Below are positions 1 to 64,000 of a DNA stretch of 64,000 bases, in pieces. The notes below the pieces were generated by a model. That model searched no databases, was not told where the DNA came from, and worked only from the letters and a program-made list of their open reading frames with translations. Made by a program: the position numbers and the translations under genes. The stretch's first letter is position 1, and the number at the start of each line of letters is the position of its first letter. Source of the DNA: Elizabethkingia occulta (GTDB taxonomy: Bacteria; Bacteroidota; Bacteroidia; Flavobacteriales; Weeksellaceae); the NCBI RefSeq assembly GCF_002023715.1, contig NZ_MAHX01000013.1, positions 186,001 through 250,000 of the forward strand, in the 5' to 3' direction.

Positions 1-1
1 A

Positions 2-322
2 GAAGACAAAGACTTCTTCAGCAGGATTAACAAAACAACAGAAACTCTGGATCAGGAGATTACCAAAATTCTTACTGAAAAAGGAATCGCACATCATATT
101 AACCGTTTTGGAAGTATGATGTCGGTATTCTTCAATACCGATAAGGTTTCTGATTTTGATGAAGCTGCACAGGCAGATCATACTACATTTAATAAATTCT
201 TCCACCATTTATTAGCGGAAGGTATTTACCTGCCACCAAGTGGATACGAAACATGGTTTATTTCCGATGCAATTAAAGATGTAGAAGTGGATAAAACATT
301 GGAAGCGATCAGAAAGTTTTAA
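2..322 (+). CDS. hemL: Glutamate-1-semialdehyde 2,1-aminomutase, C-terminal part
   Basis: This is the last 106 codons of a gene that begins before the window. The frame is open from base 2 to a TAA at 320-322. The translated tail shows the GSA-aminomutase C-terminal pattern: a 'FGSMMSVFF' strand, a conserved 'FFHHLLAEGIYLPPSGYE' segment and a final short helix. The enzyme is PLP-dependent and isomerises glutamate-1-semialdehyde to 5-aminolevulinate, the C5-route precursor of haem. The PLP lysine lies upstream and cannot be seen. A hairpin terminator follows immediately. Related class III aminotransferases are a less likely alternative because the 'YLPPS' tail is characteristic of HemL. Confidence 0.88.
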   Translation, partial: EDKDFFSRINKTTETLDQEITKILTEKGIAHHINRFGSMMSVFFNTDKVSDFDEAAQADHTTFNKFFHHLLAEGIYLPPSGYETWFISDAIKDVEVDKTLEAIRKF

Positions 323-350
323 GATTAATACTTTTATAGATAATAAAAAT

Positions 351-379
351 GAGCCTCAAAAGGGCTCGTTTTATTTTTT
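351..379 (+). terminator. Rho-independent terminator of hemL
   Basis: The stem GAGCC (351-355) pairs with GGCTC (363-367) across a short loop and is followed by a T-rich run. It lies 28 bases after the hemL stop and just before the end of the convergent racemase gene, so it may serve both. Confidence 0.7.
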
Positions 380-380
380 G

Positions 381-1061
381 TTAGAATATACTCATTGCTT
401 TTTCACATTGGATTTGCAGGGTGTCTATAAGATTCACCGGGCTATCCATTTGCTTATACAAAAGAGGGATTTCTGTACAGCCTAATATAAAGGCATCCAG
501 ATGGCTGTATTTTTCATTAAGTTTTTCAAAATAAGCTATATATTCTGGTGTTACAGGTTTTCCGGAAGAAAGCTGAATTTGTATTTTCTGGATTTCCGTT
601 CTCTCTTCTTCGTCCGGAATTACAACATTAATACCGGCCTGAATAAGAGGTTCCTTAAAGAAATCGCTTTCCATTGTATACTTGGTACCAAGAAGTAAAA
701 CATTTTTATAGTTATTATTTAGAATATATTCTTTGGTAAGTTCTATAATATGGAATACCGGAACATTGATTTCTAATTCATGTTTTATAAGATCAAAAGC
801 TTTATGCAAGGTATTGTTGGCAATCATTACACAAGATGGATTGCTATCCAGTAGAACATGGAGTTCTTTTTTTAATAGTTGTGGAATTACATCCCAGCCA
901 TCATTATAATTGCTTTTGATTTCATTGTAGTCAATGCTGTAGAGTAAAATCGGACACGAATGAAAAGCACCAAACTTTTGGTGGTAAAGCTTGTTGAGGG
1001 TTTCATAGTATAATATTGTAGAAGGATAACTGGTACCTCCTAATATTCCTATTTTTTTCAT
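381..1061 (-). CDS. Aspartate/glutamate racemase family protein
   Basis: The 226-residue protein belongs to the Asp/Glu racemase superfamily, which interconverts L- and D-amino acids without a cofactor using two acid/base residues in the cytoplasm. The N-terminus 'MKKIGILGGTSYPST' is the typical first strand. The second catalytic motif 'ILGCTEIPLL' contains the expected cysteine near residue 190. The first motif reads 'MIANNTLHK', with Asn-Thr where many homologues have Cys. From memory this resembles the Thr/Cys arrangement of YgeA-type broad-specificity racemases. I chose the ATG at 1061 because upstream codons in the open frame do not resemble the family. It is transcribed divergently from recG. 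The substrate cannot be told from sequence. Confidence 0.8.
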   Translation of the reverse strand: MKKIGILGGTSYPSTILYYETLNKLYHQKFGAFHSCPILLYSIDYNEIKSNYNDGWDVIPQLLKKELHVLLDSNPSCVMIANNTLHKAFDLIKHELEINVPVFHIIELTKEYILNNNYKNVLLLGTKYTMESDFFKEPLIQAGINVVIPDEEERTEIQKIQIQLSSGKPVTPEYIAYFEKLNEKYSHLDAFILGCTEIPLLYKQMDSPVNLIDTLQIQCEKAMSIF

Positions 1062-1150
1062 TACTGAAGGGTAATTTAATTTTAGGGTTAAGGTATAAAA
1101 ACTTTTATAATCCGTTACTTTTCCCGAAATTCGGGCAGCAAATATAAGAT

Positions 1151-3241
1151 TTGGAATTATCAACTCCTATAGAATACCTTAAAGGCATTGGGCCAGAGCG
1201 GGCGAAGCTCATTAAAAACGTTTTGGATCTCCATAAGGTAGAGGACTTTCTGACCTTTTATCCCATTCGTTATATCGACAAAAGTAAACTTTACAAAGTT
1301 GGTGAATTAAGAGAAATAAACAATGAAATTCCGCTGAAAGGCAGGATTACCGATATTCAGGAAGTAGCATATGCCAAGGGGAGGCGTATGGTAGCCAAAT
1401 TCAGAGATGAAACCGGAACAATGGAATTGGTATGGTTTAAATATTCTAAATGGCTGAAAGAACAGATTCCACTTAATACAGAAGTTATAATCTTCGGAAG
1501 AGTGCAGATTTTTAACAATGTATTCTCTATGCCACATCCGGAAATTGAGAAAAATGAGAATAAAGAAAACTCCCCGACACTTTTGCCTGTTTATTCAAGT
1601 AGTGAAAAACTAACAAAACGTGGGATAAATAATCGATTTTTTCAACAGATTTTATTAGACATTGTACTGAATGTTCCTACGTTTATTGATGAAAATCTTC
1701 CTTCTGGTTTAATGAAAGGTCTCAAGCTGATTTCCAGAGTAGATGCCTATCAGAATATTCATTTTCCTAAAAATAATCAGTGGCAGAAAGCTGCAGACAG
1801 GAGACTAAAATTTGAGGAAGCATTCTTTTTTCAATTGGGTTATGGCTTGAAAAAGAAACATAACAAAACTTCGTCCTTGGGAAATCCTTTTCCGCTAGTT
1901 GGAGATTATTTTACCGGATTTTATGAAAATAACCTTCCGTTTGAACTCACAAATGCTCAGAAAAGAGTTCTGAAAGAAATAAGGAATGATATGAAGCTTC
2001 CGGTGCAGATGAATAGATTACTGCAGGGAGACGTTGGATCCGGAAAAACAATGGTCGCTCTTTTGTCCATGCTCATAGCATTGGATAATGGATTTCAGAG
2101 TTGTTTGATGGCTCCGACTGAGATTTTGGCTCAGCAGCATTTCAATGGTATCTCCGATCTTTTATATGGAACCGGCATCGAAGTAAAACTATTAACGGGA
2201 TCTACTAAGGCATCAGAGAGAAAAGTTATCCACGAAATGCTGGAAAACGGAACCTTGCCTATTATTGTAGGTACACATGCTTTATTGGAAGATAAGGTAA
2301 AATTCAAAAAACTTGGGCTGGCTATTATCGACGAACAACACCGTTTTGGAGTAGCGCAGCGGGCGAAGCTATGGGCTAAAAATGTAATACCACCACATAT
2401 TCTGGTGATGACGGCAACTCCTATTCCGAGAACCCTGGCGATGAGTTTCTATTCGGATCTTGACGTTTCGGTAATCGATGAAATGCCCGTTGGAAGGAAG
2501 CCTATTGTTACAGCACACCGCAAAGAAAAAGACCGTTTGTTTGTTTTCAATTTTGCGAAGGAAGAAATTGCTAAGGGTCGCCAAATCTATTTTGTGTATC
2601 CGCTAATTGAAGAAAGTGAAACACTGGATTATAAAAATCTGAATGAAGGGTTCGATACTGTAAAAGAATTTTTCCCTGTACCCGATTACGATGTGGTTAT
2701 GCTTCATGGTAAAATGAAGCCCGATGAAAAAGATGCTGCGATGCAGTATTTTGCCAGCGGTAAAGCGCAGATTATGGTTGCCACTACTGTAATAGAGGTA
2801 GGGGTGAATGTGCCGAATGCCTCGGTAATGATTATAGAAAGTGCTGAAAGATTTGGTTTGTCTCAGTTGCATCAGCTGCGTGGCCGTGTGGGGCGTGGTG
2901 CAGAACAAAGTTATTGTATTCTGATGACGTCTGATAAAATGACACAGGAAAGCCGGAAGCGTATCAAAACGATGGTAGAAACTAATGATGGATTCAGAAT
3001 TTCTGAGGTCGATATGGAACTTCGTGGACCGGGAGATATTCTGGGAACACAGCAGAGTGGGGTTATAGACTTTAAAAAACTGGACCTGATGCAAGATTCC
3101 AATATTATTAAAGCAGCAAAAGAATGTGTGGAAAAGTTATTGGAAACAGATCCTTTATTGGCTTTTCAGGAACATCAGGGAATGAAGAGTTATTATGTCC
3201 GACAGTATAAAGGAAAAAATAAATGGGCTAAGATTAGCTAA
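1151..3241 (+). CDS. recG: ATP-dependent DNA helicase RecG
   Basis: RecG is a branch-migrating superfamily 2 helicase that remodels stalled replication forks and Holliday junctions. The N-terminal wedge/OB region starts with 'TPIEYLKGIGPERAK'. The Walker A motif is 'LLQGDVGSGKT' near residue 296, the DEQH box is 'IIDEQHRFG', motif III is 'TATPIPRT', and the C-terminal motifs V/VI include 'TTVIEVGVNVP' and 'QLRGRVGRG'. At 696 residues it is full length. The start is a TTG at 1151: an in-frame stop lies two codons upstream and no ATG occurs early enough to keep the conserved N-terminus. It stands alone, divergent from the racemase gene. Confidence 0.96.
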   Translation: MELSTPIEYLKGIGPERAKLIKNVLDLHKVEDFLTFYPIRYIDKSKLYKVGELREINNEIPLKGRITDIQEVAYAKGRRMVAKFRDETGTMELVWFKYSKWLKEQIPLNTEVIIFGRVQIFNNVFSMPHPEIEKNENKENSPTLLPVYSSSEKLTKRGINNRFFQQILLDIVLNVPTFIDENLPSGLMKGLKLISRVDAYQNIHFPKNNQWQKAADRRLKFEEAFFFQLGYGLKKKHNKTSSLGNPFPLVGDYFTGFYENNLPFELTNAQKRVLKEIRNDMKLPVQMNRLLQGDVGSGKTMVALLSMLIALDNGFQSCLMAPTEILAQQHFNGISDLLYGTGIEVKLLTGSTKASERKVIHEMLENGTLPIIVGTHALLEDKVKFKKLGLAIIDEQHRFGVAQRAKLWAKNVIPPHILVMTATPIPRTLAMSFYSDLDVSVIDEMPVGRKPIVTAHRKEKDRLFVFNFAKEEIAKGRQIYFVYPLIEESETLDYKNLNEGFDTVKEFFPVPDYDVVMLHGKMKPDEKDAAMQYFASGKAQIMVATTVIEVGVNVPNASVMIIESAERFGLSQLHQLRGRVGRGAEQSYCILMTSDKMTQESRKRIKTMVETNDGFRISEVDMELRGPGDILGTQQSGVIDFKKLDLMQDSNIIKAAKECVEKLLETDPLLAFQEHQGMKSYYVRQYKGKNKWAKIS

Positions 3242-3305
3242 TAAAATTTTAATCTATTTTACATTCTGCAGACTTTGTCTTGATTAAATAACTCTTTCAA
3301 AAGCC

Positions 3306-3374
3306 TTAGACAGGTTCAGTATGATATGCGGAACAGTATTTGTTATATTATATTGTCAGGCTAAACCTGTTGAA
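3306..3374. repeat. Degenerate REP-like inverted repeat element
   Basis: A diverged version of the element at 5128-5198: the left arm reads 'gacaggttcag' and the right arm 'gtcaggctaaacctgttgaa'. Its right half (3320-3374) is also a direct repeat of 3761-3815, sharing 'tatttgtt' and 'attgtcaggct' in register. It lies in the gene-free stretch after recG. Confidence 0.6.
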
Positions 3375-3474
3375 CTAAACTACTAGCAAAGTATTATAAA
3401 TTGAAATAAGCTCTAAAAATATGACGTTTTTGATCTTTCATCTGAATTATATTTGCTTTACCTGATCAAGATAA

Positions 3475-3666
3475 CGTTCCTCTGGAACGCTCTGAATTTT
3501 TATAATTATAATCTATTGAGATTAAGCTCCTAAAGGAGCTCCTCAGTCATTATTTCGAACTACATTTTCTTTACTATCATAATATGAGAAATCAGCAAGA
3601 TGCTCCGAAGGAGCCTTATCTGTGTAAAAAGGTATGTAAAAGAGTCAAGTACTCCAGGGGAGTACT
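3475..3666. repeat. Series of four short GGAG-type palindromes
   Basis: Four small hairpins sit in a row in the 600-base gene-free stretch 3242-3843. They are CGTTCC-tct-GGAACG (3475-3489), AGCTCC-taaa-GGAGCT (3525-3540), GCTCC-gaa-GGAGC (3602-3614) and AGTACTCC-agg-GGAGTACT (3648-3666). All share a CTCC/GGAG or TTCC/GGAA core with a 3-4 base loop but have different flanks. They look like dispersed intergenic palindromes rather than terminators because no T-run follows. I see no gene in this stretch. Confidence 0.55.
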
Positions 3667-3760
3667 ATCTCATAATAGGAATATTTTATCTATATCTCTC
3701 CCAGAATTTGTACCTGATGTGCTTTAACTAAATTGATAAATTCATTTAAAAAAACTCAAA

Positions 3761-3815
3761 ATGACATGCGTAATAATATTTGTTGTATTAAATTGTCAGG
3801 CTGAACTTGTCGATG
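3761..3815. repeat. Half copy of the REP-like element
   Basis: This segment aligns without gaps to 3320-3374 and ends in 'gtcaggctgaacttgtcgat', the same right arm as the element at 5128-5198. It lies directly downstream of the convergent flavodoxin-Rid gene. Confidence 0.6.
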
Positions 3816-3843
3816 CCCTGTTTATTAAAAGGGCAAAAAATAT

Positions 3844-4986
3844 TTATTCAACTTCAAAAACAGCCTGTATTTCTACGGAAGAGTTAACTGGAAGGGAAGA
3901 AGCTCCAAGTGTGCCTCTTGCATGTTTACCTTTCTCGCCGAATACCTCAACAGTAAGATCAGATGCGATGTTCATAAGATCAGCATGTTTGGTATAATCA
4001 TTTGGCGTATTAAAAATACCGGTTAGCTGTACACATTGTTTAACCTTGTTCAGATCACCGCCTGTAGCTTCTTTCAGAACTGCCAATACATTCAGCATCG
4101 TTACTTTTGTTGCCTCTTTTACCTGTTGTTCGTTTACTTCTTTTCCAAGCTTTCCGGGATTAATAATTTTTCCGTCTTTCAGAGCAACCTGATTAATGAA
4201 TATTAGATTTCCTGACCGTACGTAGGGCTTATAATTTCCTGCAGGTTTTGGAACCAGTGGCAAAACAATTTGTTTTTGCTGTAATACTTTATTAACATCA
4301 GCTCTTTCCTGTGTTGGAATTATCTCTTTTTGCACAAATGTTCCTTTAAGTGCTAAAGATACTTTTGCAATTGTTTTTCCTTGTAATTCCGCTAGGTAAC
4401 GTTCACCTTGACTTGGTCGTTCTGTATTTTTTACTGAATTAAGACTTGTAGTTCCTAATACAGTATTTCCCTGTGGAATGTTTTTGTCAATATTTTCATT
4501 TCCTCTTATCCCTGTAGGTACAAGGATCATTCCGTGTACAGCCAGACTATTCCAGAAAGATTGTATAGCCAGCTCCTTACCAGCTCCGCTACCTGCGGAC
4601 ATAAATACTGTAGCAGGGATTCCTTCCAAAGCATGGTTCGTCCAAAGGTTAACTGTTTTTGAAAGAAATTCACTCATTCCGGTGCTGATATTGCCAAAGT
4701 AAACAGGAGAGCCAAATGCAATCCCGTCATAAGATTTTAATTCATCTACTGAAGCAACAGGGATGTTTTTTAGTTTAGAGTTTGAAGATGTTTTTACCTG
4801 CTTGATTATGGCTTCTGCATTTTTTTCGCTCTCAATTCCCTTAGCAACTTCTTTTGCCAGTTCATAAGTGCCACCGTTATCAGAGTAGAATAACACAAGT
4901 ATTTTGGCTTTTTTTTCCTGTGCAACAGATATATTTACGGCGAGTATTGTTAAGATACCGGCTAAAATAATATGTAGTTTTTTCAT
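3844..4986 (-). CDS. Exported flavodoxin/WrbA-like domain fused to a Rid (YjgF/YER057c) domain
   Basis: The 380-residue protein begins with a signal peptide (residues 1-22, ending near 'NISVAQ'). Residues about 28-180 form a flavodoxin-like NAD(P)H:quinone oxidoreductase domain, with an FMN phosphate loop 'YSDNGGTYELA' and the WrbA-type 'GSPVYFGNISTGM' segment. Residues about 230-380 form a Rid-family domain of the subgroup with 'YKPYVRSGNLIFINQ', ending in 'HARGTLGASSLPVNSSVEI', which keeps the Arg used by RidA to bind enamine/imine substrates. Separate WrbA-like and Rid proteins are common. The fusion with an export signal is unusual and suggests a periplasmic redox or detoxification role, which is inference. 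It is monocistronic, with an AT-rich upstream region. Confidence 0.78.
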   Translation of the reverse strand: MKKLHIILAGILTILAVNISVAQEKKAKILVLFYSDNGGTYELAKEVAKGIESEKNAEAIIKQVKTSSNSKLKNIPVASVDELKSYDGIAFGSPVYFGNISTGMSEFLSKTVNLWTNHALEGIPATVFMSAGSGAGKELAIQSFWNSLAVHGMILVPTGIRGNENIDKNIPQGNTVLGTTSLNSVKNTERPSQGERYLAELQGKTIAKVSLALKGTFVQKEIIPTQERADVNKVLQQKQIVLPLVPKPAGNYKPYVRSGNLIFINQVALKDGKIINPGKLGKEVNEQQVKEATKVTMLNVLAVLKEATGGDLNKVKQCVQLTGIFNTPNDYTKHADLMNIASDLTVEVFGEKGKHARGTLGASSLPVNSSVEIQAVFEVE

Positions 4987-5127
4987 TTTTGTCTATTAAA
5001 ATTACGTTGCAAAAATACTAACGTTACTTTTATTAAGTTTGACAAAAAATATATTTAAAACGACAATTTTAAAATCTGTGTAGTTTTAGAGTTTGCCTAA
5101 TAAATTGAATGTTTTTATTAAATGCTC

Positions 5128-5198
5128 TTCGACAGGCTCAGAGTAATATTATCTGTCCTAAGTATCTTTTTAGAATTGTCAGGCTGAGCTTGTCGAAG
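5128..5198. repeat. REP-like element with inverted termini
   Basis: The left arm 'cttcgacaggctcag' (5128-5142) is the inverse complement, with one mismatch, of 'ctgagcttgtcgaag' (5184-5198). The arms enclose about 40 bases. It lies between two minus-strand genes. The same arms recur at 3306-3374 and 3761-3815, so this is the best preserved copy in the window. Confidence 0.7.
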
Positions 5199-5222
5199 CC
5201 ACATATTTTCTTGAAATAAAAC

Positions 5223-5819
5223 CTAAATTAATTCTATTTTACTATTAAGCATTGATTTTACATGGTTATACCATTCATCTTTAAGGATGCTTAGAACGAT
5301 TACATCAATCCTTTGGCCTTCGGAGTCAAGACTAAAGTTTCTTAAAATACCCTCTTCAGTACAACCTATACTTTTCATAGCACTAATACTCTTTTTATTC
5401 GCATTATTTGCTTTAAAGCCTATACGTTCGAAACCGAGATTTTCGAATGCGAATTCCAATAATAAGTATTTGCAGTTTTTGTTTACGTGGGTTCCCTGAT
5501 AATTTTTACCATACCAAGTGTAGCCTAGTTCTAGAGTTTTATTAATTGAGTTGATCGCATAGAACCGAGTACTTCCAATTAATTTCCCGAGCTGTTTATC
5601 ATAAACAACAAAAGGATATTCAGTTTCTTTATATTTGTTTGAAAGGGCGGTAGAGATATATTTTTTGAGATTTTCAGGACTATCAGCACCAAATGCATTA
5701 AACTTCCATATTTCGGGTTCATCCAACGAAAATTGAAGTAACTGATCATAGTCTTCCTCTACTAATGGTCTTAATATTAGTTTGCTATTCTCTAAGATAT
5801 AATCGGTTTTAAAATCCAT
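5223..5819 (-). CDS. GNAT family N-acetyltransferase (RimJ/RimL type)
   Basis: The 198-residue protein matches the GNAT family of RimJ/RimL type, which transfers acetyl from acetyl-CoA to an amino group. The N-terminus 'ILENSKLILRPLVEEDYDQLL' is the usual opening strand-helix. The acceptor-loop region 'ELGYTWYGKNYQGTHVNKN' corresponds to motif A, although the classical Q/RxxGxG/A loop is weak ('NYQGTHVN'). 'ERIGFKANNANKKSISAMKSIG' is the conserved RIM-type motif B. The substrate is unknown. It lies 3 bases downstream of another acetyltransferase gene on the same strand, so the two are probably co-transcribed. Confidence 0.8.
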   Translation of the reverse strand: MDFKTDYILENSKLILRPLVEEDYDQLLQFSLDEPEIWKFNAFGADSPENLKKYISTALSNKYKETEYPFVVYDKQLGKLIGSTRFYAINSINKTLELGYTWYGKNYQGTHVNKNCKYLLLEFAFENLGFERIGFKANNANKKSISAMKSIGCTEEGILRNFSLDSEGQRIDVIVLSILKDEWYNHVKSMLNSKIELI

Positions 5820-5822
5820 TTA

Positions 5823-6317
5823 TTAAACAAAAAATTCCATTAGGTAATCGTCCATTACATAACCATTTCCGATGTCGAATACTCCTTCTTCATAAACTTT
5901 GAATCCCTGAGATTCGTAAAAGTCTTTAGCGTTGTTGTATTTGTTTACATTTAGGATAATACGCTCATTGCCATTTTCAGAAACATGATTTTTTAGATAA
6001 TTTAAAGCGAATTTTCCTAAACCCTTGCCTTTGGATTCCGGTACCATATATATGCGGTGAAGTTTGGTAGTTTTGGGTTCATAATTGAATTGGTATCCTA
6101 TAAACCCTCCAAAGTTTCCCTCATCATCTTTTATCAGAAAGTACCGCCAGTCAGGATTTTCCATTTGGGATGAAATTTCTTTTTCAGAATACATTTCGGC
6201 CATCATATAGCTGATTTGCCCTGGGCTGAGAATTTTGGAATAAGCCATTTCCCATGATCTTTTAGCTAAATCCTGAATCAAGGGAATATCCTTTGGTGTA
6301 GCTTCTAATATTTTCAT
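5823..6317 (-). CDS. GNAT family N-acetyltransferase
   Basis: The 164-residue protein is a compact single-domain GNAT enzyme. The acetyl-CoA loop is visible as 'YMVPESKGKGLGKFALNYL' (residues about 95-113), with the R/Q-x-x-G-x-G/A pattern, followed by 'FYESQGFKVYEEG', the usual motif B. The ATG at 6317 is chosen because the preceding codons of the open frame are not family-like. The gene pairs with the downstream RimJ/L-type gene after a 3-base gap. Its substrate is not predictable. It lies downstream of dapA but is separated from it by a strong hairpin, so it probably has its own promoter. Confidence 0.82.
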   Translation of the reverse strand: MKILEATPKDIPLIQDLAKRSWEMAYSKILSPGQISYMMAEMYSEKEISSQMENPDWRYFLIKDDEGNFGGFIGYQFNYEPKTTKLHRIYMVPESKGKGLGKFALNYLKNHVSENGNERIILNVNKYNNAKDFYESQGFKVYEEGVFDIGNGYVMDDYLMEFFV

Positions 6318-6378
6318 TTTGTTGTTGTTTTCTTGCGATGCGTTTTTCCCATAGAATAACAGGAATCGAAGCATAAAG

Positions 6379-6411
6379 ATAAAAAAAAGAAAGCATCCGG
6401 TGGATGCTTTC
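6379..6411 (-). terminator. Terminator after dapA
   Basis: A perfect 10-bp stem (GAAAGCATCC at 6389-6398 with 6402-6411) has a 3-base loop. On the minus strand it is followed by eight T residues, as expected for a Rho-independent terminator of dapA. Confidence 0.88.
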
Positions 6412-6439
6412 AGATAAATGTTTTTATGACATCAGATGA

Positions 6440-7312
6440 CTAGATTTTAGTCATTTCTGCTTTAATTTTTTGTTCTAAACTTTCAGATGCAGCTACCAGC
6501 GGTAATCTTAGGTAGTTTTTAACAATCCCCAGCTCTGCAAGTACATATTTAACTCCGGTAGGATTTCCTTCTGAAAAAATCAAACGTGTAATTTCCACAA
6601 GCTTGTTATGGATTTTATATGCTTCCTTAGCATTGCCCTCGATACCCAATTGGATCATCTGTGCAAACTCTTTTGGATAAGCCTGTCCAATTACAGAGAT
6701 CACACCATCTGCACCAGCTAAAGTTACAGGTAGAGCAAACTCATCGTCTCCGGAAACAAGACTGAAGTTCTCAGGTTTTTGACGAAGGATGTCAAAATAC
6801 TGGTTGATATTTGGAGCAGCTTCTTTAATCATGACAAGATTAGGGAACTCATTCGCTAAACGAAGAGTAGTTGATGCTTCAATATTTTGTCCGGTTCTTC
6901 CCGGTACATTATAAACAATAATATTTTTTCCCGTAGAAGCTAATGCTTTATAATGCTGATAAAGTCCTTCCTGATTAGGCTTGTTATAATATGGAGAAAC
7001 TGAAAGGATAGCATCAAAAGCAGAAGTATCAGTTTCATTAATTTGTTTCACAACCTCTGCCGTATTGTTTCCTCCGATTCCTAAAACCAATGGTATACGA
7101 CCATTGTTAACCTTTATAACGTGTTTGACTACCTTATCCTTCTCTTCATCATTAAGTGTAGCAGCTTCAGCTGTTGTTCCTAAAACTACTAAATAACTGG
7201 TTCCGTTTTCGATATTGAATTCTACTAATCTCGTTAGTGAGTCAAAATCTACGGACAAATCTTCATTGAAGGGTGTGACTAGTGCAACACCTACTCCGGA
7301 TAATTTATTCAT
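6440..7312 (-). CDS. dapA: 4-hydroxy-tetrahydrodipicolinate synthase
   Basis: DapA condenses pyruvate with aspartate semialdehyde, the first committed step of lysine and diaminopimelate synthesis, in the cytoplasm. The 290-residue length is typical. Visible motifs are 'GTTAEAATL' (substrate carboxylate binding), 'SVSPYYNKPNQEGLYQHY' with the catalytic-triad tyrosine, 'IIVYNVPGRTG', and 'VMIKEAAP' with the Schiff-base lysine near residue 163. 'SGDDEFALP' follows. The first motif has 'GTTAEA' where E. coli has GTTGES, a common variant. The gene is monocistronic with its own terminator. Confidence 0.95.
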   Translation of the reverse strand: MNKLSGVGVALVTPFNEDLSVDFDSLTRLVEFNIENGTSYLVVLGTTAEAATLNDEEKDKVVKHVIKVNNGRIPLVLGIGGNNTAEVVKQINETDTSAFDAILSVSPYYNKPNQEGLYQHYKALASTGKNIIVYNVPGRTGQNIEASTTLRLANEFPNLVMIKEAAPNINQYFDILRQKPENFSLVSGDDEFALPVTLAGADGVISVIGQAYPKEFAQMIQLGIEGNAKEAYKIHNKLVEITRLIFSEGNPTGVKYVLAELGIVKNYLRLPLVAASESLEQKIKAEMTKI

Positions 7313-7437
7313 AGTACGTTAAAAATTAAGTATTCAAATGTAGGGATTTTTTCTGTGTTTTCAGGTTATGCGTGTATAAAAATCTATTATTAACTCCTAT
7401 ATTTGTAATCGATTACTTGATTGTAAAGTAAAGAATA

Positions 7438-8112
7438 ATGGTACAGGAGAAGGGTTTTCTTATTTCATATCTTAAATACGGAGAAAATGATGCTGTCCTT
7501 CATATTTATACACATAATGAAGGCTACAAAAGTTATTTTCTGAAAGGAATTTATTCCAAAAGAAATAAAAAGAAAGCACTACTTCAGTTCTTGTTCGAAA
7601 TACAGTTTACTACAAATCCTAAAGCATCCGGATTACCATTGATTTCGGATTTACAGGCTTACGGACAACTTCCCGAATGGAATATTAAAACGAATACTCT
7701 TCAGTTTTTTATTGCCGATATACTGAGCAATATCCTCCGGAACGAAGCTCAGAATGAGAGCATCTATTCCAAAATTTCTGGTTTTATAGATCAGTTGAAA
7801 GAGGAGAATATATCCGCACATGTTCATTTTTTAATTATTCTGACAGAAGATTTCGGAATAAAGCCACTGCTAAATGATGCAATCTATCTAAATCCTGAAA
7901 AAGGAATCTATGAGCATTTTTCTTCACATCATTGTTTTGACGATAGTACTTCCGGATTGTGGAAAAGTATTTTAGAAGAGGGATACTCTGTAAAGCTTAT
8001 AAATACAGAACGAAGAAGACTTTTGGAAAGTATTCTGGTATACTATAGCATTCATATACCGGAATTTAAAAATCCGGCCTCACTGGAAGTTCTTCAGCAA
8101 ATATGGGCATAA
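7438..8112 (+). CDS. recO: DNA repair protein RecO
   Basis: RecO loads RecA with RecR in gap repair and anneals SSB-coated strands. The 224-residue protein starts with the RecO OB-fold signature 'EKGFLISYLKYGENDAVLHIYT', followed by 'GYKSYFLKGIYS' and the helical region 'NTLQFFIADILSNILRNE'. No zinc-finger cysteines are present, as in many Bacteroidota RecO proteins. A TATATTTG box at 7398-7405 lies 32 bases upstream of the ATG and fits the Bacteroidota -7 consensus, although no clear TTTG -33 element precedes it. A bidirectional hairpin follows the gene. Confidence 0.9.
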   Translation: MVQEKGFLISYLKYGENDAVLHIYTHNEGYKSYFLKGIYSKRNKKKALLQFLFEIQFTTNPKASGLPLISDLQAYGQLPEWNIKTNTLQFFIADILSNILRNEAQNESIYSKISGFIDQLKEENISAHVHFLIILTEDFGIKPLLNDAIYLNPEKGIYEHFSSHHCFDDSTSGLWKSILEEGYSVKLINTERRRLLESILVYYSIHIPEFKNPASLEVLQQIWA

Positions 8113-8144
8113 AAAAACCTGCTATATGAGCAGGTTGTATTTTA
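8111..8144. terminator. Bidirectional terminator between recO and the lipoprotein gene
   Basis: The stem AACCTGCT (8116-8123) pairs with AGCAGGTT (8129-8136). An A-run precedes it and T-rich sequence follows, so it can end transcription of both convergent genes. Confidence 0.85.
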
Positions 8145-8160
8145 AATTTCTGATATTCAT

Positions 8161-8928
8161 TTATTCTTCAGAAGGAGTTCTTTCTCTGGATCCATATAGC
8201 TGGAAGTTGAAGAAGAAGCTGTAATCATTAAGAGATGCTCCTACATAGTTGTAATGAGGGTCTTTTGCAAATGCTGCTCTGGAAGGTACAATAATTAACC
8301 CCTGAAGGTTATAATTAGCTGTAACATCATTTGTAAAAGATTTGAATAATTTAATAGCTTCCTGGAAACCTTCAATCTCGAAATAGCTGTTTGTGACTTT
8401 TACCGTATTATTAGTAGTGGCAGCGTCCAGTCTCTTTTGTTCAGAAGCGATTAATGCCTTTTTAGCATAGAACCATAATGGATCATCCTTTGCAACCCCG
8501 CCCTGATCTACAGTATTGAAAAAAGGAAGAGAACCTGTAAAGACAATTTTATCATCTGTACCTTTAATTGCACGGGTGGCGAAAGCAACCTGCATAATCT
8601 GCAATACATTTTTATCTTTTACATCAGTTCCATTTGTAGGTTGTGCATTTGGACGTACTACATAGATTACACCAGATGGTAATGTTTTAGCCAGTGTGGA
8701 TAACTTTACATTTTTGTCATCCGGCTTATTGGTATCATCAAATGTTTTAATCTTTCCTCTGTCATCGAAGTAGTGAGTATCTAAGTAATCTTTTATCGCA
8801 GTATCATCATAGGAATTTTGCGTAGCCTGATCTACATTCGGGATAAGATTTTGATTGTAGTAATCATCTTTTCTACATGAATTTAGTACAGTAGAAGCTA
8901 CCAACAAACCTAATAATAATTTTTTCAT
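8161..8928 (-). CDS. Lipoprotein, possibly FKBP-like
   Basis: The 255-residue protein has a lipoprotein signal peptide ending at 'LNSC' (Cys18). The mature part carries a helical segment near residues 40-50 ('AIKDYLDTHYF'), a glycine-containing strand 'FTGSLPFFNTVDQGG' and a C-terminal section 'LQGLIIVPSRAAFAKDPHYNY' followed by 'FFFNFQLYGS'. These three elements resemble flavobacterial FKBP-like lipoproteins, where 'L-Q-G-L-I-I-V-P-S' corresponds to the end of the fold. The isomerase active-site aromatics are not convincingly present, so activity is doubtful. It probably sits in the periplasm or outer membrane. It is monocistronic. Confidence 0.55.
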   Translation of the reverse strand: MKKLLLGLLVASTVLNSCRKDDYYNQNLIPNVDQATQNSYDDTAIKDYLDTHYFDDRGKIKTFDDTNKPDDKNVKLSTLAKTLPSGVIYVVRPNAQPTNGTDVKDKNVLQIMQVAFATRAIKGTDDKIVFTGSLPFFNTVDQGGVAKDDPLWFYAKKALIASEQKRLDAATTNNTVKVTNSYFEIEGFQEAIKLFKSFTNDVTANYNLQGLIIVPSRAAFAKDPHYNYVGASLNDYSFFFNFQLYGSRERTPSEE

Positions 8929-8992
8929 TGTATCTTTATAAAATTATTGACTATTCTTAAACGTATATAACTACGCAAAAGTATAAAAAAAT

Positions 8993-9439
8993 ATGAGAAT
9001 TGATAAATTTTTATGGAGTGTAAGATTCTATAAGACCAGAAGTATTGCAACAGAGGAAATTAAAAAGAACAGAGTTAGTATTGGCGGGCAGGTTGTAAAG
9101 TCTTCTAAAGAGGTAACAGAGGGAGACGTAATCACGATCCGTAAAAACCAGATTGACTATAAAATAAAAGTAATACAGGTTCCTAAAAGTAGGATTGGGG
9201 CGAAACTAGTAACCCTGCACATCAAAGATATGACGGATTCCGAGCAATATGCACTTCTGGAATCCCGTAGACTGACTCAGGATTATTACCGTCAGAGAGG
9301 AGAGGGGAGACCTACCAAAAAAGACCGTCGGGAGATGGACGGCTTTCTTGACGTAGATGATGACGATGAAGAAGAAACAGAACCGTCAGATAAAGATTGG
9401 GACGACTTTTTTAATGATGAAGCTGAAGGTGATGAATAA
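8993..9439 (+). CDS. S4-domain RNA-binding protein, Hsp15-like
   Basis: The 148-residue protein starts with an S4 RNA-binding domain: 'MRIDKFLWSVRFYKTRSIA' and 'KKNRVSIGGQVVKSSKEV', followed by 'GDVITIRK'. This matches the Hsp15/HslR family, which binds stalled 50S subunits carrying nascent chains. A basic linker ('RQRGEGRPTKKDRREMDGF') leads to a strongly acidic tail rich in Asp and Glu. The 3' end overlaps the convergent aroK gene by 29 bases. Lengths of 130-150 residues with an acidic tail are usual in this family. Confidence 0.88.
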   Translation: MRIDKFLWSVRFYKTRSIATEEIKKNRVSIGGQVVKSSKEVTEGDVITIRKNQIDYKIKVIQVPKSRIGAKLVTLHIKDMTDSEQYALLESRRLTQDYYRQRGEGRPTKKDRREMDGFLDVDDDDEEETEPSDKDWDDFFNDEAEGDE

Positions 9440-9932
9440 TCTCATTTGAGATTTCCTCATCAGTTTTATTATCTGTGTCTATAATAAACTCGGCTTCGTT
9501 ATAGAAAGTATTCCTTTCAAATAAATGCTTTGCGATAAACTCCGGAAGATCTTCTTCACTTATTCTGGCAATAAGAGGACGTTTATCTTTTTGTTTCGAT
9601 AGCCTTTCTGCTAGAGTACCCACTTTAGCTCTCAAATAAAAACTTTTAGAATGTCTGGTGATGGTATCCATGTTATTATAATAAACAGGGGTACCTCCGC
9701 CAAGACTTAATATGATGTTTTCTTCCGAAGAAAGGAGTTCTTCCAGCATGTGTTTCTCTGCTTTTCTAAAACCCAGTTCCCCCATTTCCTTGAAAATTGT
9801 GGGAATGTCCTTTCCCAGGTGCAAAGAAATTTCTTTATCGAGGTCAAATAATTTAAAATTTATTTTCTGGGCGAGGGTTCTGGATATGTGAGACTTACCA
9901 CTGCCCATGTAGCCTAATAGCGAAATGATCAT
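9411..9932 (-). CDS. aroK: Shikimate kinase
   Basis: The enzyme phosphorylates shikimate with ATP in aromatic amino-acid synthesis. The 173-residue protein has the P-loop 'GYMGSGKSH' at residues 7-15, the shikimate-binding 'FDLDKEI' with the conserved Asp, 'GELGFRKAEKHML' with the substrate Arg/Glu, 'LSLGGGTPV', and the lid arginine in 'KDKRPLI'. Length is typical. The 3' end overlaps the convergent S4-domain gene by 29 bases, so the two mRNAs would be complementary at their tails. Confidence 0.93.
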   Translation of the reverse strand: MIISLLGYMGSGKSHISRTLAQKINFKLFDLDKEISLHLGKDIPTIFKEMGELGFRKAEKHMLEELLSSEENIILSLGGGTPVYYNNMDTITRHSKSFYLRAKVGTLAERLSKQKDKRPLIARISEEDLPEFIAKHLFERNTFYNEAEFIIDTDNKTDEEISNEIIHHLQLHH

Positions 9933-9963
9933 GATTTTTTTTTAAACAAATGTCCAAAAAAAT

Positions 9964-9993
9964 TTTGAGATATGAAAAAAAGTAGTATCTTTG
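9964..9993 (+). promoter_or_regulatory. Promoter of the tRNA cluster
   Basis: TTTG (9964-9967), an 18-base spacer and TATCTTTG (9986-9993) match the Bacteroidota -33/-7 consensus TTTG-N19-TAnnTTTG. The expected start is near 10000, about 38 bases before the first tRNA. Confidence 0.75.
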
Positions 9994-10037
9994 CACCACT
10001 TTAGAAACAGAGATAAACACTGATTAATAAAGTGACC

Positions 10038-10110
10038 GACCTGGTAGCTCAGCTGGTAGAGCAATACACTTTTAATGTATGGGTCCTGGGTTCGAATCCC
10101 AGCCAGGTCA
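10038..10110 (+). tRNA. tRNA-Lys (UUU)
   Basis: The 73-nt cloverleaf has acceptor stem GACCTGG/CCAGGTC, D arm with 'AGCTCAGCTGGTAGAGC', and anticodon stem ATACA/TGTAT with loop CTTTTAA giving anticodon TTT. The T arm contains GGTTCGAATCC. CCA is not encoded. It is identical to the copy at 10279-10351. Confidence 0.97.
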
Positions 10111-10146
10111 CTACTCAAAAAAATGTCTCACTAGAGAAATTTTTTT

Positions 10147-10229
10147 GCCTGTGTGGTGAAATTGGTAGACACGCCATCTTGAGGGGGTGGTATCCAAAGG
10201 ATGTGCTGGTTCGAATCCAGTCGCAGGCA
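10147..10229 (+). tRNA. tRNA-Leu (GAG)
   Basis: The 83-nt class II tRNA has acceptor stem GCCTGTG/CGCAGGC, anticodon stem CCATC/GGTGG around anticodon GAG, a variable arm and a T arm with GGTTCGAATCC. It lies 36 bases after the first tRNA-Lys, in the same transcript. Confidence 0.95.
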
Positions 10230-10278
10230 CACAGAGAAAAATAATTTTGAATATTAAGTCTTTAGACTTTACATTCAA

Positions 10279-10351
10279 GACCTGGTAGCTCAGCTGGTAG
10301 AGCAATACACTTTTAATGTATGGGTCCTGGGTTCGAATCCCAGCCAGGTCA
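10279..10351 (+). tRNA. tRNA-Lys (UUU), second identical copy
   Basis: Base-for-base the same as the tRNA at 10038-10110, with anticodon TTT. It lies 49 bases after tRNA-Leu and probably ends the cluster. A weak hairpin (AAAAGCCTTTC ... GAAGGGCTTTT, about 10400-10430) followed by T-rich sequence may be the terminator. Confidence 0.97.
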
Positions 10352-10486
10352 CAATTTAATTTGAATTTTTTTCATATTAATATTTTGTGATTTGGTGTTT
10401 TAAAAGCCTTTCAGTAACCTGAAGGGCTTTTAATTTTTTTATGAAGTTCTCCTTTTTATCCCTATATTTACGCTAAAGTACTCCCT

Positions 10487-10876
10487 ATGAAAAATGTATT
10501 GAAGATTGTATTTGGTATGCTGCTCTTTGTTGCTTTTGTTGCATGCAGAGGAAATGAAGATAGTTTGCCGCCAAGTAATAAAATACAGGGAGAATGGATA
10601 TTGCAGAATACAGTAGCCGGTAGGACGGTTACCTATAACTTCAGAGCGAGTGATGTAGTTATTACGGAATCGGGCATTGTAACAAGTTCAAATACCTATT
10701 CGTATTCTGTAGTCTATGAAAACTATAAAGACCCTAAAAGCCAGGATCAGAAACAAGATGTTGTCTATATTGGAGGAAACAAATTTGTATTAACCTTTGA
10801 AGGGTCCGGCCGGATGGTATTAACTAATCCTAATTCAACGCCGGCAGTGAAGCTGGAGTTTGAAAGACGAAGATAA
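10487..10876 (+). CDS. Small lipoprotein, possibly lipocalin-like
   Basis: The 129-residue protein has a lipoprotein signal peptide with Cys20 in 'FVAC'. The mature part begins with a short polar linker, then 'IQGEWILQNTVAGRTVTYNF', an opening typical of small beta-barrel lipoproteins of the lipocalin-like type (G-x-W), and continues as alternating beta strands to 'KLEFERRR'. No catalytic motif is visible. It stands alone between the tRNA cluster and a bidirectional terminator. Function unknown. Confidence 0.65.
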   Translation: MKNVLKIVFGMLLFVAFVACRGNEDSLPPSNKIQGEWILQNTVAGRTVTYNFRASDVVITESGIVTSSNTYSYSVVYENYKDPKSQDQKQDVVYIGGNKFVLTFEGSGRMVLTNPNSTPAVKLEFERRR

Positions 10877-10900
10877 CCTGATTATAACAATAGAAAATAA

Positions 10901-10935
10901 AAAAAGACAAATTACACAGTAATTTGTCTTTTTGC
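10901..10935. terminator. Bidirectional terminator, lipoprotein gene and exonuclease III gene
   Basis: A perfect 14-bp stem (10901-10914 with 10920-10933) has a 5-base loop and A-run/T-run ends. It lies between the convergent genes. Confidence 0.9.
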
Positions 10936-10937
10936 TT

Positions 10938-11702
10938 TTAGAGATCTAATTCTACCATTACAGGGCAGTGATCGGAATGCATAGCCTCTGGTAGTATAAT
11001 AGCTCTTTGGATTTTATCTTTCAGGGTATTGCTTACCATGTTGTAATCTAATCGCCAGCCTTTGTTATTGGCTCTTGCATTAGCACGATAGCTCCACCAG
11101 CTGTATTGTCGTGTTTCCGGATTTTTATAGCGGAAAGCATCGGTAAATTCTCCTTCGTCTAAGAACTTAGACAGATACTCTCTTTCCATAGGTAAAAAGC
11201 CAGATACACTAGCTAAACGAATCGGATCGTGAATATCGATAGCTTCGTGACATATATTGAAGTCTCCACAAACAATAAGATTAGGGATAGTTTTGCGGAG
11301 CTCCTTTAGATAGTTTAAGAAGTCATAGCAAAACTGCATTTTAAGATCCAGTCGCGAAATGTTAGTTGCCGAAGGCACGTAAACAGAGATTACTGAGAAA
11401 TTATCGAAATCCAGTCTTATGACGCGGCCTTCAAAATCTATATAATCTATTCCTGTTCCGTATTCTATATGATTAGGTTTGTGCTTTGTAGCGATACCTA
11501 CGCCGCTGTAACCTTTTTTCTGTGCGGAATACCAGTAACTTTCATATTGAAGATCACTGAATGCTCCTATATTGATTTGTTCCGGTTGTGCCTTGCTTTC
11601 CTGGAAGCAAATAATATCAGGATTTGCAAAAGATAACCATGTAGTAAAGTCCTTTGCAAAAGCCGCACGGATCCCGTTAACGTTATAGCTGATAATTTTC
11701 AT
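10938..11702 (-). CDS. xth: Exodeoxyribonuclease III (AP endonuclease)
   Basis: The 254-residue protein is a complete ExoIII/APE1-type nuclease that cleaves at abasic sites in base-excision repair. Motifs in order are 'MKIISYNVNGIRAA' (metal Asn), 'IICFQESKA' (metal Glu), 'YSGVGIATK', 'SVYVPSATN', 'IVCGDFNICHEAID' (Asp and Asn), 'QYSWWSYRANARANNKGWRLDY' region and the C-terminal catalytic 'SDHCPV' (Asp-His). All active-site residues are present. The gene shares a terminator with the convergent lipoprotein gene. Confidence 0.94.
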   Translation of the reverse strand: MKIISYNVNGIRAAFAKDFTTWLSFANPDIICFQESKAQPEQINIGAFSDLQYESYWYSAQKKGYSGVGIATKHKPNHIEYGTGIDYIDFEGRVIRLDFDNFSVISVYVPSATNISRLDLKMQFCYDFLNYLKELRKTIPNLIVCGDFNICHEAIDIHDPIRLASVSGFLPMEREYLSKFLDEGEFTDAFRYKNPETRQYSWWSYRANARANNKGWRLDYNMVSNTLKDKIQRAIILPEAMHSDHCPVMVELDL

Positions 11703-11805
11703 AAATTTAATTGGAGATTTGAGGTCAGAAACAAATGTCTAACACATTTACCCTTCACAGATAAATGAATTGTTATGTCTCTGAATTAATATTTTGTGCT
11801 TTGTA

Positions 11806-12795
11806 TCAGATTTCAATATTTTCAAACTGATTCTTAGCCTCATTAATAAGTTCATTTAGTTCAATCAGTGTCAAAGCCTGAAGGAATTTGGATTTTAATT
11901 CTTTGAAATGAGGTATTCCTTTGAAGTAGTTATTATAATGCTGGCGCATCTCTACTAATCCGGGTCTTTCCCCTTTCCATTCTACAGACCATTCTGCATG
12001 TTGCTGTACTGCAAGAAGCCTGTCTTTTACAGTTGGTTTAGGTAAGTTCTCCCCGGTTTGGAAGAAATGTTTAATCTCATTAAAGATCCAAGGATACCCG
12101 ATAGCACCACGGCCTATCATAATACCGTCGCAATCGTATTTCTGCTTATATTCTAAAGCTTTTTCCGGTGAATCGATATCTCCGTTCCCGAAAATTGGAA
12201 TCTCAATATTTGGATTGTTTTTTATACGGGAAATATGATTCCAGTCAGCTTCACCTTTATACATCTGTGCACGTGTTCTTGCATGGATGGTCAGTGCTTT
12301 AATTCCGGTTTCCTGTAGCCTTTCAGCTACCTCATCAATATTAATAGATTCCGTGTCCCAGCCTAGTCTTGTTTTTACGGTTACAGGTAGGTGAGTAGAA
12401 TTTACAACAGCCTTGGTAAGACGTACCATCAGATCAATATCTTTCAATACTCCTGCGCCAGCACCTTTACACACCACTTTTTTTACCGGACAACCAAAGT
12501 TAATGTCTACAAGATCCGGTTCTACAGTTTCTACAATTCTGGCAGACATTGCCATTGCCTCTTCATCTCCTCCAAATATCTGGATACCTACAGGCCTTTC
12601 GTAATCGAAAATATCTAATTTTTTTCGACTCTTTATTGCATCTCTGATCAATCCTTCGGAGGAAATAAATTCAGAATACATAAGATCCGCACCATGCATT
12701 TTGCAAAGTCTGCGGAAAGGAGGATCCGAAACATCTTCCATCGGAGCTAAAAGCAGCGGGAAGTCAGGAAGCTCTATGTTACCAATTTTTACCAT
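11806..12795 (-). CDS. dusB: tRNA-dihydrouridine synthase (DusB type)
   Basis: The 329-residue FMN enzyme reduces uridine to dihydrouridine in the tRNA D loop. It opens with 'PLLLAPMEDVSDPPFRRLC' (FMN-binding barrel strand 1), then 'VGIQIFGGD', 'DINFGCPVKKVVCKGAGAG' with the catalytic Cys, 'VTVKTRLGWD', 'LTIHARTRAQMYKGEADW', 'IFGNGDI' and 'GIMIGRGAIG'. The ATG at 12795 gives the usual N-terminus; an upstream extension reaching 12924 is open but not family-like and would overlap the divergent thyA start. Confidence 0.93.
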   Translation of the reverse strand: MVKIGNIELPDFPLLLAPMEDVSDPPFRRLCKMHGADLMYSEFISSEGLIRDAIKSRKKLDIFDYERPVGIQIFGGDEEAMAMSARIVETVEPDLVDINFGCPVKKVVCKGAGAGVLKDIDLMVRLTKAVVNSTHLPVTVKTRLGWDTESINIDEVAERLQETGIKALTIHARTRAQMYKGEADWNHISRIKNNPNIEIPIFGNGDIDSPEKALEYKQKYDCDGIMIGRGAIGYPWIFNEIKHFFQTGENLPKPTVKDRLLAVQQHAEWSVEWKGERPGLVEMRQHYNNYFKGIPHFKELKSKFLQALTLIELNELINEAKNQFENIEI

Positions 12796-12864
12796 AAGTT
12801 GTGCAAAATTACGATTTTTAGATGAAATCAATAAATGAAACAGGTATAGTCGAAGACATAAATT

Positions 12865-12895
12865 TTTGAGATGTAGAGAGTAATTTCTATATTTG
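12865..12895 (+). promoter_or_regulatory. Promoter of thyA
   Basis: TTTG (12865-12868), a 19-base spacer and TATATTTG (12888-12895) are a near-perfect match to the Bacteroidota consensus. The ATG of thyA lies 27 bases after the -7 box. Confidence 0.78.
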
Positions 12896-12922
12896 TTGAC
12901 AGTAATTTTTACGCTACCCGAC

Positions 12923-13717
12923 ATGCAAAACTACCTTCATTTACTTCAGGATATTTTAGATAACGGATCAGATAAAACAGACAGAACAGGCACAGGAACC
13001 AGAAGTTTATTCGGGTATCAGCTGCGTTATGACCTGTCTAAAGGTTTTCCATTAGTAACTACTAAAAAGGTTCACCTTAAATCTATTGTCTATGAACTGC
13101 TTTGGTTTCTGAAGGGAGATACAAACATTAAATACCTTAAGGATAATGGTGTTTCCATATGGGATGAATGGGCAGATGAGAATGGTGATCTGGGACCTGT
13201 ATACGGTGCTCAGTGGAGAAGTTGGAGAGGAGCGGATAATAAAGTTGTAGATCAGATCTCTGAAGTAATCGATCAGATTAAAAAGAATCCTGATTCCAGA
13301 AGACTTATTGTTTCTGCATGGAACGTTGCTGAAATCCCAAATATGGCATTGGCACCTTGTCATGCAATGTTTCAGTTTTATGTAGCGGATGGAAAGCTGT
13401 CTTTGCAGCTATACCAGAGAAGTGCCGATGTTTTCCTGGGAGTTCCTTTTAATATTGCAAGTTATGCTTTGCTATTAATGATGGTAGCACAAGTTACAGG
13501 ACTTCAGGTTGGCGATTATGTACATAGCTTCGGAGATGTACACATTTATAATAACCACTTCGAACAGGTAAACAGACAACTGGCACGTGATCCGAAACCT
13601 TTACCGGTAATGAAGATAAATCCTGATGTAAAAGATATCTTCGATTTTAAATTTGAGGATTTCGAATTACTGAATTATGATCCGCTCCCAGGTATTAAAG
13701 CACCTGTTGCTATTTAA
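12923..13717 (+). CDS. thyA: Thymidylate synthase
   Basis: ThyA methylates dUMP to dTMP with methylene-tetrahydrofolate. The 264-residue length from the ATG at 12923 equals that of the E. coli enzyme. Motifs include '[19 protein letters not shown]', '[11 protein letters not shown]', '[17 protein letters not shown]' and the catalytic cysteine in '[12 protein letters not shown]', followed by '[20 protein letters not shown]' and 'GDVHIYNNH'. I prefer this start to the one 30 bases upstream because 'MQNYLHLLQ' aligns with the known N-terminus. It is divergent from dusB. Confidence 0.97.
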
Positions 13718-13724
13718 AATAAAT

Positions 13725-13755
13725 AAAAAAAGTGAGACTTGTTCTCACTTTTTTT
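13725..13755 (+). terminator. Terminator of thyA
   Basis: The stem AGTGAGA (13731-13737) pairs with TCTCACT (13743-13749), extended by an A-run and T-run. It directly follows thyA. Confidence 0.88.
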
Positions 13756-13819
13756 GTAACTTTTCCCTTTGTTTAAAGACAAATCCGCTAAAGTATACCC
13801 TTTGTAAATTCAATGTAAA

Positions 13820-16333
13820 ATGAAAAAGATCTTTATTGCAGCCCTGTTTTTAGGAACGCTTTTAAATGCAAATATGGCATTTGGCCAGACAGAAACATCC
13901 GGAAGAGATGGTGTTTATAGAGCTGCCCATACAAAAATGACAGAGCTGAAACACACTAAACTAAAAGTAAATTTCGACTATCAGAAAGAGCAAATGAATG
14001 GTGAAGAATGGCTTACAGCCTCACCTTATTTTTATGCAACAGACTCTTTGGTTCTGAATGCTAAAGCTATGCTTATTCATGAAGTGGCTTTGGATAAAGG
14101 TGGTAGTAAGACTCCTCTGAAATTTGATTATAAAAATGATATCCTGAAAATTAATCTGGATAAAACTTATAACAAAAATCAGGATTATACAGTATACATT
14201 AAATATACAGCCCGTCCTGGTGAAGTAAAGCAAAAAGGAAGTTCAGCGATTAGTGACGCTAAAGGCTTGTACTTTATCAACGCTCAGGGAAAAGAAGCGG
14301 ATAAACCAACGCAAATATGGACACAGGGAGAAACGGAATCTTCTTCCGCTTGGTTCCCAACAATAGATAAGACCAACCAGAAAACAACTCAGGAGATCTA
14401 TATGACAGTTCCGGATAAGTATGTTACATTATCCAATGGAATCCTGAAAGAATCCAAAAAAGAAGGAAACAACCTACGTACCGATCATTGGGTGATGGAG
14501 AAAAGACATTCACCTTATTTATTCTTTATGGGGGTCGGCGATTATGCGGTTGTAAAAGATAAGTGGAGAAATATTCCGGTAGACTATTATATCGAGAAAG
14601 AATATGAGCCATATGCTAAGCAAATTTATGGTAATACTCCGGAGATGATAGAGTTTTATTCTAAATATCTTAATTATGATTATCCATGGGCTAAATATGC
14701 TCAGATATCCGGACGCGACTATGTAAGTGGTGCTATGGAAAATACAACGGCTACTTTACATGGAGATGCTGTACAGCAAAAACCGGGTCAATTAGCTGAT
14801 GAAAATAGCTGGGAATCTACAATTGCTCACGAATTATTCCACCACTGGTTTGGGGATTTGGTAACCGCTGAAAGCTGGAGTAATCTTACTGTAAACGAAT
14901 CTTTTGCCAACTATTCTGAGTATCTGTGGTTCGAACATAAGTATGGTAAAGATTTGGCAGACTATCATCTGATGAAGGATGTGGGTAATTACCTGCATAA
15001 TCCAAATGATTATTCGAAGGATTTGGTACGCTTTAATTACGCTGATAAAGAAGATGTTTTCGATCTGGTAACTTATCAGAAAGGTGGCGGAATTCTTCAT
15101 ATGCTTCGCAATTATCTTGGTGAAGATGCTTTCAGACAGGGTCTTACGGATTATCTGAAAACAAATGAGTACGGAAATGGTGAAGCTCACCAATTGCGTC
15201 TTTCATTGGAAAAAGTGAGTGGAAAAGACCTTAACTGGTTCTTTAATCAGTGGTATTTCTCAAACGGTCATCCAAAATTATCTTACAACTACAATTATGA
15301 GCCTGTTAAAAAGCAGGTAACCGTTACGATTAATCAGTCACAGTCTCCTTTATTCCAATTCCCATTGGCTATAGATGTGTATGATAATGGTAAGCCAGTA
15401 CGTCAGAATGTATGGGTAGATGCCAAAGCAAATAACTCATTTACATTCCCTTCATCCAAAAGTCCTGATTTAGTAAATATAAACGCAGATGGTATTTTGT
15501 TATCTGCAATTACAGAAACTAAAACACCAGAACAATATTTATTACAGTACCAGGGTTCTAAAGAATTTTATAGCCGTTACAAAGCTGTTCAGGAAGCTGC
15601 TAAAAGTGCAGATAAGAATGACGCTGCTCTGAAAACATTATTGGCTGCACTAAAAGATCCTTTCTTCAGAGTAAGAATGAAAGCCTTAAACGGATTAGAC
15701 TTGTCTAAACCTAATCAGGCAAAATTGGCACTGGCTGAAGTAGAGAAATTAGCTTCGAATGATCCTAAAACATTGGTACAAGGAGAAGCAATTGCTGCAT
15801 TGGCTAAAACAAAGGATAAAAAATATCAGTCCTTATATGAAAAAGGAATTACTGTAGTTTCTAATGCCGTTAGCGGAAATTCATTAGCAGCATTGGCAAC
15901 TGTAGCGCCAGAGAAAATAGTCACTTATGCAGATAAAATTGACCTGAATAATGCGAGTGAAGGTTTAATCTCTACACTGTTACCAATTATTGTTAAAAAT
16001 AAAATAACAAAACAAATGCCTGCAATAGCAGAAACAGCAGCATTTTATCCTTTTATAAAAATGCAGGATCCTGAAGAAGGTAAGGCTGCGGAAGATGCTT
16101 ATAACTGGATTATGGGATCGGATAATTCAGAAGCGACAAAACGCCTTACAAAAGTTTTAGGTTTAGCGAAAAGTCAGGTAGGAGAAAATCCACAGGCAAA
16201 AATGATGATTGTGAATATGCTGAAAGCAGGACTTAATACAAAAATGGGAGTATTGAAAGCGGATCCGAAAAATGCGGAACTGCATAAGCAAATCGAAATG
16301 ATTAATAATGCTATAGAAGTTTACAGCAAATAA
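13820..16333 (+). CDS. M1 family zinc aminopeptidase, exported
   Basis: The 837-residue protein has a signal peptide ending near 'MAFGQ' (residue 23). The M1 beta-barrel N-domain is followed by the exopeptidase motif 'SGAMENTTATL' near residue 304 and the zinc site 'HELFHHWFGDLV' near residue 336, with the third ligand Glu in 'NESFANYSEY' 18 residues on. The conserved Tyr of the transition state lies further downstream. The C-terminal 200 residues form a HEAT-like helical array rich in Ala and Lys. It probably trims N-terminal residues from peptides in the periplasm. It is monocistronic with a strong terminator. Confidence 0.93.
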   Translation: MKKIFIAALFLGTLLNANMAFGQTETSGRDGVYRAAHTKMTELKHTKLKVNFDYQKEQMNGEEWLTASPYFYATDSLVLNAKAMLIHEVALDKGGSKTPLKFDYKNDILKINLDKTYNKNQDYTVYIKYTARPGEVKQKGSSAISDAKGLYFINAQGKEADKPTQIWTQGETESSSAWFPTIDKTNQKTTQEIYMTVPDKYVTLSNGILKESKKEGNNLRTDHWVMEKRHSPYLFFMGVGDYAVVKDKWRNIPVDYYIEKEYEPYAKQIYGNTPEMIEFYSKYLNYDYPWAKYAQISGRDYVSGAMENTTATLHGDAVQQKPGQLADENSWESTIAHELFHHWFGDLVTAESWSNLTVNESFANYSEYLWFEHKYGKDLADYHLMKDVGNYLHNPNDYSKDLVRFNYADKEDVFDLVTYQKGGGILHMLRNYLGEDAFRQGLTDYLKTNEYGNGEAHQLRLSLEKVSGKDLNWFFNQWYFSNGHPKLSYNYNYEPVKKQVTVTINQSQSPLFQFPLAIDVYDNGKPVRQNVWVDAKANNSFTFPSSKSPDLVNINADGILLSAITETKTPEQYLLQYQGSKEFYSRYKAVQEAAKSADKNDAALKTLLAALKDPFFRVRMKALNGLDLSKPNQAKLALAEVEKLASNDPKTLVQGEAIAALAKTKDKKYQSLYEKGITVVSNAVSGNSLAALATVAPEKIVTYADKIDLNNASEGLISTLLPIIVKNKITKQMPAIAETAAFYPFIKMQDPEEGKAAEDAYNWIMGSDNSEATKRLTKVLGLAKSQVGENPQAKMMIVNMLKAGLNTKMGVLKADPKNAELHKQIEMINNAIEVYSK

Positions 16334-16355
16334 TTGCTGTTTGCTTATCATAAAG

Positions 16356-16389
16356 AAGCTGCATCAGATTTTGATGCAGCTTTTTTTAT
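16356..16389 (+). terminator. Terminator of the M1 peptidase gene
   Basis: A perfect 11-bp stem (16356-16366 with 16372-16382), 5-base loop and T-run. Confidence 0.9.
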
Positions 16390-16444
16390 TTCTTCTATCC
16401 AGATATTAACCTCGACCAGATTTGTTATTCTTTTTTGGTATTGA

Positions 16445-17326
16445 TTATGTTCCAAAAGGTTTTTGATTGCTACAGGTAATATTTTCGCCAGGTTTTACAC
16501 CAAAATATTTACAGAAATATTGGTAATATTCATACCTGTATTGGGTTTTGGGCAATGTTTTTCCCTGTCCGCATTCGATTCCACCGTTAATGATATTAAC
16601 TGTTGTTCCAAATCCGGAAACTCTTCCACTTTCAATATCTTTTTCTGTAGGTTTCCATTTGCCGGTCATTACATCGTGACAAGATGGCTTCGGGGCCTGA
16701 GCTGTCATCCAAAACCAGATTGCAGAAGCAAAAGACAGTACATTATCCTGTGCTAAAAGTCCCGGATTTTTTAAGAGTACGTTTTTATCGCCAAACCATG
16801 CTTCACTAAATTGTCCGTAATTATAATTCCAGCTAAGCTGTTTCGGACCACGGCCATAATAGGCTTGTCCGTCAGTTGGCGGATAAGCTGTTTTGGAAGG
16901 ATCAGTATAATTATTTCCGTTTCCCTTATTGTTTTCTTCTATAAAATAAAGTCCCCATGCGAAATATCCGCCGGGAGCATCATTCCACCCACCACTGGTT
17001 TCCTGCGCAATGTTAGCCAGAAAAGCAGCTAATTCTCTTTTTTGGTTTTCAGCAGAACCTTCATTTAGGAAAGTAGGGAAATGTGTTGCGGCTTTTATAA
17101 AAGCCTGATAGGAATAAAAATCCTGATGTTTGCTGTCTTTTCCCTGAATGTTATTCCTGTTGGGAAATAATTTATTCCATGTTTTGGCATCTATAAGCAG
17201 GGCAATACGCTGAGAAGAATTGTTATCCACAATATGTTGTATGTTTTTACTTTGGGTTTTCTGGGCACAAGACTGTCCGGATAATAAAAAAACTAAAGAA
17301 ATGCTTGTAATAAATGAGAGTTTCAT
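16445..17326 (-). CDS. GH19 family chitinase-like glycoside hydrolase
   Basis: The 293-residue protein has an export signal ending near 'LLSGQSCAQ'; the Cys makes a lipoprotein possible but the lipobox is poor. The GH19 catalytic domain covers residues about 40-290. The catalytic acid is in '[15 protein letters not shown]', and the family signature '[18 protein letters not shown]' follows, with '[13 protein letters not shown]' and the late '[12 protein letters not shown]'. GH19 enzymes cleave chitin or, in some branches, peptidoglycan, and either is possible. Its start lies one base after the stop of the upstream DUF2461 gene, so the two form an operon. Confidence 0.88.
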
Positions 17327-17327
17327 A

Positions 17328-17993
17328 TTAATTGTATTCTGTACTTTCCTTTACAAACTGGTTGAAAGGCAAAGCGATTTGGAACAGTTTACCAATTTCC
17401 TGTACAAATTTTGGCGAAGTAATTTCGGTATCTTCAAAAGAGTGAATAAGGATCATTTCTTTGTGCTTAAGATATTCAGCCATAGGATCGTCCTTTTCAA
17501 ATCCCTGTGGAATTTTTTTTAGTTTTTCACCTTCAATTTTAAAACTTTTTTTGAATATTGGTTTTTCTATAATACTCAGAAATTCTTCTTTGTTATAACT
17601 GATTTCTTTTCGGAATTTTTTCAAAACATCAGAATTGGGCTGGTAGAGTCCGGCAGCAATAAAAGATTTACCAGGCTCAAAATGCATATAGTATCCCGCT
17701 TCACCAATTCCTTTGCTCTGCCCCATAAAAAATGAAGCTCCGAAATTTGTTTTATAAGGCGTTTTATCTTTTGAAAACCGGGTATCTCTGTAGATGCGGA
17801 AAACACATTTTTTTGGATCCAGTCTTTCCATTTCCGGCTCTGTTTTTGCCAGTTCAGAGATTACCTGTTCAACAAGATGTACAAAATATTCGTGTGCTTG
17901 CTGATACTGTGGTTTGTTTTCTGTAAACCATTCGCGGTTATTATTCTGAGAAAGCTGGTTTAGGAAATTTAATATGTAAGCTGTGTTTTCCAT
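17328..17993 (-). CDS. DUF2461 domain-containing protein
   Basis: The 221-residue protein matches the DUF2461 family (TIGR02453). The signature is the N-terminal '[16 protein letters not shown]' and '[19 protein letters not shown]', followed by '[18 protein letters not shown]'. No enzymatic role is established for the family to my knowledge. No signal peptide is visible, so it is probably cytoplasmic. It is the first gene of a two-gene operon with the GH19 hydrolase, separated by one base, a pairing whose meaning is not clear from sequence. Confidence 0.87.
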
Positions 17994-18175
17994 ATTTGAG
18001 TGATTGTTTGTATCAAAATTAACTAAAAGTTAGTTGTAAATAGTCTTTGATCTGTACTAATTTTGTGTTAAATCTGATAGATAAAGATTATAAATATTAG
18101 CTATAGATGAAATGATCTCTATCATCTGAGATTCTGTAAATAAATGCGTAAATTTGTAATTTATTTAGAATAATT

Positions 18176-19279
18176 ATGATTAAAAAGGAAGCTGTTCAGG
18201 ATTTCTTAAAAGAAGTTGAGGTAGACGATCTTGTGAAGAATATCCAGATAATGGGTGACAGTGTTTTTATAGATATGGTAGCTCATTCTCCGGCAATGCA
18301 TGAAAAGAAAAAACTGGAGGTTGCAATGAAGCAGGCTTTTACAAGCCACTTTGGAGAGAATATAGTTTTAAAACTGAAAATTGAATCTCCGGAGGCTAGT
18401 GAAGTACAACAAAATCAGATAAAAGGAAAACAAATTCCGGGAATTAAAAATATTATTGCTATTGCATCTGGTAAAGGTGGAGTAGGAAAATCTACAGTAG
18501 CTGCAAATATGGCAGTAACTTTAGCCAAAATGGGATTTTCGGTAGGTTTATTAGATGCTGATATTTACGGACCATCTGTACCAACCATGTTTGATACTGT
18601 AGGTGCAAAACCTGTTTCTGTTGAGGAAAATGGTAGAAATCTGATGAAGCCAATTGAAAGCTATGGTGTAAAACTTTTATCAATAGGATATTTCTCAGGC
18701 GCTAATCAGGCTGTAGTTTGGAGAGGTCCAATGGCTTCAAAAGCTCTAAACCAAATGTTGCGTGATGCTGCATGGGGAGAGTTGGACTTCTTGTTGTTAG
18801 ACCTTCCTCCGGGAACAGGAGATATCCACCTTTCAATTATTCAGGAAGTGCCGGTAACAGGAGCTGTAATAGTAAGTACACCTCAGCATGTTGCACTTGC
18901 AGATGTTAGAAAAGGAATCGGAATGTTCCAAATGGACAGTATTAATATTCCGGTGCTTGGATTAATAGAAAATATGGCGTATTTTACACCCGAAGAATTA
19001 CCTGAGAATAAATACTATATTTTCGGAAAAGAAGGTGCTAAAAACTTAGCCGAAGATCTTGGAATTCCAGTATTAGGAGAAATTCCATTGATCCAGAGTA
19101 TCCGTGAAGCTGGTGATGTAGGCCGCCCGGTGGCATTACAGGAAAATACCGGAATAGCTGATATTTATACAAAAACGGCTCAGAATATGATTGAGAGCCT
19201 TGTAGAAAGAAATGAAAATCTTCCACCAACGGAAGCAGTAAAAATAACAACAATGGCGGGTTGTTCGCCAAAAAAATAA
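18176..19279 (+). CDS. mrp: Mrp/NBP35 family Fe-S cluster carrier ATPase
   Basis: The 367-residue protein has an N-terminal MIP18-like (DUF59) domain of about 90 residues and a ParA/MinD-type ATPase domain. The deviant Walker A is 'IASGKGGVGKSTVAANMA' near residues 97-114, with 'LDADIYGPSVPTM' and 'LLDLPPGTGDIHLSI' following. ApbC/Mrp proteins carry Fe-S clusters to apoproteins. The canonical CxxC pair is not evident around residues 260-290, where 'IENMAYFTPEELPENKYYIFG' stands instead of the usual cysteine-containing stretch, a variation known in this group. It lies 8 bases before a NifU-like gene. Confidence 0.92.
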   Translation: MIKKEAVQDFLKEVEVDDLVKNIQIMGDSVFIDMVAHSPAMHEKKKLEVAMKQAFTSHFGENIVLKLKIESPEASEVQQNQIKGKQIPGIKNIIAIASGKGGVGKSTVAANMAVTLAKMGFSVGLLDADIYGPSVPTMFDTVGAKPVSVEENGRNLMKPIESYGVKLLSIGYFSGANQAVVWRGPMASKALNQMLRDAAWGELDFLLLDLPPGTGDIHLSIIQEVPVTGAVIVSTPQHVALADVRKGIGMFQMDSINIPVLGLIENMAYFTPEELPENKYYIFGKEGAKNLAEDLGIPVLGEIPLIQSIREAGDVGRPVALQENTGIADIYTKTAQNMIESLVERNENLPPTEAVKITTMAGCSPKK

Positions 19280-19287
19280 GTTGAAAT

Positions 19288-19533
19288 ATGAGTGAGACTA
19301 AACACATCGAGACGGTAACAAAAGTAATGGAAGCCTTAGAAGAAATTCGCCCGTTTTTAAATAAAGATGGTGGTGATATTGAATTGATTGATGTAAAGGA
19401 GACTACTGTAATAGTGCGTCTGCTAGGTAATTGCTCATCATGTCATATCAATACTTCAACACTGAAACTGGGTGTAGAGAATACAATTAAACAGCACGTT
19501 CCTGAAATTGTTGAAGTTATTAATATAGATTAA
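19288..19533 (+). CDS. NifU C-terminal domain protein (Fe-S scaffold)
   Basis: The 81-residue protein is a free-standing NifU C-terminal (Nfu) domain. 'ALEEIRPFLNKDGGDIELIDV' is the conserved helix-strand opening. The cluster-binding CxxC is 'GNCSSCHINTSTLKLGVE'. Nfu proteins assemble or transfer 4Fe-4S clusters. It follows mrp by 8 bases and ends in a terminator, so the two make a small Fe-S assembly operon. Confidence 0.93.
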   Translation: MSETKHIETVTKVMEALEEIRPFLNKDGGDIELIDVKETTVIVRLLGNCSSCHINTSTLKLGVENTIKQHVPEIVEVINID

Positions 19534-19559
19534 TATATTATCAGAATAAAATTTTTTAG

Positions 19560-19586
19560 AACCTCCCAAGCGGGAGGTTTTTTTTA
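19560..19586 (+). terminator. Terminator of the mrp operon
   Basis: The 8-bp stem AACCTCCC/GGGAGGTT (19560-19567 with 19572-19579) is followed by a run of eight or more T. Confidence 0.92.
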
Positions 19587-19648
19587 TGAGTCTTATCATG
19601 TTGTTAATTAGAATAATTAAAAATAACTTTGCAGCAAATTAACACTAT

Positions 19649-21907
19649 ATGAATAAATACATTACTACTTCATTTTTTGTTCTTGGCGGATTGATGGTTA
19701 ATGCGCAGACTAAAAAGACAGATACGCTGTCTTCTAACAAGCATAAGGAGATTGAGCAGGTGGAACTTTTCGGTGAAAGAAAGAAGCAGCCTGAAGGTCT
19801 GGAAGTAATTACAAGATTACCTCTAAAGACCAGAGATCAGATTCAGAGTATTTCAGTAATTTCATATAAAGCTATTGAAACTTTAGGAGGTTTATCTTTA
19901 ATCGATGTTGCCAAAAATGTCCCGGGAGTTACTTTATTCTCAAGCTATGGAGGTGGAAATGAAAGCATGTCTATTCGTGGATACAGAGGTGTACCGGTAC
20001 TAAAGAATGGTGTTTTATTAGACTCTGATTTCCGTACTGCTGGTATGATGACTGATATGCAGGGTGTAGAAAGTATTCAGGTAATTAAAGGTTCTGCAGC
20101 TGTAACACAAGGTATCGGAGACGGACTTGGAGCAGCAGGTGGTGTTATTAATGTAGTGACAAAAAGACCTCAGTTTGTTAACAGAACCAATGTAGGTTTC
20201 CGTTATGGCAGCTGGGATTTCTACCGTCCTACTCTAGATTTTCAGAGAGTTTTAGACAGCGAAGGTAAAGTTGCAATAAGGTTTAACGGAGCATATCAGA
20301 ATAATAATTCTTTCAGATCTCATGTAAAAGGTGAAAGAATATATGTAAATCCATCTATTACTTTCCGTCCGGATAAGATGACCAATATTACGGTTGAGAT
20401 GGATTATATGAATGACAGAAGAACTCCGGACAGAGGTACTATTAATCTGGCAGATGGAAGCACTGAAGCTTTATATACTATGCCAAAGGGCAAATTCTTA
20501 GGATATGATGCTGATCGTGCAAAAACTGAGTCTTACAACTTTATGACAAGCGTTGACAGAAAGATCAATGATAAATTTAAAGTAAGAGCAGCTTTCATTA
20601 ATTCAGTTAGTAATACTGATAGTCAGGCAATGTCTATTGCACCAAATGGTACGAAATGGAATGAAAGAAAGCGTTACTATGGTAAGAGTATGGGGGAAGA
20701 TGTGAATAAAGTATTTCAGTTTGACTTCATCGGACAAGATGTACGGACTGGCTTTATTAAGCATACCTTCCAGGTAGGTTTTGACTGGAAAGAAACAACA
20801 GTTACAACTAAGTCTTTTGAAGCATACAAAAATTCTATTGCATCGGACAATTTTATAGGTACACGTCGTGATCCAAAAACAAATAAAGTTATCTATGATA
20901 ATCCATTAGATGTCATTAATGTACTAGGAGATATTTCTAATGAACTTCCTGTAAATGTTGTTTACAAACACCTCAGAACTGCTGAAGTCAAAACGCCTAC
21001 AATGGGATTGATGGCTCAGGATGTAATGTCGTTTGGTAAATATGTGAAAGCACATTTAGGAATCAGATATAGTAGATTAAACGGTTCTACAAAGAATGAT
21101 GTTGCTACATGGAATCCATCTTTCGGATTAATTGTTTCTCCATTGGAAAATGTTAATGTTTTCGGGTCGTATACCACAACAACTTCATTAAGATCTGCTA
21201 ACAATGTATTACAAACTGGTGGTACTGTAGGCCCGTCTAAAACAGCACAATGGGAAGCAGGAATTAAATCGGACTGGTTTAATGAGAAGCTAAGGTTCAA
21301 TGTTACTTTGTTTGATATTAAAACAGATAATTTAGCTTATCAGATTCTTGACCAGAATTATAACCCGGTTATTGATGCTAATAAAAATACATTATATGGT
21401 CTTGCCGGAAACCTTAGAAGAAAAGGACTTGAAGTAGAATTAATTGGTAGAATCTTACCAAACTTACAGATTATGTCTGGTTGGGCTTACTTAGATGCTC
21501 AGTATGAAGATAGCCCTGCTTATGTAAACGGCTCTGCTCCGATGAACTCTCCAAAACATACAGCAAATGCATGGTTAAATTATAAGTTTAATCAAGGGAT
21601 CTTAGATGGGCTTGATGTTGGTGCTGGTATCTATTATGTAGGAAAAAGACCAGTTGATGAATGGACTCAGAAAACCTTTACTGCTGGGCATGTAAATAGT
21701 GTTCAGCCTGGCGCTAGACCATTCGATATGCCAGAATATACTACTGTAGATGCTCAGGTAGGTTATGCATTGAAAAATGGTGTAGGAGTAAGAGTATTCT
21801 TTAATAATATCTTCGATTCTGTTGGATACAGCTCTTATTTCAGAGGTGGTTACATCGATCAGATTCAGCCAAGAAACTTTGGAGTACAATTAAATTATAA
21901 GTTTTAA
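19649..21907 (+). CDS. TonB-dependent siderophore receptor
   Basis: The 752-residue outer-membrane receptor has a signal peptide ending 'MVNAQ' (residue 20). The plug domain (about residues 55-170) contains 'DVAKNVPGVTLFSSYGGG', 'SMSIRGYRGVPVLKNGVL', 'MQGVESIQVIKGSAAV' and 'GGVINVVTKRP'. The barrel ends with 'RNFGVQLNYKF', whose terminal Phe is recognised by the Bam complex. The architecture is that of the FhuA/FoxA ferric-siderophore group; there is no carboxypeptidase-like N-terminal domain, unlike SusC. The ligand is probably a ferric hydroxamate or similar, which is inference. A 17-bp hairpin follows. Confidence 0.9.
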   Translation: MNKYITTSFFVLGGLMVNAQTKKTDTLSSNKHKEIEQVELFGERKKQPEGLEVITRLPLKTRDQIQSISVISYKAIETLGGLSLIDVAKNVPGVTLFSSYGGGNESMSIRGYRGVPVLKNGVLLDSDFRTAGMMTDMQGVESIQVIKGSAAVTQGIGDGLGAAGGVINVVTKRPQFVNRTNVGFRYGSWDFYRPTLDFQRVLDSEGKVAIRFNGAYQNNNSFRSHVKGERIYVNPSITFRPDKMTNITVEMDYMNDRRTPDRGTINLADGSTEALYTMPKGKFLGYDADRAKTESYNFMTSVDRKINDKFKVRAAFINSVSNTDSQAMSIAPNGTKWNERKRYYGKSMGEDVNKVFQFDFIGQDVRTGFIKHTFQVGFDWKETTVTTKSFEAYKNSIASDNFIGTRRDPKTNKVIYDNPLDVINVLGDISNELPVNVVYKHLRTAEVKTPTMGLMAQDVMSFGKYVKAHLGIRYSRLNGSTKNDVATWNPSFGLIVSPLENVNVFGSYTTTTSLRSANNVLQTGGTVGPSKTAQWEAGIKSDWFNEKLRFNVTLFDIKTDNLAYQILDQNYNPVIDANKNTLYGLAGNLRRKGLEVELIGRILPNLQIMSGWAYLDAQYEDSPAYVNGSAPMNSPKHTANAWLNYKFNQGILDGLDVGAGIYYVGKRPVDEWTQKTFTAGHVNSVQPGARPFDMPEYTTVDAQVGYALKNGVGVRVFFNNIFDSVGYSSYFRGGYIDQIQPRNFGVQLNYKF

Positions 21908-21933
21908 TAACCCCAACAATATTGATATTTTAC

Positions 21934-21970
21934 AAAAAAGAAGCGCTGATATTATCAGCGCTTCTTTTTT
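21934..21970. terminator. Bidirectional terminator, siderophore receptor gene and ppx
   Basis: A perfect 17-bp stem (21934-21950 with 21954-21970) has a 3-base loop and A/T ends. The last codons of ppx lie inside its right arm. Confidence 0.93.
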
Positions 21971-22842
21971 ATTTTATTGTAAAGAGAATGGATTAAACCA
22001 TCTGCAACCGAAATCTTCGGTACATAGATCTGTTTAATTTCTCCCCAGAGCATAATTTTGTTGAATATTTCCAATGCCGGAACCATTACATCGGCACGGT
22101 CTTCACGGACGTTGTATTTAATCATCCTTTCCTGTACACTAAGCGGTGCAGCTTCTTTATAATAAGTCTTCAGTAGGTTTGCAGACATCGGTTTGCCATC
22201 CTTGGTTTTACTCATCGAAAATATTTTGTTGATATTTCCTCCGGAGCCAATAGCTACAATAGGTTTTTTACCAAAAATTTCATTTTTGATCTCGGATCTC
22301 ATTTCTTCCCAGCTTTCCTCTTTTACAAGGTTGTTCAGGATACGGATAGTTCCGATATTAAAAGATTTTTTATACTTAAGCTTTTTGTTCTCGTAATAGG
22401 TAAGCTCGGTACTACCACCACCGACATCGATATACAGATAACCAAAATTATGATCCATATTTTCAGCAACATGGTTTTCATAGATCAGTGTAGCTTCCTC
22501 ATCTCCGGAAATTATTTCGATATTAATATTGGCTTCTTTTTTTACCGTATCTATAATATGCTTGCCATTTTTAGCATCACGCATAGCACTTGTAGCACAA
22601 GCTCTGTAGTGTTCTACACTATAAATTTCCATCAGGTCATGAAATACTTTCATAGAGCGGATGACCATTTTTTCTCTTTCAGGGCCAATTTCTCCTATCT
22701 TAAAAACATCCATACCAAGCCTCAACGGAACCCTTAGGAGGTTTAGTTTTGTAAATTCTGCCTGGCCATTTTCATTTTCTACCACTTCATTAATCAGAAG
22801 TCTTGCTGCATTACTTCCGATATCAATTGCTGCTAGCCTCAT
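21955..22842 (-). CDS. ppx: Exopolyphosphatase, Ppx/GppA family
   Basis: The 295-residue protein contains the ASKHA phosphate loop 'AAIDIGSNAARLLI' at the N-terminus and the second loop 'LYIDVGGGSTELTYY' near residue 140, with 'RACATSAMRDAKNG' between. It hydrolyses terminal phosphates from polyphosphate or pppGpp. It is about 300 residues long and so lacks the C-terminal HD-like domains of E. coli Ppx, as usual in Bacteroidota. Its start overlaps the end of ppk1 by 20 bases, which implies translational coupling of synthesis and breakdown genes. Its stop lies inside a bidirectional terminator. Confidence 0.9.
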   Translation of the reverse strand: MRLAAIDIGSNAARLLINEVVENENGQAEFTKLNLLRVPLRLGMDVFKIGEIGPEREKMVIRSMKVFHDLMEIYSVEHYRACATSAMRDAKNGKHIIDTVKKEANINIEIISGDEEATLIYENHVAENMDHNFGYLYIDVGGGSTELTYYENKKLKYKKSFNIGTIRILNNLVKEESWEEMRSEIKNEIFGKKPIVAIGSGGNINKIFSMSKTKDGKPMSANLLKTYYKEAAPLSVQERMIKYNVREDRADVMVPALEIFNKIMLWGEIKQIYVPKISVADGLIHSLYNKIKKKR

Positions 22843-24901
22843 TTTCTGCTTTATGTTTTAAATAGTTATAAATTTCTATTTGGGAGCGGAAAGGTTTTCT
22901 ATCGTTTTCATAATACTGGTTTTTCAGATTTTTACCAATATCACGGGCTTTTACATTATCATGCAACTGTATGTTCAGAATTTCTTTAAGTTCTTTTTTT
23001 AGATCTTTATTGTTAATTCTTACCGCGGCTTCAATTCTGTAATCCAGGTTACGCGTCATCCAGTCGGCAGAAGAAATGTACATAAGTTCTTTTCCGCCGT
23101 GGTAAAAATACATAATTCTGGAATGTTCGAGGTACTCATCGACAATACTTATAGCATGAATTTTCTTTTTGAAGGTTTTCTGATTCACGGCACAGTATAT
23201 TCCACGGACAATTAATTTAATTATAACACCCGCCTCTGCAGCTTCATATAGTTTTTTAATAAGCTCTTTATCACTTAGTGAATTTACTTTAACAATGATT
23301 TCGGCTTTCCTTCCTGCAATAGCTTCTTCTATCTCTTTATCGATATAAAAAACTATTTTATTCCGCATATGTTGCGGACATACCATTAGTGTTTTGCACT
23401 TCTCTAATGCAAGAACAGGGTCTTGTTTTGGTTTCTTCAGTAAGCTGAAAACTCTGTTGATATCCGCCATTATAGTGCTATTGCTGGTCATCAGCATATT
23501 GTCACCATATACTCTGGCAGTTTTCTCATTAAAGTTTCCGGTACTTATAAAGCCATATTGTGTCATTTTGTTATGAACACGCTTTTTTATAATGCACAAT
23601 TTGGCATGAACTTTCTTATTCGGGATTCCTACCAATACTTTTACGCCTTCCTCTTCCAGCCTTTCTTTCCAGAAGATATTAGCTTCCTCGTCGAAACGCG
23701 CGCGCAACTCCAGCATCACAGTTACTTCTTTTCCGTTTCTTACAGCATTGATAAGCGCATTGGCAATTTTAGAATTAGATGCCAGGCGATAGGCTGTGAT
23801 ATGAATTGTAGTAACATCCGGATCCATGGCGGCTTCCCGTAAAAGATCGATAACGGAGACAAAAGAGTGATAAGGGAAGTTAAGTAAAACATCTTTCTTT
23901 AAAATAACATCCGTTACCCTGCTTTTGTTATCAAAGTCAGGATGAATAAAGGATGTCCTTTCTATGGGTTTTACATAATTTTTAAAAACATCCGGAAAAT
24001 CCATAAAATGTTTAAAATTGTGGATTTTCTCACCCGGAATCATACTGTCCTTCTTAGTTAAATTTAATTTTTTAGTTAAAAATTCCAGTAATTGCGGGTC
24101 TATATTTTTATCGTACACAAAACGCGTAGGTTTTCCTTTTCTTCTGTTTTTTAGCCCCTTTTCTATTTTTTCTACAAAGCTGGTTCTTACATCGTTGTCC
24201 AAATCAAATTCTGCATCTTTGGTTACTTTGAAGCAATGAGCGCTGAATTCATCATAACCAAAATAGGAGAAGATATAGGGAAGGTTTTCTATAATAACAT
24301 CTTCCAGCAGGATAACATTTGTTTCACCATTAGTAGAAGGCAAAATAGTGAATCTACCAATTGTACGTGAAGGAACCTCAATAATGGCAAAATGCTTTTG
24401 CTTTTTGTCATTTTTATTCCACATGGCAATACCTATGTATAAACTTTTGTCACGTAGGAAAGGCATAGGTTTCTTCTCATCCAGCAGGATCGGGATGACA
24501 TTAGATTCAACATCCTCGTCAAAGTAATTTCGAACAAAAGCCCTTTGCTGGAAGTTAAGATCAGAATTGGTACGGATAAAGACATTTTGTTCTGCCATTT
24601 CCTTCTGGATCTTTTCCCAGATAATATTAAAATCGTCCTGTTGCTGTATAACCAGTTTGTTAATCTTGTCCAGAATCTTTTGTGGTTCTTCAAAAAAAGA
24701 CTCTGCAGTGATTTTGGATTTCATTTCCATAGCCCGTTTTAGTCCGGCAACACGAACCCGGAAAAATTCGTCCAGATTGTTAGAGAAAATTCCCAGAAAT
24801 TTAATTCTTAATGGTAAAGGAACCTGTGGATCTGCGGCTTCCTGTAGTACTCTGGCATTAAAGGATAACCATGATATGTCTCTGGCATTAAACTGTGGCA
24901 T
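22823..24901 (-). CDS. ppk1: Polyphosphate kinase 1
   Basis: PPK1 reversibly polymerises the ATP gamma-phosphate into polyphosphate. The 692-residue length is typical. The N-domain starts 'FNARDISWLSFNARVLQEA', followed by 'LRIKFLGIFSNNLDEFFRVRVAGL'. The first phosphohistidine motif is 'KVHAKLCIIKKR' and the second is in 'EHSRIMYFYHGGKELMYISSADWM', both of the PLD-like HxK class. It is the first gene of the ppk1-ppx operon. The reverse strand has open frames but none that resembles a gene. Confidence 0.95.
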   Translation of the reverse strand: MPQFNARDISWLSFNARVLQEAADPQVPLPLRIKFLGIFSNNLDEFFRVRVAGLKRAMEMKSKITAESFFEEPQKILDKINKLVIQQQDDFNIIWEKIQKEMAEQNVFIRTNSDLNFQQRAFVRNYFDEDVESNVIPILLDEKKPMPFLRDKSLYIGIAMWNKNDKKQKHFAIIEVPSRTIGRFTILPSTNGETNVILLEDVIIENLPYIFSYFGYDEFSAHCFKVTKDAEFDLDNDVRTSFVEKIEKGLKNRRKGKPTRFVYDKNIDPQLLEFLTKKLNLTKKDSMIPGEKIHNFKHFMDFPDVFKNYVKPIERTSFIHPDFDNKSRVTDVILKKDVLLNFPYHSFVSVIDLLREAAMDPDVTTIHITAYRLASNSKIANALINAVRNGKEVTVMLELRARFDEEANIFWKERLEEEGVKVLVGIPNKKVHAKLCIIKKRVHNKMTQYGFISTGNFNEKTARVYGDNMLMTSNSTIMADINRVFSLLKKPKQDPVLALEKCKTLMVCPQHMRNKIVFYIDKEIEEAIAGRKAEIIVKVNSLSDKELIKKLYEAAEAGVIIKLIVRGIYCAVNQKTFKKKIHAISIVDEYLEHSRIMYFYHGGKELMYISSADWMTRNLDYRIEAAVRINNKDLKKELKEILNIQLHDNVKARDIGKNLKNQYYENDRKPFRSQIEIYNYLKHKAENEASSN

Positions 24902-25011
24902 ATTTAATATTTGTGCTTCAAAAGTAGTTAAAGATAAGCCTTTTTAATGTCACTTTAATGAAAATTAATATAAAAATTTCTGTGTGTTTAAGGTTGTTTG
25001 AAGAAGTATTG

Positions 25012-25051
25012 TGTCAATTTGTCATAAAAATTTCATTGGTACAGATATTGA
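25012..25051 (+). promoter_or_regulatory. Candidate dnaK promoter with -24/-12-like spacing
   Basis: 'TGTCAATTTGTCA' (25012-25024) is followed by 'TTGGTACAGATATTG' (25036-25050). The GG at 25038-25039 and the GA at 25050-25051 are 12 bases apart, as in sigma-54 promoters, except that the -12 C is an A. Whether it is sigma-54 or another heat-shock-type element cannot be decided here. Confidence 0.35.
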
Positions 25052-25104
25052 GAAATAGCACTCAAATATCAATATTAAATTTCAAGAAATAAAAAATACT
25101 AATT

Positions 25105-26991
25105 ATGAGCAAAATAATCGGAATTGACTTAGGAACAACCAACTCTTGTGTTGCCGTAATGGAGGGGAAAGACCCTGTTGTTATTCCTAATGCAGAAGGT
25201 AAAAGAACGACTCCTTCGATCGTAGCTTTCACTGAAGATGGTGAAAGAAAAGTAGGTGATCCTGCAAAAAGACAAGCTGTAACCAACCCGGTAAATACAG
25301 TTTATTCTATCAAAAGATTCATCGGAACTCACTTTAAAGATGATAGTTCTGAAATATCAAGAGTTCCTTACAAAGTAGTAAGCGGACCAAACGATACTGT
25401 AAAAGTAAAAATTGACGACAGAGAATATACACCACAGGAGATTTCAGCAATGATCCTTCAGAAAATGAAGAAAACGGCTGAAGATTACCTTGGTCAGGAA
25501 GTAACAAGAGCTGTAATTACTGTTCCTGCTTACTTTAACGATGCACAAAGACAGGCTACTAAAGAAGCTGGAGAAATCGCAGGTCTTAAAGTGGAAAGAA
25601 TTATCAACGAGCCTACAGCTGCTGCTTTGGCTTATGGATTAGATAAGAGCCACAAAGATCAGAAGATTGCTGTATATGACCTTGGTGGTGGTACTTTCGA
25701 TATCTCTATTCTTGATTTAGGTGATGGTGTATTCGAAGTATTATCTACAAATGGTGATACTCACCTTGGTGGTGATGACTTCGATGATGTAATCATCAAC
25801 TGGATGGCAGACGAATTCAAAGCTGAAGAAGGTGTAGATCTTAAAGCAGATGCTATCGCTCTTCAACGTTTAAAAGAAGCTGCTGAAAAAGCTAAAATCG
25901 AGTTGTCTTCTTCTTCTCAGACAGAGATCAACTTACCATATATTACTGCAACGGCTACAGGTCCTAAGCACTTGGTTAAAACTTTAACTAAAGCTAAATT
26001 CGAGCAATTATCTGCTGACCTTGTAAGACGTTCTATGGAGCCTTGTAAAAAAGCTCTTCAGGATGCAGGACTTTCAACTTCTGATATCGACGAAGTAATC
26101 TTAGTAGGTGGTTCTACACGTATCCCTATTATCCAGGAAGAAGTAGAAAAATTCTTCGGTAAAAAACCTTCTAAAGGTGTAAACCCAGATGAAGTAGTAG
26201 CTATTGGTGCTGCAATCCAGGGTGGTGTATTGACAGGTGATGTAAAAGATGTATTGCTTCTTGATGTAACTCCACTTTCTTTAGGTATCGAGACTATGGG
26301 TTCTGTATTCACTAAATTAATTGAAGCGAATACAACTATCCCGACTAAGAAATCTGAAGTATTCTCTACGGCATCTGATAATCAGCCGGCAGTAACCATC
26401 AGAGTAGGACAGGGAGAAAGACCAATGTTTAATGATAACAAAGAAATCGGTAGATTCGAATTAACAGATATTCCACCGGCTCCAAGAGGTGTTCCTCAGA
26501 TCGAAGTAACTTTCGATATCGATGCTAATGGTATCTTAAGTGTATCTGCAAAAGACAAAGGAACTGGTAAAGAGCAGTCTATCAAAATTCAGGCGTCTTC
26601 TGGTCTTTCTGATGAAGAAATCGAAAGAATGAAGAAAGAAGCTCAGGAAAACGCTTCTGCTGATGCTAAGAAAAAAGAAGAAGTTGAAGTATTCAACAAA
26701 GCTGACGGATTAATCTTCCAGACTGAAAAACAATTGAAAGAGTTTGGGGATAAGCTTTCTGCTGACAAAAAATCTGCAATTGAAGCTGCAGCAGCTGAAC
26801 TTAAAACTGCTTTTGATGCTAAAGACACCGAAGCTGTTAAAGCTAAAACTGAAGCACTAGACGCAGCATGGATGGCAGCATCTGAAGAAATGTATGCACA
26901 ACAACAAGCTAACCCGCAAGCTGGTGCTCAGCAAAACGCAGGTGGTGGTGCAGAAGATGTACAGGACGCTGACTTCGAAGAAGTAAAGTAA
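25105..26991 (+). CDS. dnaK: Chaperone DnaK (Hsp70)
   Basis: The 628-residue chaperone contains the ATPase phosphate loop '[17 protein letters not shown]', '[17 protein letters not shown]', '[17 protein letters not shown]', '[16 protein letters not shown]' and '[14 protein letters not shown]'. The linker '[16 protein letters not shown]' leads to the substrate-binding domain. The tail is Gln/Ala/Gly-rich and ends '[11 protein letters not shown]', equivalent to the EEVD-like end of bacterial DnaK. It works with DnaJ and GrpE, neither of which lies adjacent here. Its codon use favours highly expressed forms. A terminator follows and the accessory island begins just downstream. Confidence 0.98.
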
Positions 26992-27023
26992 TTAGATATC
27001 AATAACGATTACTAAATATTAAT

Positions 27024-27062
27024 AAATCGCGGTAAACTAGATGTTTATCGCGATTTCTCTTT
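27024..27062 (+). terminator. Terminator of dnaK
   Basis: A 14-bp stem with one G-T pair (27024-27037 with 27043-27056) is followed by a T-rich run. Confidence 0.88.
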
Positions 27063-27132
27063 TTATACGAAAAAATTATTTTATCCTTTTTTAATCATTT
27101 TATATCATATATTTGTACCATATTTGTAACGC

Positions 27133-27183
27133 GTCTTAAATGGTGACAATGTGCGCCTTATTATACCTTATTTTGTCTTAAAT
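27133..27183 (+). repeat. Two direct repeats upstream of the recombinase operon
   Basis: GTCTTAAAT occurs at 27133-27141 and again at 27175-27183, exactly 42 bases apart (about four helical turns). Between them CCTTATT is also repeated at 27156-27162 and 27167-27173. The position between the dnaK terminator and the recombinase genes suits arm-type binding sites or an attachment region, but this is inference. Confidence 0.35.
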
Positions 27184-27219
27184 TTGTTCAAGTGATTGAT
27201 TATAAGTATTTTATTTATT

Positions 27220-27789
27220 ATGGGATTTAGTAAACTGAAAATACCTAGAATTTGTGAGCATTGTGGTAATGCTTTTGAAGCAAAAACAGTAACTACTAGT
27301 TTTTGTAGTAAGGCATGTGCAAATAAATCTGGGAAAGAACGCAGAAAGCGTGCAAAGGAAGAAGAATATAGGCTAACTATATTGCAAGAGTCCGTTGCAA
27401 AAATAGCAGATATTCAAACACGACCATATATAACAGTTAGTGAGGCGGTGGTTCTTTATGGAATATCAAGAGATACCATTCATCGTCTTATAAAAGATAA
27501 AAAGCTTCCCGCAACTAATATGGGGCAAAGGCTTACTCGAGTAAGTCGAGTTCATATAGAAGCAATGTTTTCACTTGTTCCTCTACCAGAAAAAGAGTCC
27601 ATAGAACCTGTGAAAATGAATTATGAACTTAATGAATGTTATACATTAAATGAAGTTAGTGAAAAATATAATGCAAATGCATCAACTGTAAGTAAAGTAA
27701 TTCGCCGATATAGTATTCCTAAACGTCAAGTTGGAAATTTTGTATATGTCCCTAAAGAACTAATTGATAAAGTATTTGCAAAAATATGA
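27220..27789 (+). CDS. Helix-turn-helix (excisionase-like) DNA-binding protein with N-terminal zinc motif
   Basis: The 189-residue protein begins with a four-cysteine motif, 'CEHCGNAFEA' plus 'FCSKACANKSG', likely a small zinc ribbon. A basic segment leads to a MerR/excisionase-type helix-turn-helix ('ITVSEAVVLYGISRDTIHRLI', then 'TRVSRVHIEAMF'). A second copy follows near residue 140 ('YTLNEVSEKYNANASTVSKVI'). A TTG start 24 bases upstream is possible, but the ATG at 27220 is preferred. Its last base pairs overlap the recombinase start (ATGA at 27786-27789), so the two are coupled. It probably binds attachment DNA or controls the recombinase. Confidence 0.78.
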   Translation: MGFSKLKIPRICEHCGNAFEAKTVTTSFCSKACANKSGKERRKRAKEEEYRLTILQESVAKIADIQTRPYITVSEAVVLYGISRDTIHRLIKDKKLPATNMGQRLTRVSRVHIEAMFSLVPLPEKESIEPVKMNYELNECYTLNEVSEKYNANASTVSKVIRRYSIPKRQVGNFVYVPKELIDKVFAKI

Positions 27790-29045
27790 AACAGCTATCA
27801 AAAACTAAGGTTACGGTAAGGCTTCGTAAGGCGGAGAATAGGAAAGAGTGGTATGTATATTTGGAAAGTTACCCAGTATTAATTCCCGGTAGACCAATAC
27901 GTGATAGAGAACCCTTAAATCGCATTGTTACAACAGTAGAATGGGATAAGAAACGTTCTGCTCGCACCGACATTAAAAGTGGGAAGCAAACTTATAAACC
28001 TAAAAGGGATGACAATGGAATTATCATTTGTAAGGGTGAAATTGATATAGAAACGATGCTATATGCTGATGGGATTCGCAAGCTTCGTCAGAGAGAATTT
28101 GATAATGCTGATTTGTATAATGATATTGAAAGTAAAGAAGTTGCAAAGAGGGAAAAGGAAGCAACAAATTTCATTAAATATTTTAGGGATCTTCAAAAAG
28201 CACGTCATTCTAATAGTTCAAAATCAATTAATACAACGTGGAATTCAACATTAGCATTTTTGCTTGAATTTGCTGGTAATGACTTAATATTTAGAGATGT
28301 GAATGTTTCCTTTGCAGAGCGTTTTCAAAGTTTCCTATTAACAGCAAAATGTAGAGGTTCTAAGTCAGGAATTATTAGCGTTAATACTGCTGGAACTTAT
28401 TTTTCAGTTTTTAAAGCTGTACTTGCTCAAGCATTTATTGATGACTTTTATCAAAGTGATATATCAGATAAAATAAAAGGTATTGGTGTGGTAGAAACCC
28501 ATCGTGAGCATTTGAGTATTGAGGAACTAAATAAGTTAGCTGTAACACCATGCCATGATGAAGAGCTTAAACGTGCCGCTCTTTTTTCAGCTCTTACAGG
28601 TTTAAGACATTGTGATATAAAAAAGCTGCGTTGGAAGGAGTTAGACGTACAAACTAACAGAATAAAAATACAGTTTCGACAAAGCAAGACTAAAGGAGCA
28701 GAGTATACTCCTATTTCTAAGCAGGCAATGGAATTGTGTGGAACGCCTCGACTTCCTGAACAGTTGGTTTTCGAGGATTTGATTGATACTTCCTGGATAA
28801 CCCGTCCTCTTAAAAAATGGATTACTGATGCGGGTATTCAGAAACATATTACTTTTCACTGCTTCCGACATACATTTGCAACGTTGCAATTATCAAGTGG
28901 AACAGATCTTTATACCGTAAGTAAAATGTTAGGACATAAGAAAGTGACAACCACACAGATCTATGCCAAAGTAGTTGATGAATTAAAGGACAAGGCAGCT
29001 AATGCAATTCAGTTGAAATCGGTAGATTTGGAGCCACAAGATTAG
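27786..29045 (+). CDS. Tyrosine recombinase / integrase
   Basis: The 419-residue integrase has an arm-type N-terminal region (residues 1-110), a SAM-like core-binding domain (about 115-220) and a C-terminal catalytic domain. The catalytic residues are seen as Arg in 'ALTGLRHCDIKKLRW', the His-x-x-Arg in 'ITFHCFRHTFATLQL', His in 'MLGHKKVTTTQ', and the nucleophile Tyr in 'QIYAKV'. All are intact, so the protein is probably active. It overlaps the upstream helix-turn-helix gene by 4 bases. Its place right after the dnaK terminator suggests integration in that intergenic region. I could not find matching attachment repeats in the window. Confidence 0.93.
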   Translation: MKQLSKTKVTVRLRKAENRKEWYVYLESYPVLIPGRPIRDREPLNRIVTTVEWDKKRSARTDIKSGKQTYKPKRDDNGIIICKGEIDIETMLYADGIRKLRQREFDNADLYNDIESKEVAKREKEATNFIKYFRDLQKARHSNSSKSINTTWNSTLAFLLEFAGNDLIFRDVNVSFAERFQSFLLTAKCRGSKSGIISVNTAGTYFSVFKAVLAQAFIDDFYQSDISDKIKGIGVVETHREHLSIEELNKLAVTPCHDEELKRAALFSALTGLRHCDIKKLRWKELDVQTNRIKIQFRQSKTKGAEYTPISKQAMELCGTPRLPEQLVFEDLIDTSWITRPLKKWITDAGIQKHITFHCFRHTFATLQLSSGTDLYTVSKMLGHKKVTTTQIYAKVVDELKDKAANAIQLKSVDLEPQD

Positions 29046-29068
29046 TAAGTTTTATATATCGAAATTAG

Positions 29069-29749
29069 ATGAAAGAAAAAAGCTACTTAAAGTATTTTAA
29101 CAATATTGCAATGTATTTGCCCATCGTTATTTTTTCTATGATACTCGGAGTATTTGGTAGACTTGTAGTTATAAAAAAAGGAATTGACGAATATACTGGT
29201 AATGTTGTATTTTGGGTGATTTTTGGTTTATGCATAGCTGTTTACGCTAGTATTATTATTTTTTTTCATAGCATTGTTGAAATTTTCTGTAGAATTTTTA
29301 AAAAGAATAGTGGCAAAAAACTAGACAAAATCCTTGTTCCGGCTATAAGTATTGAGGAAATAAGAGAGGTAGAGAAAATCTCAACATTGGAAAAAGAACA
29401 AAATAAAAGGAATATAGCAATAAACTATACACGATTGCAGTTTGCTCCCTACACCACAGATGAAGATTTGCATTTACTTTGTAGATATATTGAACTTTAC
29501 TCTGAGAGAAAATCTTTAAAGGATATTAGACCTATAAAGATAGAGAGGTTAACCTCTCTTGATCTCTATCATTTTGGATGGAATATATGGAAACATTTTG
29601 GAGTTGGAGATCAAATAGAAATTTCTTGTTTTCTTAAGAATGTGTTTGCAGATTGTTTGAGAGATGTTGAACCGGATAGTATTAAAAGTCATTTAAAAGA
29701 TAATGAGACTAAGGGCTTAATAGTAATAAAAAAGGACTTAGCTATCTAA
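29069..29749 (+). CDS. Hypothetical membrane protein of the integrase cluster
   Basis: I do not recognise this 226-residue protein. Two hydrophobic segments lie near residues 12-32 ('MYLPIVIFSMILGVFGRLVV') and 46-68 ('VFWVIFGLCIAVYASIIIFF'), followed by a basic, then mainly helical cytoplasmic domain of about 150 residues. It starts 23 bases after the recombinase gene on the same strand, so it is probably in the same transcript. Codon use is AT-rich like the surrounding island. No catalytic motif is visible. Confidence 0.6.
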   Translation: MKEKSYLKYFNNIAMYLPIVIFSMILGVFGRLVVIKKGIDEYTGNVVFWVIFGLCIAVYASIIIFFHSIVEIFCRIFKKNSGKKLDKILVPAISIEEIREVEKISTLEKEQNKRNIAINYTRLQFAPYTTDEDLHLLCRYIELYSERKSLKDIRPIKIERLTSLDLYHFGWNIWKHFGVGDQIEISCFLKNVFADCLRDVEPDSIKSHLKDNETKGLIVIKKDLAI

Positions 29750-29784
29750 TAATTACTAAATATTATTATTAATCTGTGATTTCA

Positions 29785-29824
29785 AAGTGTTTTCGTAGTG
29801 TACTGGTACACAGTGAAAACACTT
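29785..29824. repeat. 40-bp imperfect palindrome upstream of the excisionase-like gene
   Basis: Outer arms AAGTGTTTTC (29785-29794) and GAAAACACTT (29815-29824) pair perfectly. Inside them GTGTAC (29798-29803) pairs with GTACAC (29806-29811), leaving three non-Watson-Crick positions. A T-rich stretch follows, so it could be a terminator for the upstream gene, but the spacing also suits an operator or recombination site. Confidence 0.7.
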
Positions 29825-29860
29825 GTTTTATTTGCAACATAACAACAATAATTGATAGTT

Positions 29861-30208
29861 ATGGATGTAACAGAACTTTCGTTTGAAAATTTACCAAAGG
29901 CTATAGCATTTCTAATAAGTGAAGTAGCTGAGATCAAATCTTTGGTTCAATATGAACAGCCAATCTCAATTCCTGTCAAGCGTATTCCGATTGGAGTTGA
30001 TGCGGTATGTGCAATCATTAATAAAGCAAAACCAACAGTTTATGCTTTGGTTCGAAAAAGAATGATCCCTTGTTATAAAAGTGGAAGGACACTCTATTTT
30101 TTTGAAGATGAAATAGTTGATTGGATTTCCAAAGGTAAACAGAAAACTTTGCAAGAGATAGCATCCGATGCAGAAACTCATTTTAAAAGAATTCCTCTGA
30201 AAAAGTAG
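29861..30208 (+). CDS. Excisionase-like helix-turn-helix protein
   Basis: The 115-residue protein has an N-terminal helical region with 'AIAFLISEVAEIKSLV', likely a short coiled coil, and a MerR/Xis-type helix-turn-helix: 'IGVDAVCAIINKAKPTVYALV' followed by 'MIPCYKSGRTLYFFEDEIVDWI'. Such proteins are common in Bacteroidota mobile elements near the integrase, where they direct excision. The ATG at 29861 is preferred over a TTG three codons upstream. It lies 37 bases after the 40-bp palindrome, a plausible binding site. Confidence 0.8.
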   Translation: MDVTELSFENLPKAIAFLISEVAEIKSLVQYEQPISIPVKRIPIGVDAVCAIINKAKPTVYALVRKRMIPCYKSGRTLYFFEDEIVDWISKGKQKTLQEIASDAETHFKRIPLKK

Positions 30209-30320
30209 TAATGAATCTTATCAAGACCTCACTTAGTGTTACATGTAGACATCTGATTGATGAGGAGTATATAGAATTTACTTATAGTTTTCTATAAATC
30301 CAGGATATGGATGAAGGCAA

Positions 30321-30370
30321 AAATTAAAGATCCGAATAATAATTCATATTATCCGGATCTTTAATTTTTT
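30321..30370. terminator. Bidirectional terminator after the zeta toxin gene
   Basis: The stem AAATTAAAGATCCG (30321-30334) pairs with CGGATCTTTAATTT near 30354-30367. T-runs occur on either strand. Confidence 0.85.
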
Positions 30371-30394
30371 ATAGTTGTTAATTAAACAAATTTA

Positions 30395-31144
30395 TTAAAT
30401 AGTGGTTTTGTTTACTACATATTGAATAAACCAGTTCGGAATTTGTTCTTGCTCAACATTAATGGTAAGTTCTCCACTATCTATTTCTGCAACCATCAAC
30501 ATTTCGTCGGAATTGTCAAATAAATATGCCCTATCAACAATTTTTAGAGCAGGATATAGGTTTTCGAGAGTATTGACATATCTTTTTTTTATTCTTTCAG
30601 GATCTACATTATGCCCACCTTTTTTTACCCGGTCATTAACTCTGGATATGTTAAGACTTGCTTCATCCAAACAAATAAAATATAAATAAACTCTGTATCC
30701 TTTTTTTTGGGCTTCTATAATTTCATCAAGTTTTGAGGGGTGGCTCATTACTGTTTCAAAAGCATAAGAAATTCCTTTATTTAGAAGATTCTCTCTTATA
30801 AAAGTAGTAATTAATGCAGCTTCATAGCTATGCGTATCACGAGATTTATCTACAATGATATTTTCTCTTATTTCTATATCTATTTTATGCCCTTCCTCCT
30901 CGGATTTTCGCAAAAGTGTTTTTGCATTAGGAGTTTCATAAAAGTTTAGAAGATCATCCTGCGTGAGTTCAAGACCGTACGGTAATAAATCAAGAAATCC
31001 TTTTTCAAGGATTTCTTTTTCTACAACATCGGAATTGATAAAGATTCCGGGTTTATAATTTTTTTGTTGAAAGGTCTCAAATAGAGTAGATTTGCCGGAA
31101 CCATTTGGTCCCGCGAAAATTCTCAGTCTTTTTACTTCAGACAT
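30395..31144 (-). CDS. Zeta toxin family kinase
   Basis: The 249-residue protein is a P-loop kinase of the zeta/AAA_33 group. The Walker A 'IFAGPNGSGKSTLFETF' is at residues 9-25, followed by 'INSDVVEKEI' with the Asp that binds the substrate in zeta toxins, 'GISYAFETVMSHPSKL' (conserved Glu-Thr, as in zeta) and 'YLYFICLDEASLNISRVNDRV'. Zeta toxins phosphorylate UDP-GlcNAc. Chromosomal homologues in Bacteroidota often occur with an unrelated small upstream gene, as here. The start overlaps the end of the upstream gene by 13 bases. Whether it is toxic or a housekeeping kinase is unknown. Confidence 0.85.
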   Translation of the reverse strand: MSEVKRLRIFAGPNGSGKSTLFETFQQKNYKPGIFINSDVVEKEILEKGFLDLLPYGLELTQDDLLNFYETPNAKTLLRKSEEEGHKIDIEIRENIIVDKSRDTHSYEAALITTFIRENLLNKGISYAFETVMSHPSKLDEIIEAQKKGYRVYLYFICLDEASLNISRVNDRVKKGGHNVDPERIKKRYVNTLENLYPALKIVDRAYLFDNSDEMLMVAEIDSGELTINVEQEQIPNWFIQYVVNKTTI

Positions 31145-31398
31145 ATTTTGCTTCCTTTAGTAAGACCACTTCTGTCAGATTCTATTTTTTTTAAAGAAGC
31201 TGTTTTGATCATTTCTCCGTGTTGGAATCGATAAATTGCGCCATTCTTAATGATTTCGAATGGAATATCTAAAGCAATGGATGATCTTTTAGCATTTCGT
31301 GATGCAGTAAGAGCAAAGTTTGCAAGTTGTTCCCTTCTTGCACCATTTTTGCGAGCTGTTCTCATCCTGCCTCTTAAGTTACTTCTACTTCTGCTCAT
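31132..31398 (-). CDS. Small basic protein upstream of zeta toxin, putative antitoxin
   Basis: The 88-residue protein begins with an Arg-rich segment ('MSRSRSNLRGRMRTARKNG') and continues 'AKRSSIALDIPFEIIKNGAIYRFQHGEMI'. It shares no obvious motif with epsilon antitoxins. It overlaps the zeta gene by 13 bases, so the two are translationally coupled, the classical layout of a toxin-antitoxin pair. The antitoxin role is inferred from position only. Confidence 0.6.
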   Translation of the reverse strand: MSRSRSNLRGRMRTARKNGARREQLANFALTASRNAKRSSIALDIPFEIIKNGAIYRFQHGEMIKTASLKKIESDRSGLTKGSKICLK

Positions 31399-32079
31399 TT
31401 TTATAAATTTACTTCGCTAAAATACAAAATTTATTCCTCCTTCTATTAATTTGACGAATTAAAAATCTTATCAATAAAATATAGTATTTCAATAAACATT
31501 TTATTAATTAACATTTGGTAAGTTATATTTATTTTTGTTTGATTAGCTCCTTTTATCTCCAGTAAAGATATGTATAGAAATAGTTACATGTAATTGATAA
31601 TTTATTTTTATATAAAATTCAAACAGCCTATAAACTTTTTTCTTACATTGAATTACGGAAAACCGTAATGAACATAAATTGTCGTAGTTCTACGACAATT
31701 TTTCAAAAAAATACTATTTCATTTGTGGGTGAATTTTAATGATCTTATATTGGTAAAATAAAACCACAAATCATTAATGAAAAATAGTTATCCATTAAAA
31801 CTCAAGACTTACTAGTTATTCAGTACTAATAGATTGAGACACGCCAATCCAAGGTAGAATAAATGAATCCTGAATCAATATTCTACACTGTTTAGATATA
31901 GAGAAGTGGCCTTCCCATTTCAAAAATATTGCAACTGTAATAAAACTCAAATTTTAGGAATTACCTGGCAATTGAGTATTTATAATAATTAATCAAGGAG
32001 GCTTATCAACATAAAGTCTCTTTAAATAAGCCAAATAAAAGCCTTTTTGTTTGGTTAAAAAATAGAAAACTTATTGAAT
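31399..32079. other. Gene-free, very AT-rich spacer with regulatory palindromes
   Basis: No convincing gene is visible on either strand over 680 bases. It holds the palindrome pair at 31653-31698. Near the 3' end, GGCTTAT (32000-32006) can pair with ATAAGCC (32026-32032), or an overlapping AGGCTT can pair with AAGCCT at 32039-32044, which precedes a T-run. These are alternative hairpins just upstream of the first gene of locus A. Confidence 0.5.
31653..31698. promoter_or_regulatory. Palindrome pair, candidate operator upstream of locus A
   Basis: TTACGG-aaaa-CCGTAA (31653-31668) is followed by TTGTCGTAG-tt-CTACGACAA (31679-31698), an 18-of-20 inverted repeat. The same two palindromes with nearly the same spacing occur at 53526-53567, and the second type alone at 44945-44958. 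It lies 380 bases upstream of the first gene of locus A. Confidence 0.6.
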
Positions 32080-32481
32080 ATGAAACTGACGTATGATCGT
32101 TGGGGTAGAAATACCTACAATACGAGAGCCATTATGATCAAAAAATTTCATGAGATCGAGAGTTATATCATACGCCTGGATCAAATGGAATTCGCAGAAG
32201 TGCTTTTAGAAGATGATAAAACATCCCTGTATATTAATGGTAATGGTGAAGAATACATAATATCATTCAATACCGGTGAGGATAAATTTGACTTGGAAAA
32301 TGATGAAGTTCTACATAGCTCTACCGAGAAGATTGAATTAACGATTAAAAGAGAGCTTAAAACATATCTTGCCAGAAAGGTCTTAACCATGGATCATGCC
32401 TTGAAAGCAGCACGATATTATTTTGAATTTAAGGATAAAGATGACTCTCTAAATTGGAAAGAGATTAAAAATGAAAATTAG
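32080..32481 (+). CDS. Imm1-like putative immunity protein
   Basis: The 133-residue protein is a paralogue of the one at 38559-38951: both contain 'YIIRLDQ-x-EF-x-EV-L-x-D' and a C-terminal helix 'ALKAARYYFEF' followed by 'DSLNW'. The C-terminal pattern (A-L-x-A-x-x-Y-F ... W) resembles the Imm1 family of immunity proteins in polymorphic-toxin loci. The ATG at 32080 is preferred to a TTG two codons upstream. It is the first gene of locus A and precedes vgrG by 68 bases. Immunity function is inference; a chaperone-like role beside vgrG is possible. Confidence 0.6.
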   Translation: MKLTYDRWGRNTYNTRAIMIKKFHEIESYIIRLDQMEFAEVLLEDDKTSLYINGNGEEYIISFNTGEDKFDLENDEVLHSSTEKIELTIKRELKTYLARKVLTMDHALKAARYYFEFKDKDDSLNWKEIKNEN

Positions 32482-32549
32482 GATGAAAATTTAATTAATA
32501 TTTTTCTATACCGTATCAATAATGAAAACACTGAAAATACACAATCAAT

Positions 32550-34496
32550 ATGAAAAAGAAAAATACTCCAGAATCAGCCTTCTTTAAACCTGATGGGTAC
32601 AAGGCTCCAGATAATTCCAATGCAATTAAGGAAAATAATATCATTGGAATAAACCGCATTGTTAAATTGGAAGTCGTTATAGATGGTAAAATAATTTCAC
32701 ATTTTAAGCATTTTAAGCTTAAACAGAGTACTAAAAGACATCATAAATTTGAACTTACACTGGCGCATGACAGCCTTGAAAACAGGCAGAGTCATACGTT
32801 GGAAAATGCCAATAAATTTCTAGGTAATCGGTTGACTGTTAAAATTTTGTATAAAGATGTTGAACAAAGCCCGGAAAGGGTTTTTGTTGGAGTGATTACC
32901 AAAGTAGGATTCAGCCAGGAACACCACAGCCTTGGAAATATTATTCTGAAAGGATTTAGCCCGACAATATTACTGGATGCCGCTCCTCATACCCAAAGCT
33001 TTGGAGGAGATCAGCCTGTGAATATGGGAATTATTGCCAATGAGGTTATCAAGCAGGGGATTGATAAAGGGAAGTTTGATTATCGTATAGATGCCAAGGC
33101 TTCTTCACAAATTCTTTATAGTACACAATATGATGAGACTCATTATAATTATCTGTGTAGAATGGCAGAAGCTTATGGTGAACAGTTCTTTTATGATGGT
33201 GAAGTACTGCATTTTGGAAATTTGCCGCCACAGAATAAAACGGTGGAACTTGTATATGGCAGTAATATCACCGGAATTAATGTGGAATTAAAAGCCGTTC
33301 ATATCAATCCCAGCTATTACGGATATAATAGCAGTAGTAATGCAAAGCTTACTTCAGGAGAAACTCCGGTTGCTCATAAAGGGGACCTAGCTCAAACAGC
33401 ATATAGAAATAATAAAGGAATTTTTAAAACACCATCACTTCGTATTGCCCCTCTCAAAGCGAGAACGGATATGGATGTCACCAATTCGCAAACGAGTACA
33501 GCAGGAAGTCAGGCGGTAGAGGTATTTACGGTTTCGGGAGAAACTACAGTTCCATTCCTGTATCCCGGATGTGTAGCGGATCTTAAAATGAGAAAAGAAG
33601 ATAGTAATGAGACCAGCTATTTTACCAAAGTAATGGTTACTGAAGCAATCCATGAAATAGATACTTTAGGACACTATAAAGGAAGTTTTGAAGCTATTGC
33701 AGCAGATACTGGCTTTTTGCCCAAGCCTGAATTTACAGTGCCAGTAGCACAGCCACAGATTGCCACAGTGCTTTCCAATGCAGATCCTGAAGGGCAGGGT
33801 AGAGTTCAGGTAAGATTTGACTGGCAGATGAATGATACTACGAATTTTATCAGAGTGATGAGTCCGGATGCAGGTGGTACCGATCAGATCACTCAAAACC
33901 GCGGATATGTTGCCATTCCGGAAATAGGAGATCAGGTGATGGTTAATTTTGTTCACAGCCATCCTGACAGACCTTTTGTAATGGGCGGGATGTTTCATGG
34001 TGGAGTTGGTTTAGGAGGTGGGGCGAGTAACCGTGTTAAGTCTATCCAGACAAGAAGTGGCCATAGAGTAGTTTTTACAGAAGATGAAAGTATTATAATC
34101 ACTGATAAAAGTGGTAACGAAATCCATCTGGATACCACAGGAAGTAATATTAATATTTCTGCACCGGAAACAATGACCTTAAATTGCAAGAATATGAATA
34201 TTATTGTAAAGGAGAATATGAATACTTCTGTGGGAATGAATATTTCTGAAACAGCAGGTATGAATAAAAATACAAATATAGGTTTACTCAATACTCTTAG
34301 TGTAGGTACAAACTTTGTTACCAATGTGATGGGCAAAATGATAGAGTATATATCCGGAAATAAGGAAAGCAAAGTTGAAAAAGATACCCAAACTGTAGTG
34401 AATGGCAAAGGACAAGTTCAGACGCAAAATAATCATGAATTTCATTCCATGGAAGAAATCCAGCATAATTCAGGCGAAAAATCTAAAAGTCATTAG
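32550..34496 (+). CDS. vgrG: Type VI secretion tip protein VgrG (Bacteroidota type)
   Basis: The 648-residue protein is a VgrG spike homologous to the phage gp27-gp5 hub. Residues about 30-350 form the gp27-like part ('VVIDGKIISHFKHFKLKQS', 'TVKILYKD'). Residues about 395-480 form the gp5-like OB fold ('ATVLSNADPEGQGRVQVRFDW', 'PEIGDQVMVNFVHSHPDRPFVMGGMFH'). The C-terminal part is a repetitive beta-helix needle ('NINISAPETMTLNCKNMNI', 'NTSVGMNISETAGMNKNTNI'). It is typical of the Bacteroidota type VI subtype. It starts locus A and is 2 bases from the effector gene, which implies that this effector travels on this spike. No type VI structural genes are in the window. Confidence 0.92.
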   Translation: MKKKNTPESAFFKPDGYKAPDNSNAIKENNIIGINRIVKLEVVIDGKIISHFKHFKLKQSTKRHHKFELTLAHDSLENRQSHTLENANKFLGNRLTVKILYKDVEQSPERVFVGVITKVGFSQEHHSLGNIILKGFSPTILLDAAPHTQSFGGDQPVNMGIIANEVIKQGIDKGKFDYRIDAKASSQILYSTQYDETHYNYLCRMAEAYGEQFFYDGEVLHFGNLPPQNKTVELVYGSNITGINVELKAVHINPSYYGYNSSSNAKLTSGETPVAHKGDLAQTAYRNNKGIFKTPSLRIAPLKARTDMDVTNSQTSTAGSQAVEVFTVSGETTVPFLYPGCVADLKMRKEDSNETSYFTKVMVTEAIHEIDTLGHYKGSFEAIAADTGFLPKPEFTVPVAQPQIATVLSNADPEGQGRVQVRFDWQMNDTTNFIRVMSPDAGGTDQITQNRGYVAIPEIGDQVMVNFVHSHPDRPFVMGGMFHGGVGLGGGASNRVKSIQTRSGHRVVFTEDESIIITDKSGNEIHLDTTGSNINISAPETMTLNCKNMNIIVKENMNTSVGMNISETAGMNKNTNIGLLNTLSVGTNFVTNVMGKMIEYISGNKESKVEKDTQTVVNGKGQVQTQNNHEFHSMEEIQHNSGEKSKSH

Positions 34497-34498
34497 CT

Positions 34499-36184
34499 AT
34501 GAGTAAAATTACAATTATAGGAGGTGATTTAATAGAGGAAGTCGGTGGAAGTTACAAGATTTATGCAAAAGGAGGTTATGAGATTACTTCCGGGAAAGAA
34601 ATTATTTTTAATGCTAAAGGAGGAATTAAATATGGAACCGCTTTATCACCTCCTCCTCCAGAGGTAGAGGCTAAATGTATTGTGCACTTCCGTCCAAAAA
34701 ATTGGAAAGGAGAATATGGGTTTTGTTGGTTTAGGGAGAAAAACAAAGAAATATCTGATTCTGAAGAGTATGATAAAATGGTGGGTAAATATTATCAGTT
34801 TAAGGATAGTGAACTCCTCGAAGAAAAACCGGAGAAATTTCAGAAAATACTGGAAACATATTATACATCAGATGATAGAGCTGATTTTCCTGATAAAGAT
34901 ACGACTGATACCTATCTTAGGTTTTACATTGGTGATGATAATAAATGGTATAAGTATAGACAAAAGGTAATAAAAAGTAAAGATAATACTGAAGAGTACG
35001 AGAAGACTGCATCTGAGACCATTCATAATTTCAAAAAAGACCCCCAATATAGAGATACTAATAACTCCCTGCAAAGGTTAAAAGATGAGTATTCATCCTT
35101 TCAGTATCCTAGAAAAGGTAAAAAAGATAGTGTTGAAACGGTTGTATATCACGGTTCCTATATTGCTTTATTTCCCCAAACAGCTAACTATGGAAAAAGT
35201 GAAGCAGATATAGATATGAAGATTAGTTTTCTGGAGGAAAAGAAACCTGATTATTTAGTTTTTAAAGTAGATGGCCAACCATTGAAAACAGACAATTCAT
35301 TTATAGGAATACAGCAAGTTAAAAATGAAAAGTCCAAAAATCAAGAAGCTGCTGCACAAGGTGGTATCATAAAAATAGAGAATCCCAAGGAAAAAGAAAC
35401 CATAAAAATTTCATGTAAGACAGCTGAAAATTTCACTACCGACAAAAAGATAGAAGTATATTCAGTCCAAATAAAAGAAGATAAAACGGAAATAGAAACT
35501 TTAGCAGGTTGTATAACTATGATTGCTCCTGTAATTAGAAATATTAATATAGCTATTGTAGGAGTTAAAAGTAAGATTACTGACGATGTCTCTTCTAAAC
35601 AAGTCTTTGGAAGGCCAGTAGATAATTGGTTAATTTTTTTTAGAAAGGCATTGGGGCAGGCTTTAATAAAAGTAAATATAATTGATAAGCAAAACAGTAA
35701 GTTTATAGAACTAGATATTTCTAATACTCCGAAATTTTCAGCTACATTTGGAGTTACAGATGGAATAATTACTAAAACAGGAGGGTTAAAAAGATTACTT
35801 GATAAGAAATTTACAGAAGATTATTCATCAATTTCTGATACTCATTTTAAATTGTATTTTTTAGATGTTGGTTGTGGAGAGCCAGGTGAAGAAGGGGGGA
35901 GGACTTTGGGGTTCTCAAATTATGGAGCGACATCTGGTGTAATGTTTGATGGGCATAATGAAGCTACTATTGCTCATGAATGCCTTCATGCAATGGGACT
36001 GCCACATAGCTTTTTTCACCGAAATACTAGTTATGTATTTAAAGCTATGGAAACAAATAATATTATGGATTATTCTCACATGAAAGTAGATCCAGCAACT
36101 AAATCTGAGCATACTTCTAAAGCGCGATATTATATATGGAAATGGCAATGGGAAATTGTGCGTGGATATAGTTTACTTATCTAA
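34499..36184 (+). CDS. Putative type VI effector with a C-terminal metzincin metallopeptidase domain
   Basis: The 561-residue protein has a short N-terminal segment 'MSKITIIGGDLIEEVGG' that resembles the opening of the effector at 40517-43240 ('MGKLTIIGNDKPVIG'), perhaps a loading tag. A long middle part has no recognised domain. The C-terminus holds a complete metzincin zinc site 'HECLHAMGLPH' (HExxHxxGxxH, residues about 490-500) and, 20 residues on, a Met-turn 'NIMDYSH'. It is therefore probably a zinc protease. It starts 2 bases after vgrG and is followed by three tandem lipoproteins, the expected place for immunity genes. Target is unknown. Confidence 0.75.
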   Translation: MSKITIIGGDLIEEVGGSYKIYAKGGYEITSGKEIIFNAKGGIKYGTALSPPPPEVEAKCIVHFRPKNWKGEYGFCWFREKNKEISDSEEYDKMVGKYYQFKDSELLEEKPEKFQKILETYYTSDDRADFPDKDTTDTYLRFYIGDDNKWYKYRQKVIKSKDNTEEYEKTASETIHNFKKDPQYRDTNNSLQRLKDEYSSFQYPRKGKKDSVETVVYHGSYIALFPQTANYGKSEADIDMKISFLEEKKPDYLVFKVDGQPLKTDNSFIGIQQVKNEKSKNQEAAAQGGIIKIENPKEKETIKISCKTAENFTTDKKIEVYSVQIKEDKTEIETLAGCITMIAPVIRNINIAIVGVKSKITDDVSSKQVFGRPVDNWLIFFRKALGQALIKVNIIDKQNSKFIELDISNTPKFSATFGVTDGIITKTGGLKRLLDKKFTEDYSSISDTHFKLYFLDVGCGEPGEEGGRTLGFSNYGATSGVMFDGHNEATIAHECLHAMGLPHSFFHRNTSYVFKAMETNNIMDYSHMKVDPATKSEHTSKARYYIWKWQWEIVRGYSLLI

Positions 36185-36194
36185 ATTTACTACT

Positions 36195-36935
36195 ATGAAA
36201 AATATATTTTTAATTCTTGGTATATTAACATTGTTTGAGTGTTGTGCTCAACAGAAAATAATCCATAAATCTACCACCAATTCTATTAATGATTCTATTA
36301 TGTTTGAAAAATTTGACTTTGATTTAGACGCAAATAATTATGCTGGTTATGAATATGCAGATGATTCATATAATAATTATGGAGCGAACGGATTTTATAA
36401 ATTAGAGAACGGTGCTGTATTTAGCCCATATAATGGAAAGACAAGTATATCTTGTACTTTTATTCCGGCAGCTCCTGCATTCTATAGTATCGATTATATA
36501 TACTATGAGAAAGGAAATATGAGAGCTACGGGTAAAATTGCAGGCTTTAGCAGTGGAATTAAAATTGGAAAATGGAAACTTTACGATGAAACAGGAAAGT
36601 TGACTGAGGTAGATGAGGATAAAAAATTCGGATTATGGGATTTTGATAAAGTACTTAGTGTATTAGATAAAGATGGAGTTATAAATCTAAAAACCGGGAA
36701 AAACAGAGAGTTTGAAAAATTGCAGTTTTTCTATGAAAAGGATAAAAAAGAATGGAAAGTAAAGGTCTTTAAAAAGAATATAAGTGTGCTTGTTGAAGAA
36801 TATTGGGAATATCTTTTTGATGGAAATACCGGAAAATATACCCGTGATTGGTATGAGCGCTATAATAAGAATGCAGAAAAAGACATGAACCTTCCTCCTT
36901 TGAAAAACAGTAAAGCAAACAAGAAGAAGCAATAG
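36195..36935 (+). CDS. Putative immunity lipoprotein, copy 1 of 3
   Basis: The 246-residue protein starts with an export signal ending 'TLFECCAQQ' (lipoprotein Cys likely). The middle has MORN-like repeats ('MRATGKIAGFSSGIKIGKWK' then 'LYDETGKLTEVDEDKKFGLW'). The C-terminal about 110 residues are almost identical in all three copies, while the N-terminal and middle parts vary. I chose the ATG at 36195 because it gives the signal peptide. Its place right after the metzincin effector, and periplasmic or membrane location, suits an immunity protein against an effector delivered to the periplasm. The function is inferred. Confidence 0.65.
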   Translation: MKNIFLILGILTLFECCAQQKIIHKSTTNSINDSIMFEKFDFDLDANNYAGYEYADDSYNNYGANGFYKLENGAVFSPYNGKTSISCTFIPAAPAFYSIDYIYYEKGNMRATGKIAGFSSGIKIGKWKLYDETGKLTEVDEDKKFGLWDFDKVLSVLDKDGVINLKTGKNREFEKLQFFYEKDKKEWKVKVFKKNISVLVEEYWEYLFDGNTGKYTRDWYERYNKNAEKDMNLPPLKNSKANKKKQ

Positions 36936-36936
36936 C

Positions 36937-37672
36937 ATGCAAAAGATAAATTATATTGTCATTCTTCTGTTAATGTGTTTGTCAAGCTGTAAAAGCAGAT
37001 ATTCAAAAAATTTCGTAACTGATAATAATTCTATTTTTTTTTGAAAAATTTGATTTCGATTTAGATGCAAGTAATTATGTTGGTTATGAGCATTCGTCTG
37101 ATTCATATAATAATTATGGAGCAAATGGATTTTATAAATTAGAGAATGGTGGTGCCTTTTTTCCTAGCGAAGGTAAAGACTATTACAGCTATTATGTGAT
37201 ACCTCCTGTACCGTATTATTTTTCTTATTATTACAGATACTTTGAAAACGGTAATCTACAATTTAGTGGTAAAATAGGAGGATTCAAAAGTGGCATAGCA
37301 ATAGGGAAGTGGAAATATTTTGATGAAACAGGAAAGTTGACTGAGGTAGATGAGGATAAAAAATTCGGATTATGGGATTTTGATAAAGTCCTTAGTGTAT
37401 TAGATAAGGATGGAGTTATCAATCTAAAAACAGGAAAAAACCGGGAGTTCGAGAAGTTGCAGTTCTTTTTTGATAAGGATAAAAAAGAATGGAAAATAAA
37501 GATCTTTAAAAAGAATATAAGTGTGCTTGTTGAAGAATATTGGGAATATCTTTTTGATGGAAATACCGGAAAATATACCCGTGATTGGTATGAGCGCTAT
37601 AATAAGAATGCAGAAAAAGATATGAATCTTCCTCCTCTGAAAAACAGTAGAGCAAACAAGAATAAGCAATAG
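36937..37672 (+). pseudogene. Putative immunity lipoprotein, copy 2 of 3, frameshifted
   Basis: Compared with copies 1 and 3, this copy starts with the same signal peptide ('INYIVILLLMCLSSCKSR') but reads into a TGA near residue 36. The cause is a run of nine T at 37034-37042, where copy 3 has seven T in its aligned stretch, putting the rest of the gene in another frame. That frame continues without stops to 37672 with a C-terminal half nearly identical to the other copies. Either it is a pseudogene or the homopolymer lets it switch on by slippage. A shorter protein from an internal ATG at 37196 is possible but lacks the signal. Confidence 0.8.
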
Positions 37673-37673
37673 C

Positions 37674-38408
37674 ATGCAAAAGATAAATTATATTGTCATT
37701 CTTCTGTTAATGTGTTTGTCAAGCTGTAAAAGCAGATATTTAAAAAATTATGTAAGTGATAATAATTCTAATTTTTTTGAAAAATTTGACTTTGATTTAG
37801 ATGCAAATAATTATGCTGGTTATGAATATGCAGATGATTCATATTATTATTATGGTGCAAATGGCTATTATAAATTAAAAAATAACGGAGCTTTTAATCC
37901 TGGTAACTATAAAGAGGGGCCTGGATATTATGTAATACCTCCTTCCCCTGCATTTAATAGCATATCTTATACTTATTATAAAAATGGAAAGATGAAAACT
38001 ACAGGTAAGATCGCAGGATTTAATAGTGGAATTAAAATAGGTATATGGAGGTTTTATGATGAAACAGGAAAGGTTACGGAGGTTGACGAGGATAAAAAAT
38101 TCGGATTTTGGGATTTTGATAAAGTCCTTAGCGTTTTAGAGAAAGATGGGGTTATCAACTTAAAAACCGGGAAAAACAGAGAGTTCGAGAAATTGCAGTT
38201 TTTCTATGATAAGGATAAAAAAGAATGGAAAGTAAAGGTCTTTAAAAAGGATATTAATGTGCTTGTTGAAGAATATTGGGAATATCTTTTTGATGGAAAT
38301 ACCGGAAAATATACCCGAGATTGGTATGAGCGCTATAATAGGAATGCAGAAAAAGACATGAACCTTCCTCCTTTGAAAAACAGTAAAGCAAACAAGAAGA
38401 AGCAATAG
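37674..38408 (+). CDS. Putative immunity lipoprotein, copy 3 of 3
   Basis: This 244-residue lipoprotein (Cys19 in 'CLSSC') is intact and has the same layout as copy 1: variable N-terminal section rich in Tyr and Asn, a MORN-like middle ('MKTTGKIAGFNSGIKIGIWR') and the conserved C-terminal domain with 'DFDKVLSVLEKDGVINLKTG'. It starts 2 bases after the previous copy. After its stop the sequence again reads 'agcatgcaaaag', the start of a further copy that ends at once, which marks the edge of the tandem duplication. Confidence 0.68.
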   Translation: MQKINYIVILLLMCLSSCKSRYLKNYVSDNNSNFFEKFDFDLDANNYAGYEYADDSYYYYGANGYYKLKNNGAFNPGNYKEGPGYYVIPPSPAFNSISYTYYKNGKMKTTGKIAGFNSGIKIGIWRFYDETGKVTEVDEDKKFGFWDFDKVLSVLEKDGVINLKTGKNREFEKLQFFYDKDKKEWKVKVFKKDINVLVEEYWEYLFDGNTGKYTRDWYERYNRNAEKDMNLPPLKNSKANKKKQ

Positions 38409-38444
38409 CATGCAAAAGTGCAATATGTAATAAATAACAATATA

Positions 38445-38480
38445 TGAGGCTGTCCGAAAAATTTGGACAGCCTCATTTTT
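38445..38480 (+). terminator. Terminator of locus A
   Basis: A perfect 11-bp stem (38445-38455 with 38465-38475) and a T5 run follow the third lipoprotein gene. Confidence 0.88.
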
Positions 38481-38558
38481 GCTGATTTTATTTCTTTTCT
38501 TTATCTCGAATGTCCTCTCAATTATGTTACTCAAAAAAAATAGGTGTGTTTTTATATT

Positions 38559-38951
38559 CTAAGATAATCGTTTTACCCATTTTAGGGAACTTTCGAGTTG
38601 CTTATGAAGATGAAAGTATTTAGATGCAAGTAGTGCTTTTTCAAAGGTTATTATCAAATTAGGAGGAAAACTTACAGGTTGACCTTTAATCATAAGTGTA
38701 ATTTGTTCGTGAAGATCAATTTGGGTATTATTAGTCAAGTCAAATGTTTCACCATCGATTGTTATAGAAACAATGAAATTATATCTACCTCCACAGATTT
38801 TCAATTCATTATTATTATCTTTAAGAATAACTTCAGAAAATTCACTCTGATCAAGGCGAATAATATAATTTTCGAAATCTCCAAAGTTTTTAAAGGGAAT
38901 TGTTTCTATTTTATTGGTGTTATTTTGATAGCGGTCAAATATAATTTTCAT
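38559..38951 (-). CDS. Imm1-like putative immunity protein, second paralogue
   Basis: The 130-residue protein is convergent with locus A. It shares 'YIIRLDQSEFSEVILKD' and the C-terminal helix 'ALLASKYFHLHK ... LKW' with the protein at 32080-32481, though overall similarity is modest. No signal peptide is visible, so it is cytoplasmic, unlike the lipoproteins. Together the two paralogues bracket the VgrG-effector locus. Immunity or chaperone function is inference. Confidence 0.6.
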   Translation of the reverse strand: MKIIFDRYQNNTNKIETIPFKNFGDFENYIIRLDQSEFSEVILKDNNNELKICGGRYNFIVSITIDGETFDLTNNTQIDLHEQITLMIKGQPVSFPPNLIITFEKALLASKYFHLHKQLESSLKWVKRLS

Positions 38952-39063
38952 TGGGTATAATTGTTATTTATCTATCTACTGTTTTGTTAAAATTTTTATA
39001 CTAAAATACTAATTATTCACTGTATTATGAAATAAAAACAAGGTTGTCAATAGATAAACGGAG

Positions 39064-39090
39064 AAGGAGACTGCATTAGTCTCCTTTTTT
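39064..39090 (+). terminator. Orphan hairpin terminator
   Basis: The stem AAGGAGACT (39064-39072) pairs with AGTCTCCTT (39078-39086) and a T-run follows. No plus-strand gene lies just upstream, so it may be a relic. Confidence 0.6.
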
Positions 39091-39136
39091 CCATGTTTTC
39101 AGGTAAGTGAACTATTGGTAGGAAGTCCGTGAAATA

Positions 39137-39310
39137 CTATTTTTTCATTAAGTTCATTAGAAAAATTTCCGTTACATTTTCAAAATTAATAGTACCAAAG
39201 TCTTTTGAGTTTTTTACAATAGACGGTATATCCTTGTTAGGATTATTTCTGTCTGTATATTCTTCTCCATATTTATTTAGTAGTATTTTTCCTTTACTCC
39301 ATTTGGAAAC
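39137..39310 (-). pseudogene. Gene fragment, 57 codons without a start
   Basis: In the gene-free stretch 38952-39443, one minus-strand frame reads 57 residues rich in Lys, Asn and Asp to a TAG at 39137. It has two upstream stops and no start. Composition resembles protein ('KWSKGKILLNKYGEE', 'IPSIVKNSKDFGTINF') rather than chance, so it may be the tail of a displaced toxin or immunity gene. Family unknown. Confidence 0.4.
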
Positions 39311-39443
39311 TCACTACTTTAAGTATTTCCTATAGAACCTGATTGAGCAACCTTTTGCTTTTTGACTGCTCTGGAGCAGAACAATCCATAATTGTGACAT
39401 GTTTGGCCAAGATTTGAATGGTAAACTTTAAATAGAAAGTTAT

Positions 39444-39863
39444 CTATTCTATTTTATTAAATCTATATCCTTTGTTTTGCATTTTTTCTTCCGCAGCTTT
39501 CAAGAAATTATTATACTTAAAATAGAGGGTTCCATTTACATTATATACTTTTCCAATACTATTTCCCTGTTTATCATAAATTTGATATGAATCGCTATTT
39601 ATTTTTTCAGAAAATAATTTCATTTCTTTTTCTATATTTTGCCCATCAACATTCAATATATTATAATCTTTTTGAATGGTAAACGTATATAATTCGCATA
39701 TTGCGAAGCCGTAATCGTTAGTAGGTGTACATAAATCTCTTTCATATTTTCCCTTCATTGCTTTGTACAAATCATTTTTAGATTTGTCGTGAGTATGTGA
39801 TTTCTGTCCTGAAATAAATATTATCAAGGTACAGAATACTAATGAGTATATTTTTTTTAACAT
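39444..39863 (-). CDS. Small exported protein, putative immunity protein
   Basis: The 139-residue protein has a signal peptide (residues 1-19, ending 'IFISGQ'). The mature part contains 'KYERDLCTPTNDYGFAICEL' with two cysteines that could form a disulfide and ends in a small beta-rich domain ('NVNGTLYFKYNNFLKAAEE'). I do not recognise the family. It is the last gene of locus B, one base after the stop of the upstream lipoprotein gene. Being exported and next to a peptidoglycan-targeting effector, it is a good immunity candidate by context only. Confidence 0.6.
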   Translation of the reverse strand: MLKKIYSLVFCTLIIFISGQKSHTHDKSKNDLYKAMKGKYERDLCTPTNDYGFAICELYTFTIQKDYNILNVDGQNIEKEMKLFSEKINSDSYQIYDKQGNSIGKVYNVNGTLYFKYNNFLKAAEEKMQNKGYRFNKIE

Positions 39864-39864
39864 T

Positions 39865-40512
39865 TTATTTTAGATATTCTTTACAATTTATTGTTTTGTT
39901 TGTTGTAGAAGTTACACCTTCTTCATCTATCTCAAAAGTTTTCATAAACAATGTTCCTAATTCATCTAAATAGCCGATTTTTTTTTCAACAATGGATGGA
40001 TAATTTTTGCTAGAATATACATTTAATCGTTTTACTAAATTATTTTGATCATATATTAAAACATCAATATTTTTTTCAGAAGGAGGAAAATCATAATTTG
40101 AATCATTAATAGTTTTATAATATTTTAAATAAACAATCTGTTTGTTTTCAATTGAATACGAATCGATTAGAAATAAAGAATCTATCTTTTCCTTTTTATC
40201 ACTATCTAAGAGTGCTTTTTTATATGTATTATCATTAATGCTTTTTCCCTTTATATCATCAAAGAAATCCAGTTGGTCCATATTTTTTTGATAAAGAGAG
40301 TCCTCTTTTGTCATAGGCTCTCCTTCATCAAATACTTGAACAGTCCAATGTTTGGGAAAATTAAATAATGATAAATTTTTATTTCCTAATGCTCGAAATT
40401 TTAATTGTTGTTTTGTTTCATTTATCGTGTTGGAAGTGTCATTAACTTTTACATTAGTTTTGGTACATGATAAAAAAACTAATACTGTTATAAGTGCAAT
40501 ATAATTTCGCAT
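39865..40512 (-). CDS. Lipoprotein, putative immunity protein of locus B
   Basis: The 215-residue protein has a lipoprotein signal with Cys16 in 'VFLSC'. The mature part is polar, with a Gln-rich stretch and 'NLSLFNFPKHWTVQVFDEG', then mixed alpha-beta sequence to 'EEGVTSTTNKTINCKEYLK'. No known domain is recognised. It starts 4 bases after the stop of the peptidoglycan-hydrolase effector gene, the usual place for an immunity gene, and lies one base before another exported protein gene. Function is inferred from context. Confidence 0.6.
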   Translation of the reverse strand: MRNYIALITVLVFLSCTKTNVKVNDTSNTINETKQQLKFRALGNKNLSLFNFPKHWTVQVFDEGEPMTKEDSLYQKNMDQLDFFDDIKGKSINDNTYKKALLDSDKKEKIDSLFLIDSYSIENKQIVYLKYYKTINDSNYDFPPSEKNIDVLIYDQNNLVKRLNVYSSKNYPSIVEKKIGYLDELGTLFMKTFEIDEEGVTSTTNKTINCKEYLK

Positions 40513-40516
40513 AAAT

Positions 40517-43240
40517 TTATTTTTCTTTAATTATTTTAATCTTTGTTTCATCAAAATTTCCACTATGCAAATGGTCATCATGTAAATCTCCTCCATCAGA
40601 CGTATTTTTTAATTTTTTGAAATATGCGTCATTACCCACTTTTCGCTCTCCAAAATGAAAGAACATCATTGTATCAATAAATTTTTGGTCCTCTTCCAAT
40701 TTCCATAAATATTTAGTATCAATACTCTCTCCATTAACGTGAAATTGACTTGGAAAACAAGACCCATATTTAAAACAAGACCCTGTTGTAAGAATTGAAT
40801 ATCCAGTTTTTGCTAATGCTCCTATAAATCCTGCAAAATAATTTGGTCCAGTATATTGGCGTTTTGTGCCTGAGAAGCTATATTTTACATAATTTACCTT
40901 TTCAGGCATTTTTACAAGTTCAATTTTTTCAGAAGTTGAGACATATAGTCTCCAAAAGGTATCTCCTTTATTTGAACCATACTCGGCTACATCTCCATTT
41001 TCATATATTACCCTTCTTTTTGTTTGTCCTTCATTCACAATATCATCACTTAGAACTTTTGAGTGAGTAGGTTTCGAATATAATTTTTTCTTGCTTCTAA
41101 GTTTTTTTGTTGTTATATGCCAATCTGTTATACATATGTCATGTTCTTTATTTTCTTTATCATGATAAACGTATTTGTATTTTTTTGCATATTCTGGTTT
41201 AATGATTTTAGGAATGTGTTTTTCGATTCTTCCACTATCGTAAATATGATACGTAACTATTCCTGTAGCATTAATTTTTTCATTGGAATTATTGTCTAAT
41301 TGACATTCATACGTTTTAGCTTTATGTTCACTTCCTTTTTGATACCAACCTTCAATCGCTTTTTTTACTTCCCACATGTATGTTTTGGCTTCAACATTTT
41401 TATCATATCCTCTTTTATAAATCGTTCTGCCTTTTTTATCTTTTTTTCCTGTATCTACTTGATTTTCCCACTCTCCGTCTTCTTTATGAAAAGCTGGGTT
41501 ATTATAATATGCTTCTCTGCTATTTGTCCATAAAACATAGTTGTCTTCATTACCTTTCCCTGTCAAATTCGGCAAAAGAATACATAAATATAAATCTGTT
41601 AAATTTTTAATTTTATCTTTTTTCAAAGCAATATGTTTCTCAACATAATCCAATTGCTGTATTGCTGTCATTTTGATAAGAGCAGATGTTGTTGTTTTTA
41701 GCGTCGATGCAGCAGAATCTCCGAACTGTATCAGTCCGTAGTAACCCATTCCGTTATCGTATTTATGGTTAAATGTGCCCATTGTTTCTAATGCCATCAC
41801 TGCCATTAAACGATTTGCACCTTCATTTTTATCTTGTGGCAAACCTAGGTTTTTCGCTATTTGTACAACTTTTTTCCTAAATTCACAACTCACTTTTCCT
41901 CCCCAAATTAAGTCTTTATACTGTTCTTTACAAATACAACTATTTATAGGTTTTTTTGTTTTTTCCACAGCTGTTGCAGTATCTCCACTTGGTACTTCCG
42001 TTGGAATAGCATCTGCGCTCACAGGCATCACCGCAGATTTTACAGAAGTATCATGATGTATCACTTCTATAAAATAATCCTGTCTGCTGCTGTCAGTGCC
42101 GAAGCCTTTTGCTTTGTCAAACATCTGTTTTGTAAGCTGTACTCCTATAAAATTAGTATCACCTACTAGTACATAATCTTTTTCATAAATCAAATCATTA
42201 GTCCACTCGAAATTATCCTCTTCCCATATCTTGATCTTTACTTTTTTATTCTTCATATCTTTTGAGATAATCTTTACGACTACGATTGTTCCCACTTTGG
42301 AAGAATGAAGCCTGTTTCCTTTATCATCAACAAATTCAGCACTCAAAATCTTTCCTTGTGGATCGTCACTTTTTTTTCCTCCTGTGGTCACCGGAAACTT
42401 TGGAGAATCGGGCTTGGGTTTCGGCTTCTCTGGAGCAGGTGTCGTTTTAGGTTTTGCAGGTGAAGGTGCATTTCCTTTGGGAAGTTCTCTTTTTCTCGGG
42501 GGTGTGGGGTTATAAGCAGGATTAACTACATTTACGTTTGGACTCGCTTTTTGTATGCTTTTACTTACTACATCGGCTGTTACATAATATTCGTGGGTGG
42601 CTCCCTCACTTTTATCTCCTGGTGCTGTGCGTGCATTGGCAATCAGAACAGCCATCGTGTAAAAAGGTAACCTGAAAACAGCTTCCGCCATTCCTTTCTC
42701 ATTCACTCTACTAAGTACAGGAACGGGGTTGATTTTATTCATTGCATTAACTACAGGATTGTGCCCTTCTCCCTGGGCATCATCTTCCCAAAGTGTAAAA
42801 GCAATACTCATCCCGAACATTTCCACACAATATGCCCTTGCAATAATGGTATCTTTGTAGCTGAGCTTTTTACCTTTCGGAATAGGTTTATAGTTGGCAT
42901 CCAGAAGTTCTACTCTGGTTATTTTTGGTTCTTTAGCCCGTTGCGGGTGTACAACAAGTTCTCCAGAGTCTTCTCCCTGCCGTACAACGATCTTTATTCC
43001 CTTGTGCAACAAACTTTTCTGTCCGAAAATATAAGGAACTATTTGACCTTCTTTATCGCTTCCGCCTTTTCTCCAACCTGTCTTGGTTTGTACCATAACT
43101 TCCCAATGAGCTTTGGGTACTTGTAAAGGATTTTGAATAGATTTTAAAGGGCTCAACCAGTCACTAACTGAAGAAACAGAATACATTTCCTTTTTTCCTA
43201 TCACTGGTTTATCGTTTCCGATAATTGTTAACTTTCCCAT
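40517..43240 (-). CDS. Putative effector with lysozyme-like and LAS-type peptidase domains
   Basis: The 907-residue protein opens with 'MGKLTIIGNDKPVIG'. Two Ig-like modules (about residues 45-215 and 295-395) are separated by a Pro/Lys-rich linker near 245-285. Residues about 440-560 resemble a lytic transglycosylase/lysozyme fold: 'ANRLMAVMALETMGTF' with a likely catalytic Glu, then 'GYYGLIQFGDSAAS'. The C-terminus contains 'HVNGESID' (HxxxxxxD, near 834) and 'DDHLHSG' (HxH, near 890), the zinc ligands of LAS/M15 peptidases. It would cut both glycan and peptide of murein. The gene follows a PAAR-like gene and precedes two exported proteins. Domain calls are by motif only. Confidence 0.7.
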   Translation of the reverse strand: MGKLTIIGNDKPVIGKKEMYSVSSVSDWLSPLKSIQNPLQVPKAHWEVMVQTKTGWRKGGSDKEGQIVPYIFGQKSLLHKGIKIVVRQGEDSGELVVHPQRAKEPKITRVELLDANYKPIPKGKKLSYKDTIIARAYCVEMFGMSIAFTLWEDDAQGEGHNPVVNAMNKINPVPVLSRVNEKGMAEAVFRLPFYTMAVLIANARTAPGDKSEGATHEYYVTADVVSKSIQKASPNVNVVNPAYNPTPPRKRELPKGNAPSPAKPKTTPAPEKPKPKPDSPKFPVTTGGKKSDDPQGKILSAEFVDDKGNRLHSSKVGTIVVVKIISKDMKNKKVKIKIWEEDNFEWTNDLIYEKDYVLVGDTNFIGVQLTKQMFDKAKGFGTDSSRQDYFIEVIHHDTSVKSAVMPVSADAIPTEVPSGDTATAVEKTKKPINSCICKEQYKDLIWGGKVSCEFRKKVVQIAKNLGLPQDKNEGANRLMAVMALETMGTFNHKYDNGMGYYGLIQFGDSAASTLKTTTSALIKMTAIQQLDYVEKHIALKKDKIKNLTDLYLCILLPNLTGKGNEDNYVLWTNSREAYYNNPAFHKEDGEWENQVDTGKKDKKGRTIYKRGYDKNVEAKTYMWEVKKAIEGWYQKGSEHKAKTYECQLDNNSNEKINATGIVTYHIYDSGRIEKHIPKIIKPEYAKKYKYVYHDKENKEHDICITDWHITTKKLRSKKKLYSKPTHSKVLSDDIVNEGQTKRRVIYENGDVAEYGSNKGDTFWRLYVSTSEKIELVKMPEKVNYVKYSFSGTKRQYTGPNYFAGFIGALAKTGYSILTTGSCFKYGSCFPSQFHVNGESIDTKYLWKLEEDQKFIDTMMFFHFGERKVGNDAYFKKLKNTSDGGDLHDDHLHSGNFDETKIKIIKEK

Positions 43241-43252
43241 CTTTGTGTGCTT

Positions 43253-43756
43253 TTATTCGTAAATATTTAAATCATCTTCCTGCTCATCCTGAAATTCTTT
43301 ATAGTCAATCAGTGGGTTTATATTTTGGTGCTCTTTTGAATCTGCATTTCTGACATTCTGCTTTGTAATCTCCGCAATTTGCCCATGTTCTTTTATTGTG
43401 ATTTTCCCACCAGTTGTACACATCAATTCTGAAATTTCCGTAATACAACTTTTGTTCATGACTTTTGTTTTTTCATAAGGTTTCTGCCACTTTCCTGCGG
43501 GAGCAAATGCACAAGGCAAATACCCGCCTGAACTTGGTTTTAGCTTGCATTGTCCAAAGCTTGGACCAGGAGGGGTAAATTGTACATCATCTTCGGTAAC
43601 TGCTAAATAATCAGCTTGACCTTCCTTATTATTCCAATAATGTTTCTGGTGTGAGGTTACTTTAAACTGGGGAAACTGGTTCCCCTGGTTGCACTGAGCT
43701 TTCCCTTTTTGGATCACGAAATATTTACCATCGTGTGGAGAAGTATTTTCTGACAT
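43253..43756 (-). CDS. DUF4280 family PAAR-like protein
   Basis: The 167-residue protein matches the DUF4280 pattern: 'YFVIQKGKAQCNQG', a conserved 'FGQCKLKP' turn, 'PCAFAPAGKWQKPYEK', 'VMNKSCITEISELMCTTGGKITI'. DUF4280 proteins are thought to cap the VgrG tip like PAAR proteins, with Cys residues in place of the usual metal-binding site. The ATG at 43756 is preferred over the upstream one. It lies 12 bases before the effector gene and probably links that effector to a spike. The acidic tail is unusually long. Confidence 0.82.
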   Translation of the reverse strand: MSENTSPHDGKYFVIQKGKAQCNQGNQFPQFKVTSHQKHYWNNKEGQADYLAVTEDDVQFTPPGPSFGQCKLKPSSGGYLPCAFAPAGKWQKPYEKTKVMNKSCITEISELMCTTGGKITIKEHGQIAEITKQNVRNADSKEHQNINPLIDYKEFQDEQEDDLNIYE

Positions 43757-43785
43757 CGTATTGTGATTTTGGTGTTTATGTATAA

Positions 43786-44859
43786 TCAATTATTATCTTT
43801 CATTTTTTCAAGCAGGAATATTTCTTTCTCAATATTTTCTTGAACATAATTCCGGAATATTGCTTCTATTCTTTGTAATGAATTTTTTTTTCTGTTGAAA
43901 ATATATTCAGCAAAATGCTCACAGTCTATAGACTTGTATGTTATTTCAGTATTACGGTATTGGGAGTCTTCAGAGTGCAGGGCTTCCTGGTTCCTGTTAT
44001 CAGAAGAAGTACCTTTTTGCAGTATCTTTATCCATTCGTCATCCAATGATTCTTTAGGAAGAAGGGTATTTCGAAATTCAAACCTTACAGGCTGAGCATC
44101 AAAAAGCCAGGGATAGAAATCAGAATAAACATCCGAACTCGTCCAATTCCCTAATTTAGTTCTGTAGAATGCCCCAAACATAAAAGTGTTCAGTAAAGTA
44201 TTTTTAAACTTTTCTAAAAAGGCTTTAGGATCTTTTACAATATTTTTCATTTTTTCTATATACGCTGAAGAATACTGATCCGGGAAGAAGTTCTTAACGG
44301 AGTCCAGTTCAGCAGAAATATCAGTATGGTCTTTTGTTGGTTCTATATTTTGAATTTTACCATTGGAACTTATCACTAGCCTGACAGGATAGATAATCTC
44401 CATGCACATTTTTGCTAATGTTGATACTTTATGATCTGAAATTTCATCGTTTTTCTTAAAATCAAATGCACTAAACCGGAAATAGAGGTCATTATCCTTT
44501 ATGAATTCAAAAGTTAACTGAACTTTTTGTTCATAATTATTGAGTATTTCCTCATTGAAATACACAGTCCGCGTGATTTGATATTCGCCATCCCATAAAT
44601 CAAAGGCAAAAGGAAATTGTCCATCAGCAGGAAAATCATAAAAGCTTTCATGATTTTCTTTTATTCTCAGGTTTATTTCTTTAATCTGTTTTGGGGAGGG
44701 AACTGAAAGTCTGGTCGCATGGACAATATCCCCTTCAATATATTCTGTAAGGGGAGAGTTTTCATTATGAAAATCGCGCAGATAATCAGGATTTTCAAGA
44801 TATATTTCATCGCAAATTTCGGCAAGAGTTTGCCCAGGCTTTGCGTTGTATATCATCAT
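43786..44859 (-). CDS. LysM-domain protein, putative effector adaptor
   Basis: The 357-residue protein begins with a LysM-like motif ('YNAKPGQTLAEICDEIYLENP', residues 3-50). The rest is not recognised and has no signal peptide, so it is probably cytoplasmic or carried with the spike. It is the first gene of locus B and precedes the DUF4280 gene by 29 bases. In phage and type VI loci a LysM protein often docks the tube or spike, so an adaptor role is plausible, not shown. A palindrome lies 86 bases upstream. Confidence 0.62.
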   Translation of the reverse strand: MMIYNAKPGQTLAEICDEIYLENPDYLRDFHNENSPLTEYIEGDIVHATRLSVPSPKQIKEINLRIKENHESFYDFPADGQFPFAFDLWDGEYQITRTVYFNEEILNNYEQKVQLTFEFIKDNDLYFRFSAFDFKKNDEISDHKVSTLAKMCMEIIYPVRLVISSNGKIQNIEPTKDHTDISAELDSVKNFFPDQYSSAYIEKMKNIVKDPKAFLEKFKNTLLNTFMFGAFYRTKLGNWTSSDVYSDFYPWLFDAQPVRFEFRNTLLPKESLDDEWIKILQKGTSSDNRNQEALHSEDSQYRNTEITYKSIDCEHFAEYIFNRKKNSLQRIEAIFRNYVQENIEKEIFLLEKMKDNN

Positions 44860-44944
44860 TTTATTCGGTTTTTGTGATTATGTCACAAAAGTTAGAAAAA
44901 AATATTTTTTAAAAAAAATAAATTCCAAGAAATCTAAAAAAGTG

Positions 44945-44958
44945 TCGTAGAACTACGA
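44945..44958. promoter_or_regulatory. Palindrome, candidate operator between loci B and C
   Basis: TCGTAG-aa-CTACGA is followed by 'ttaacataa', and the same 23-base stretch recurs at 53554-53576. It lies between the divergent loci B and C, 86 bases before locus B and 268 bases before the leader ORF of locus C. The rest of the gap 44860-45225 is AT-rich without other visible genes. Confidence 0.6.
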
Positions 44959-45225
44959 TTAACATAAAATCTATTTTGCGCATTAGCGTGAAAGCGTTTG
45001 CTGTATAATTAATTAGTGATTTTTATTTTTTACATATTTAATATGCTTAATATCAACTATTTATAATTGCTAATTTGATTTTCAGAATATTTTGAAAATA
45101 ATGAAATATAATACGTCAAGTTTTGTCGCCACGGTAGCTCATCTTTGTAATAGAAAGGAAAATGAAAAAACAAAATTCCCAATCCCTAGCTATTTAATTA
45201 TTTATTAACCTTTAAAATACAAATT

Positions 45226-45312
45226 ATGAAAGATCCACCTGCTGAAAAGAATTTCAGCCTATTAAAACATCAAAAAAACAATTTTAACAACTTTAAAAAT
45301 TTACAATTATGA
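45226..45312 (+). CDS. 28-residue leader ORF overlapping the next start
   Basis: A short frame of 28 codons from ATG 45226 ends with TGA at 45310-45312, sharing ATGA with the start of the next gene. It begins 'MKDPPAEKNFSLLK' and is rich in Asn, Lys and Phe. This ATGA overlap is typical of translational coupling. It could be a leader peptide or a chance frame; I know no family. Confidence 0.4.
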   Translation: MKDPPAEKNFSLLKHQKNNFNNFKNLQL

Positions 45313-47057
45313 CATCAAAAACAGAATTAAAAAGTTATTTCGAAAACGGAGATATGCCAAATCAGGAACAATTTTGGGAATGGATGGACAGTTATTGGCA
45401 CAAAGAGGAAGTTATAGATCCAAGTGCAATGCAGTATACTAATGCTGTACCTTCAGTATTTAAAGTGGGAGGCATTCCAGCAGGAACGACTTTCGACAAA
45501 ATGCCTATTAAAGACTTGCTAGACTATCTATTTTACGGGAAAGTAGATTTATCAAGTACCGAGATTAAGTTTAAAATCAGAACTACCCAGCCTAATGAAA
45601 GAGTACCGGTTGCCATGTTAAGAACAGCGGCAGAGGTTGCCCAGGCAAAAGTAAACTATGGCGACGGGAAAGAGGAAATGATTGTTGTACCTACTTATAA
45701 TGGTTCAGAATCCTGGACAGATGGTGAAGGGAATACACACTATATTGACACTGGAAATACATTCTATCATGTATATGAAATCGCGGGTGATTATGAAATC
45801 ACGATCAATGCTGAAGCTAATGTAAGTTATGCGAGGTTTTGTGAGGGACTTACAAAAAATTCACAGGGTTATTTTGAGCCAACGATAAATAATTACATCA
45901 TAGAAGTTTCTAAATTTAAATCTAGTTCATTAACCAATCTTGATTATACCTTTGCTGGTCTATCGGTTGCGATTCCATCGGCTGATTTTAAATTGGAAAC
46001 ACCAGAGGTTACAACGATGAATTCTACGTTCTACGGCTTTGGAGAACAGAAAGAATTTGAAGCTTTCCCAGCTGATATGCTTTCTCATATTACTAAACCA
46101 ACTGGACTAAGAGGAACTTTCTTTAGAGCAGGTCTTAAAAAAATCCTACCGGGATTCTTAGATAGTCTTTTCAACTTGGAAACTGTATTCGAGTGTTTCA
46201 AAAACTCTAAACTAGGTAAAGGATATTATCAGGACGTTTATCCATGGGATTATAGGGACAAGCATTCTATAGATTCTTCATATGATTTTATTCCGGTATC
46301 GCTATTCTGGAAAAACCCAAAACTAAAAGATGTATCCCATTGCTTTAATTACATCGGTGAAGGCTGGTTTGGAAATCTCACTTCAGGCTATCTGGCTTAT
46401 AATATAGTTAGAAGAGAATTGTTCTGGAATGGAAAATCGTTGGGGAATACCAAAGGGACTATTGAGAATGCATTCTATATGTTTGCGAAAAATAACAGAA
46501 TCCTTTGTGAGGCCAATATCCTGAAATATGCCCCTGAAATGAAACATATTGGAGGTATGTTTACGCAAACTAATCAGGTTTCTCATGCCATCAGCTGGGG
46601 AGGAATGATTCCTATTGCGAAGAATGAAACCACTTCTATTCGTTCTTATGATGGTGGGCAACCCGTTGAAGTGGAAGGAAATGGTTTGACATACGACTTA
46701 AATGTAATGTTCCCAGACACGAGTTATCCAAAAATTCTAACGCTGAATGGTGCATTTACGGTAGCTGCAACATCGGATACTTATGGATTTAATCACCATA
46801 TAGATTATAATGGAAGCGCTAATCCTGTTGTTATTGATCAGAGCTTGAACGGAGCTGCATTCCTAGCGAAATTCCCGAATGCTAAATCTGGAAGTGTAGA
46901 TTCGTATGCACAAATGATGCTTGGACAATCCGGAGGCTCGACAGCAGATAAAGCGGATGGTAGAAATGGTGTGTTCTTTATGCTGGATCAGGATAGCAGA
47001 ATTACCGATAAACAGGAAGTTCCTGCATTAGTTTTCAATAATGCAATTCCGTATTAA
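45309..47057 (+). CDS. Tail-fibre-like protein with PKD-like and BspA-like regions
   Basis: The 582-residue protein has no signal peptide. Residues 1-40 ('LKSYFENGDMPNQEQFWEWM' and 'SYWHKEEVI') match the opening of Bacteroidota phage tail-fibre proteins. Residues 48-80 show the 'VGGIPAGTTFDKMPIKDLLD' pattern, also seen in such fibres. A PKD-like section follows ('VNYGDGKEEM ... FYHVYEIAGDYEITI'). The remainder has BspA-like repeats ('LDYTFAGLS', 'MNSTFYGFG', 'LETVFECFKN'). It is the first large gene of locus C. Role is probably recognition or structural in a delivery particle, by inference. Confidence 0.6.
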   Translation: MTSKTELKSYFENGDMPNQEQFWEWMDSYWHKEEVIDPSAMQYTNAVPSVFKVGGIPAGTTFDKMPIKDLLDYLFYGKVDLSSTEIKFKIRTTQPNERVPVAMLRTAAEVAQAKVNYGDGKEEMIVVPTYNGSESWTDGEGNTHYIDTGNTFYHVYEIAGDYEITINAEANVSYARFCEGLTKNSQGYFEPTINNYIIEVSKFKSSSLTNLDYTFAGLSVAIPSADFKLETPEVTTMNSTFYGFGEQKEFEAFPADMLSHITKPTGLRGTFFRAGLKKILPGFLDSLFNLETVFECFKNSKLGKGYYQDVYPWDYRDKHSIDSSYDFIPVSLFWKNPKLKDVSHCFNYIGEGWFGNLTSGYLAYNIVRRELFWNGKSLGNTKGTIENAFYMFAKNNRILCEANILKYAPEMKHIGGMFTQTNQVSHAISWGGMIPIAKNETTSIRSYDGGQPVEVEGNGLTYDLNVMFPDTSYPKILTLNGAFTVAATSDTYGFNHHIDYNGSANPVVIDQSLNGAAFLAKFPNAKSGSVDSYAQMMLGQSGGSTADKADGRNGVFFMLDQDSRITDKQEVPALVFNNAIPY

Positions 47058-47224
47058 AAATGCAGTAATGGGATAAGGTAACAATAAACCAAGATAGCTT
47101 ATTATAGATTATCCCTCTTAGTTAATATATAAACTTTAAACAATCCTTAAAAATTGATCTTAAAAAGGTCAACAGGGAAAACTATGTCTAAAAATTAGAA
47201 AAACAATCAATAAATATTAATATT

Positions 47225-50200
47225 ATGAGTACAAAAAGTAACAACGCAACGCAAACACTTTTTCGTTTTGCGAGTCTTAGAAACCCACAATTAGCTGAAG
47301 CTAAAAATAACGACAATTTTATTGTAAGAAGTAAGGAGTCAAAAGGTTATTTCGATTCTCTTATTCAGGAATGGTATGCTCCCCCTGTAAAAGAAACTTC
47401 TAAGCTTAATTATCTTATCGAAAAACTTAATGAAAATTCCGAAATTTCATCTATTAAAAAAACTGAAAAAGCTCTTATTCAGCTTTTAGGATATTTCTAC
47501 GAAGCAGGAAAGGTTCTTGCTCAGAAAAGAGATTTTGAGAAACTTTCAGACCTTGAACAGCTTATGGCTGATATTCAGGCAAAAGTGGATATTACCAATT
47601 CTGCTGAAAGTAAATTATTAGATCCTTCTTCGGAAAATGTAAAATCGCTATGGGATAGCTTAATCTACCAGATGCTTACGCAGAAAGATTTCTATGTTAA
47701 AGAAATTATTATTCAGTCTCTGCAAGCAATTAACTGTTTTACAAAATATCAGAAATTAACGACAGAATCTGAAAAAGAGAAATTAGAATTACTTCGTAAA
47801 GCGGCGACAGCTAAAGTTGTTATTCCAGATTATCTTTTCATTGATTCAGCTAAACCAGAAGATGAAAACAATATTTTCACAGTTAATGAATCAAAAATTG
47901 GGAAATCTTATATTTTTACGGATAGATCCGGACAAAAAAATGTAGGAAGCCCTAGCTCCCAAGTTGATTATTCGGCCAAAAATGCCCGAATGGAACTGGC
48001 TATCGAATCTTATAAAAAGGTAAAATTAGAACAATTACAAAAGGAATTAGAGAAGGAGCAAAAGAATTATAAGAAGGAATATTCTAAAGCTTATGACATT
48101 GCTTTGGAAAAGTACCAGCAGGAAATTCTACCTCTGGCTCAGGAAAATAAAGGGACAATTTCCGCAGATACGGCACAAGAAATAAGCGAAGCTAGTAATA
48201 ATACGCAAGCTCCTAAAGTGCCGGAATTTATTTTTGAACATAGCGAAAATATGGCGGTTATTTCACAAAAAATTTCTGCCAACTCTCGAAATACATTAAT
48301 TCAGTTAATGGAACTTTCGGATCATTCTAATACTACTGAAATAGCTTCTTTTGCAGAAACACAGAAAAGTTTAGCTCCTGTACTTTCTGATGAAGCAAGT
48401 TTTTCTTTCGATGAGGTTTTTGAAATAATTGATGAAAACTTATCAGAAATTCAGGATAATATAAAGCAGCTTTCAGATGCTCAGAAGAAACAATATGTAA
48501 AAATGGGTAGTGCTTTGATCCCCGTAAATCAATCTTCTGAAGAAAATTATGCATTTTCTTTTATGGGCAAATCAGCGGTATATTCTGCCGGAATTCAGAA
48601 ATGGAATTTTTATCTCACTCTGAATCTTCCCGATGATTCCTGGAATATTACTTCCATCAATTATCATATACAAACCTCTGAAGGGAATGTACAGGATGGG
48701 AGCTATTATACATTGACCAGATATAATGGGCAAATTTTTCTTGCGGACTTTTTTTATAACTATTTCACAGCAGCAGAAGCAGATTATCCGGTAAAGCTTG
48801 AGTTTGATATTGTTTTTAGTAATGGTGAAAATGCAAAGGTAATTATAGATCAGAGAATTGTTTCGGATCTGTTATATGCAGGAGTATTTAAACTGGATGA
48901 ATCAGATGCTGATTCAAATAACAATATTTTTATTCCCAATGGTTTTGGTATCAAAAGGTTAGGTATTGCTGACTATATGAAGGTTGAGCAAACGCTCCAT
49001 GCCTATGTACCGGGAGAAGTTTCCAATATCGAAAATGTAATGGCAAGTGAGCTAAGGCATAAAAGCTCATCAAAATTATTAAGAACAGAAGATACTGTTA
49101 CTACAGCTACCTCCACCGAAGTGGAGCATATTTCAGATACAACTACAGCAAGTAGAAATGAAATGCAAACTGAGGTATCTAAAATTTTACAGCAGGATAA
49201 AAACATAGAAAGCCATACTTCTCTTAGTGGAGGAGTTTCGACAAAGTTTGAAGTCGGAGGTAGTTATGCCAATCGTACTTCCAAAGAAGATGCTACAAGA
49301 CAAGCTGTGGCTAAATCTCAGGAAATTACTACGAGAGCTATGGATAGGGTTGTTAGTAAGGTCAGTGAAGAAAGGGTTAGTAAAATTATTCAGGAGTTTA
49401 CAGAAAATAATGTCCACGAGTTTGATAACAGGAGCGGGTCTCAGCATATTACTGGTGTTTACCGTTGGGTAGATAAGAAAATGAAAAATCAGATCTACAA
49501 CTATGGAAAAAGAATGATGCTAGAGTTTATGATTCCACAACCGGCAAAATTACATGATCTGGCTACAGATAGTATTATTAAAAATTCTCCGGTATATGAA
49601 AGGCCTGTTGATCCAAGAAAGGATGCATTTGTTCCGATGAAAGGAGCAGGCAGTGCTACAGAACAAACCATTCGTTACTGGGCAGATGCTTTTGGTGTTG
49701 AGGTCCGTGATCTTCCAAGAAAGACACTTGTTCATCATGTTCCTAATGTATTCTATGAAATAAAGGAAGATCAAAAGCAGCGAAATCAGACATTATCATT
49801 ACCAGATCATTATTCAGCTAAGACAGTCACTGTGTATTGGGGATTTGAAAATGGAAGAATGCGGGTGAGTGATTTTATGGGTGGAATGATAGATCTTTTT
49901 AATAATGGTGATGGAAATTATACAGTAAACAATCTGGATATTGTAAACAATTTTGAATTTAAATTTCAAGGAATTGGGGTGGATTCATTCAATGTTTCAT
50001 TTGATTTTTCGTGCGAATTATCTGATGAATATATGCTATCGTGGAAACAGGAGCATTTTACCAAAATTATTGATGCTTACAAAAAAGCATTGCAAGAATG
50101 GGAAGATAAAGTAGCTGCTTTAAAAGAAGAAGAAAAAGAGGAAAAGGAGAAATCAGATAGCTACCCATTCTACCGTCAGATTGAAGAAGTAGTGCTAAAG

Positions 50201-50842
50201 CATAATTGTATTGCTTATCTACTGCAAAGCTATAGTAAACTAGGAACCAAACTCTATGATGTGACAGCTGGTGAAATGAAAAGCTTCAAGATGAGATTAG
50301 GTAAGAATCTGGATGAGTATACTGCTCTTGCAAAATTTATGGAACAAGCTTTTGAATGGGAAATAATGTCCTATAATTTCTATCCATACTATTGGGGAAA
50401 TAAAGATGACTGGAAAGATATGTATTTATCCGAAAGTATGGATTCACTCTTCCGTAGCTTCTTACAGGCCGGTATGGGACGAGTAATTGTAACGATTAAA
50501 CCTGGTTTTGAAGATGCTGTTAATTTTTATTTGGCAACAGGTAAAATATGGAACGGTGGTGAAGTTCCGGTAATCGGAGATCCACTCTACGTATCTATTG
50601 TGGATGAATTAAAAGAACCACAAGGTGAGAAATACGGAAAGGCATGGATTACCCGTGTCCCAACAACCCTAACTATTTTACAGGCCAAAACTGTTGGATT
50701 GGAAGTTGAGGATGCATTACCTAGAACGATCGAAATACCTGAGGAATTCGAAGTGCCGGCAGATGTTGTTACTGAAAGCGATTTCCAACTGAAGGATAAT
50801 CTGAAGCTGGAAGGAAGCGATAAGCCTTCTACCCTGAAATAA
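47225..50842 (+). CDS. 1205-residue coiled-coil protein of locus C, function unknown
   Basis: I do not recognise a named family. The protein has no signal peptide. It opens with 'LFRFASLRNPQLAEAKNNDN', then mostly helical sequence. A coiled coil lies near residues 260-305, and a second, very Glu/Lys-rich one near 950-980. Residues about 640-730 are Ser/Thr-rich with 'SLSGGVSTKFEVGGSYANRT', suggestive of fibrous or membrane-binding structure. Residues about 730-780 hold the striking block 'HEFDNRSGSQHITGVYRWVD' followed by 'NYGKRMMLEFMIPQPAKL', which I believe recurs in other large uncharacterised bacterial proteins. It sits between a tail-fibre-like protein and a toxin gene, so a carrier or delivery role is suspected. 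Confidence 0.55.
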   Translation: MSTKSNNATQTLFRFASLRNPQLAEAKNNDNFIVRSKESKGYFDSLIQEWYAPPVKETSKLNYLIEKLNENSEISSIKKTEKALIQLLGYFYEAGKVLAQKRDFEKLSDLEQLMADIQAKVDITNSAESKLLDPSSENVKSLWDSLIYQMLTQKDFYVKEIIIQSLQAINCFTKYQKLTTESEKEKLELLRKAATAKVVIPDYLFIDSAKPEDENNIFTVNESKIGKSYIFTDRSGQKNVGSPSSQVDYSAKNARMELAIESYKKVKLEQLQKELEKEQKNYKKEYSKAYDIALEKYQQEILPLAQENKGTISADTAQEISEASNNTQAPKVPEFIFEHSENMAVISQKISANSRNTLIQLMELSDHSNTTEIASFAETQKSLAPVLSDEASFSFDEVFEIIDENLSEIQDNIKQLSDAQKKQYVKMGSALIPVNQSSEENYAFSFMGKSAVYSAGIQKWNFYLTLNLPDDSWNITSINYHIQTSEGNVQDGSYYTLTRYNGQIFLADFFYNYFTAAEADYPVKLEFDIVFSNGENAKVIIDQRIVSDLLYAGVFKLDESDADSNNNIFIPNGFGIKRLGIADYMKVEQTLHAYVPGEVSNIENVMASELRHKSSSKLLRTEDTVTTATSTEVEHISDTTTASRNEMQTEVSKILQQDKNIESHTSLSGGVSTKFEVGGSYANRTSKEDATRQAVAKSQEITTRAMDRVVSKVSEERVSKIIQEFTENNVHEFDNRSGSQHITGVYRWVDKKMKNQIYNYGKRMMLEFMIPQPAKLHDLATDSIIKNSPVYERPVDPRKDAFVPMKGAGSATEQTIRYWADAFGVEVRDLPRKTLVHHVPNVFYEIKEDQKQRNQTLSLPDHYSAKTVTVYWGFENGRMRVSDFMGGMIDLFNNGDGNYTVNNLDIVNNFEFKFQGIGVDSFNVSFDFSCELSDEYMLSWKQEHFTKIIDAYKKALQEWEDKVAALKEEEKEEKEKSDSYPFYRQIEEVVLKHNCIAYLLQSYSKLGTKLYDVTAGEMKSFKMRLGKNLDEYTALAKFMEQAFEWEIMSYNFYPYYWGNKDDWKDMYLSESMDSLFRSFLQAGMGRVIVTIKPGFEDAVNFYLATGKIWNGGEVPVIGDPLYVSIVDELKEPQGEKYGKAWITRVPTTLTILQAKTVGLEVEDALPRTIEIPEEFEVPADVVTESDFQLKDNLKLEGSDKPSTLK

Positions 50843-50856
50843 ATATTAACAACAGG

Positions 50857-50880
50857 AATGGCGGTATATCTGCCGCCATT
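50857..50880 (+). other. Hairpin between the 1205-residue protein and the toxin genes
   Basis: AATGGCGG (50857-50864) pairs with CCGCCATT (50873-50880). The T-run after it is poor, so it may be a partial terminator or mRNA processing site that lowers toxin expression. Confidence 0.55.
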
Positions 50881-50910
50881 TCTTCTTACTAACCCATAAA
50901 ATTTACAAAA

Positions 50911-51111
50911 ATGAGTACAATAGAAAAATTACAGGTAGGAAGAATCTCAGCGTTAGGATTAAAAAATACAGGTGGAACATCAAGCAGTTATAAGGATTTT
51001 TTAAATAAGAAAGGAGAATACTATTCTGTAAAACAAAAGTTTCCAAATCTTGACATCGAGGATATTTCAAGGCAGGAAATTACAGGAAATATTAACATCA
51101 AATACAAATGA
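50911..51111 (+). CDS. 66-residue protein directly upstream of the toxin
   Basis: The small protein ('MSTIEKLQVGRISALGLKN ... KDFLNKKGEYYSVKQ') is not recognised. It is soluble, slightly basic and lacks a signal peptide. Its stop is one base before the toxin start (TGA-t-ATG at 51109-51115), so the two are tightly coupled. It might be a loading tag, chaperone or adaptor for the toxin; the context alone supports this. Confidence 0.6.
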   Translation: MSTIEKLQVGRISALGLKNTGGTSSSYKDFLNKKGEYYSVKQKFPNLDIEDISRQEITGNINIKYK

Positions 51112-51112
51112 T

Positions 51113-52948
51113 ATGGAAGATTTATGTGCTGTTAAACGAACAAGAATTGTTGAGACTACTTCCGATCCGGATTTAACTTCAGGCAGTTTTTATTTCCTTG
51201 TTGATGCTAATTATGAGAGAGTGAAAAATACAATTAATAATGCATTTTGGTTTCTTGAAGGAGAAGATGCTAATTTAATGTTATTTCATTTTTTTTCGGA
51301 TTATAAAGCAGAAAAAGTAGATTATGTAGTTTGTAATTTAGGAAGTGATATTTTTGATTGTATTAAATTGAATACCAATGTATTTCCGAGCGGTGGTTAT
51401 GTCATAGAATCTAATGGAAAGAAAACTATAAATCCTGAATTAAATGAGTTCAAAAAAAGTGTTACAGAACAAGTTTTAGCAATGTATAGGCAGTCTCCCA
51501 AACTTAAAAATTACAGGTTAGAGCCTTCTCAGATTAGCAAAGCTATAGACATGGAATTTTATGCCGAAGCAACTTATCAAAAAGCAGTCGACTGGATCTT
51601 TGATAAGATTGGAGTAACCACAACCTTTAAATATTTAGTTGGGATATTAAAGGACAATGCCAAATTTATTGGTAGTTATAAATTTCAGGAATACAACTAT
51701 CTGCCTTATCTATCTAATTTCGATCCGTTTATAAATGACAGCTTCCTAAAAGCTTTTGGTATTAATCCCACTGTTTTAATTGAAAGATATTCAGTTTCCA
51801 AAGAACAACTGAAATATTACAATATCAAGGAGAAAGAAGTAAATCTGGTATACGCCTTTAATGCTGAATTCTGCGGATTCTGGAATGCTCTTATTGATTC
51901 TATAGAAGGTTTATACCTTACCTTTCCAGGTATATATGAAATTTTTACGGATAGGGCTAATCTAAAAAAGTTTATTAGGATGATCATCAATATCTTTGAA
52001 AACTTCACTGAGCTCAAAGATATTATTGTACGATATGACCATGAAAATAGCCAGGGTTCTATTTATAAGTTTTGCTACCAGCAAGCTTATGAAATCACAA
52101 TGCTGCTGAGTTTATTACTACCTCTGCCTAAGGCTCCACAGGGACTAAAATCATCATCTGTTTTTGAATTCTTCAGTAATGCACTGGCTAAAATATCTGC
52201 AAAAAGCGAACTGTTATTATTAGCCTATAAGTTAGGGTTAAGAGTGGAAAGGACAGCTGATGAATGGGTTTTGATCTCCGATAAAGTAGTGCTGTTTAGG
52301 GGAACCAAAGAAAAGGTACTGAAAAGAATAGAACATATTGCAGAAGTAGCAGAGAAAAATCCTAAATTCGTGATGCGCCTTCTCTCTCCAAGAAGACTGG
52401 AAGCTTTAATAGATGTGAAAAAAGGAAAAGGAGCCTTTTTAAAAGGTTTGTCAAAAGAAAGCAAATTGATTGTACAGAAGAAATTAGAAGGAGCTAATAT
52501 TGCTGTTGCTAAATTTAAGGTCAGCTATAAAGGTCGGGTTAAAACAATAGAGTTGAAAGCTTATTCTAGTAGTAATGTAAAAGAGCTTAATAATTTAGGT
52601 TTTGCTAAACCTGCTAATTTAAGAAGTGGAGAGAAGATAACCCAGTTTGAAGAAATAACAGAAAAGGGAGTTACTCGGAGGTTTCAAGATACAGAGAGCA
52701 AAATCTTTCGGGAGTTTGAAGATTTACATTTAAAGGAAACTATGAATCAGTTAGGGGCAAAATCGGCAAATGATCTAAAAATTGAGGTCGAATTACAAAC
52801 TATTTTAGATCCATGTAATATTTGTCAGGGACAGATGACTGTTTTTGAAGCTAAGTATAATACAAAGATTGATATTTATAGTAGTGGTGCTAAAGATGGA
52901 GAAAAATTGTATGAACTTTATCCAAATTTCAAAATAAAAAAACAATAA
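51113..52948 (+). CDS. Polymorphic toxin with C-terminal deaminase-fold domain
   Basis: The 611-residue protein has about 500 unrecognised, mainly helical residues with one hydrophobic stretch near 350 ('EITMLLSLLLPLP'). The last 100 residues show the deaminase zinc pattern: 'QDTESKIFREFE' (residues about 524-535) and 'DPCNICQGQMTVFE' (about 566-579). The glutamate and the PCxxC pair are present; Asp stands where a His or Cys ligand is usual, as I recall from some toxin deaminases. Such domains deaminate nucleic-acid bases. The ATG at 51113 is chosen because an upstream TTG frame overlaps the 66-residue gene. A SUKH gene follows 7 bases later. Confidence 0.72.
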   Translation: MEDLCAVKRTRIVETTSDPDLTSGSFYFLVDANYERVKNTINNAFWFLEGEDANLMLFHFFSDYKAEKVDYVVCNLGSDIFDCIKLNTNVFPSGGYVIESNGKKTINPELNEFKKSVTEQVLAMYRQSPKLKNYRLEPSQISKAIDMEFYAEATYQKAVDWIFDKIGVTTTFKYLVGILKDNAKFIGSYKFQEYNYLPYLSNFDPFINDSFLKAFGINPTVLIERYSVSKEQLKYYNIKEKEVNLVYAFNAEFCGFWNALIDSIEGLYLTFPGIYEIFTDRANLKKFIRMIINIFENFTELKDIIVRYDHENSQGSIYKFCYQQAYEITMLLSLLLPLPKAPQGLKSSSVFEFFSNALAKISAKSELLLLAYKLGLRVERTADEWVLISDKVVLFRGTKEKVLKRIEHIAEVAEKNPKFVMRLLSPRRLEALIDVKKGKGAFLKGLSKESKLIVQKKLEGANIAVAKFKVSYKGRVKTIELKAYSSSNVKELNNLGFAKPANLRSGEKITQFEEITEKGVTRRFQDTESKIFREFEDLHLKETMNQLGAKSANDLKIEVELQTILDPCNICQGQMTVFEAKYNTKIDIYSSGAKDGEKLYELYPNFKIKKQ

Positions 52949-52955
52949 AAAGATT

Positions 52956-53411
52956 ATGGAATTAAAGTATTTGAAAAAATTAGAGAATTATTATAATAGC
53001 AATCCTAAAATATCAAAAATAGGAGTGCCTGAACAAGAAATAGAAAAGTTCGAGCAAAATTTCAATGTAAAATTTCCCAAAGCTTACAAAGAGTTTCTTT
53101 CTTTAGCAGGAAACCGAGATAATATTTTAGGTGATTGGAATAGAGGATTTGAACATTTAGATTGGATACAAGAGAATCTAAAGGAAAGTATGGAAAAAGT
53201 AAACTTGCATTTAAAACCATTTTTTGTATTTGCGGAGTATGGGAGAGATCAGGCTCTGTTTTTCTTCTTAAATGATGGTGAAAACCCACCTGTTTATGCT
53301 TATTATGAGGATAAAATTGAAGAAAACAATAAAGATGTTTTTTATATTAAGTTCAGAGATTCTTTTAGTGAGTATATTGAAAGGTGTATTGATGAAGAGT
53401 TAAAGAAATAG
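52956..53411 (+). CDS. SMI1/KNR4 (SUKH) family immunity protein
   Basis: The 151-residue protein shows the SUKH pattern: 'ISKIGVPEQEIEKFEQNFNV' then 'FPKAYKEFLSLAGNRDN', followed by a buried core 'FFVFAEYGRDQALFFFLND' and 'PPVYAYYED'. SUKH proteins are common immunity proteins against nuclease and deaminase toxins. It starts 7 bases after the toxin stop, so it is very likely the cognate immunity protein. A terminator follows. Confidence 0.85.
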   Translation: MELKYLKKLENYYNSNPKISKIGVPEQEIEKFEQNFNVKFPKAYKEFLSLAGNRDNILGDWNRGFEHLDWIQENLKESMEKVNLHLKPFFVFAEYGRDQALFFFLNDGENPPVYAYYEDKIEENNKDVFYIKFRDSFSEYIERCIDEELKK

Positions 53412-53418
53412 TTCTATT

Positions 53419-53443
53419 GGTTGCTCTCGGGCAACCTTTTTTT
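53419..53443 (+). terminator. Terminator of locus C
   Basis: GGTTGC (53419-53424) pairs with GCAACC (53431-53436), followed by seven T. Confidence 0.9.
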
Positions 53444-53525
53444 ATACAAGAAGCAAATTTTCAGACAGTTTGAAGATGTTTCAAATAAAGCTTGAAACAA
53501 TAATAAACATTTTTCTTATATAAAA

Positions 53526-53567
53526 TTACGGGAAACCGTAAGGACGGAAATAGTCGTAGAACTACGA
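53526..53567. promoter_or_regulatory. Palindrome pair, candidate operator upstream of the XRE gene
   Basis: TTACGG-gaaa-CCGTAA (53526-53541) and TCGTAG-aa-CTACGA (53554-53567) repeat the arrangement at 31653-31698. The first palindrome differs by one base from that copy. They lie between the locus C terminator and a promoter for the XRE gene. Confidence 0.62.
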
Positions 53568-53598
53568 TTAACATAATTCAATTTTATATGATTTGCTA

Positions 53599-53628
53599 TT
53601 TGCTATTTATTTTTTTTCTATATTTTTG
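53599..53628 (+). promoter_or_regulatory. Promoter of the XRE regulator gene
   Basis: TTTG (53599-53602), 18 bases and TATTTTTG (53621-53628) fit the Bacteroidota consensus. The start codon lies 16 bases after the -7 box. Confidence 0.55.
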
Positions 53629-53644
53629 AAAAAGCACCAATATT

Positions 53645-53986
53645 ATGAAAAATTTAAAACTTAGAAATATACGAATTGACAAGGGCTATAGACAAAGAGA
53701 AATTGCTGAAATTTTGCATACAGATGTTTCCAATTATAGCCGAAAAGAAAACGGAGAAATAGTAATTTATAAGGAAGAATGGGAAAAAATAGCTGTTTTT
53801 TTAGATGTTCCCTTAGAAGATATTTATGAACCGGATAGAAAATATCAGAGACGTAAACTGACAAATAAAGACTATATTATAATACTTGAAGATCAAAATC
53901 TTTTGTTAAAAACAGAGTTAGGAAAAATAAAATCTCAAATGGAAATAATGAAAACTGAAATAGAAAAAATATTAGATTCAATGTAA
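53645..53986 (+). CDS. XRE family transcriptional regulator with C-terminal coiled coil
   Basis: The 113-residue protein has an N-terminal Cro/CI-type helix-turn-helix ('LRNIRIDKGYRQREIAEILH', then 'DVSNYSRKENGEIVIYKEEW') and a C-terminal coiled coil ('IIILEDQNLLLKTELGKIKS') that would dimerise it. It lies just downstream of the palindrome pair shared with loci A, B and C, and is therefore a candidate regulator of all of them. The coupling is inference. Confidence 0.85.
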   Translation: MKNLKLRNIRIDKGYRQREIAEILHTDVSNYSRKENGEIVIYKEEWEKIAVFLDVPLEDIYEPDRKYQRRKLTNKDYIIILEDQNLLLKTELGKIKSQMEIMKTEIEKILDSM

Positions 53987-54071
53987 TTTTAAATTTACTT
54001 TCGTTAGTGATAGAAAGTGTTCCTTGCTTATTTTTAGTTTCTAATAGTCATGACATTAAAAATATCAGTTA

Positions 54072-54115
54072 TAGACAACAGAGAAGCTTTAAGCCTCTCT
54101 GTTGTCTATTTTTCA
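54072..54115. terminator. Bidirectional terminator between two XRE genes
   Basis: TAGACAACAGAGA (54072-54084) pairs perfectly with TCTCTGTTGTCTA (54096-54108), followed by T-rich sequence. Confidence 0.88.
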
Positions 54116-54118
54116 AGT

Positions 54119-54379
54119 TTATTCATCTATCTTATATTTGGTAATATCAAATTCAAAATCAAATAGTTCTTTCGGAGGTATTCCAAAAGCTGATGCTATT
54201 TTGAGTAAAGTTTTGATTGTTGGGTTTCCTTTTGATTTTTCAAATTTATTATAATTACTTGCATCAATTTCGGAATTTACAGATACCTCATTCATTGTAT
54301 CATATTTTTCTTTCCTCAGCCTTTTTAGATTTTCAGAAAAAGCTTCCATATATATTCTTAAAACATCTTCACTGTCCAT
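54119..54379 (-). CDS. XRE family transcriptional regulator, second
   Basis: The 86-residue protein is a single helix-turn-helix domain: 'FSENLKRLRKEKYDTMNEVS' and 'NSEIDASNYNKFEKSKGNPT', followed by 'LLKIASAFGIPPKELFDFEF', typical of plasmid or phage-type repressors. The ATG at 54379 is preferred; an upstream ATG at 54442 overlaps a perfect 18-bp palindrome that is more likely an operator. It is divergent from the structured-RNA region. It probably represses itself and possibly the neighbouring transcript. Confidence 0.8.
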   Translation of the reverse strand: MDSEDVLRIYMEAFSENLKRLRKEKYDTMNEVSVNSEIDASNYNKFEKSKGNPTIKTLLKIASAFGIPPKELFDFEFDITKYKIDE

Positions 54380-54424
54380 TATCTTTAATTTTAGGGCAAT
54401 TTTGTGTTTTCCATAAAAATATTC

Positions 54425-54442
54425 ATGGTAATATATTACCAT
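54425..54442. promoter_or_regulatory. 18-bp perfect palindrome, candidate operator
   Basis: ATGGTAATATATTACCAT is a perfect palindrome 46 bases upstream of the XRE start and 17 bases upstream of a TATATTTG box for the opposite strand. It suits a dimeric repressor that controls both divergent transcripts. Confidence 0.65.
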
Positions 54443-54458
54443 ATTAAATTATATTGTT

Positions 54459-54466
54459 TATATTTG
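54459..54466 (+). promoter_or_regulatory. Candidate -7 box for the structured RNA / SusCD transcript
   Basis: TATATTTG matches TAnnTTTG exactly. No good -33 TTTG is present. The start would be near 54473, ahead of the structured RNA at 54539. Confidence 0.45.
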
Positions 54467-54538
54467 TAAAATAAGTTACAATAACAGTAACTTTGCGATA
54501 CTTCAACGATAATAAATAGAAGCTATTGCTTAGAATCT

Positions 54539-54774
54539 CGATTCGAAAACTGGTAATTTTTAACATGCGAGATGATAAGTAGAAATGCTCACGACCTAGG
54601 CGTGGGCTCTCTTATCTGCATGTAAGGTATACCAGTGCCCCGAATCGGATATTGTAGAGTTCCATGCCGTTTTTATTTCTATGCTGTCCCTTTATTCTAC
54701 AATTTTCTAAGACGCTCCTACAGTAAAAGTATCATTGTGGACAGTTACAATGGGTGTACAACCATTGCGGGAGC
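54539..54774 (+). ncRNA. Candidate structured RNA or 5' leader with nested helices
   Basis: The gene-free stretch 54467-55048 holds a nested stem of five helices: CGATTCG/CGAATCG (54539-54545 with 54641-54647), ACTGGTA/TACCAGT (54549-54555 with 54630-54636), ACATGC/GCATGT (54563-54568 with 54618-54623), GATAAG/CTTATC (54574-54579 with 54611-54616) and GCTCACG/CGTGGGC (54587-54593 with 54601-54607, one G-U). Two more hairpins follow: ATTGTAGA/TCTACAAT (54651-54658 with 54696-54703), and GCTCCT/GGGAGC (54714-54719 with 54769-54774, one G-U) enclosing CAATGG/CCATTG (54748-54753 with 54762-54767). Its place upstream of a TlpA-SusC-SusD operon suggests a leader element or separate RNA. I do not recognise a known class. 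Confidence 0.6.
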
Positions 54775-55048
54775 AATCCTTATTTATGAAATCTTTCTCG
54801 TCTTATCGACCAGACTTTTTGCAACTAGTAGGGGAATGTAGTTATGAGATATATTTTCCCTGCTTTTTCAAAATAAAATTACAACTACCAATGAACATTC
54901 TTGGCTTAAGGGGGAATCATGCCCATAAGTCACTTACCTTAATCAAATCTTAAAAAAGCCCTTCCTATGTTACCGTACTGTCGAATTTACTTAAGCATAT
55001 AGAAGAGCTGATAATAAATTGTTTATCATTTAAAACCAGAGTAAAAGT

Positions 55049-56341
55049 ATGAAAAATATCTTTTGCAGGGGACGTGTGCCCCTTATTTTAGCCGTAACCA
55101 TAGCTACTACAACATATTCACAAAAAAAATCTTTGAAAATAGGTGATGCTGTACCAAATTCTGTTTGGACAGCCCCAATGGAGGTTGTCAATCATTCACA
55201 GAAAACTATAAAATTATCCGAAGATAAAGATAAATTGATCTTACTTGACTTCTGGAATACATGGTGCAGTGCGTGCCTTACAGGCTTTCCTAAAATGGAA
55301 GAACTTCAAAAAAAGTTTAGTGGCAAGATAAAAATACTGGCTGTCAGCAATCAGGACAAAGCCACCCTAGAAAAATTCTTTGCCTCTAAAAACGGACAAA
55401 GGTATAAGGAGATCCTTTCAGTAGCAGGAGATAAAATACTGCATTCTCAATTTCCTCATAAAGGAGTCCCTTATATTATATGGATTAAGGACGGAAAACT
55501 CCTTAATACCACCGATGGGGCTCAGGTAAATGAAAATACCATAAATGAAGTCTTAAGGGGAGAAAGCTCCAGTCTTCAGACCGTTGTATACATGAGTAGG
55601 GAAAGGCCTTTAATGTTATCAGAAAGTTTCGATCAGGAGAAAGGGACCAGCCTTACAAATTATTCACTTCTTTCAAAAGGAAGAATAAGAAGTATAGGTT
55701 TTGGTTCAGGCTTCCATAGAAATGGAAATATTGTATATGGCCGTCAGTTTACCAATCTCTCCTTACTTGAGATCTTTACCGCTATTACCGATGAAATCTT
55801 TCAACAACGAAAAGAATCTTTTAGTAATAAAAGAATAGTTATAGAAGTGAAGAATCCTACTGCACTGGATTATATAAAGAATTCCGAAGGACGTGTGGAG
55901 GATTATAACCTTTATAATTACGAATACATCGTTCCGGTATCACTATCCGATTCACTCTATCCGATGATGCTTAAAAATCTTAGCCAATTCGCAGATTATT
56001 CCGCCAGTATAGAAAAAAGAAAGGTAAAATGTCTGATTCTTAGAAGAACCTCGCAAAAAGATAGGATCGCTACCAAAGGAGGTGAAATGAAATATAGATT
56101 TTCAACCTCAGAATCAGACTTACAAAATATTTCTATGTATGCTTTTGTCAACAGTATTAATGGAATTCCTGAAATAAAACTGCCCATTATAGATGAAACA
56201 GGATATACCGGAAATGTGGATTTAAAGTTATTGGGTATTTCAGATCCTGCTTCCTTAAGTAAGGAACTTTCAAAATATGACCTTGAGATCATTGAAGCTG
56301 ACAGGGATATAAATGTCCTTGTCATTAAGGATAAATCATAG
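55049..56341 (+). CDS. TlpA-like thioredoxin-fold protein, exported
   Basis: The 430-residue protein has an N-terminal hydrophobic signal (residues 10-24, ending 'TTYSQ'). Residues about 30-170 form a TlpA/ResA-type thioredoxin domain with the redox motif in 'LLDFWNTWCSACLTGFPKM' (CxxC) and the cis-Pro in 'HKGVPYIIWIKDGKL'. The C-terminal 240 residues are unrecognised but occur in similar Bacteroidota proteins next to SusC/SusD pairs. It starts the operon, about 275 bases downstream of the structured RNA. Confidence 0.85.
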   Translation: MKNIFCRGRVPLILAVTIATTTYSQKKSLKIGDAVPNSVWTAPMEVVNHSQKTIKLSEDKDKLILLDFWNTWCSACLTGFPKMEELQKKFSGKIKILAVSNQDKATLEKFFASKNGQRYKEILSVAGDKILHSQFPHKGVPYIIWIKDGKLLNTTDGAQVNENTINEVLRGESSSLQTVVYMSRERPLMLSESFDQEKGTSLTNYSLLSKGRIRSIGFGSGFHRNGNIVYGRQFTNLSLLEIFTAITDEIFQQRKESFSNKRIVIEVKNPTALDYIKNSEGRVEDYNLYNYEYIVPVSLSDSLYPMMLKNLSQFADYSASIEKRKVKCLILRRTSQKDRIATKGGEMKYRFSTSESDLQNISMYAFVNSINGIPEIKLPIIDETGYTGNVDLKLLGISDPASLSKELSKYDLEIIEADRDINVLVIKDKS

Positions 56342-56431
56342 AGGGATATTTATAAGATTGTACATAAATGTACAGGTTATTGATTTTTCACCATGCTTTT
56401 GCACTCAATAATAAAACTCTAATAATATACT

Positions 56432-59400
56432 ATGAAAAAAATACTCATGCCATTGATACTATGCAGTAGTATATCACTTATGGCTCAACATACTATTTCC
56501 GGACAGGTGCTTGATCAGCTGAGTCAGTCGCCACTAAGGAATGTTACCATAGCTCTAAAAAATAGCAGTACCGCAGTAATCACAGATAGTAATGGCTTTT
56601 TCCGGCTTCAGACAAAAGAAAACAAAATTGAGCTTATGGCTTCAGTTCTGGGGTATGAATCCAAGACTATAGAATTAAACCTTCCTCAAAGCATACCCGT
56701 AAAAATTATGCTAACAGCTAAGTTTACGGACATAGAAGCTGTTAATATAGCCACCGGATATCAGAAAATTTCAAAGGAAAGAGCCACAGGATCTTATTCT
56801 CATGCAGATAACAAACTCTTAAACCAACAGGTTGGAACCAATGTTTTGGATCGTCTCTCCAATATGATAAGTGGAGTAACGATAGACAAGGGAACCTCAG
56901 GAACTGCGCAATTGATGATTCGGGGTATCAGTACAATCAATGGTCCTAAATCACCATTGATTGTCGTGGATAATTTTCCCTATGAGGGCGACATTGGTAA
57001 TATCAATCCCAATATGGTTGAAAGTATTACGGTACTAAAAGATGCATCTGCGGCAAGTATTTGGGGAGCGAGAGCTGCCAATGGGGTTATTGTTATTACA
57101 ACAAAGAGTGGAAAATTCAGCCAGCCACAGTCACTAGAGTTCACGGCTAATACAAGTATAAGCCCAAAACCTGATTTCAATTACCTAAAGACCATTTCAT
57201 CATCTGATTTTATAGATGTTGAAACGGAACTCTTTAAAAGAGGTTACTATGATAGTGATATTAACTCTTCATCACATCCGGCTTTATCTCCCGTGGTAGA
57301 TCTACTGAATAAACAAAAGAAAGGGTTTATGAGTGAGGATGAAGTTAACCGTCAGATTGGGGCTTTAAGGAATATTGATGCCAGAGACCAGTACAGGCGG
57401 TATATGTATCTGCCCTCTGAAAAAAGGCAGTACTTTTTAAACATTGCAGGTGGAGTCCCAAAATTTTCGTGGACATCCGGAATTGGATATGATGATAACA
57501 AAGGAAATCTCGGAGAGAAATATACCAGAACCAACCTTCGCTTTCAGAATACGTGGCGTGTGATAAAACAATTAACTGTAAATACCGGAATATATTATAC
57601 AGATACCCGCACAGAAAGTGGGCGCATAAGCTATGGTGGGATTACAATGGCAAGAAACTCATCAGTGCCTTATATGCAGTTGGCAGACAGCGAAGGTAAT
57701 CCGAGTATAGTGACAAAGGGCTATGATCAGAATTATAAAGATAGTTTTGGATCAGGAAAACTTTTAGATTGGAACTATTATCCACTTTTAGACTGGCAGA
57801 ATGACCGTACAAAGACTAATGGAACGGAAGTGATGATTAATGCTTCTGTTAATTATAAAATTATAAGAGGATTTGAAGCTGAATTTAAATACCAATATCA
57901 GAGACAGAATGATATTACGGAAAACCTTCATAATTCACAAAGTTACTTTGCCAGAAATTATGTAAACAGTTTTGCACAGGTGGATACCAACGGAAATACA
58001 AATTTCATTGTTCCAAAGGGCGGGATTTTAGACAAGTCAGGAGCATTAACTATTATCAATAATGTAAGAGGACAACTAAACTATACAGGTAAATGGCATA
58101 AACACGGAGTCACAGCAATTGCAGGAGCAGAGAGCCGTGATGCGGTAAGAAGCTATGAATATAACCGTTACTATGGGTATAATGAAAATAGTATGGCTTC
58201 CGGTAATGTTGATTATACCCGGCAGTATACACTTCTTCCTACGGGTAATATGGAATTTATCCAGAGAGGGCAATCCCTTGGAAAGAGAACAACTCGTTTT
58301 GTTTCTCTGTTTGCAAATGCTGCCTATACTTTTGATAGCAAGTACACTATTTCGGGAAGCTTTCGCAGGGATGCCAGTAATTTGTTTGGGTTAAATACCA
58401 ATGACCAGTGGAATCCCTTTTGGTCAGTGGGAACGCTATGGGAAATTTCCAAAGAGAATTTTTATCACGTAGAATGGCTTCCTTATTTAAAATTGAGAGC
58501 ATCTTATGGGTTTAATGGAAATATAGATCCGGCAATGGTTGCTGTAAGTACCATCGCTTTTGATACGGATAAATCCCGTTATACCGGAACATCAGTGGCT
58601 CGTTTTGACAATTATTTTAATCCAAGGCTACGTTGGGAAACTTCCAGAATGATTAATGCAGGTGTAGATTTCTCTTCTCGAAACAGCAGAATAAGTGGCT
58701 CTGTTGAATATTTTACCAAAAAAGGAACCAACCTTTTTGGCCCCAGACAAATGGATTACACAACAGGTATAGACTATATGCTTTCCAATGTAGCAGAGAC
58801 AAGCGGACATGGAATAGACGTTGAACTAAAGACCATGAATATTGACAGAGCAGTAAAATGGAATACTATTCTCAATTTCAGTACATACAGGGATAAAGTC
58901 ACAAAATATTATCTGGCAGATCCTCTGGCAAGCCAATTCATAGGGAATGGCTCTTCTGTACCCATATCAGGAGTAGAGGGATTACCTGTCTATTCCATAT
59001 TTGCGTATAAATGGGCTGGATTAGATTCTAAAACCGGAGACCCGCAAGGGTATCTTAACGGACAGGTTAGTAAGGATTATTCTCAAATGGTAGGTGTAGG
59101 TACTTCAGTTCAGGATTTAGAGTTCTACGGCTCAGCGGTTCCTACGGTCTATGGCTCATTTGTGAACTCCTTTAGCTACAAAAACTTGAGTATGGATATA
59201 GGTATTTCTTACAAGTTTGGATACTGGTTTAGAAGAAATTCAATAAACTATACCAACTTATTTACCAGCTGGGCTGGACATAGTGATTATGCCTTCAGGT
59301 GGCAAAAAGAGGGTGATGAAGCCTTTACCAATGTTCCATCCAATAATTATCAGAGTGATGCAAACAGGGATGCGTTCTACGGAGGATCAAGCGTACTTGT

Positions 59401-59629
59401 TGAAAAAGGAGACCATATAAGATTACAATATATCAACCTCACATATACTTTTGATAAGGCTCTTTTTGGGTCCCCTGTTTTTGAAAGTCTGAGTTTATTT
59501 GTGAACCTAAGCAATCTGGGCATTTTATGGAGGGCTAATAAAAGTGGAATTGACCCGGATTATAACCTTGGAATTAGCGGATTAAGACCTCCGGGTGTTT
59601 ATACAATAGGGCTTCGTGCCAAATTCTAA
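56432..59629 (+). CDS. SusC/RagA family TonB-linked outer-membrane transporter
   Basis: The 1065-residue protein has a signal peptide ending 'SLMAQ' (residue 18) and a carboxypeptidase-D-regulatory-like domain (about 20-100; 'TISGQVLDQLSQSPLRNVTI'). The plug contains 'GVTIDKGTSGTAQLMIRGIS', 'SPLIVVDNFPYEGDIGNINP' and 'ITVLKDASAASIWGARAANG', a SusC/RagA signature. The barrel ends 'GVYTIGLRAKF' with terminal Phe. It transports a large substrate (glycan, peptide or metal complex) with its SusD partner. The substrate is not evident, and no glycosidase is nearby. Confidence 0.92.
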   Translation: MKKILMPLILCSSISLMAQHTISGQVLDQLSQSPLRNVTIALKNSSTAVITDSNGFFRLQTKENKIELMASVLGYESKTIELNLPQSIPVKIMLTAKFTDIEAVNIATGYQKISKERATGSYSHADNKLLNQQVGTNVLDRLSNMISGVTIDKGTSGTAQLMIRGISTINGPKSPLIVVDNFPYEGDIGNINPNMVESITVLKDASAASIWGARAANGVIVITTKSGKFSQPQSLEFTANTSISPKPDFNYLKTISSSDFIDVETELFKRGYYDSDINSSSHPALSPVVDLLNKQKKGFMSEDEVNRQIGALRNIDARDQYRRYMYLPSEKRQYFLNIAGGVPKFSWTSGIGYDDNKGNLGEKYTRTNLRFQNTWRVIKQLTVNTGIYYTDTRTESGRISYGGITMARNSSVPYMQLADSEGNPSIVTKGYDQNYKDSFGSGKLLDWNYYPLLDWQNDRTKTNGTEVMINASVNYKIIRGFEAEFKYQYQRQNDITENLHNSQSYFARNYVNSFAQVDTNGNTNFIVPKGGILDKSGALTIINNVRGQLNYTGKWHKHGVTAIAGAESRDAVRSYEYNRYYGYNENSMASGNVDYTRQYTLLPTGNMEFIQRGQSLGKRTTRFVSLFANAAYTFDSKYTISGSFRRDASNLFGLNTNDQWNPFWSVGTLWEISKENFYHVEWLPYLKLRASYGFNGNIDPAMVAVSTIAFDTDKSRYTGTSVARFDNYFNPRLRWETSRMINAGVDFSSRNSRISGSVEYFTKKGTNLFGPRQMDYTTGIDYMLSNVAETSGHGIDVELKTMNIDRAVKWNTILNFSTYRDKVTKYYLADPLASQFIGNGSSVPISGVEGLPVYSIFAYKWAGLDSKTGDPQGYLNGQVSKDYSQMVGVGTSVQDLEFYGSAVPTVYGSFVNSFSYKNLSMDIGISYKFGYWFRRNSINYTNLFTSWAGHSDYAFRWQKEGDEAFTNVPSNNYQSDANRDAFYGGSSVLVEKGDHIRLQYINLTYTFDKALFGSPVFESLSLFVNLSNLGILWRANKSGIDPDYNLGISGLRPPGVYTIGLRAKF

Positions 59630-59660
59630 CCTGATTATTTCAATACTATATTATTATGTT

Positions 59661-61016
59661 ATGAAAGAAACATTGAAAAAAATATTTAGATTTTTATCTG
59701 TATTAGTAGTGTTAACGAGTTGTAGCAGATTTTTAGATGAAAAGTCTGACTCGCAGTTGGCTACTCCCCAAACCCTTGAAGATAATCAGGCATTATTGGA
59801 TAGAATAACAGATGTACTGGGAGATTTTGCTTCCAGCGGGATGACCTCCTCTGATGAATTTTATTTATCAGATAGCGATTATAATTCCTTGGAATATAAT
59901 GAAGATAAAAGATTGTATACGTGGCAGCCCGATTATGTATCCACCAATCAAGGGGTAGGAAATGATTGGTATTCTTGTTACAAGGCTATTTATGTAAGTA
60001 ATGCAGTGCTTGACAATCTGGAAACCTATCATATTTCAGGAGCTGAGAATGTAAAAGGTCAGGCATTAGCACTGCGTGCCATACGCTATCTTGATGCTGC
60101 ACAGATATGGTGTGTGGCTTATAATGAGGCAACAGGAGGACAGGATTTAGGTTTACCACTCCGGTTAGATTCTGATATGAACCAGACTTCGGTAAGGTCT
60201 TCGGTTAAACAGACTTATGATCAGATTCTAAGGGATTTAACTCAGGCTGTGGAATTACTGCCTGTAAAGCAGGTCGCTGCCAGCAGACCTTCGAAGATTA
60301 CAGCACTTGGGTATTTGGCAAGAACTTATTTATATATAGGAGATTATGAAAAAGCTTTACAATATGCACTATGGGCATTAGAACTGCAAAATACTTTAAT
60401 GGATTTTAATACGCTGAAATCATCAGATACTTATCCTATTAAAGATATGAACGCTGAAGTTTTATTAAGAACTACGATGCGTATTTCAGGACCTGTGCGT
60501 TTTGCGGTAGCTAAGGTTCCATTAAATTTATTTCAATTATATCATGAGAATGATCTTAGAAAACTGATTTACTTTAGGGTAAACCCTAATGGGGATATTA
60601 TATTTAAAGGAAACTATACAGGAGGTTCTTCGGGGAAAATGACCAGTGTTGCAGTGGATGAGCTATATTTGATCGCAGCAGAATCTTATGCTCAGACTGG
60701 TGATGTTACCAAATCTATGAAAATGCTTAATGATCTTCTAATCACCAGATGGAAAGCTGAAACATTTATACCTTTTATAGCTAATTCCAAAGAAGAGGCA
60801 TTACAGCTTATTAGGAAAGAAAGACAAAAGGAGCTATTGTTCAGAGGAATTCGCTGGCCGGATTTGAAAAGATACAACCGTGATGGCGCTAATATTACCT
60901 TAACAAGAACTATTGAAAATAAATTATATTCTTTGCCTCCTAATGATCCTCGCTATGCTATAGCTATTCCAGAGGATATTATTAAATTGTCGGGGATGCC
61001 ACAGAATCGTAGATAG
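59661..61016 (+). CDS. SusD/RagB family outer-membrane lipoprotein
   Basis: The 451-residue lipoprotein has a signal peptide with Cys21 in 'VVLTSC' and the usual SusD start 'SRFLDEKSDSQLATPQTLE'. The TPR-like region includes 'QALALRAIRYLDAAQIWCVA' and 'ALGYLARTYLYIGDYEKALQ', and the C-terminal 'IRKERQKELLFRGIRWPDLK' motif is typical. The ATG at 59661 is preferred since an in-frame upstream ATG overlaps the susC tail and breaks the signal. It acts as the lid of the SusC pore. The terminator follows. Confidence 0.92.
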   Translation: MKETLKKIFRFLSVLVVLTSCSRFLDEKSDSQLATPQTLEDNQALLDRITDVLGDFASSGMTSSDEFYLSDSDYNSLEYNEDKRLYTWQPDYVSTNQGVGNDWYSCYKAIYVSNAVLDNLETYHISGAENVKGQALALRAIRYLDAAQIWCVAYNEATGGQDLGLPLRLDSDMNQTSVRSSVKQTYDQILRDLTQAVELLPVKQVAASRPSKITALGYLARTYLYIGDYEKALQYALWALELQNTLMDFNTLKSSDTYPIKDMNAEVLLRTTMRISGPVRFAVAKVPLNLFQLYHENDLRKLIYFRVNPNGDIIFKGNYTGGSSGKMTSVAVDELYLIAAESYAQTGDVTKSMKMLNDLLITRWKAETFIPFIANSKEEALQLIRKERQKELLFRGIRWPDLKRYNRDGANITLTRTIENKLYSLPPNDPRYAIAIPEDIIKLSGMPQNRR

Positions 61017-61060
61017 AATAATAAATTGCCATTAAGTATAATAAACTGGCTTGAAAAATT

Positions 61061-61090
61061 AAAGGTTGGCAATTTTGCCAACCTTTGTTA
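61061..61090. terminator. Terminator after the SusD gene
   Basis: A perfect 12-bp stem (61061-61072 with 61075-61086) lies between the convergent SusD and DUF6520 genes. Confidence 0.88.
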
Positions 61091-61094
61091 TAAA

Positions 61095-61406
61095 TTAAGG
61101 TCTACGATCCATACTGATCGAAAGTACCTGAGCATTTGTCTTACCGGAAAGTACGGCATTGATAGAAGAACCATCGGGAACTATTATTTTACAGGGTCTT
61201 TCTCCTTCAGTTTCACAACCTGGAAGTTCTGTAGCTTGCCAATGGCTTGGATCAGCAAATGCACCAGCTGAAGTTAAAGAGCTGTTATAAAAATAGGTTA
61301 CAGGAGCTGCTTTCTTTTCAGCCAATTTGAATGACATTGTAGTTCCAGCAAAGATGATAGCAGCAATAGCTAAAGCATTAGTTTTAAAAAATTGGTTAAT
61401 TTTCAT
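61095..61406 (-). CDS. DUF6520 family small exported protein
   Basis: The 103-residue protein has a signal peptide (hydrophobic residues 11-25). The mature part contains 'VTYFYNSSLTSAGAFADPSH' followed by 'WQATELPGCETEGERPCKII', with two cysteines, the pattern of the DUF6520 family common in Chryseobacterium-type genomes. Function unknown. It shares the strand of the small operon 61695-62590 but is separated from it by about 290 bases of AT-rich sequence. Confidence 0.75.
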   Translation of the reverse strand: MKINQFFKTNALAIAAIIFAGTTMSFKLAEKKAAPVTYFYNSSLTSAGAFADPSHWQATELPGCETEGERPCKIIVPDGSSINAVLSGKTNAQVLSISMDRRP

Positions 61407-61694
61407 AATTCAGGTCTTTTTTAAGATCAAAAAAGATTACCGTAAAAACTTTAGAAATTTGCCTGGTAAGCAGTGAGATAATAAACTGGATATATCCTTT
61501 GTATCTATAGGCTATAAATAAACCTTGCTATACCAAATATTATTTATTCCTCAGACTTTTCAAACAAATTGTGGTTAATAAATACATTTTAGTTTTTCAA
61601 GTTTAAGCAGTTTTCGACTGCCTAATTTTAAGGTTAAACAATAAATTTAAGTACACATATAAAATCTTACTGTAACTCTTATCATAGAATAGTT

Positions 61695-62129
61695 TCAATA
61701 AGATTTTAAATTATTTTTATTTATTACCAGTAGAGCGCCACTGGCTAATATTACGCTCACAATATTAAAATATAGATGCTCAGTCCATCCCATTTTTTCT
61801 AAAATTCCCCCGCAGGAACAAGGAATGTGTTCTTTAAAATTTAGGATTACAAATATGTAACAGGTAAAGGCTATCATTAATATGAGGCTAAATACTAAAC
61901 CAGTTTTTCGAGTTCTTCGGTAGCAAAGTAGCCCGGCAATTAGTAATTCCAGTATAATTATATTATAGGAGATGGCAACAGCATAATTATGAGATGAAAA
62001 CACTTGCTCCAACTGCGTCTGGAATTTAGAAAAATCCATGAGTTTACTAATAGCTGCATATATAAACAGCAATATGAAAAAATAAGTTGTAAACTGTATA
62101 AGCCTTGTTTTGATTCTATTTGTTTCCAT
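61695..62129 (-). CDS. MauE/DoxX-like membrane protein
   Basis: The 144-residue protein has four hydrophobic segments near residues 13-28, 50-66, 74-94 and 118-136 and the MauE-type 'HIPCSCGGILEKMGWTEHLYFN' region in the loop before the last (Cys-x-Cys-Gly-Gly). MauE-like proteins may supply electrons to disulfide-forming partners. The ATG at 62129 is preferred over an upstream TTG. It is the last gene of a small operon of exported or membrane proteins, 11 bases after the 63-residue gene. Confidence 0.8.
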   Translation of the reverse strand: METNRIKTRLIQFTTYFFILLFIYAAISKLMDFSKFQTQLEQVFSSHNYAVAISYNIIILELLIAGLLCYRRTRKTGLVFSLILMIAFTCYIFVILNFKEHIPCSCGGILEKMGWTEHLYFNIVSVILASGALLVINKNNLKSY

Positions 62130-62140
62130 TATCAAAAAAA

Positions 62141-62332
62141 TTATCCTTTTCTAACTAAAATCCATTTTACATTCTTACCGCAATATGTTGGCATTATTTC
62201 TCCTTTTGAGATATAAACGACCGTGCTGATTTTTCCTTCAGTTTCCCATTCCCCGCTAACCGTACATTTCTTTCCAGTGCTTAGTGATATTTCTTTGTTT
62301 TCCACTCCTATGGTTTTAAAGGTTGAGTACAT
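62141..62332 (-). CDS. 63-residue hypothetical protein
   Basis: The small protein ('MYSTFKTIGVENKEISLSTG ... IMPTYCGKNVKWILVRKG') is not recognised. It contains two cysteines and 'GEWETEGKISTVVYISKGE'. It fits neatly between a lipoprotein gene (9 bases upstream) and the MauE-like gene (11 bases downstream), which supports it as real. No signal peptide is visible. Confidence 0.5.
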   Translation of the reverse strand: MYSTFKTIGVENKEISLSTGKKCTVSGEWETEGKISTVVYISKGEIMPTYCGKNVKWILVRKG

Positions 62333-62341
62333 TAAAATGTA

Positions 62342-62590
62342 TTACCTGACGGTATCCTTTTTAATCCTCCAATGCTGTTTGTCCCTTTTAGGCTCCTCAT
62401 CATCTTTTGCTGCCTGATCCTGATCTGTTTCTTCAGAAGCACTGTTTTTATTTTGGGCTGATATTTTTTGGCTTTGCAATTTTGTACTTTGTTCTTTCTG
62501 CTGCGGATTATTCAAATCTGAAACATCTCTTTCACATGAGTACATAAATATTACGGAAGCTAAACTTAAAATTGAGATATACTTTTTCAT
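62342..62590 (-). CDS. Small polar lipoprotein
   Basis: The 82-residue protein has a lipoprotein signal with Cys19 in 'FMYSC', followed by a highly charged Gln/Lys/Asp/Glu-rich segment without domains. It is the first gene of a three-gene operon with the 63-residue and MauE-like genes. Function unknown. Confidence 0.7.
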   Translation of the reverse strand: MKKYISILSLASVIFMYSCERDVSDLNNPQQKEQSTKLQSQKISAQNKNSASEETDQDQAAKDDEEPKRDKQHWRIKKDTVR

Positions 62591-62683
62591 GATTATTAAT
62601 GATGGTTTAAAAGTTATCCCGGCCGGTTTTATGAGTAGAATTCTGAGGCTAAATTAGAATGACTAAGCATTTGAAAAAAGCAA

Positions 62684-62737
62684 TAGTGGGTAGAAAGGAT
62701 ACTTTATGACGTCATAAAGTATCCTTTCTACCCACTA
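62684..62737. repeat. 54-bp perfect palindrome
   Basis: Arms of 27 bases (62684-62710 and 62711-62737) are exact reverse complements, with centre GAC/GTC and no loop, and read TAGTGGGTAGAAAGG at the left end. It lies in the gap between divergent genes (62591-62849). It is neither a T-run terminator nor part of a coding gene. Confidence 0.9.
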
Positions 62738-62829
62738 AATATTGTTTTACATGACTGAATATCAGGTTGTAATAAATATCTTTTGTTTTTGAACTGAAAA
62801 TAAGTCTCCAAATGATGATTTTAATTAAT

Positions 62830-62860
62830 TTAGTGGACATTTTTTCGATATGTCCACTAA
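62830..62860 (+). promoter_or_regulatory. Hairpin enclosing the start codon of the TPR gene
   Basis: TTAGTGGACAT (62830-62840) pairs with ATGTCCACTAA (62850-62860). The ATG of the next gene (62850) is the first three bases of the right arm, so an mRNA that includes it would hide the start. Confidence 0.5.
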
Positions 62861-64000
62861 TAATAAAATATTGTTACTAATTTTTAATTGCCTATTGATG
62901 TTATTACAAGGGCAAAAACCTATTGAAAAATATCAGGTAGAATCTTATAAGAAAATTTCGGGCTTAATTGATGCTTATTCTGAAAATGATGAAAGGGCCT
63001 TAGAATTTGTGAGAATGTATATTGAGAAAGCGAAGGAAGAGTGTAATTATAAAGAACTGATCCAGGGGTATGAAGAGGCAATTTATTATAGTAAGGATAT
63101 TGATGTTAAGCTAATTTATGCAGATAGCGCCATTATAGCAGCTAAAAAATATAATAATCCTGATCAGATTTCTAGGTCTTATCTGGGTAAAGGTATTATT
63201 TACTATTATAACAAAAGGCATTATAAACCTGCTCTTGAACAGTATTTACTGGCTTTTAAGTTTTCAAAAGACTCGAAGGATAATTATCTTAAAAACAAAA
63301 TCATTTATCATTTAGGAATGGTGAAAAGCTATTTAGGATATTATAAAGAGGCAGCTGAACTTTTTGAATTATCTGCCCAATATTTTGAAAAAAATATGGT
63401 AAAAAATCTTCATCCGAATCTTAAGCTTAATAATGAATCCGGATATTTTAACAGTATTTACCGCTTAAGCAGTTGTTACAAAAACCTACAGTTATTCCAT
63501 AAGGAGGATTCTCTCATTCATATTGGTTTGGAAAGGCTGTATAATACCAAACAACTGTCCTTAGAGTATGGCTATTTTCAAAAAGGTAAAGGAATTCAGC
63601 TCCTAAGAGAAAATAAATTAGATGAATCATTAAAATATTTAAAGCTTTCTAAAAATATCCTAAGTCATAATCAGGATTATGCATCATTAACTACAGTTTA
63701 TTTTTATATAGGTAAAGCTTATTGGTTGAATGATAAGAGGGGAGAATCACTACTTTACTTAAATAAGGTTGACTCACTGGTGAATCGATTCTGGGTTATT
63801 ACCCCTGAAATTAGAGGTGGCTATGAATATTTAATTCATGATGCCAAGCAAAACAGGGACTCTAAAAAACAACTGTATTATACCAATCAATTATTGAAGG
63901 CAGATTCCATCATTAATACTGATTTTGCAATGCTTTCATCAAAAATTCATCGTGAATATGATACAGATACTTTACTGAAAGAAAAAAATAGTCTTGAGAG
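62850..64000 (+). CDS. TPR-domain protein, probably an AraC-type regulator (partial)
   Basis: The frame is open from ATG 62850 to the end of the window (383 codons) and continues beyond. An N-terminal hydrophobic stretch ('ILLLIFNCLLMLLQGQ') resembles a signal. TPR-like helices follow ('SYLGKGIIYYYNKRHYKPAL', 'YHLGMVKSYLGYYKEAAELF', 'YGYFQKGKGIQLLRENKLDE'). The last visible residues 'MLSSKIHREYDTDTLLKEKN' resemble the segment before the membrane helix and C-terminal AraC domain in Chryseobacterium-type TPR regulators. That domain is beyond the window, so the regulator call is inferred. An alternative start is the ATG at 62898. Confidence 0.65.
   Translation, partial: MSTNNKILLLIFNCLLMLLQGQKPIEKYQVESYKKISGLIDAYSENDERALEFVRMYIEKAKEECNYKELIQGYEEAIYYSKDIDVKLIYADSAIIAAKKYNNPDQISRSYLGKGIIYYYNKRHYKPALEQYLLAFKFSKDSKDNYLKNKIIYHLGMVKSYLGYYKEAAELFELSAQYFEKNMVKNLHPNLKLNNESGYFNSIYRLSSCYKNLQLFHKEDSLIHIGLERLYNTKQLSLEYGYFQKGKGIQLLRENKLDESLKYLKLSKNILSHNQDYASLTTVYFYIGKAYWLNDKRGESLLYLNKVDSLVNRFWVITPEIRGGYEYLIHDAKQNRDSKKQLYYTNQLLKADSIINTDFAMLSSKIHREYDTDTLLKEKNSLE

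Follow-up and report, generated by a model that had tools for sequence, protein, structure and literature searches.

According to a 2025 preprint, dCas12f-sigmaE systems are said to carry out RNA-guided transcription with SusCD operons as targets, and transcription in these systems reportedly starts at a fixed distance downstream of the target. For Flavobacterium psychrophilum, one study reports 64 structured 5′ regions, some of them without Rfam hits (PMC9723704). Here we describe an RNA encoded in a 64,000-nt stretch of Elizabethkingia occulta DNA (contig NZ_MAHX01000013.1, positions 186,001 to 250,000; hereafter the window), in which a reading made from the letters alone (the sequence-only reading) had claimed a structured RNA ahead of a TlpA-SusC-SusD operon. 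We argue that this RNA is probably a cis-acting transcription attenuator, i.e., a riboswitch-like leader RNA. Its features are collected in Table 1.

Table 1. Features of the leader RNA and its surroundings (positions in the window)
Feature	Position	Strand	Basis or remark
Divergent Cro/C1-type HTH gene	54119-54442	-	HTH_3, E 4.6e-10; likely start M22, about 54379
Perfect palindrome ATGGTAATATATTACCAT, candidate operator of the HTH protein	54425-54442	.	arm of 9
TATATTTG box	54459-54466	+	conserved among 27 aligned close-clade loci, with changes in a few
TAACTTTG, predicted -7 element (TAnnTTTG)	54488-54495	+	predicted start near 54502
Leader RNA	54502-54674 (core model 54529-54674)	+	covariance models R1 and R2; predicted 5′ end
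Helix Pk, 5′ strand	54529-54540 (partner 54568-54579; core TCTCG::CGAGA)	+	matched versus permuted arms
State A, nested helices P1-P5	54539-54647	+	covariation
P1	54539-45/54641-47	+	nested helix, state A
P2	54549-55/54630-36	+	nested helix, state A
P3	54563-69/54617-23	+	nested helix, state A; includes a G-U
P4	54574-79/54611-16, plus three more pairs	+	nested helix, state A
P5	54588-94/54601-07	+	nested helix, state A
State B, terminator stem Bt	54599-54668 (54599-54616 with 54648-54668)	+	RNAalifold consensus; arm tests
Switching strand GGCGTGGGCTC	54599-54609	+	3′ side of P5 and 5′ side of Bt; equals the guide start of relatives' dCas12f gRNAs
T run after Bt, intrinsic-terminator tail	54670-54674 (TTTTT)	+	T counts in copies
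Hairpin	54651-54703	+	centroid fold of 54539-54774
Second leader hairpin, inner stem ACAATGG..CCATTG	54714-54774	+	centroid fold; present in SusC-type loci
Terminator-like hairpin (GTAGGGGAA..TTTTCCCTGC, then TTTTT) ahead of the operon	54828-54868	+	sequence reading; paired in predicted fold
TlpA-like thioredoxin gene, first of the operon	55049-56341	+	AhpC-TSA/thioredoxin Pfam matches
SusC-like receptor gene	56432-59629	+	1065 aa ORF; named by sequence reading
SusD-like lipoprotein gene	59616-61016	+	466 aa ORF; named likewise

Fold and covariation of the leader RNA

The region 54539-54774 folded with a minimum free energy of -74 kcal/mol, as compared with a mean of -54.8 (sd 4.56) for shuffled sequences (z -4.2), and none of 200 shuffles equalled it. 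The observation of the sequence-only reading is confirmed: all five of its nested helices were located (P1-P5, together state A), and the two further hairpins that it had described, one of them with an inner stem, were predicted by the centroid fold. In the inner stem of the second hairpin changes on both sides were seen by eye (AATGG/CCATT, AATGA/TCATT, AATAG/CTATT and AGTGG/CCACT). In 34 aligned copies, 138 cells of P1-P5 were altered on both sides; shuffling gave 46 (sd 5.6) and sliding the partners no more than 37. Further pair types showed no excess over shuffles in these copies (47 versus 47.2). Loci L038 and L054 were left out of alignment A1, and L038, L054, L056, L059, L062 and L065 out of alignment A2.

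The pairing was also assessed without an alignment, by comparing the energy of arm pairing within a copy with that of arms mixed between copies (arm test). The permutation z values ignore relatedness, which the null arm pairs share. Near-identical or short copies were removed from each of three sets (6 of 76, 2 of 61 and 25 of 79). In the first set (70 non-redundant copies of 76), z was -29.9 for P1, -17.3 for P2, -26.1 for P3, -9.1 for P4 and -8.9 for P5, and three unrelated null arm pairs gave 0.5 to 0.8. The search pattern of the third set (A5) fixed P2 and P5, so that both are uninformative there and P4 nearly so. The covariation in relatives on which the sequence-only reading had made its claim depend was strong, in P1-P5 and also in the two pairings described below. 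Hence, the structure of the leader RNA is real, and its fold is conserved with covariation.

A predicted terminator stem that competes with the fold

Two pairings, helix Pk and the terminator stem Bt, are absent from the earlier description of the region. The core of Pk pairs 54536-40 with 54568-72, and in the window two of its pairs overlap with P1 and two with P3. In the arm test, z for Pk was -15.6 in the first set (70 of 76), -13.6 in the second (59 of 61) and -8.5 in the third (54 of 79, pattern-selected). Because z was still -7.2 and -8.1 when Pk was limited to strands outside P1, P3 and P4, a pseudoknot is likely, though short in the window, where Pk would be either a shortened pseudoknot or a partly alternative pairing. 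For Bt, which includes an inner pairing of 54599-54605 with 54662-54668, the corresponding values were -19.2, -15.0 and -6.3 in the same sets. Null arm pairs gave 0.5 to 2.0 in the second set, which was found with model R2, in which neither Pk nor Bt is encoded as paired, and -0.3 to 0.7 in the third.

Bt takes the 3′ strand of P5 and P4, and therefore Bt and state A are mutually exclusive. This exclusive terminator stem is followed by a T run: of the final 8 nt, at least five were T in 83% of the 59 second-set copies and in 67% of the 54 third-set copies. The remaining 17% and 33% had fewer than five, which counts against an attenuator. When nested folds were compared in the window, state A reached -52.7 and state B -44.8 kcal/mol; A is thermodynamically favoured there, so that state B would need kinetics or a factor. 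That the second structure given by RNAalifold is a wrong fold was rejected, since by the arm tests one part of it, Pk, crosses P1 and another, Bt, is a true competitor.

Distribution of the leader RNA

When 99 genomes were searched by blastn, that of the window among them, 14 of the 98 others gave matches with E below 1e-28, and five of these 14 had more than one. Covariance model R1, built on the P1-P5 pairs, found copies in 43 of the 99 genomes, the own one included, with up to 11 per genome; with model R2, four copies were obtained from the genome of the window, and 66 of 395 genomes in an even sample of the phylum had at least one. The sets taken from these searches, A3 (R1, 99 genomes) and A4 (R2, 395 genomes), each comprise part of the matches, and L056, L059, L061, L062 and L063 were omitted from A3. 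A pattern scan of named genomes yielded at least 120 stretches; R2 gave 79 hits in the 80 that were listed, among which were stretches of Flavobacterium, Chryseobacterium, Maribacter, Niabella and Dysgonomonas. Against Rfam 15 the window matched tRNAs only, 54400-55050 gave no match even at E 5, and in 19 loci with divergent copies no match to the leader was obtained at the gathering cut-offs. In blastn searches with the window RNA, phages gave nothing and plasmids a single match, in Rhizosphaericola mali.

Genes downstream of the leader RNA

No copy in any of the three sets lay inside an ORF of at least 90 aa. The nearest downstream ORF of this size was on the same strand in 75/76, 57/61 and 66/69 copies, so that the RNA occupies a position 5′ of a same-strand gene, while the nearest upstream ORF showed no bias (same-strand in 36/76, 22/58 and 25/72 copies). 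The sequence-only reading had offered a leader of the SusCD operon or an independent RNA; this pair of options held up, and the leader is favoured because the downstream ORFs are same-strand while the upstream ORFs show no strand bias. The distance from the RNA to the start of the gene is about 200-450 nt in SusC-type loci. The downstream genes, named mostly from sequence reading, comprise the TlpA-SusC-SusD operon of the window, SusC-like receptors, ECF sigma genes, small exported or lipoprotein-like ORFs, genes of unknown function and, in conjugative-element-like loci, a receiver-like protein. No regulon theme was apparent in 73 downstream proteins (at most their first 250 residues), which matched 54 Pfam families, none in more than three proteins; these proteins were hand-picked from the 129 of sets A3 and A4 with most SusC-like repeats omitted, so that SusC is under-counted. 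The downstream genes are too diverse to suggest a shared ligand.

This diversity and the presence of up to 11 copies per genome would fit a general regulator, and the conserved segments GAAAACTGG and GGTATACCAGTACC of the leader RNA alignment could serve as the site of an antiterminator protein in place of a small-molecule riboswitch. Such a site would follow the same switch logic and overlaps with the attenuator, from which it differs in the signal only. Large pseudoknot-type folds are more typical of aptamers, and the fold of the leader is in this respect more aptamer-like, so that we consider a protein-binding site rather unlikely.

Several further observations were made on the neighbouring genes. 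Proteins of ~100-200 aa that look alike by eye lie downstream of the RNA in L032, L037, L192, L257, L281 and L305; one of them was scanned against Pfam and had no match above the cut-off. Close relatives of the RNA precede a receiver-like or small unknown protein in L053, L055, L057, L058 and L067, which carry what we take to be TraN/TraO-like genes. The upstream flanks of L034, L041, L050 and L051 hold AAA-like, methylase-like or helicase-like genes and read as defence-island-like. In the window, the gene of a 632-aa protein and a SUKH-family gene behind it, within 51050-53411, are reminiscent of a polymorphic toxin/immunity pair; the 632-aa protein matches a deaminase toxin weakly, under the Pfam cut-off. 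Finally, 54740-54894 of the window is 92% identical to 1163-1318 of contig C2 of the same genome, both ahead of TlpA-SusC-SusD operons, and this block includes the terminator-like hairpin (GGGGAA..TTTTCCC); an exchange of cassettes behind different leaders is possible.

Promoter boxes and divergent HTH genes

The motif TAnnTTTG was present 30-50 nt ahead of the model start in 44/76, 25/61 and 75/79 copies of the three sets, versus 1.2-1.8 in shuffles, and its position peaked 38-44 nt before the model start in all three; it was missing at the expected place in 36/61 copies of the second set. The sequence-only reading had named the TATATTTG box, which is indeed present, and had missed the second box, TAACTTTG. 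The promoter is likely to be the box at 54488, and not only the one named earlier; the TATATTTG box may itself be a -7 box or may supply the -33 TTTG of the promoter after it.

Under a lenient rule (any open frame of at least 55 aa), all 27 close loci had a divergent upstream ORF, 73-158 aa long, and HTH_3 matched 17 of the 27 (E 0.01). M22 is the sole invariant column among these ORFs, and their proteins are 11-34% identical to the HTH protein of the window, with one exception at 69%. A palindrome arm of 9, as in the window, was reached by 3.7% of shuffles. Many of the 27 loci have an inverted repeat of their own between the HTH gene and the TATATTTG box, with a sequence that differs among loci: the mean arm was 7.8 versus 4.9 when shuffled (none of 300 shuffled sets had a mean above 5.63), and arms of at least 7 occurred in 12 loci versus 2.5 expected. 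These repeats suggest that interchangeable repressor-operator pairs, whose binding is predicted from the repeats, precede a constant RNA.

A different structured RNA, RNA X (L066:340-700, on contig C2 of the same genome; 470-690 folds with z -4.7), is placed alike: a divergent HTH gene and a TATATTTG box precede it, and a paralogous TlpA-SusC-SusD operon follows. Apart from this genome, one of the 99 (G048) had matches at E 1e-6, in three copies, one of them upstream of its sigma-dCas12f genes. The copies at two of the three G048 places carry GGGCGGTTTTC, which is contained in a guide of G051, and the copy of the window's genome is one base off; a search of G051 for RNA X gave no match. RNA X may be an unrelated second structured leader that is read by other guides of such systems.

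dCas12f-sigma systems and their guides

The Cas12f of G001 matches PDB 9n9c chain A ('Nuclease-deactivated Cas12f') over all its 364 residues (E 1.1e-158). Proteins like it, presumably nuclease-dead by their likeness to 9n9c, occur at 10 places in 9 of the 99 genomes, and an ECF sigma (sigma-70-family) gene adjoins Cas12f at each place. The leader RNA lies ahead of the sigma and dCas12f genes in 7 of these 10 loci; it was not found in the stretches examined of the other three (L078, L079 and L080), one of which has RNA X instead. At the level of genomes, the leader is present in 9/9 with dCas12f versus 34/90 of the others (Fisher p 3e-4). Directly downstream of dCas12f there is a conserved RNA that ends in ACAAC plus a guide, found in exactly the same nine genomes; in G051 (L079), in L279 and also in L324, two or three such gRNA units stand in tandem.

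Twenty guides were collected from 14 of the 17 genomes or loci examined. Sixteen begin with GGCGTGGG, GCGTGGG or GGCATGGG, which equals the switching strand of the leader, and four differ. Among 19 comparable guides, 12 are identical from their first base onward, for 8-14 nt, to a leader copy from their own genome or locus and seven are not, whereas 62 of 3,800 shuffled guides reached a run of at least 8; 1 to 5 leader copies per genome or locus, not always all, entered this comparison. G036 has two guides, and when four of its leader copies were compared, one matched L033 best (14 nt) and the other L046 (11 nt). Counter-cases were a 3-nt run for G001 on its one compared copy, 6 nt for G004, and one L279 guide that was mismatched after 3 nt; G051 and L279 further contribute two guides apiece whose cores differ and fit none of the leader copies compared, and the T-rich 3′ ends of guides partly reflect their own terminators. 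The guide matches suggest RNA-guided transcription past the attenuator. The window's own genome gave no match to dCas12f or its gRNA, and the same query did find a 60%-identical protein in G048. As far as searched, then, and a very distant homologue apart, this genome lacks such a system, so that a bypass cannot apply in the window and the leader should work without dCas12f.

The guides also bear on whether the RNA acts in trans, as an independent small RNA of about 170 nt with its own promoter and terminator, whose GCUCACG arm, for example, would pair with the guide of a dCas12f gRNA. The unit is complete, with a promoter box, a structured body and a terminator with a T run; state B would yield a short RNA that ends at this run, GCTCACG, on the 5′ side of P5, has a sequence complementary to the CGTGGGC core of the guides, and the distance to the gene in SusC-type loci leaves room for a separate transcript. 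This explanation is nevertheless improbable, given the strand bias of the downstream ORFs against unbiased upstream ones, the lack of such a dCas12f in 34 of the 43 genomes with the RNA, and a competing fold that a plain terminator does not need.

That the leader is itself the guide RNA of dCas12f-sigmaE might be read from its place upstream of the sigma and dCas12f genes and its presence in all nine dCas12f genomes, but it is also found in 34 of 90 genomes without dCas12f, it has no variable guide-like segment at its 3′ end, and the scaffold-plus-guide role fits the separate RNA downstream of dCas12f; this candidate was dropped as very improbable. The surroundings of some copies, judged by sequence reading to be conjugative-element-like or otherwise mobile, would suit a DNA-level element (a cruciform or a recombination site) with no RNA function, but the G-U pairs, the helix that crosses P1 and the single orientation and constant promoter-box spacing of a terminator with its T run make this hardly credible.

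Proposed mechanism

For the attenuator, which we prefer, TAACTTTG would direct a transcription start near 54502, a step that the divergent Cro/C1-type repressor, bound at the palindrome, probably gates in the close clade. The emerging RNA can complete state A, i.e., P1-P5 with Pk as the likely pseudoknot. State A would hold the strand GGCGUGGGC in P5 and P4, so that the polymerase proceeds into TlpA-SusC-SusD. Should A fail to persist, this strand would instead pair with the downstream CCAUGCC arm (state B), and the transcript would end at the U run 54670-74.

In relatives with dCas12f and an ECF sigma factor, the complex should bind DNA at sites like 54599-54609, as most guides equal this strand. 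A start downstream of the site would leave the 5′ half of the terminator out of the mRNAs, which would hence escape it, and new 5′ ends would be expected downstream of GGCGTGGGC in the SusCD leader. We hold this bypass to be fairly plausible, with a somewhat lower confidence than the attenuator itself. Of this scheme, the structure with its two alternative states, the placement before genes, the promoter box and the guide matches were observed; termination, the direction in which the switch works, the action of the repressor and the bypass are predicted.

A broader proposal, which we make tentatively and with more doubt than confidence, is that the RNA forms a new and widespread Bacteroidota class of attenuators that places scattered surface and accessory genes under a common signal, and that domesticated Cas12f-sigma systems, with guides equal to the switching strand, address much of this regulon, often including their own operon, and start transcription past the terminator. 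If the attenuator is correct, a large family of regulatory RNAs in Bacteroidota is absent from Rfam 15, and the signal of the switch could be addressed through many natural copies, four of them in the window's own genome. Many Cas12f-sigma guides would then aim at the shared strand of the attenuator, and a single guide would compactly address many promoters.

Comparison with known systems

The Flavo-1 RNA (RF01705) is, like the leader, a structured RNA of Bacteroidetes; unlike it, the leader region gave no Rfam match at the E 5 cut-off, and the Flavo-1 hit in L141 falls outside the leader. Some of the structured 5′ regions of F. psychrophilum likewise lack Rfam hits, and the genes named in section 19 of that study (pheA, hisG, ftsY, acsA, alaS and rimP) differ from those seen downstream of our leader (PMC9723704). 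With dCas12f-sigmaE (PDB 9n9c) the loci of the relatives share a Cas12f that matches 9n9c, in G001, and an adjoining sigma-70-family gene, whereas the leader differs from the gRNA of that system in being the apparent target region and in its far wider spread (43 versus 9 of 99 genomes). As compared with transcription-attenuating riboswitches, the downstream genes of the leader share no pathway, it has no Rfam match and its contexts suggest no ligand, but it resembles them in its complex upstream fold, in the switching strand shared by both states, in the mutually exclusive intrinsic terminator and in its 5′ position.
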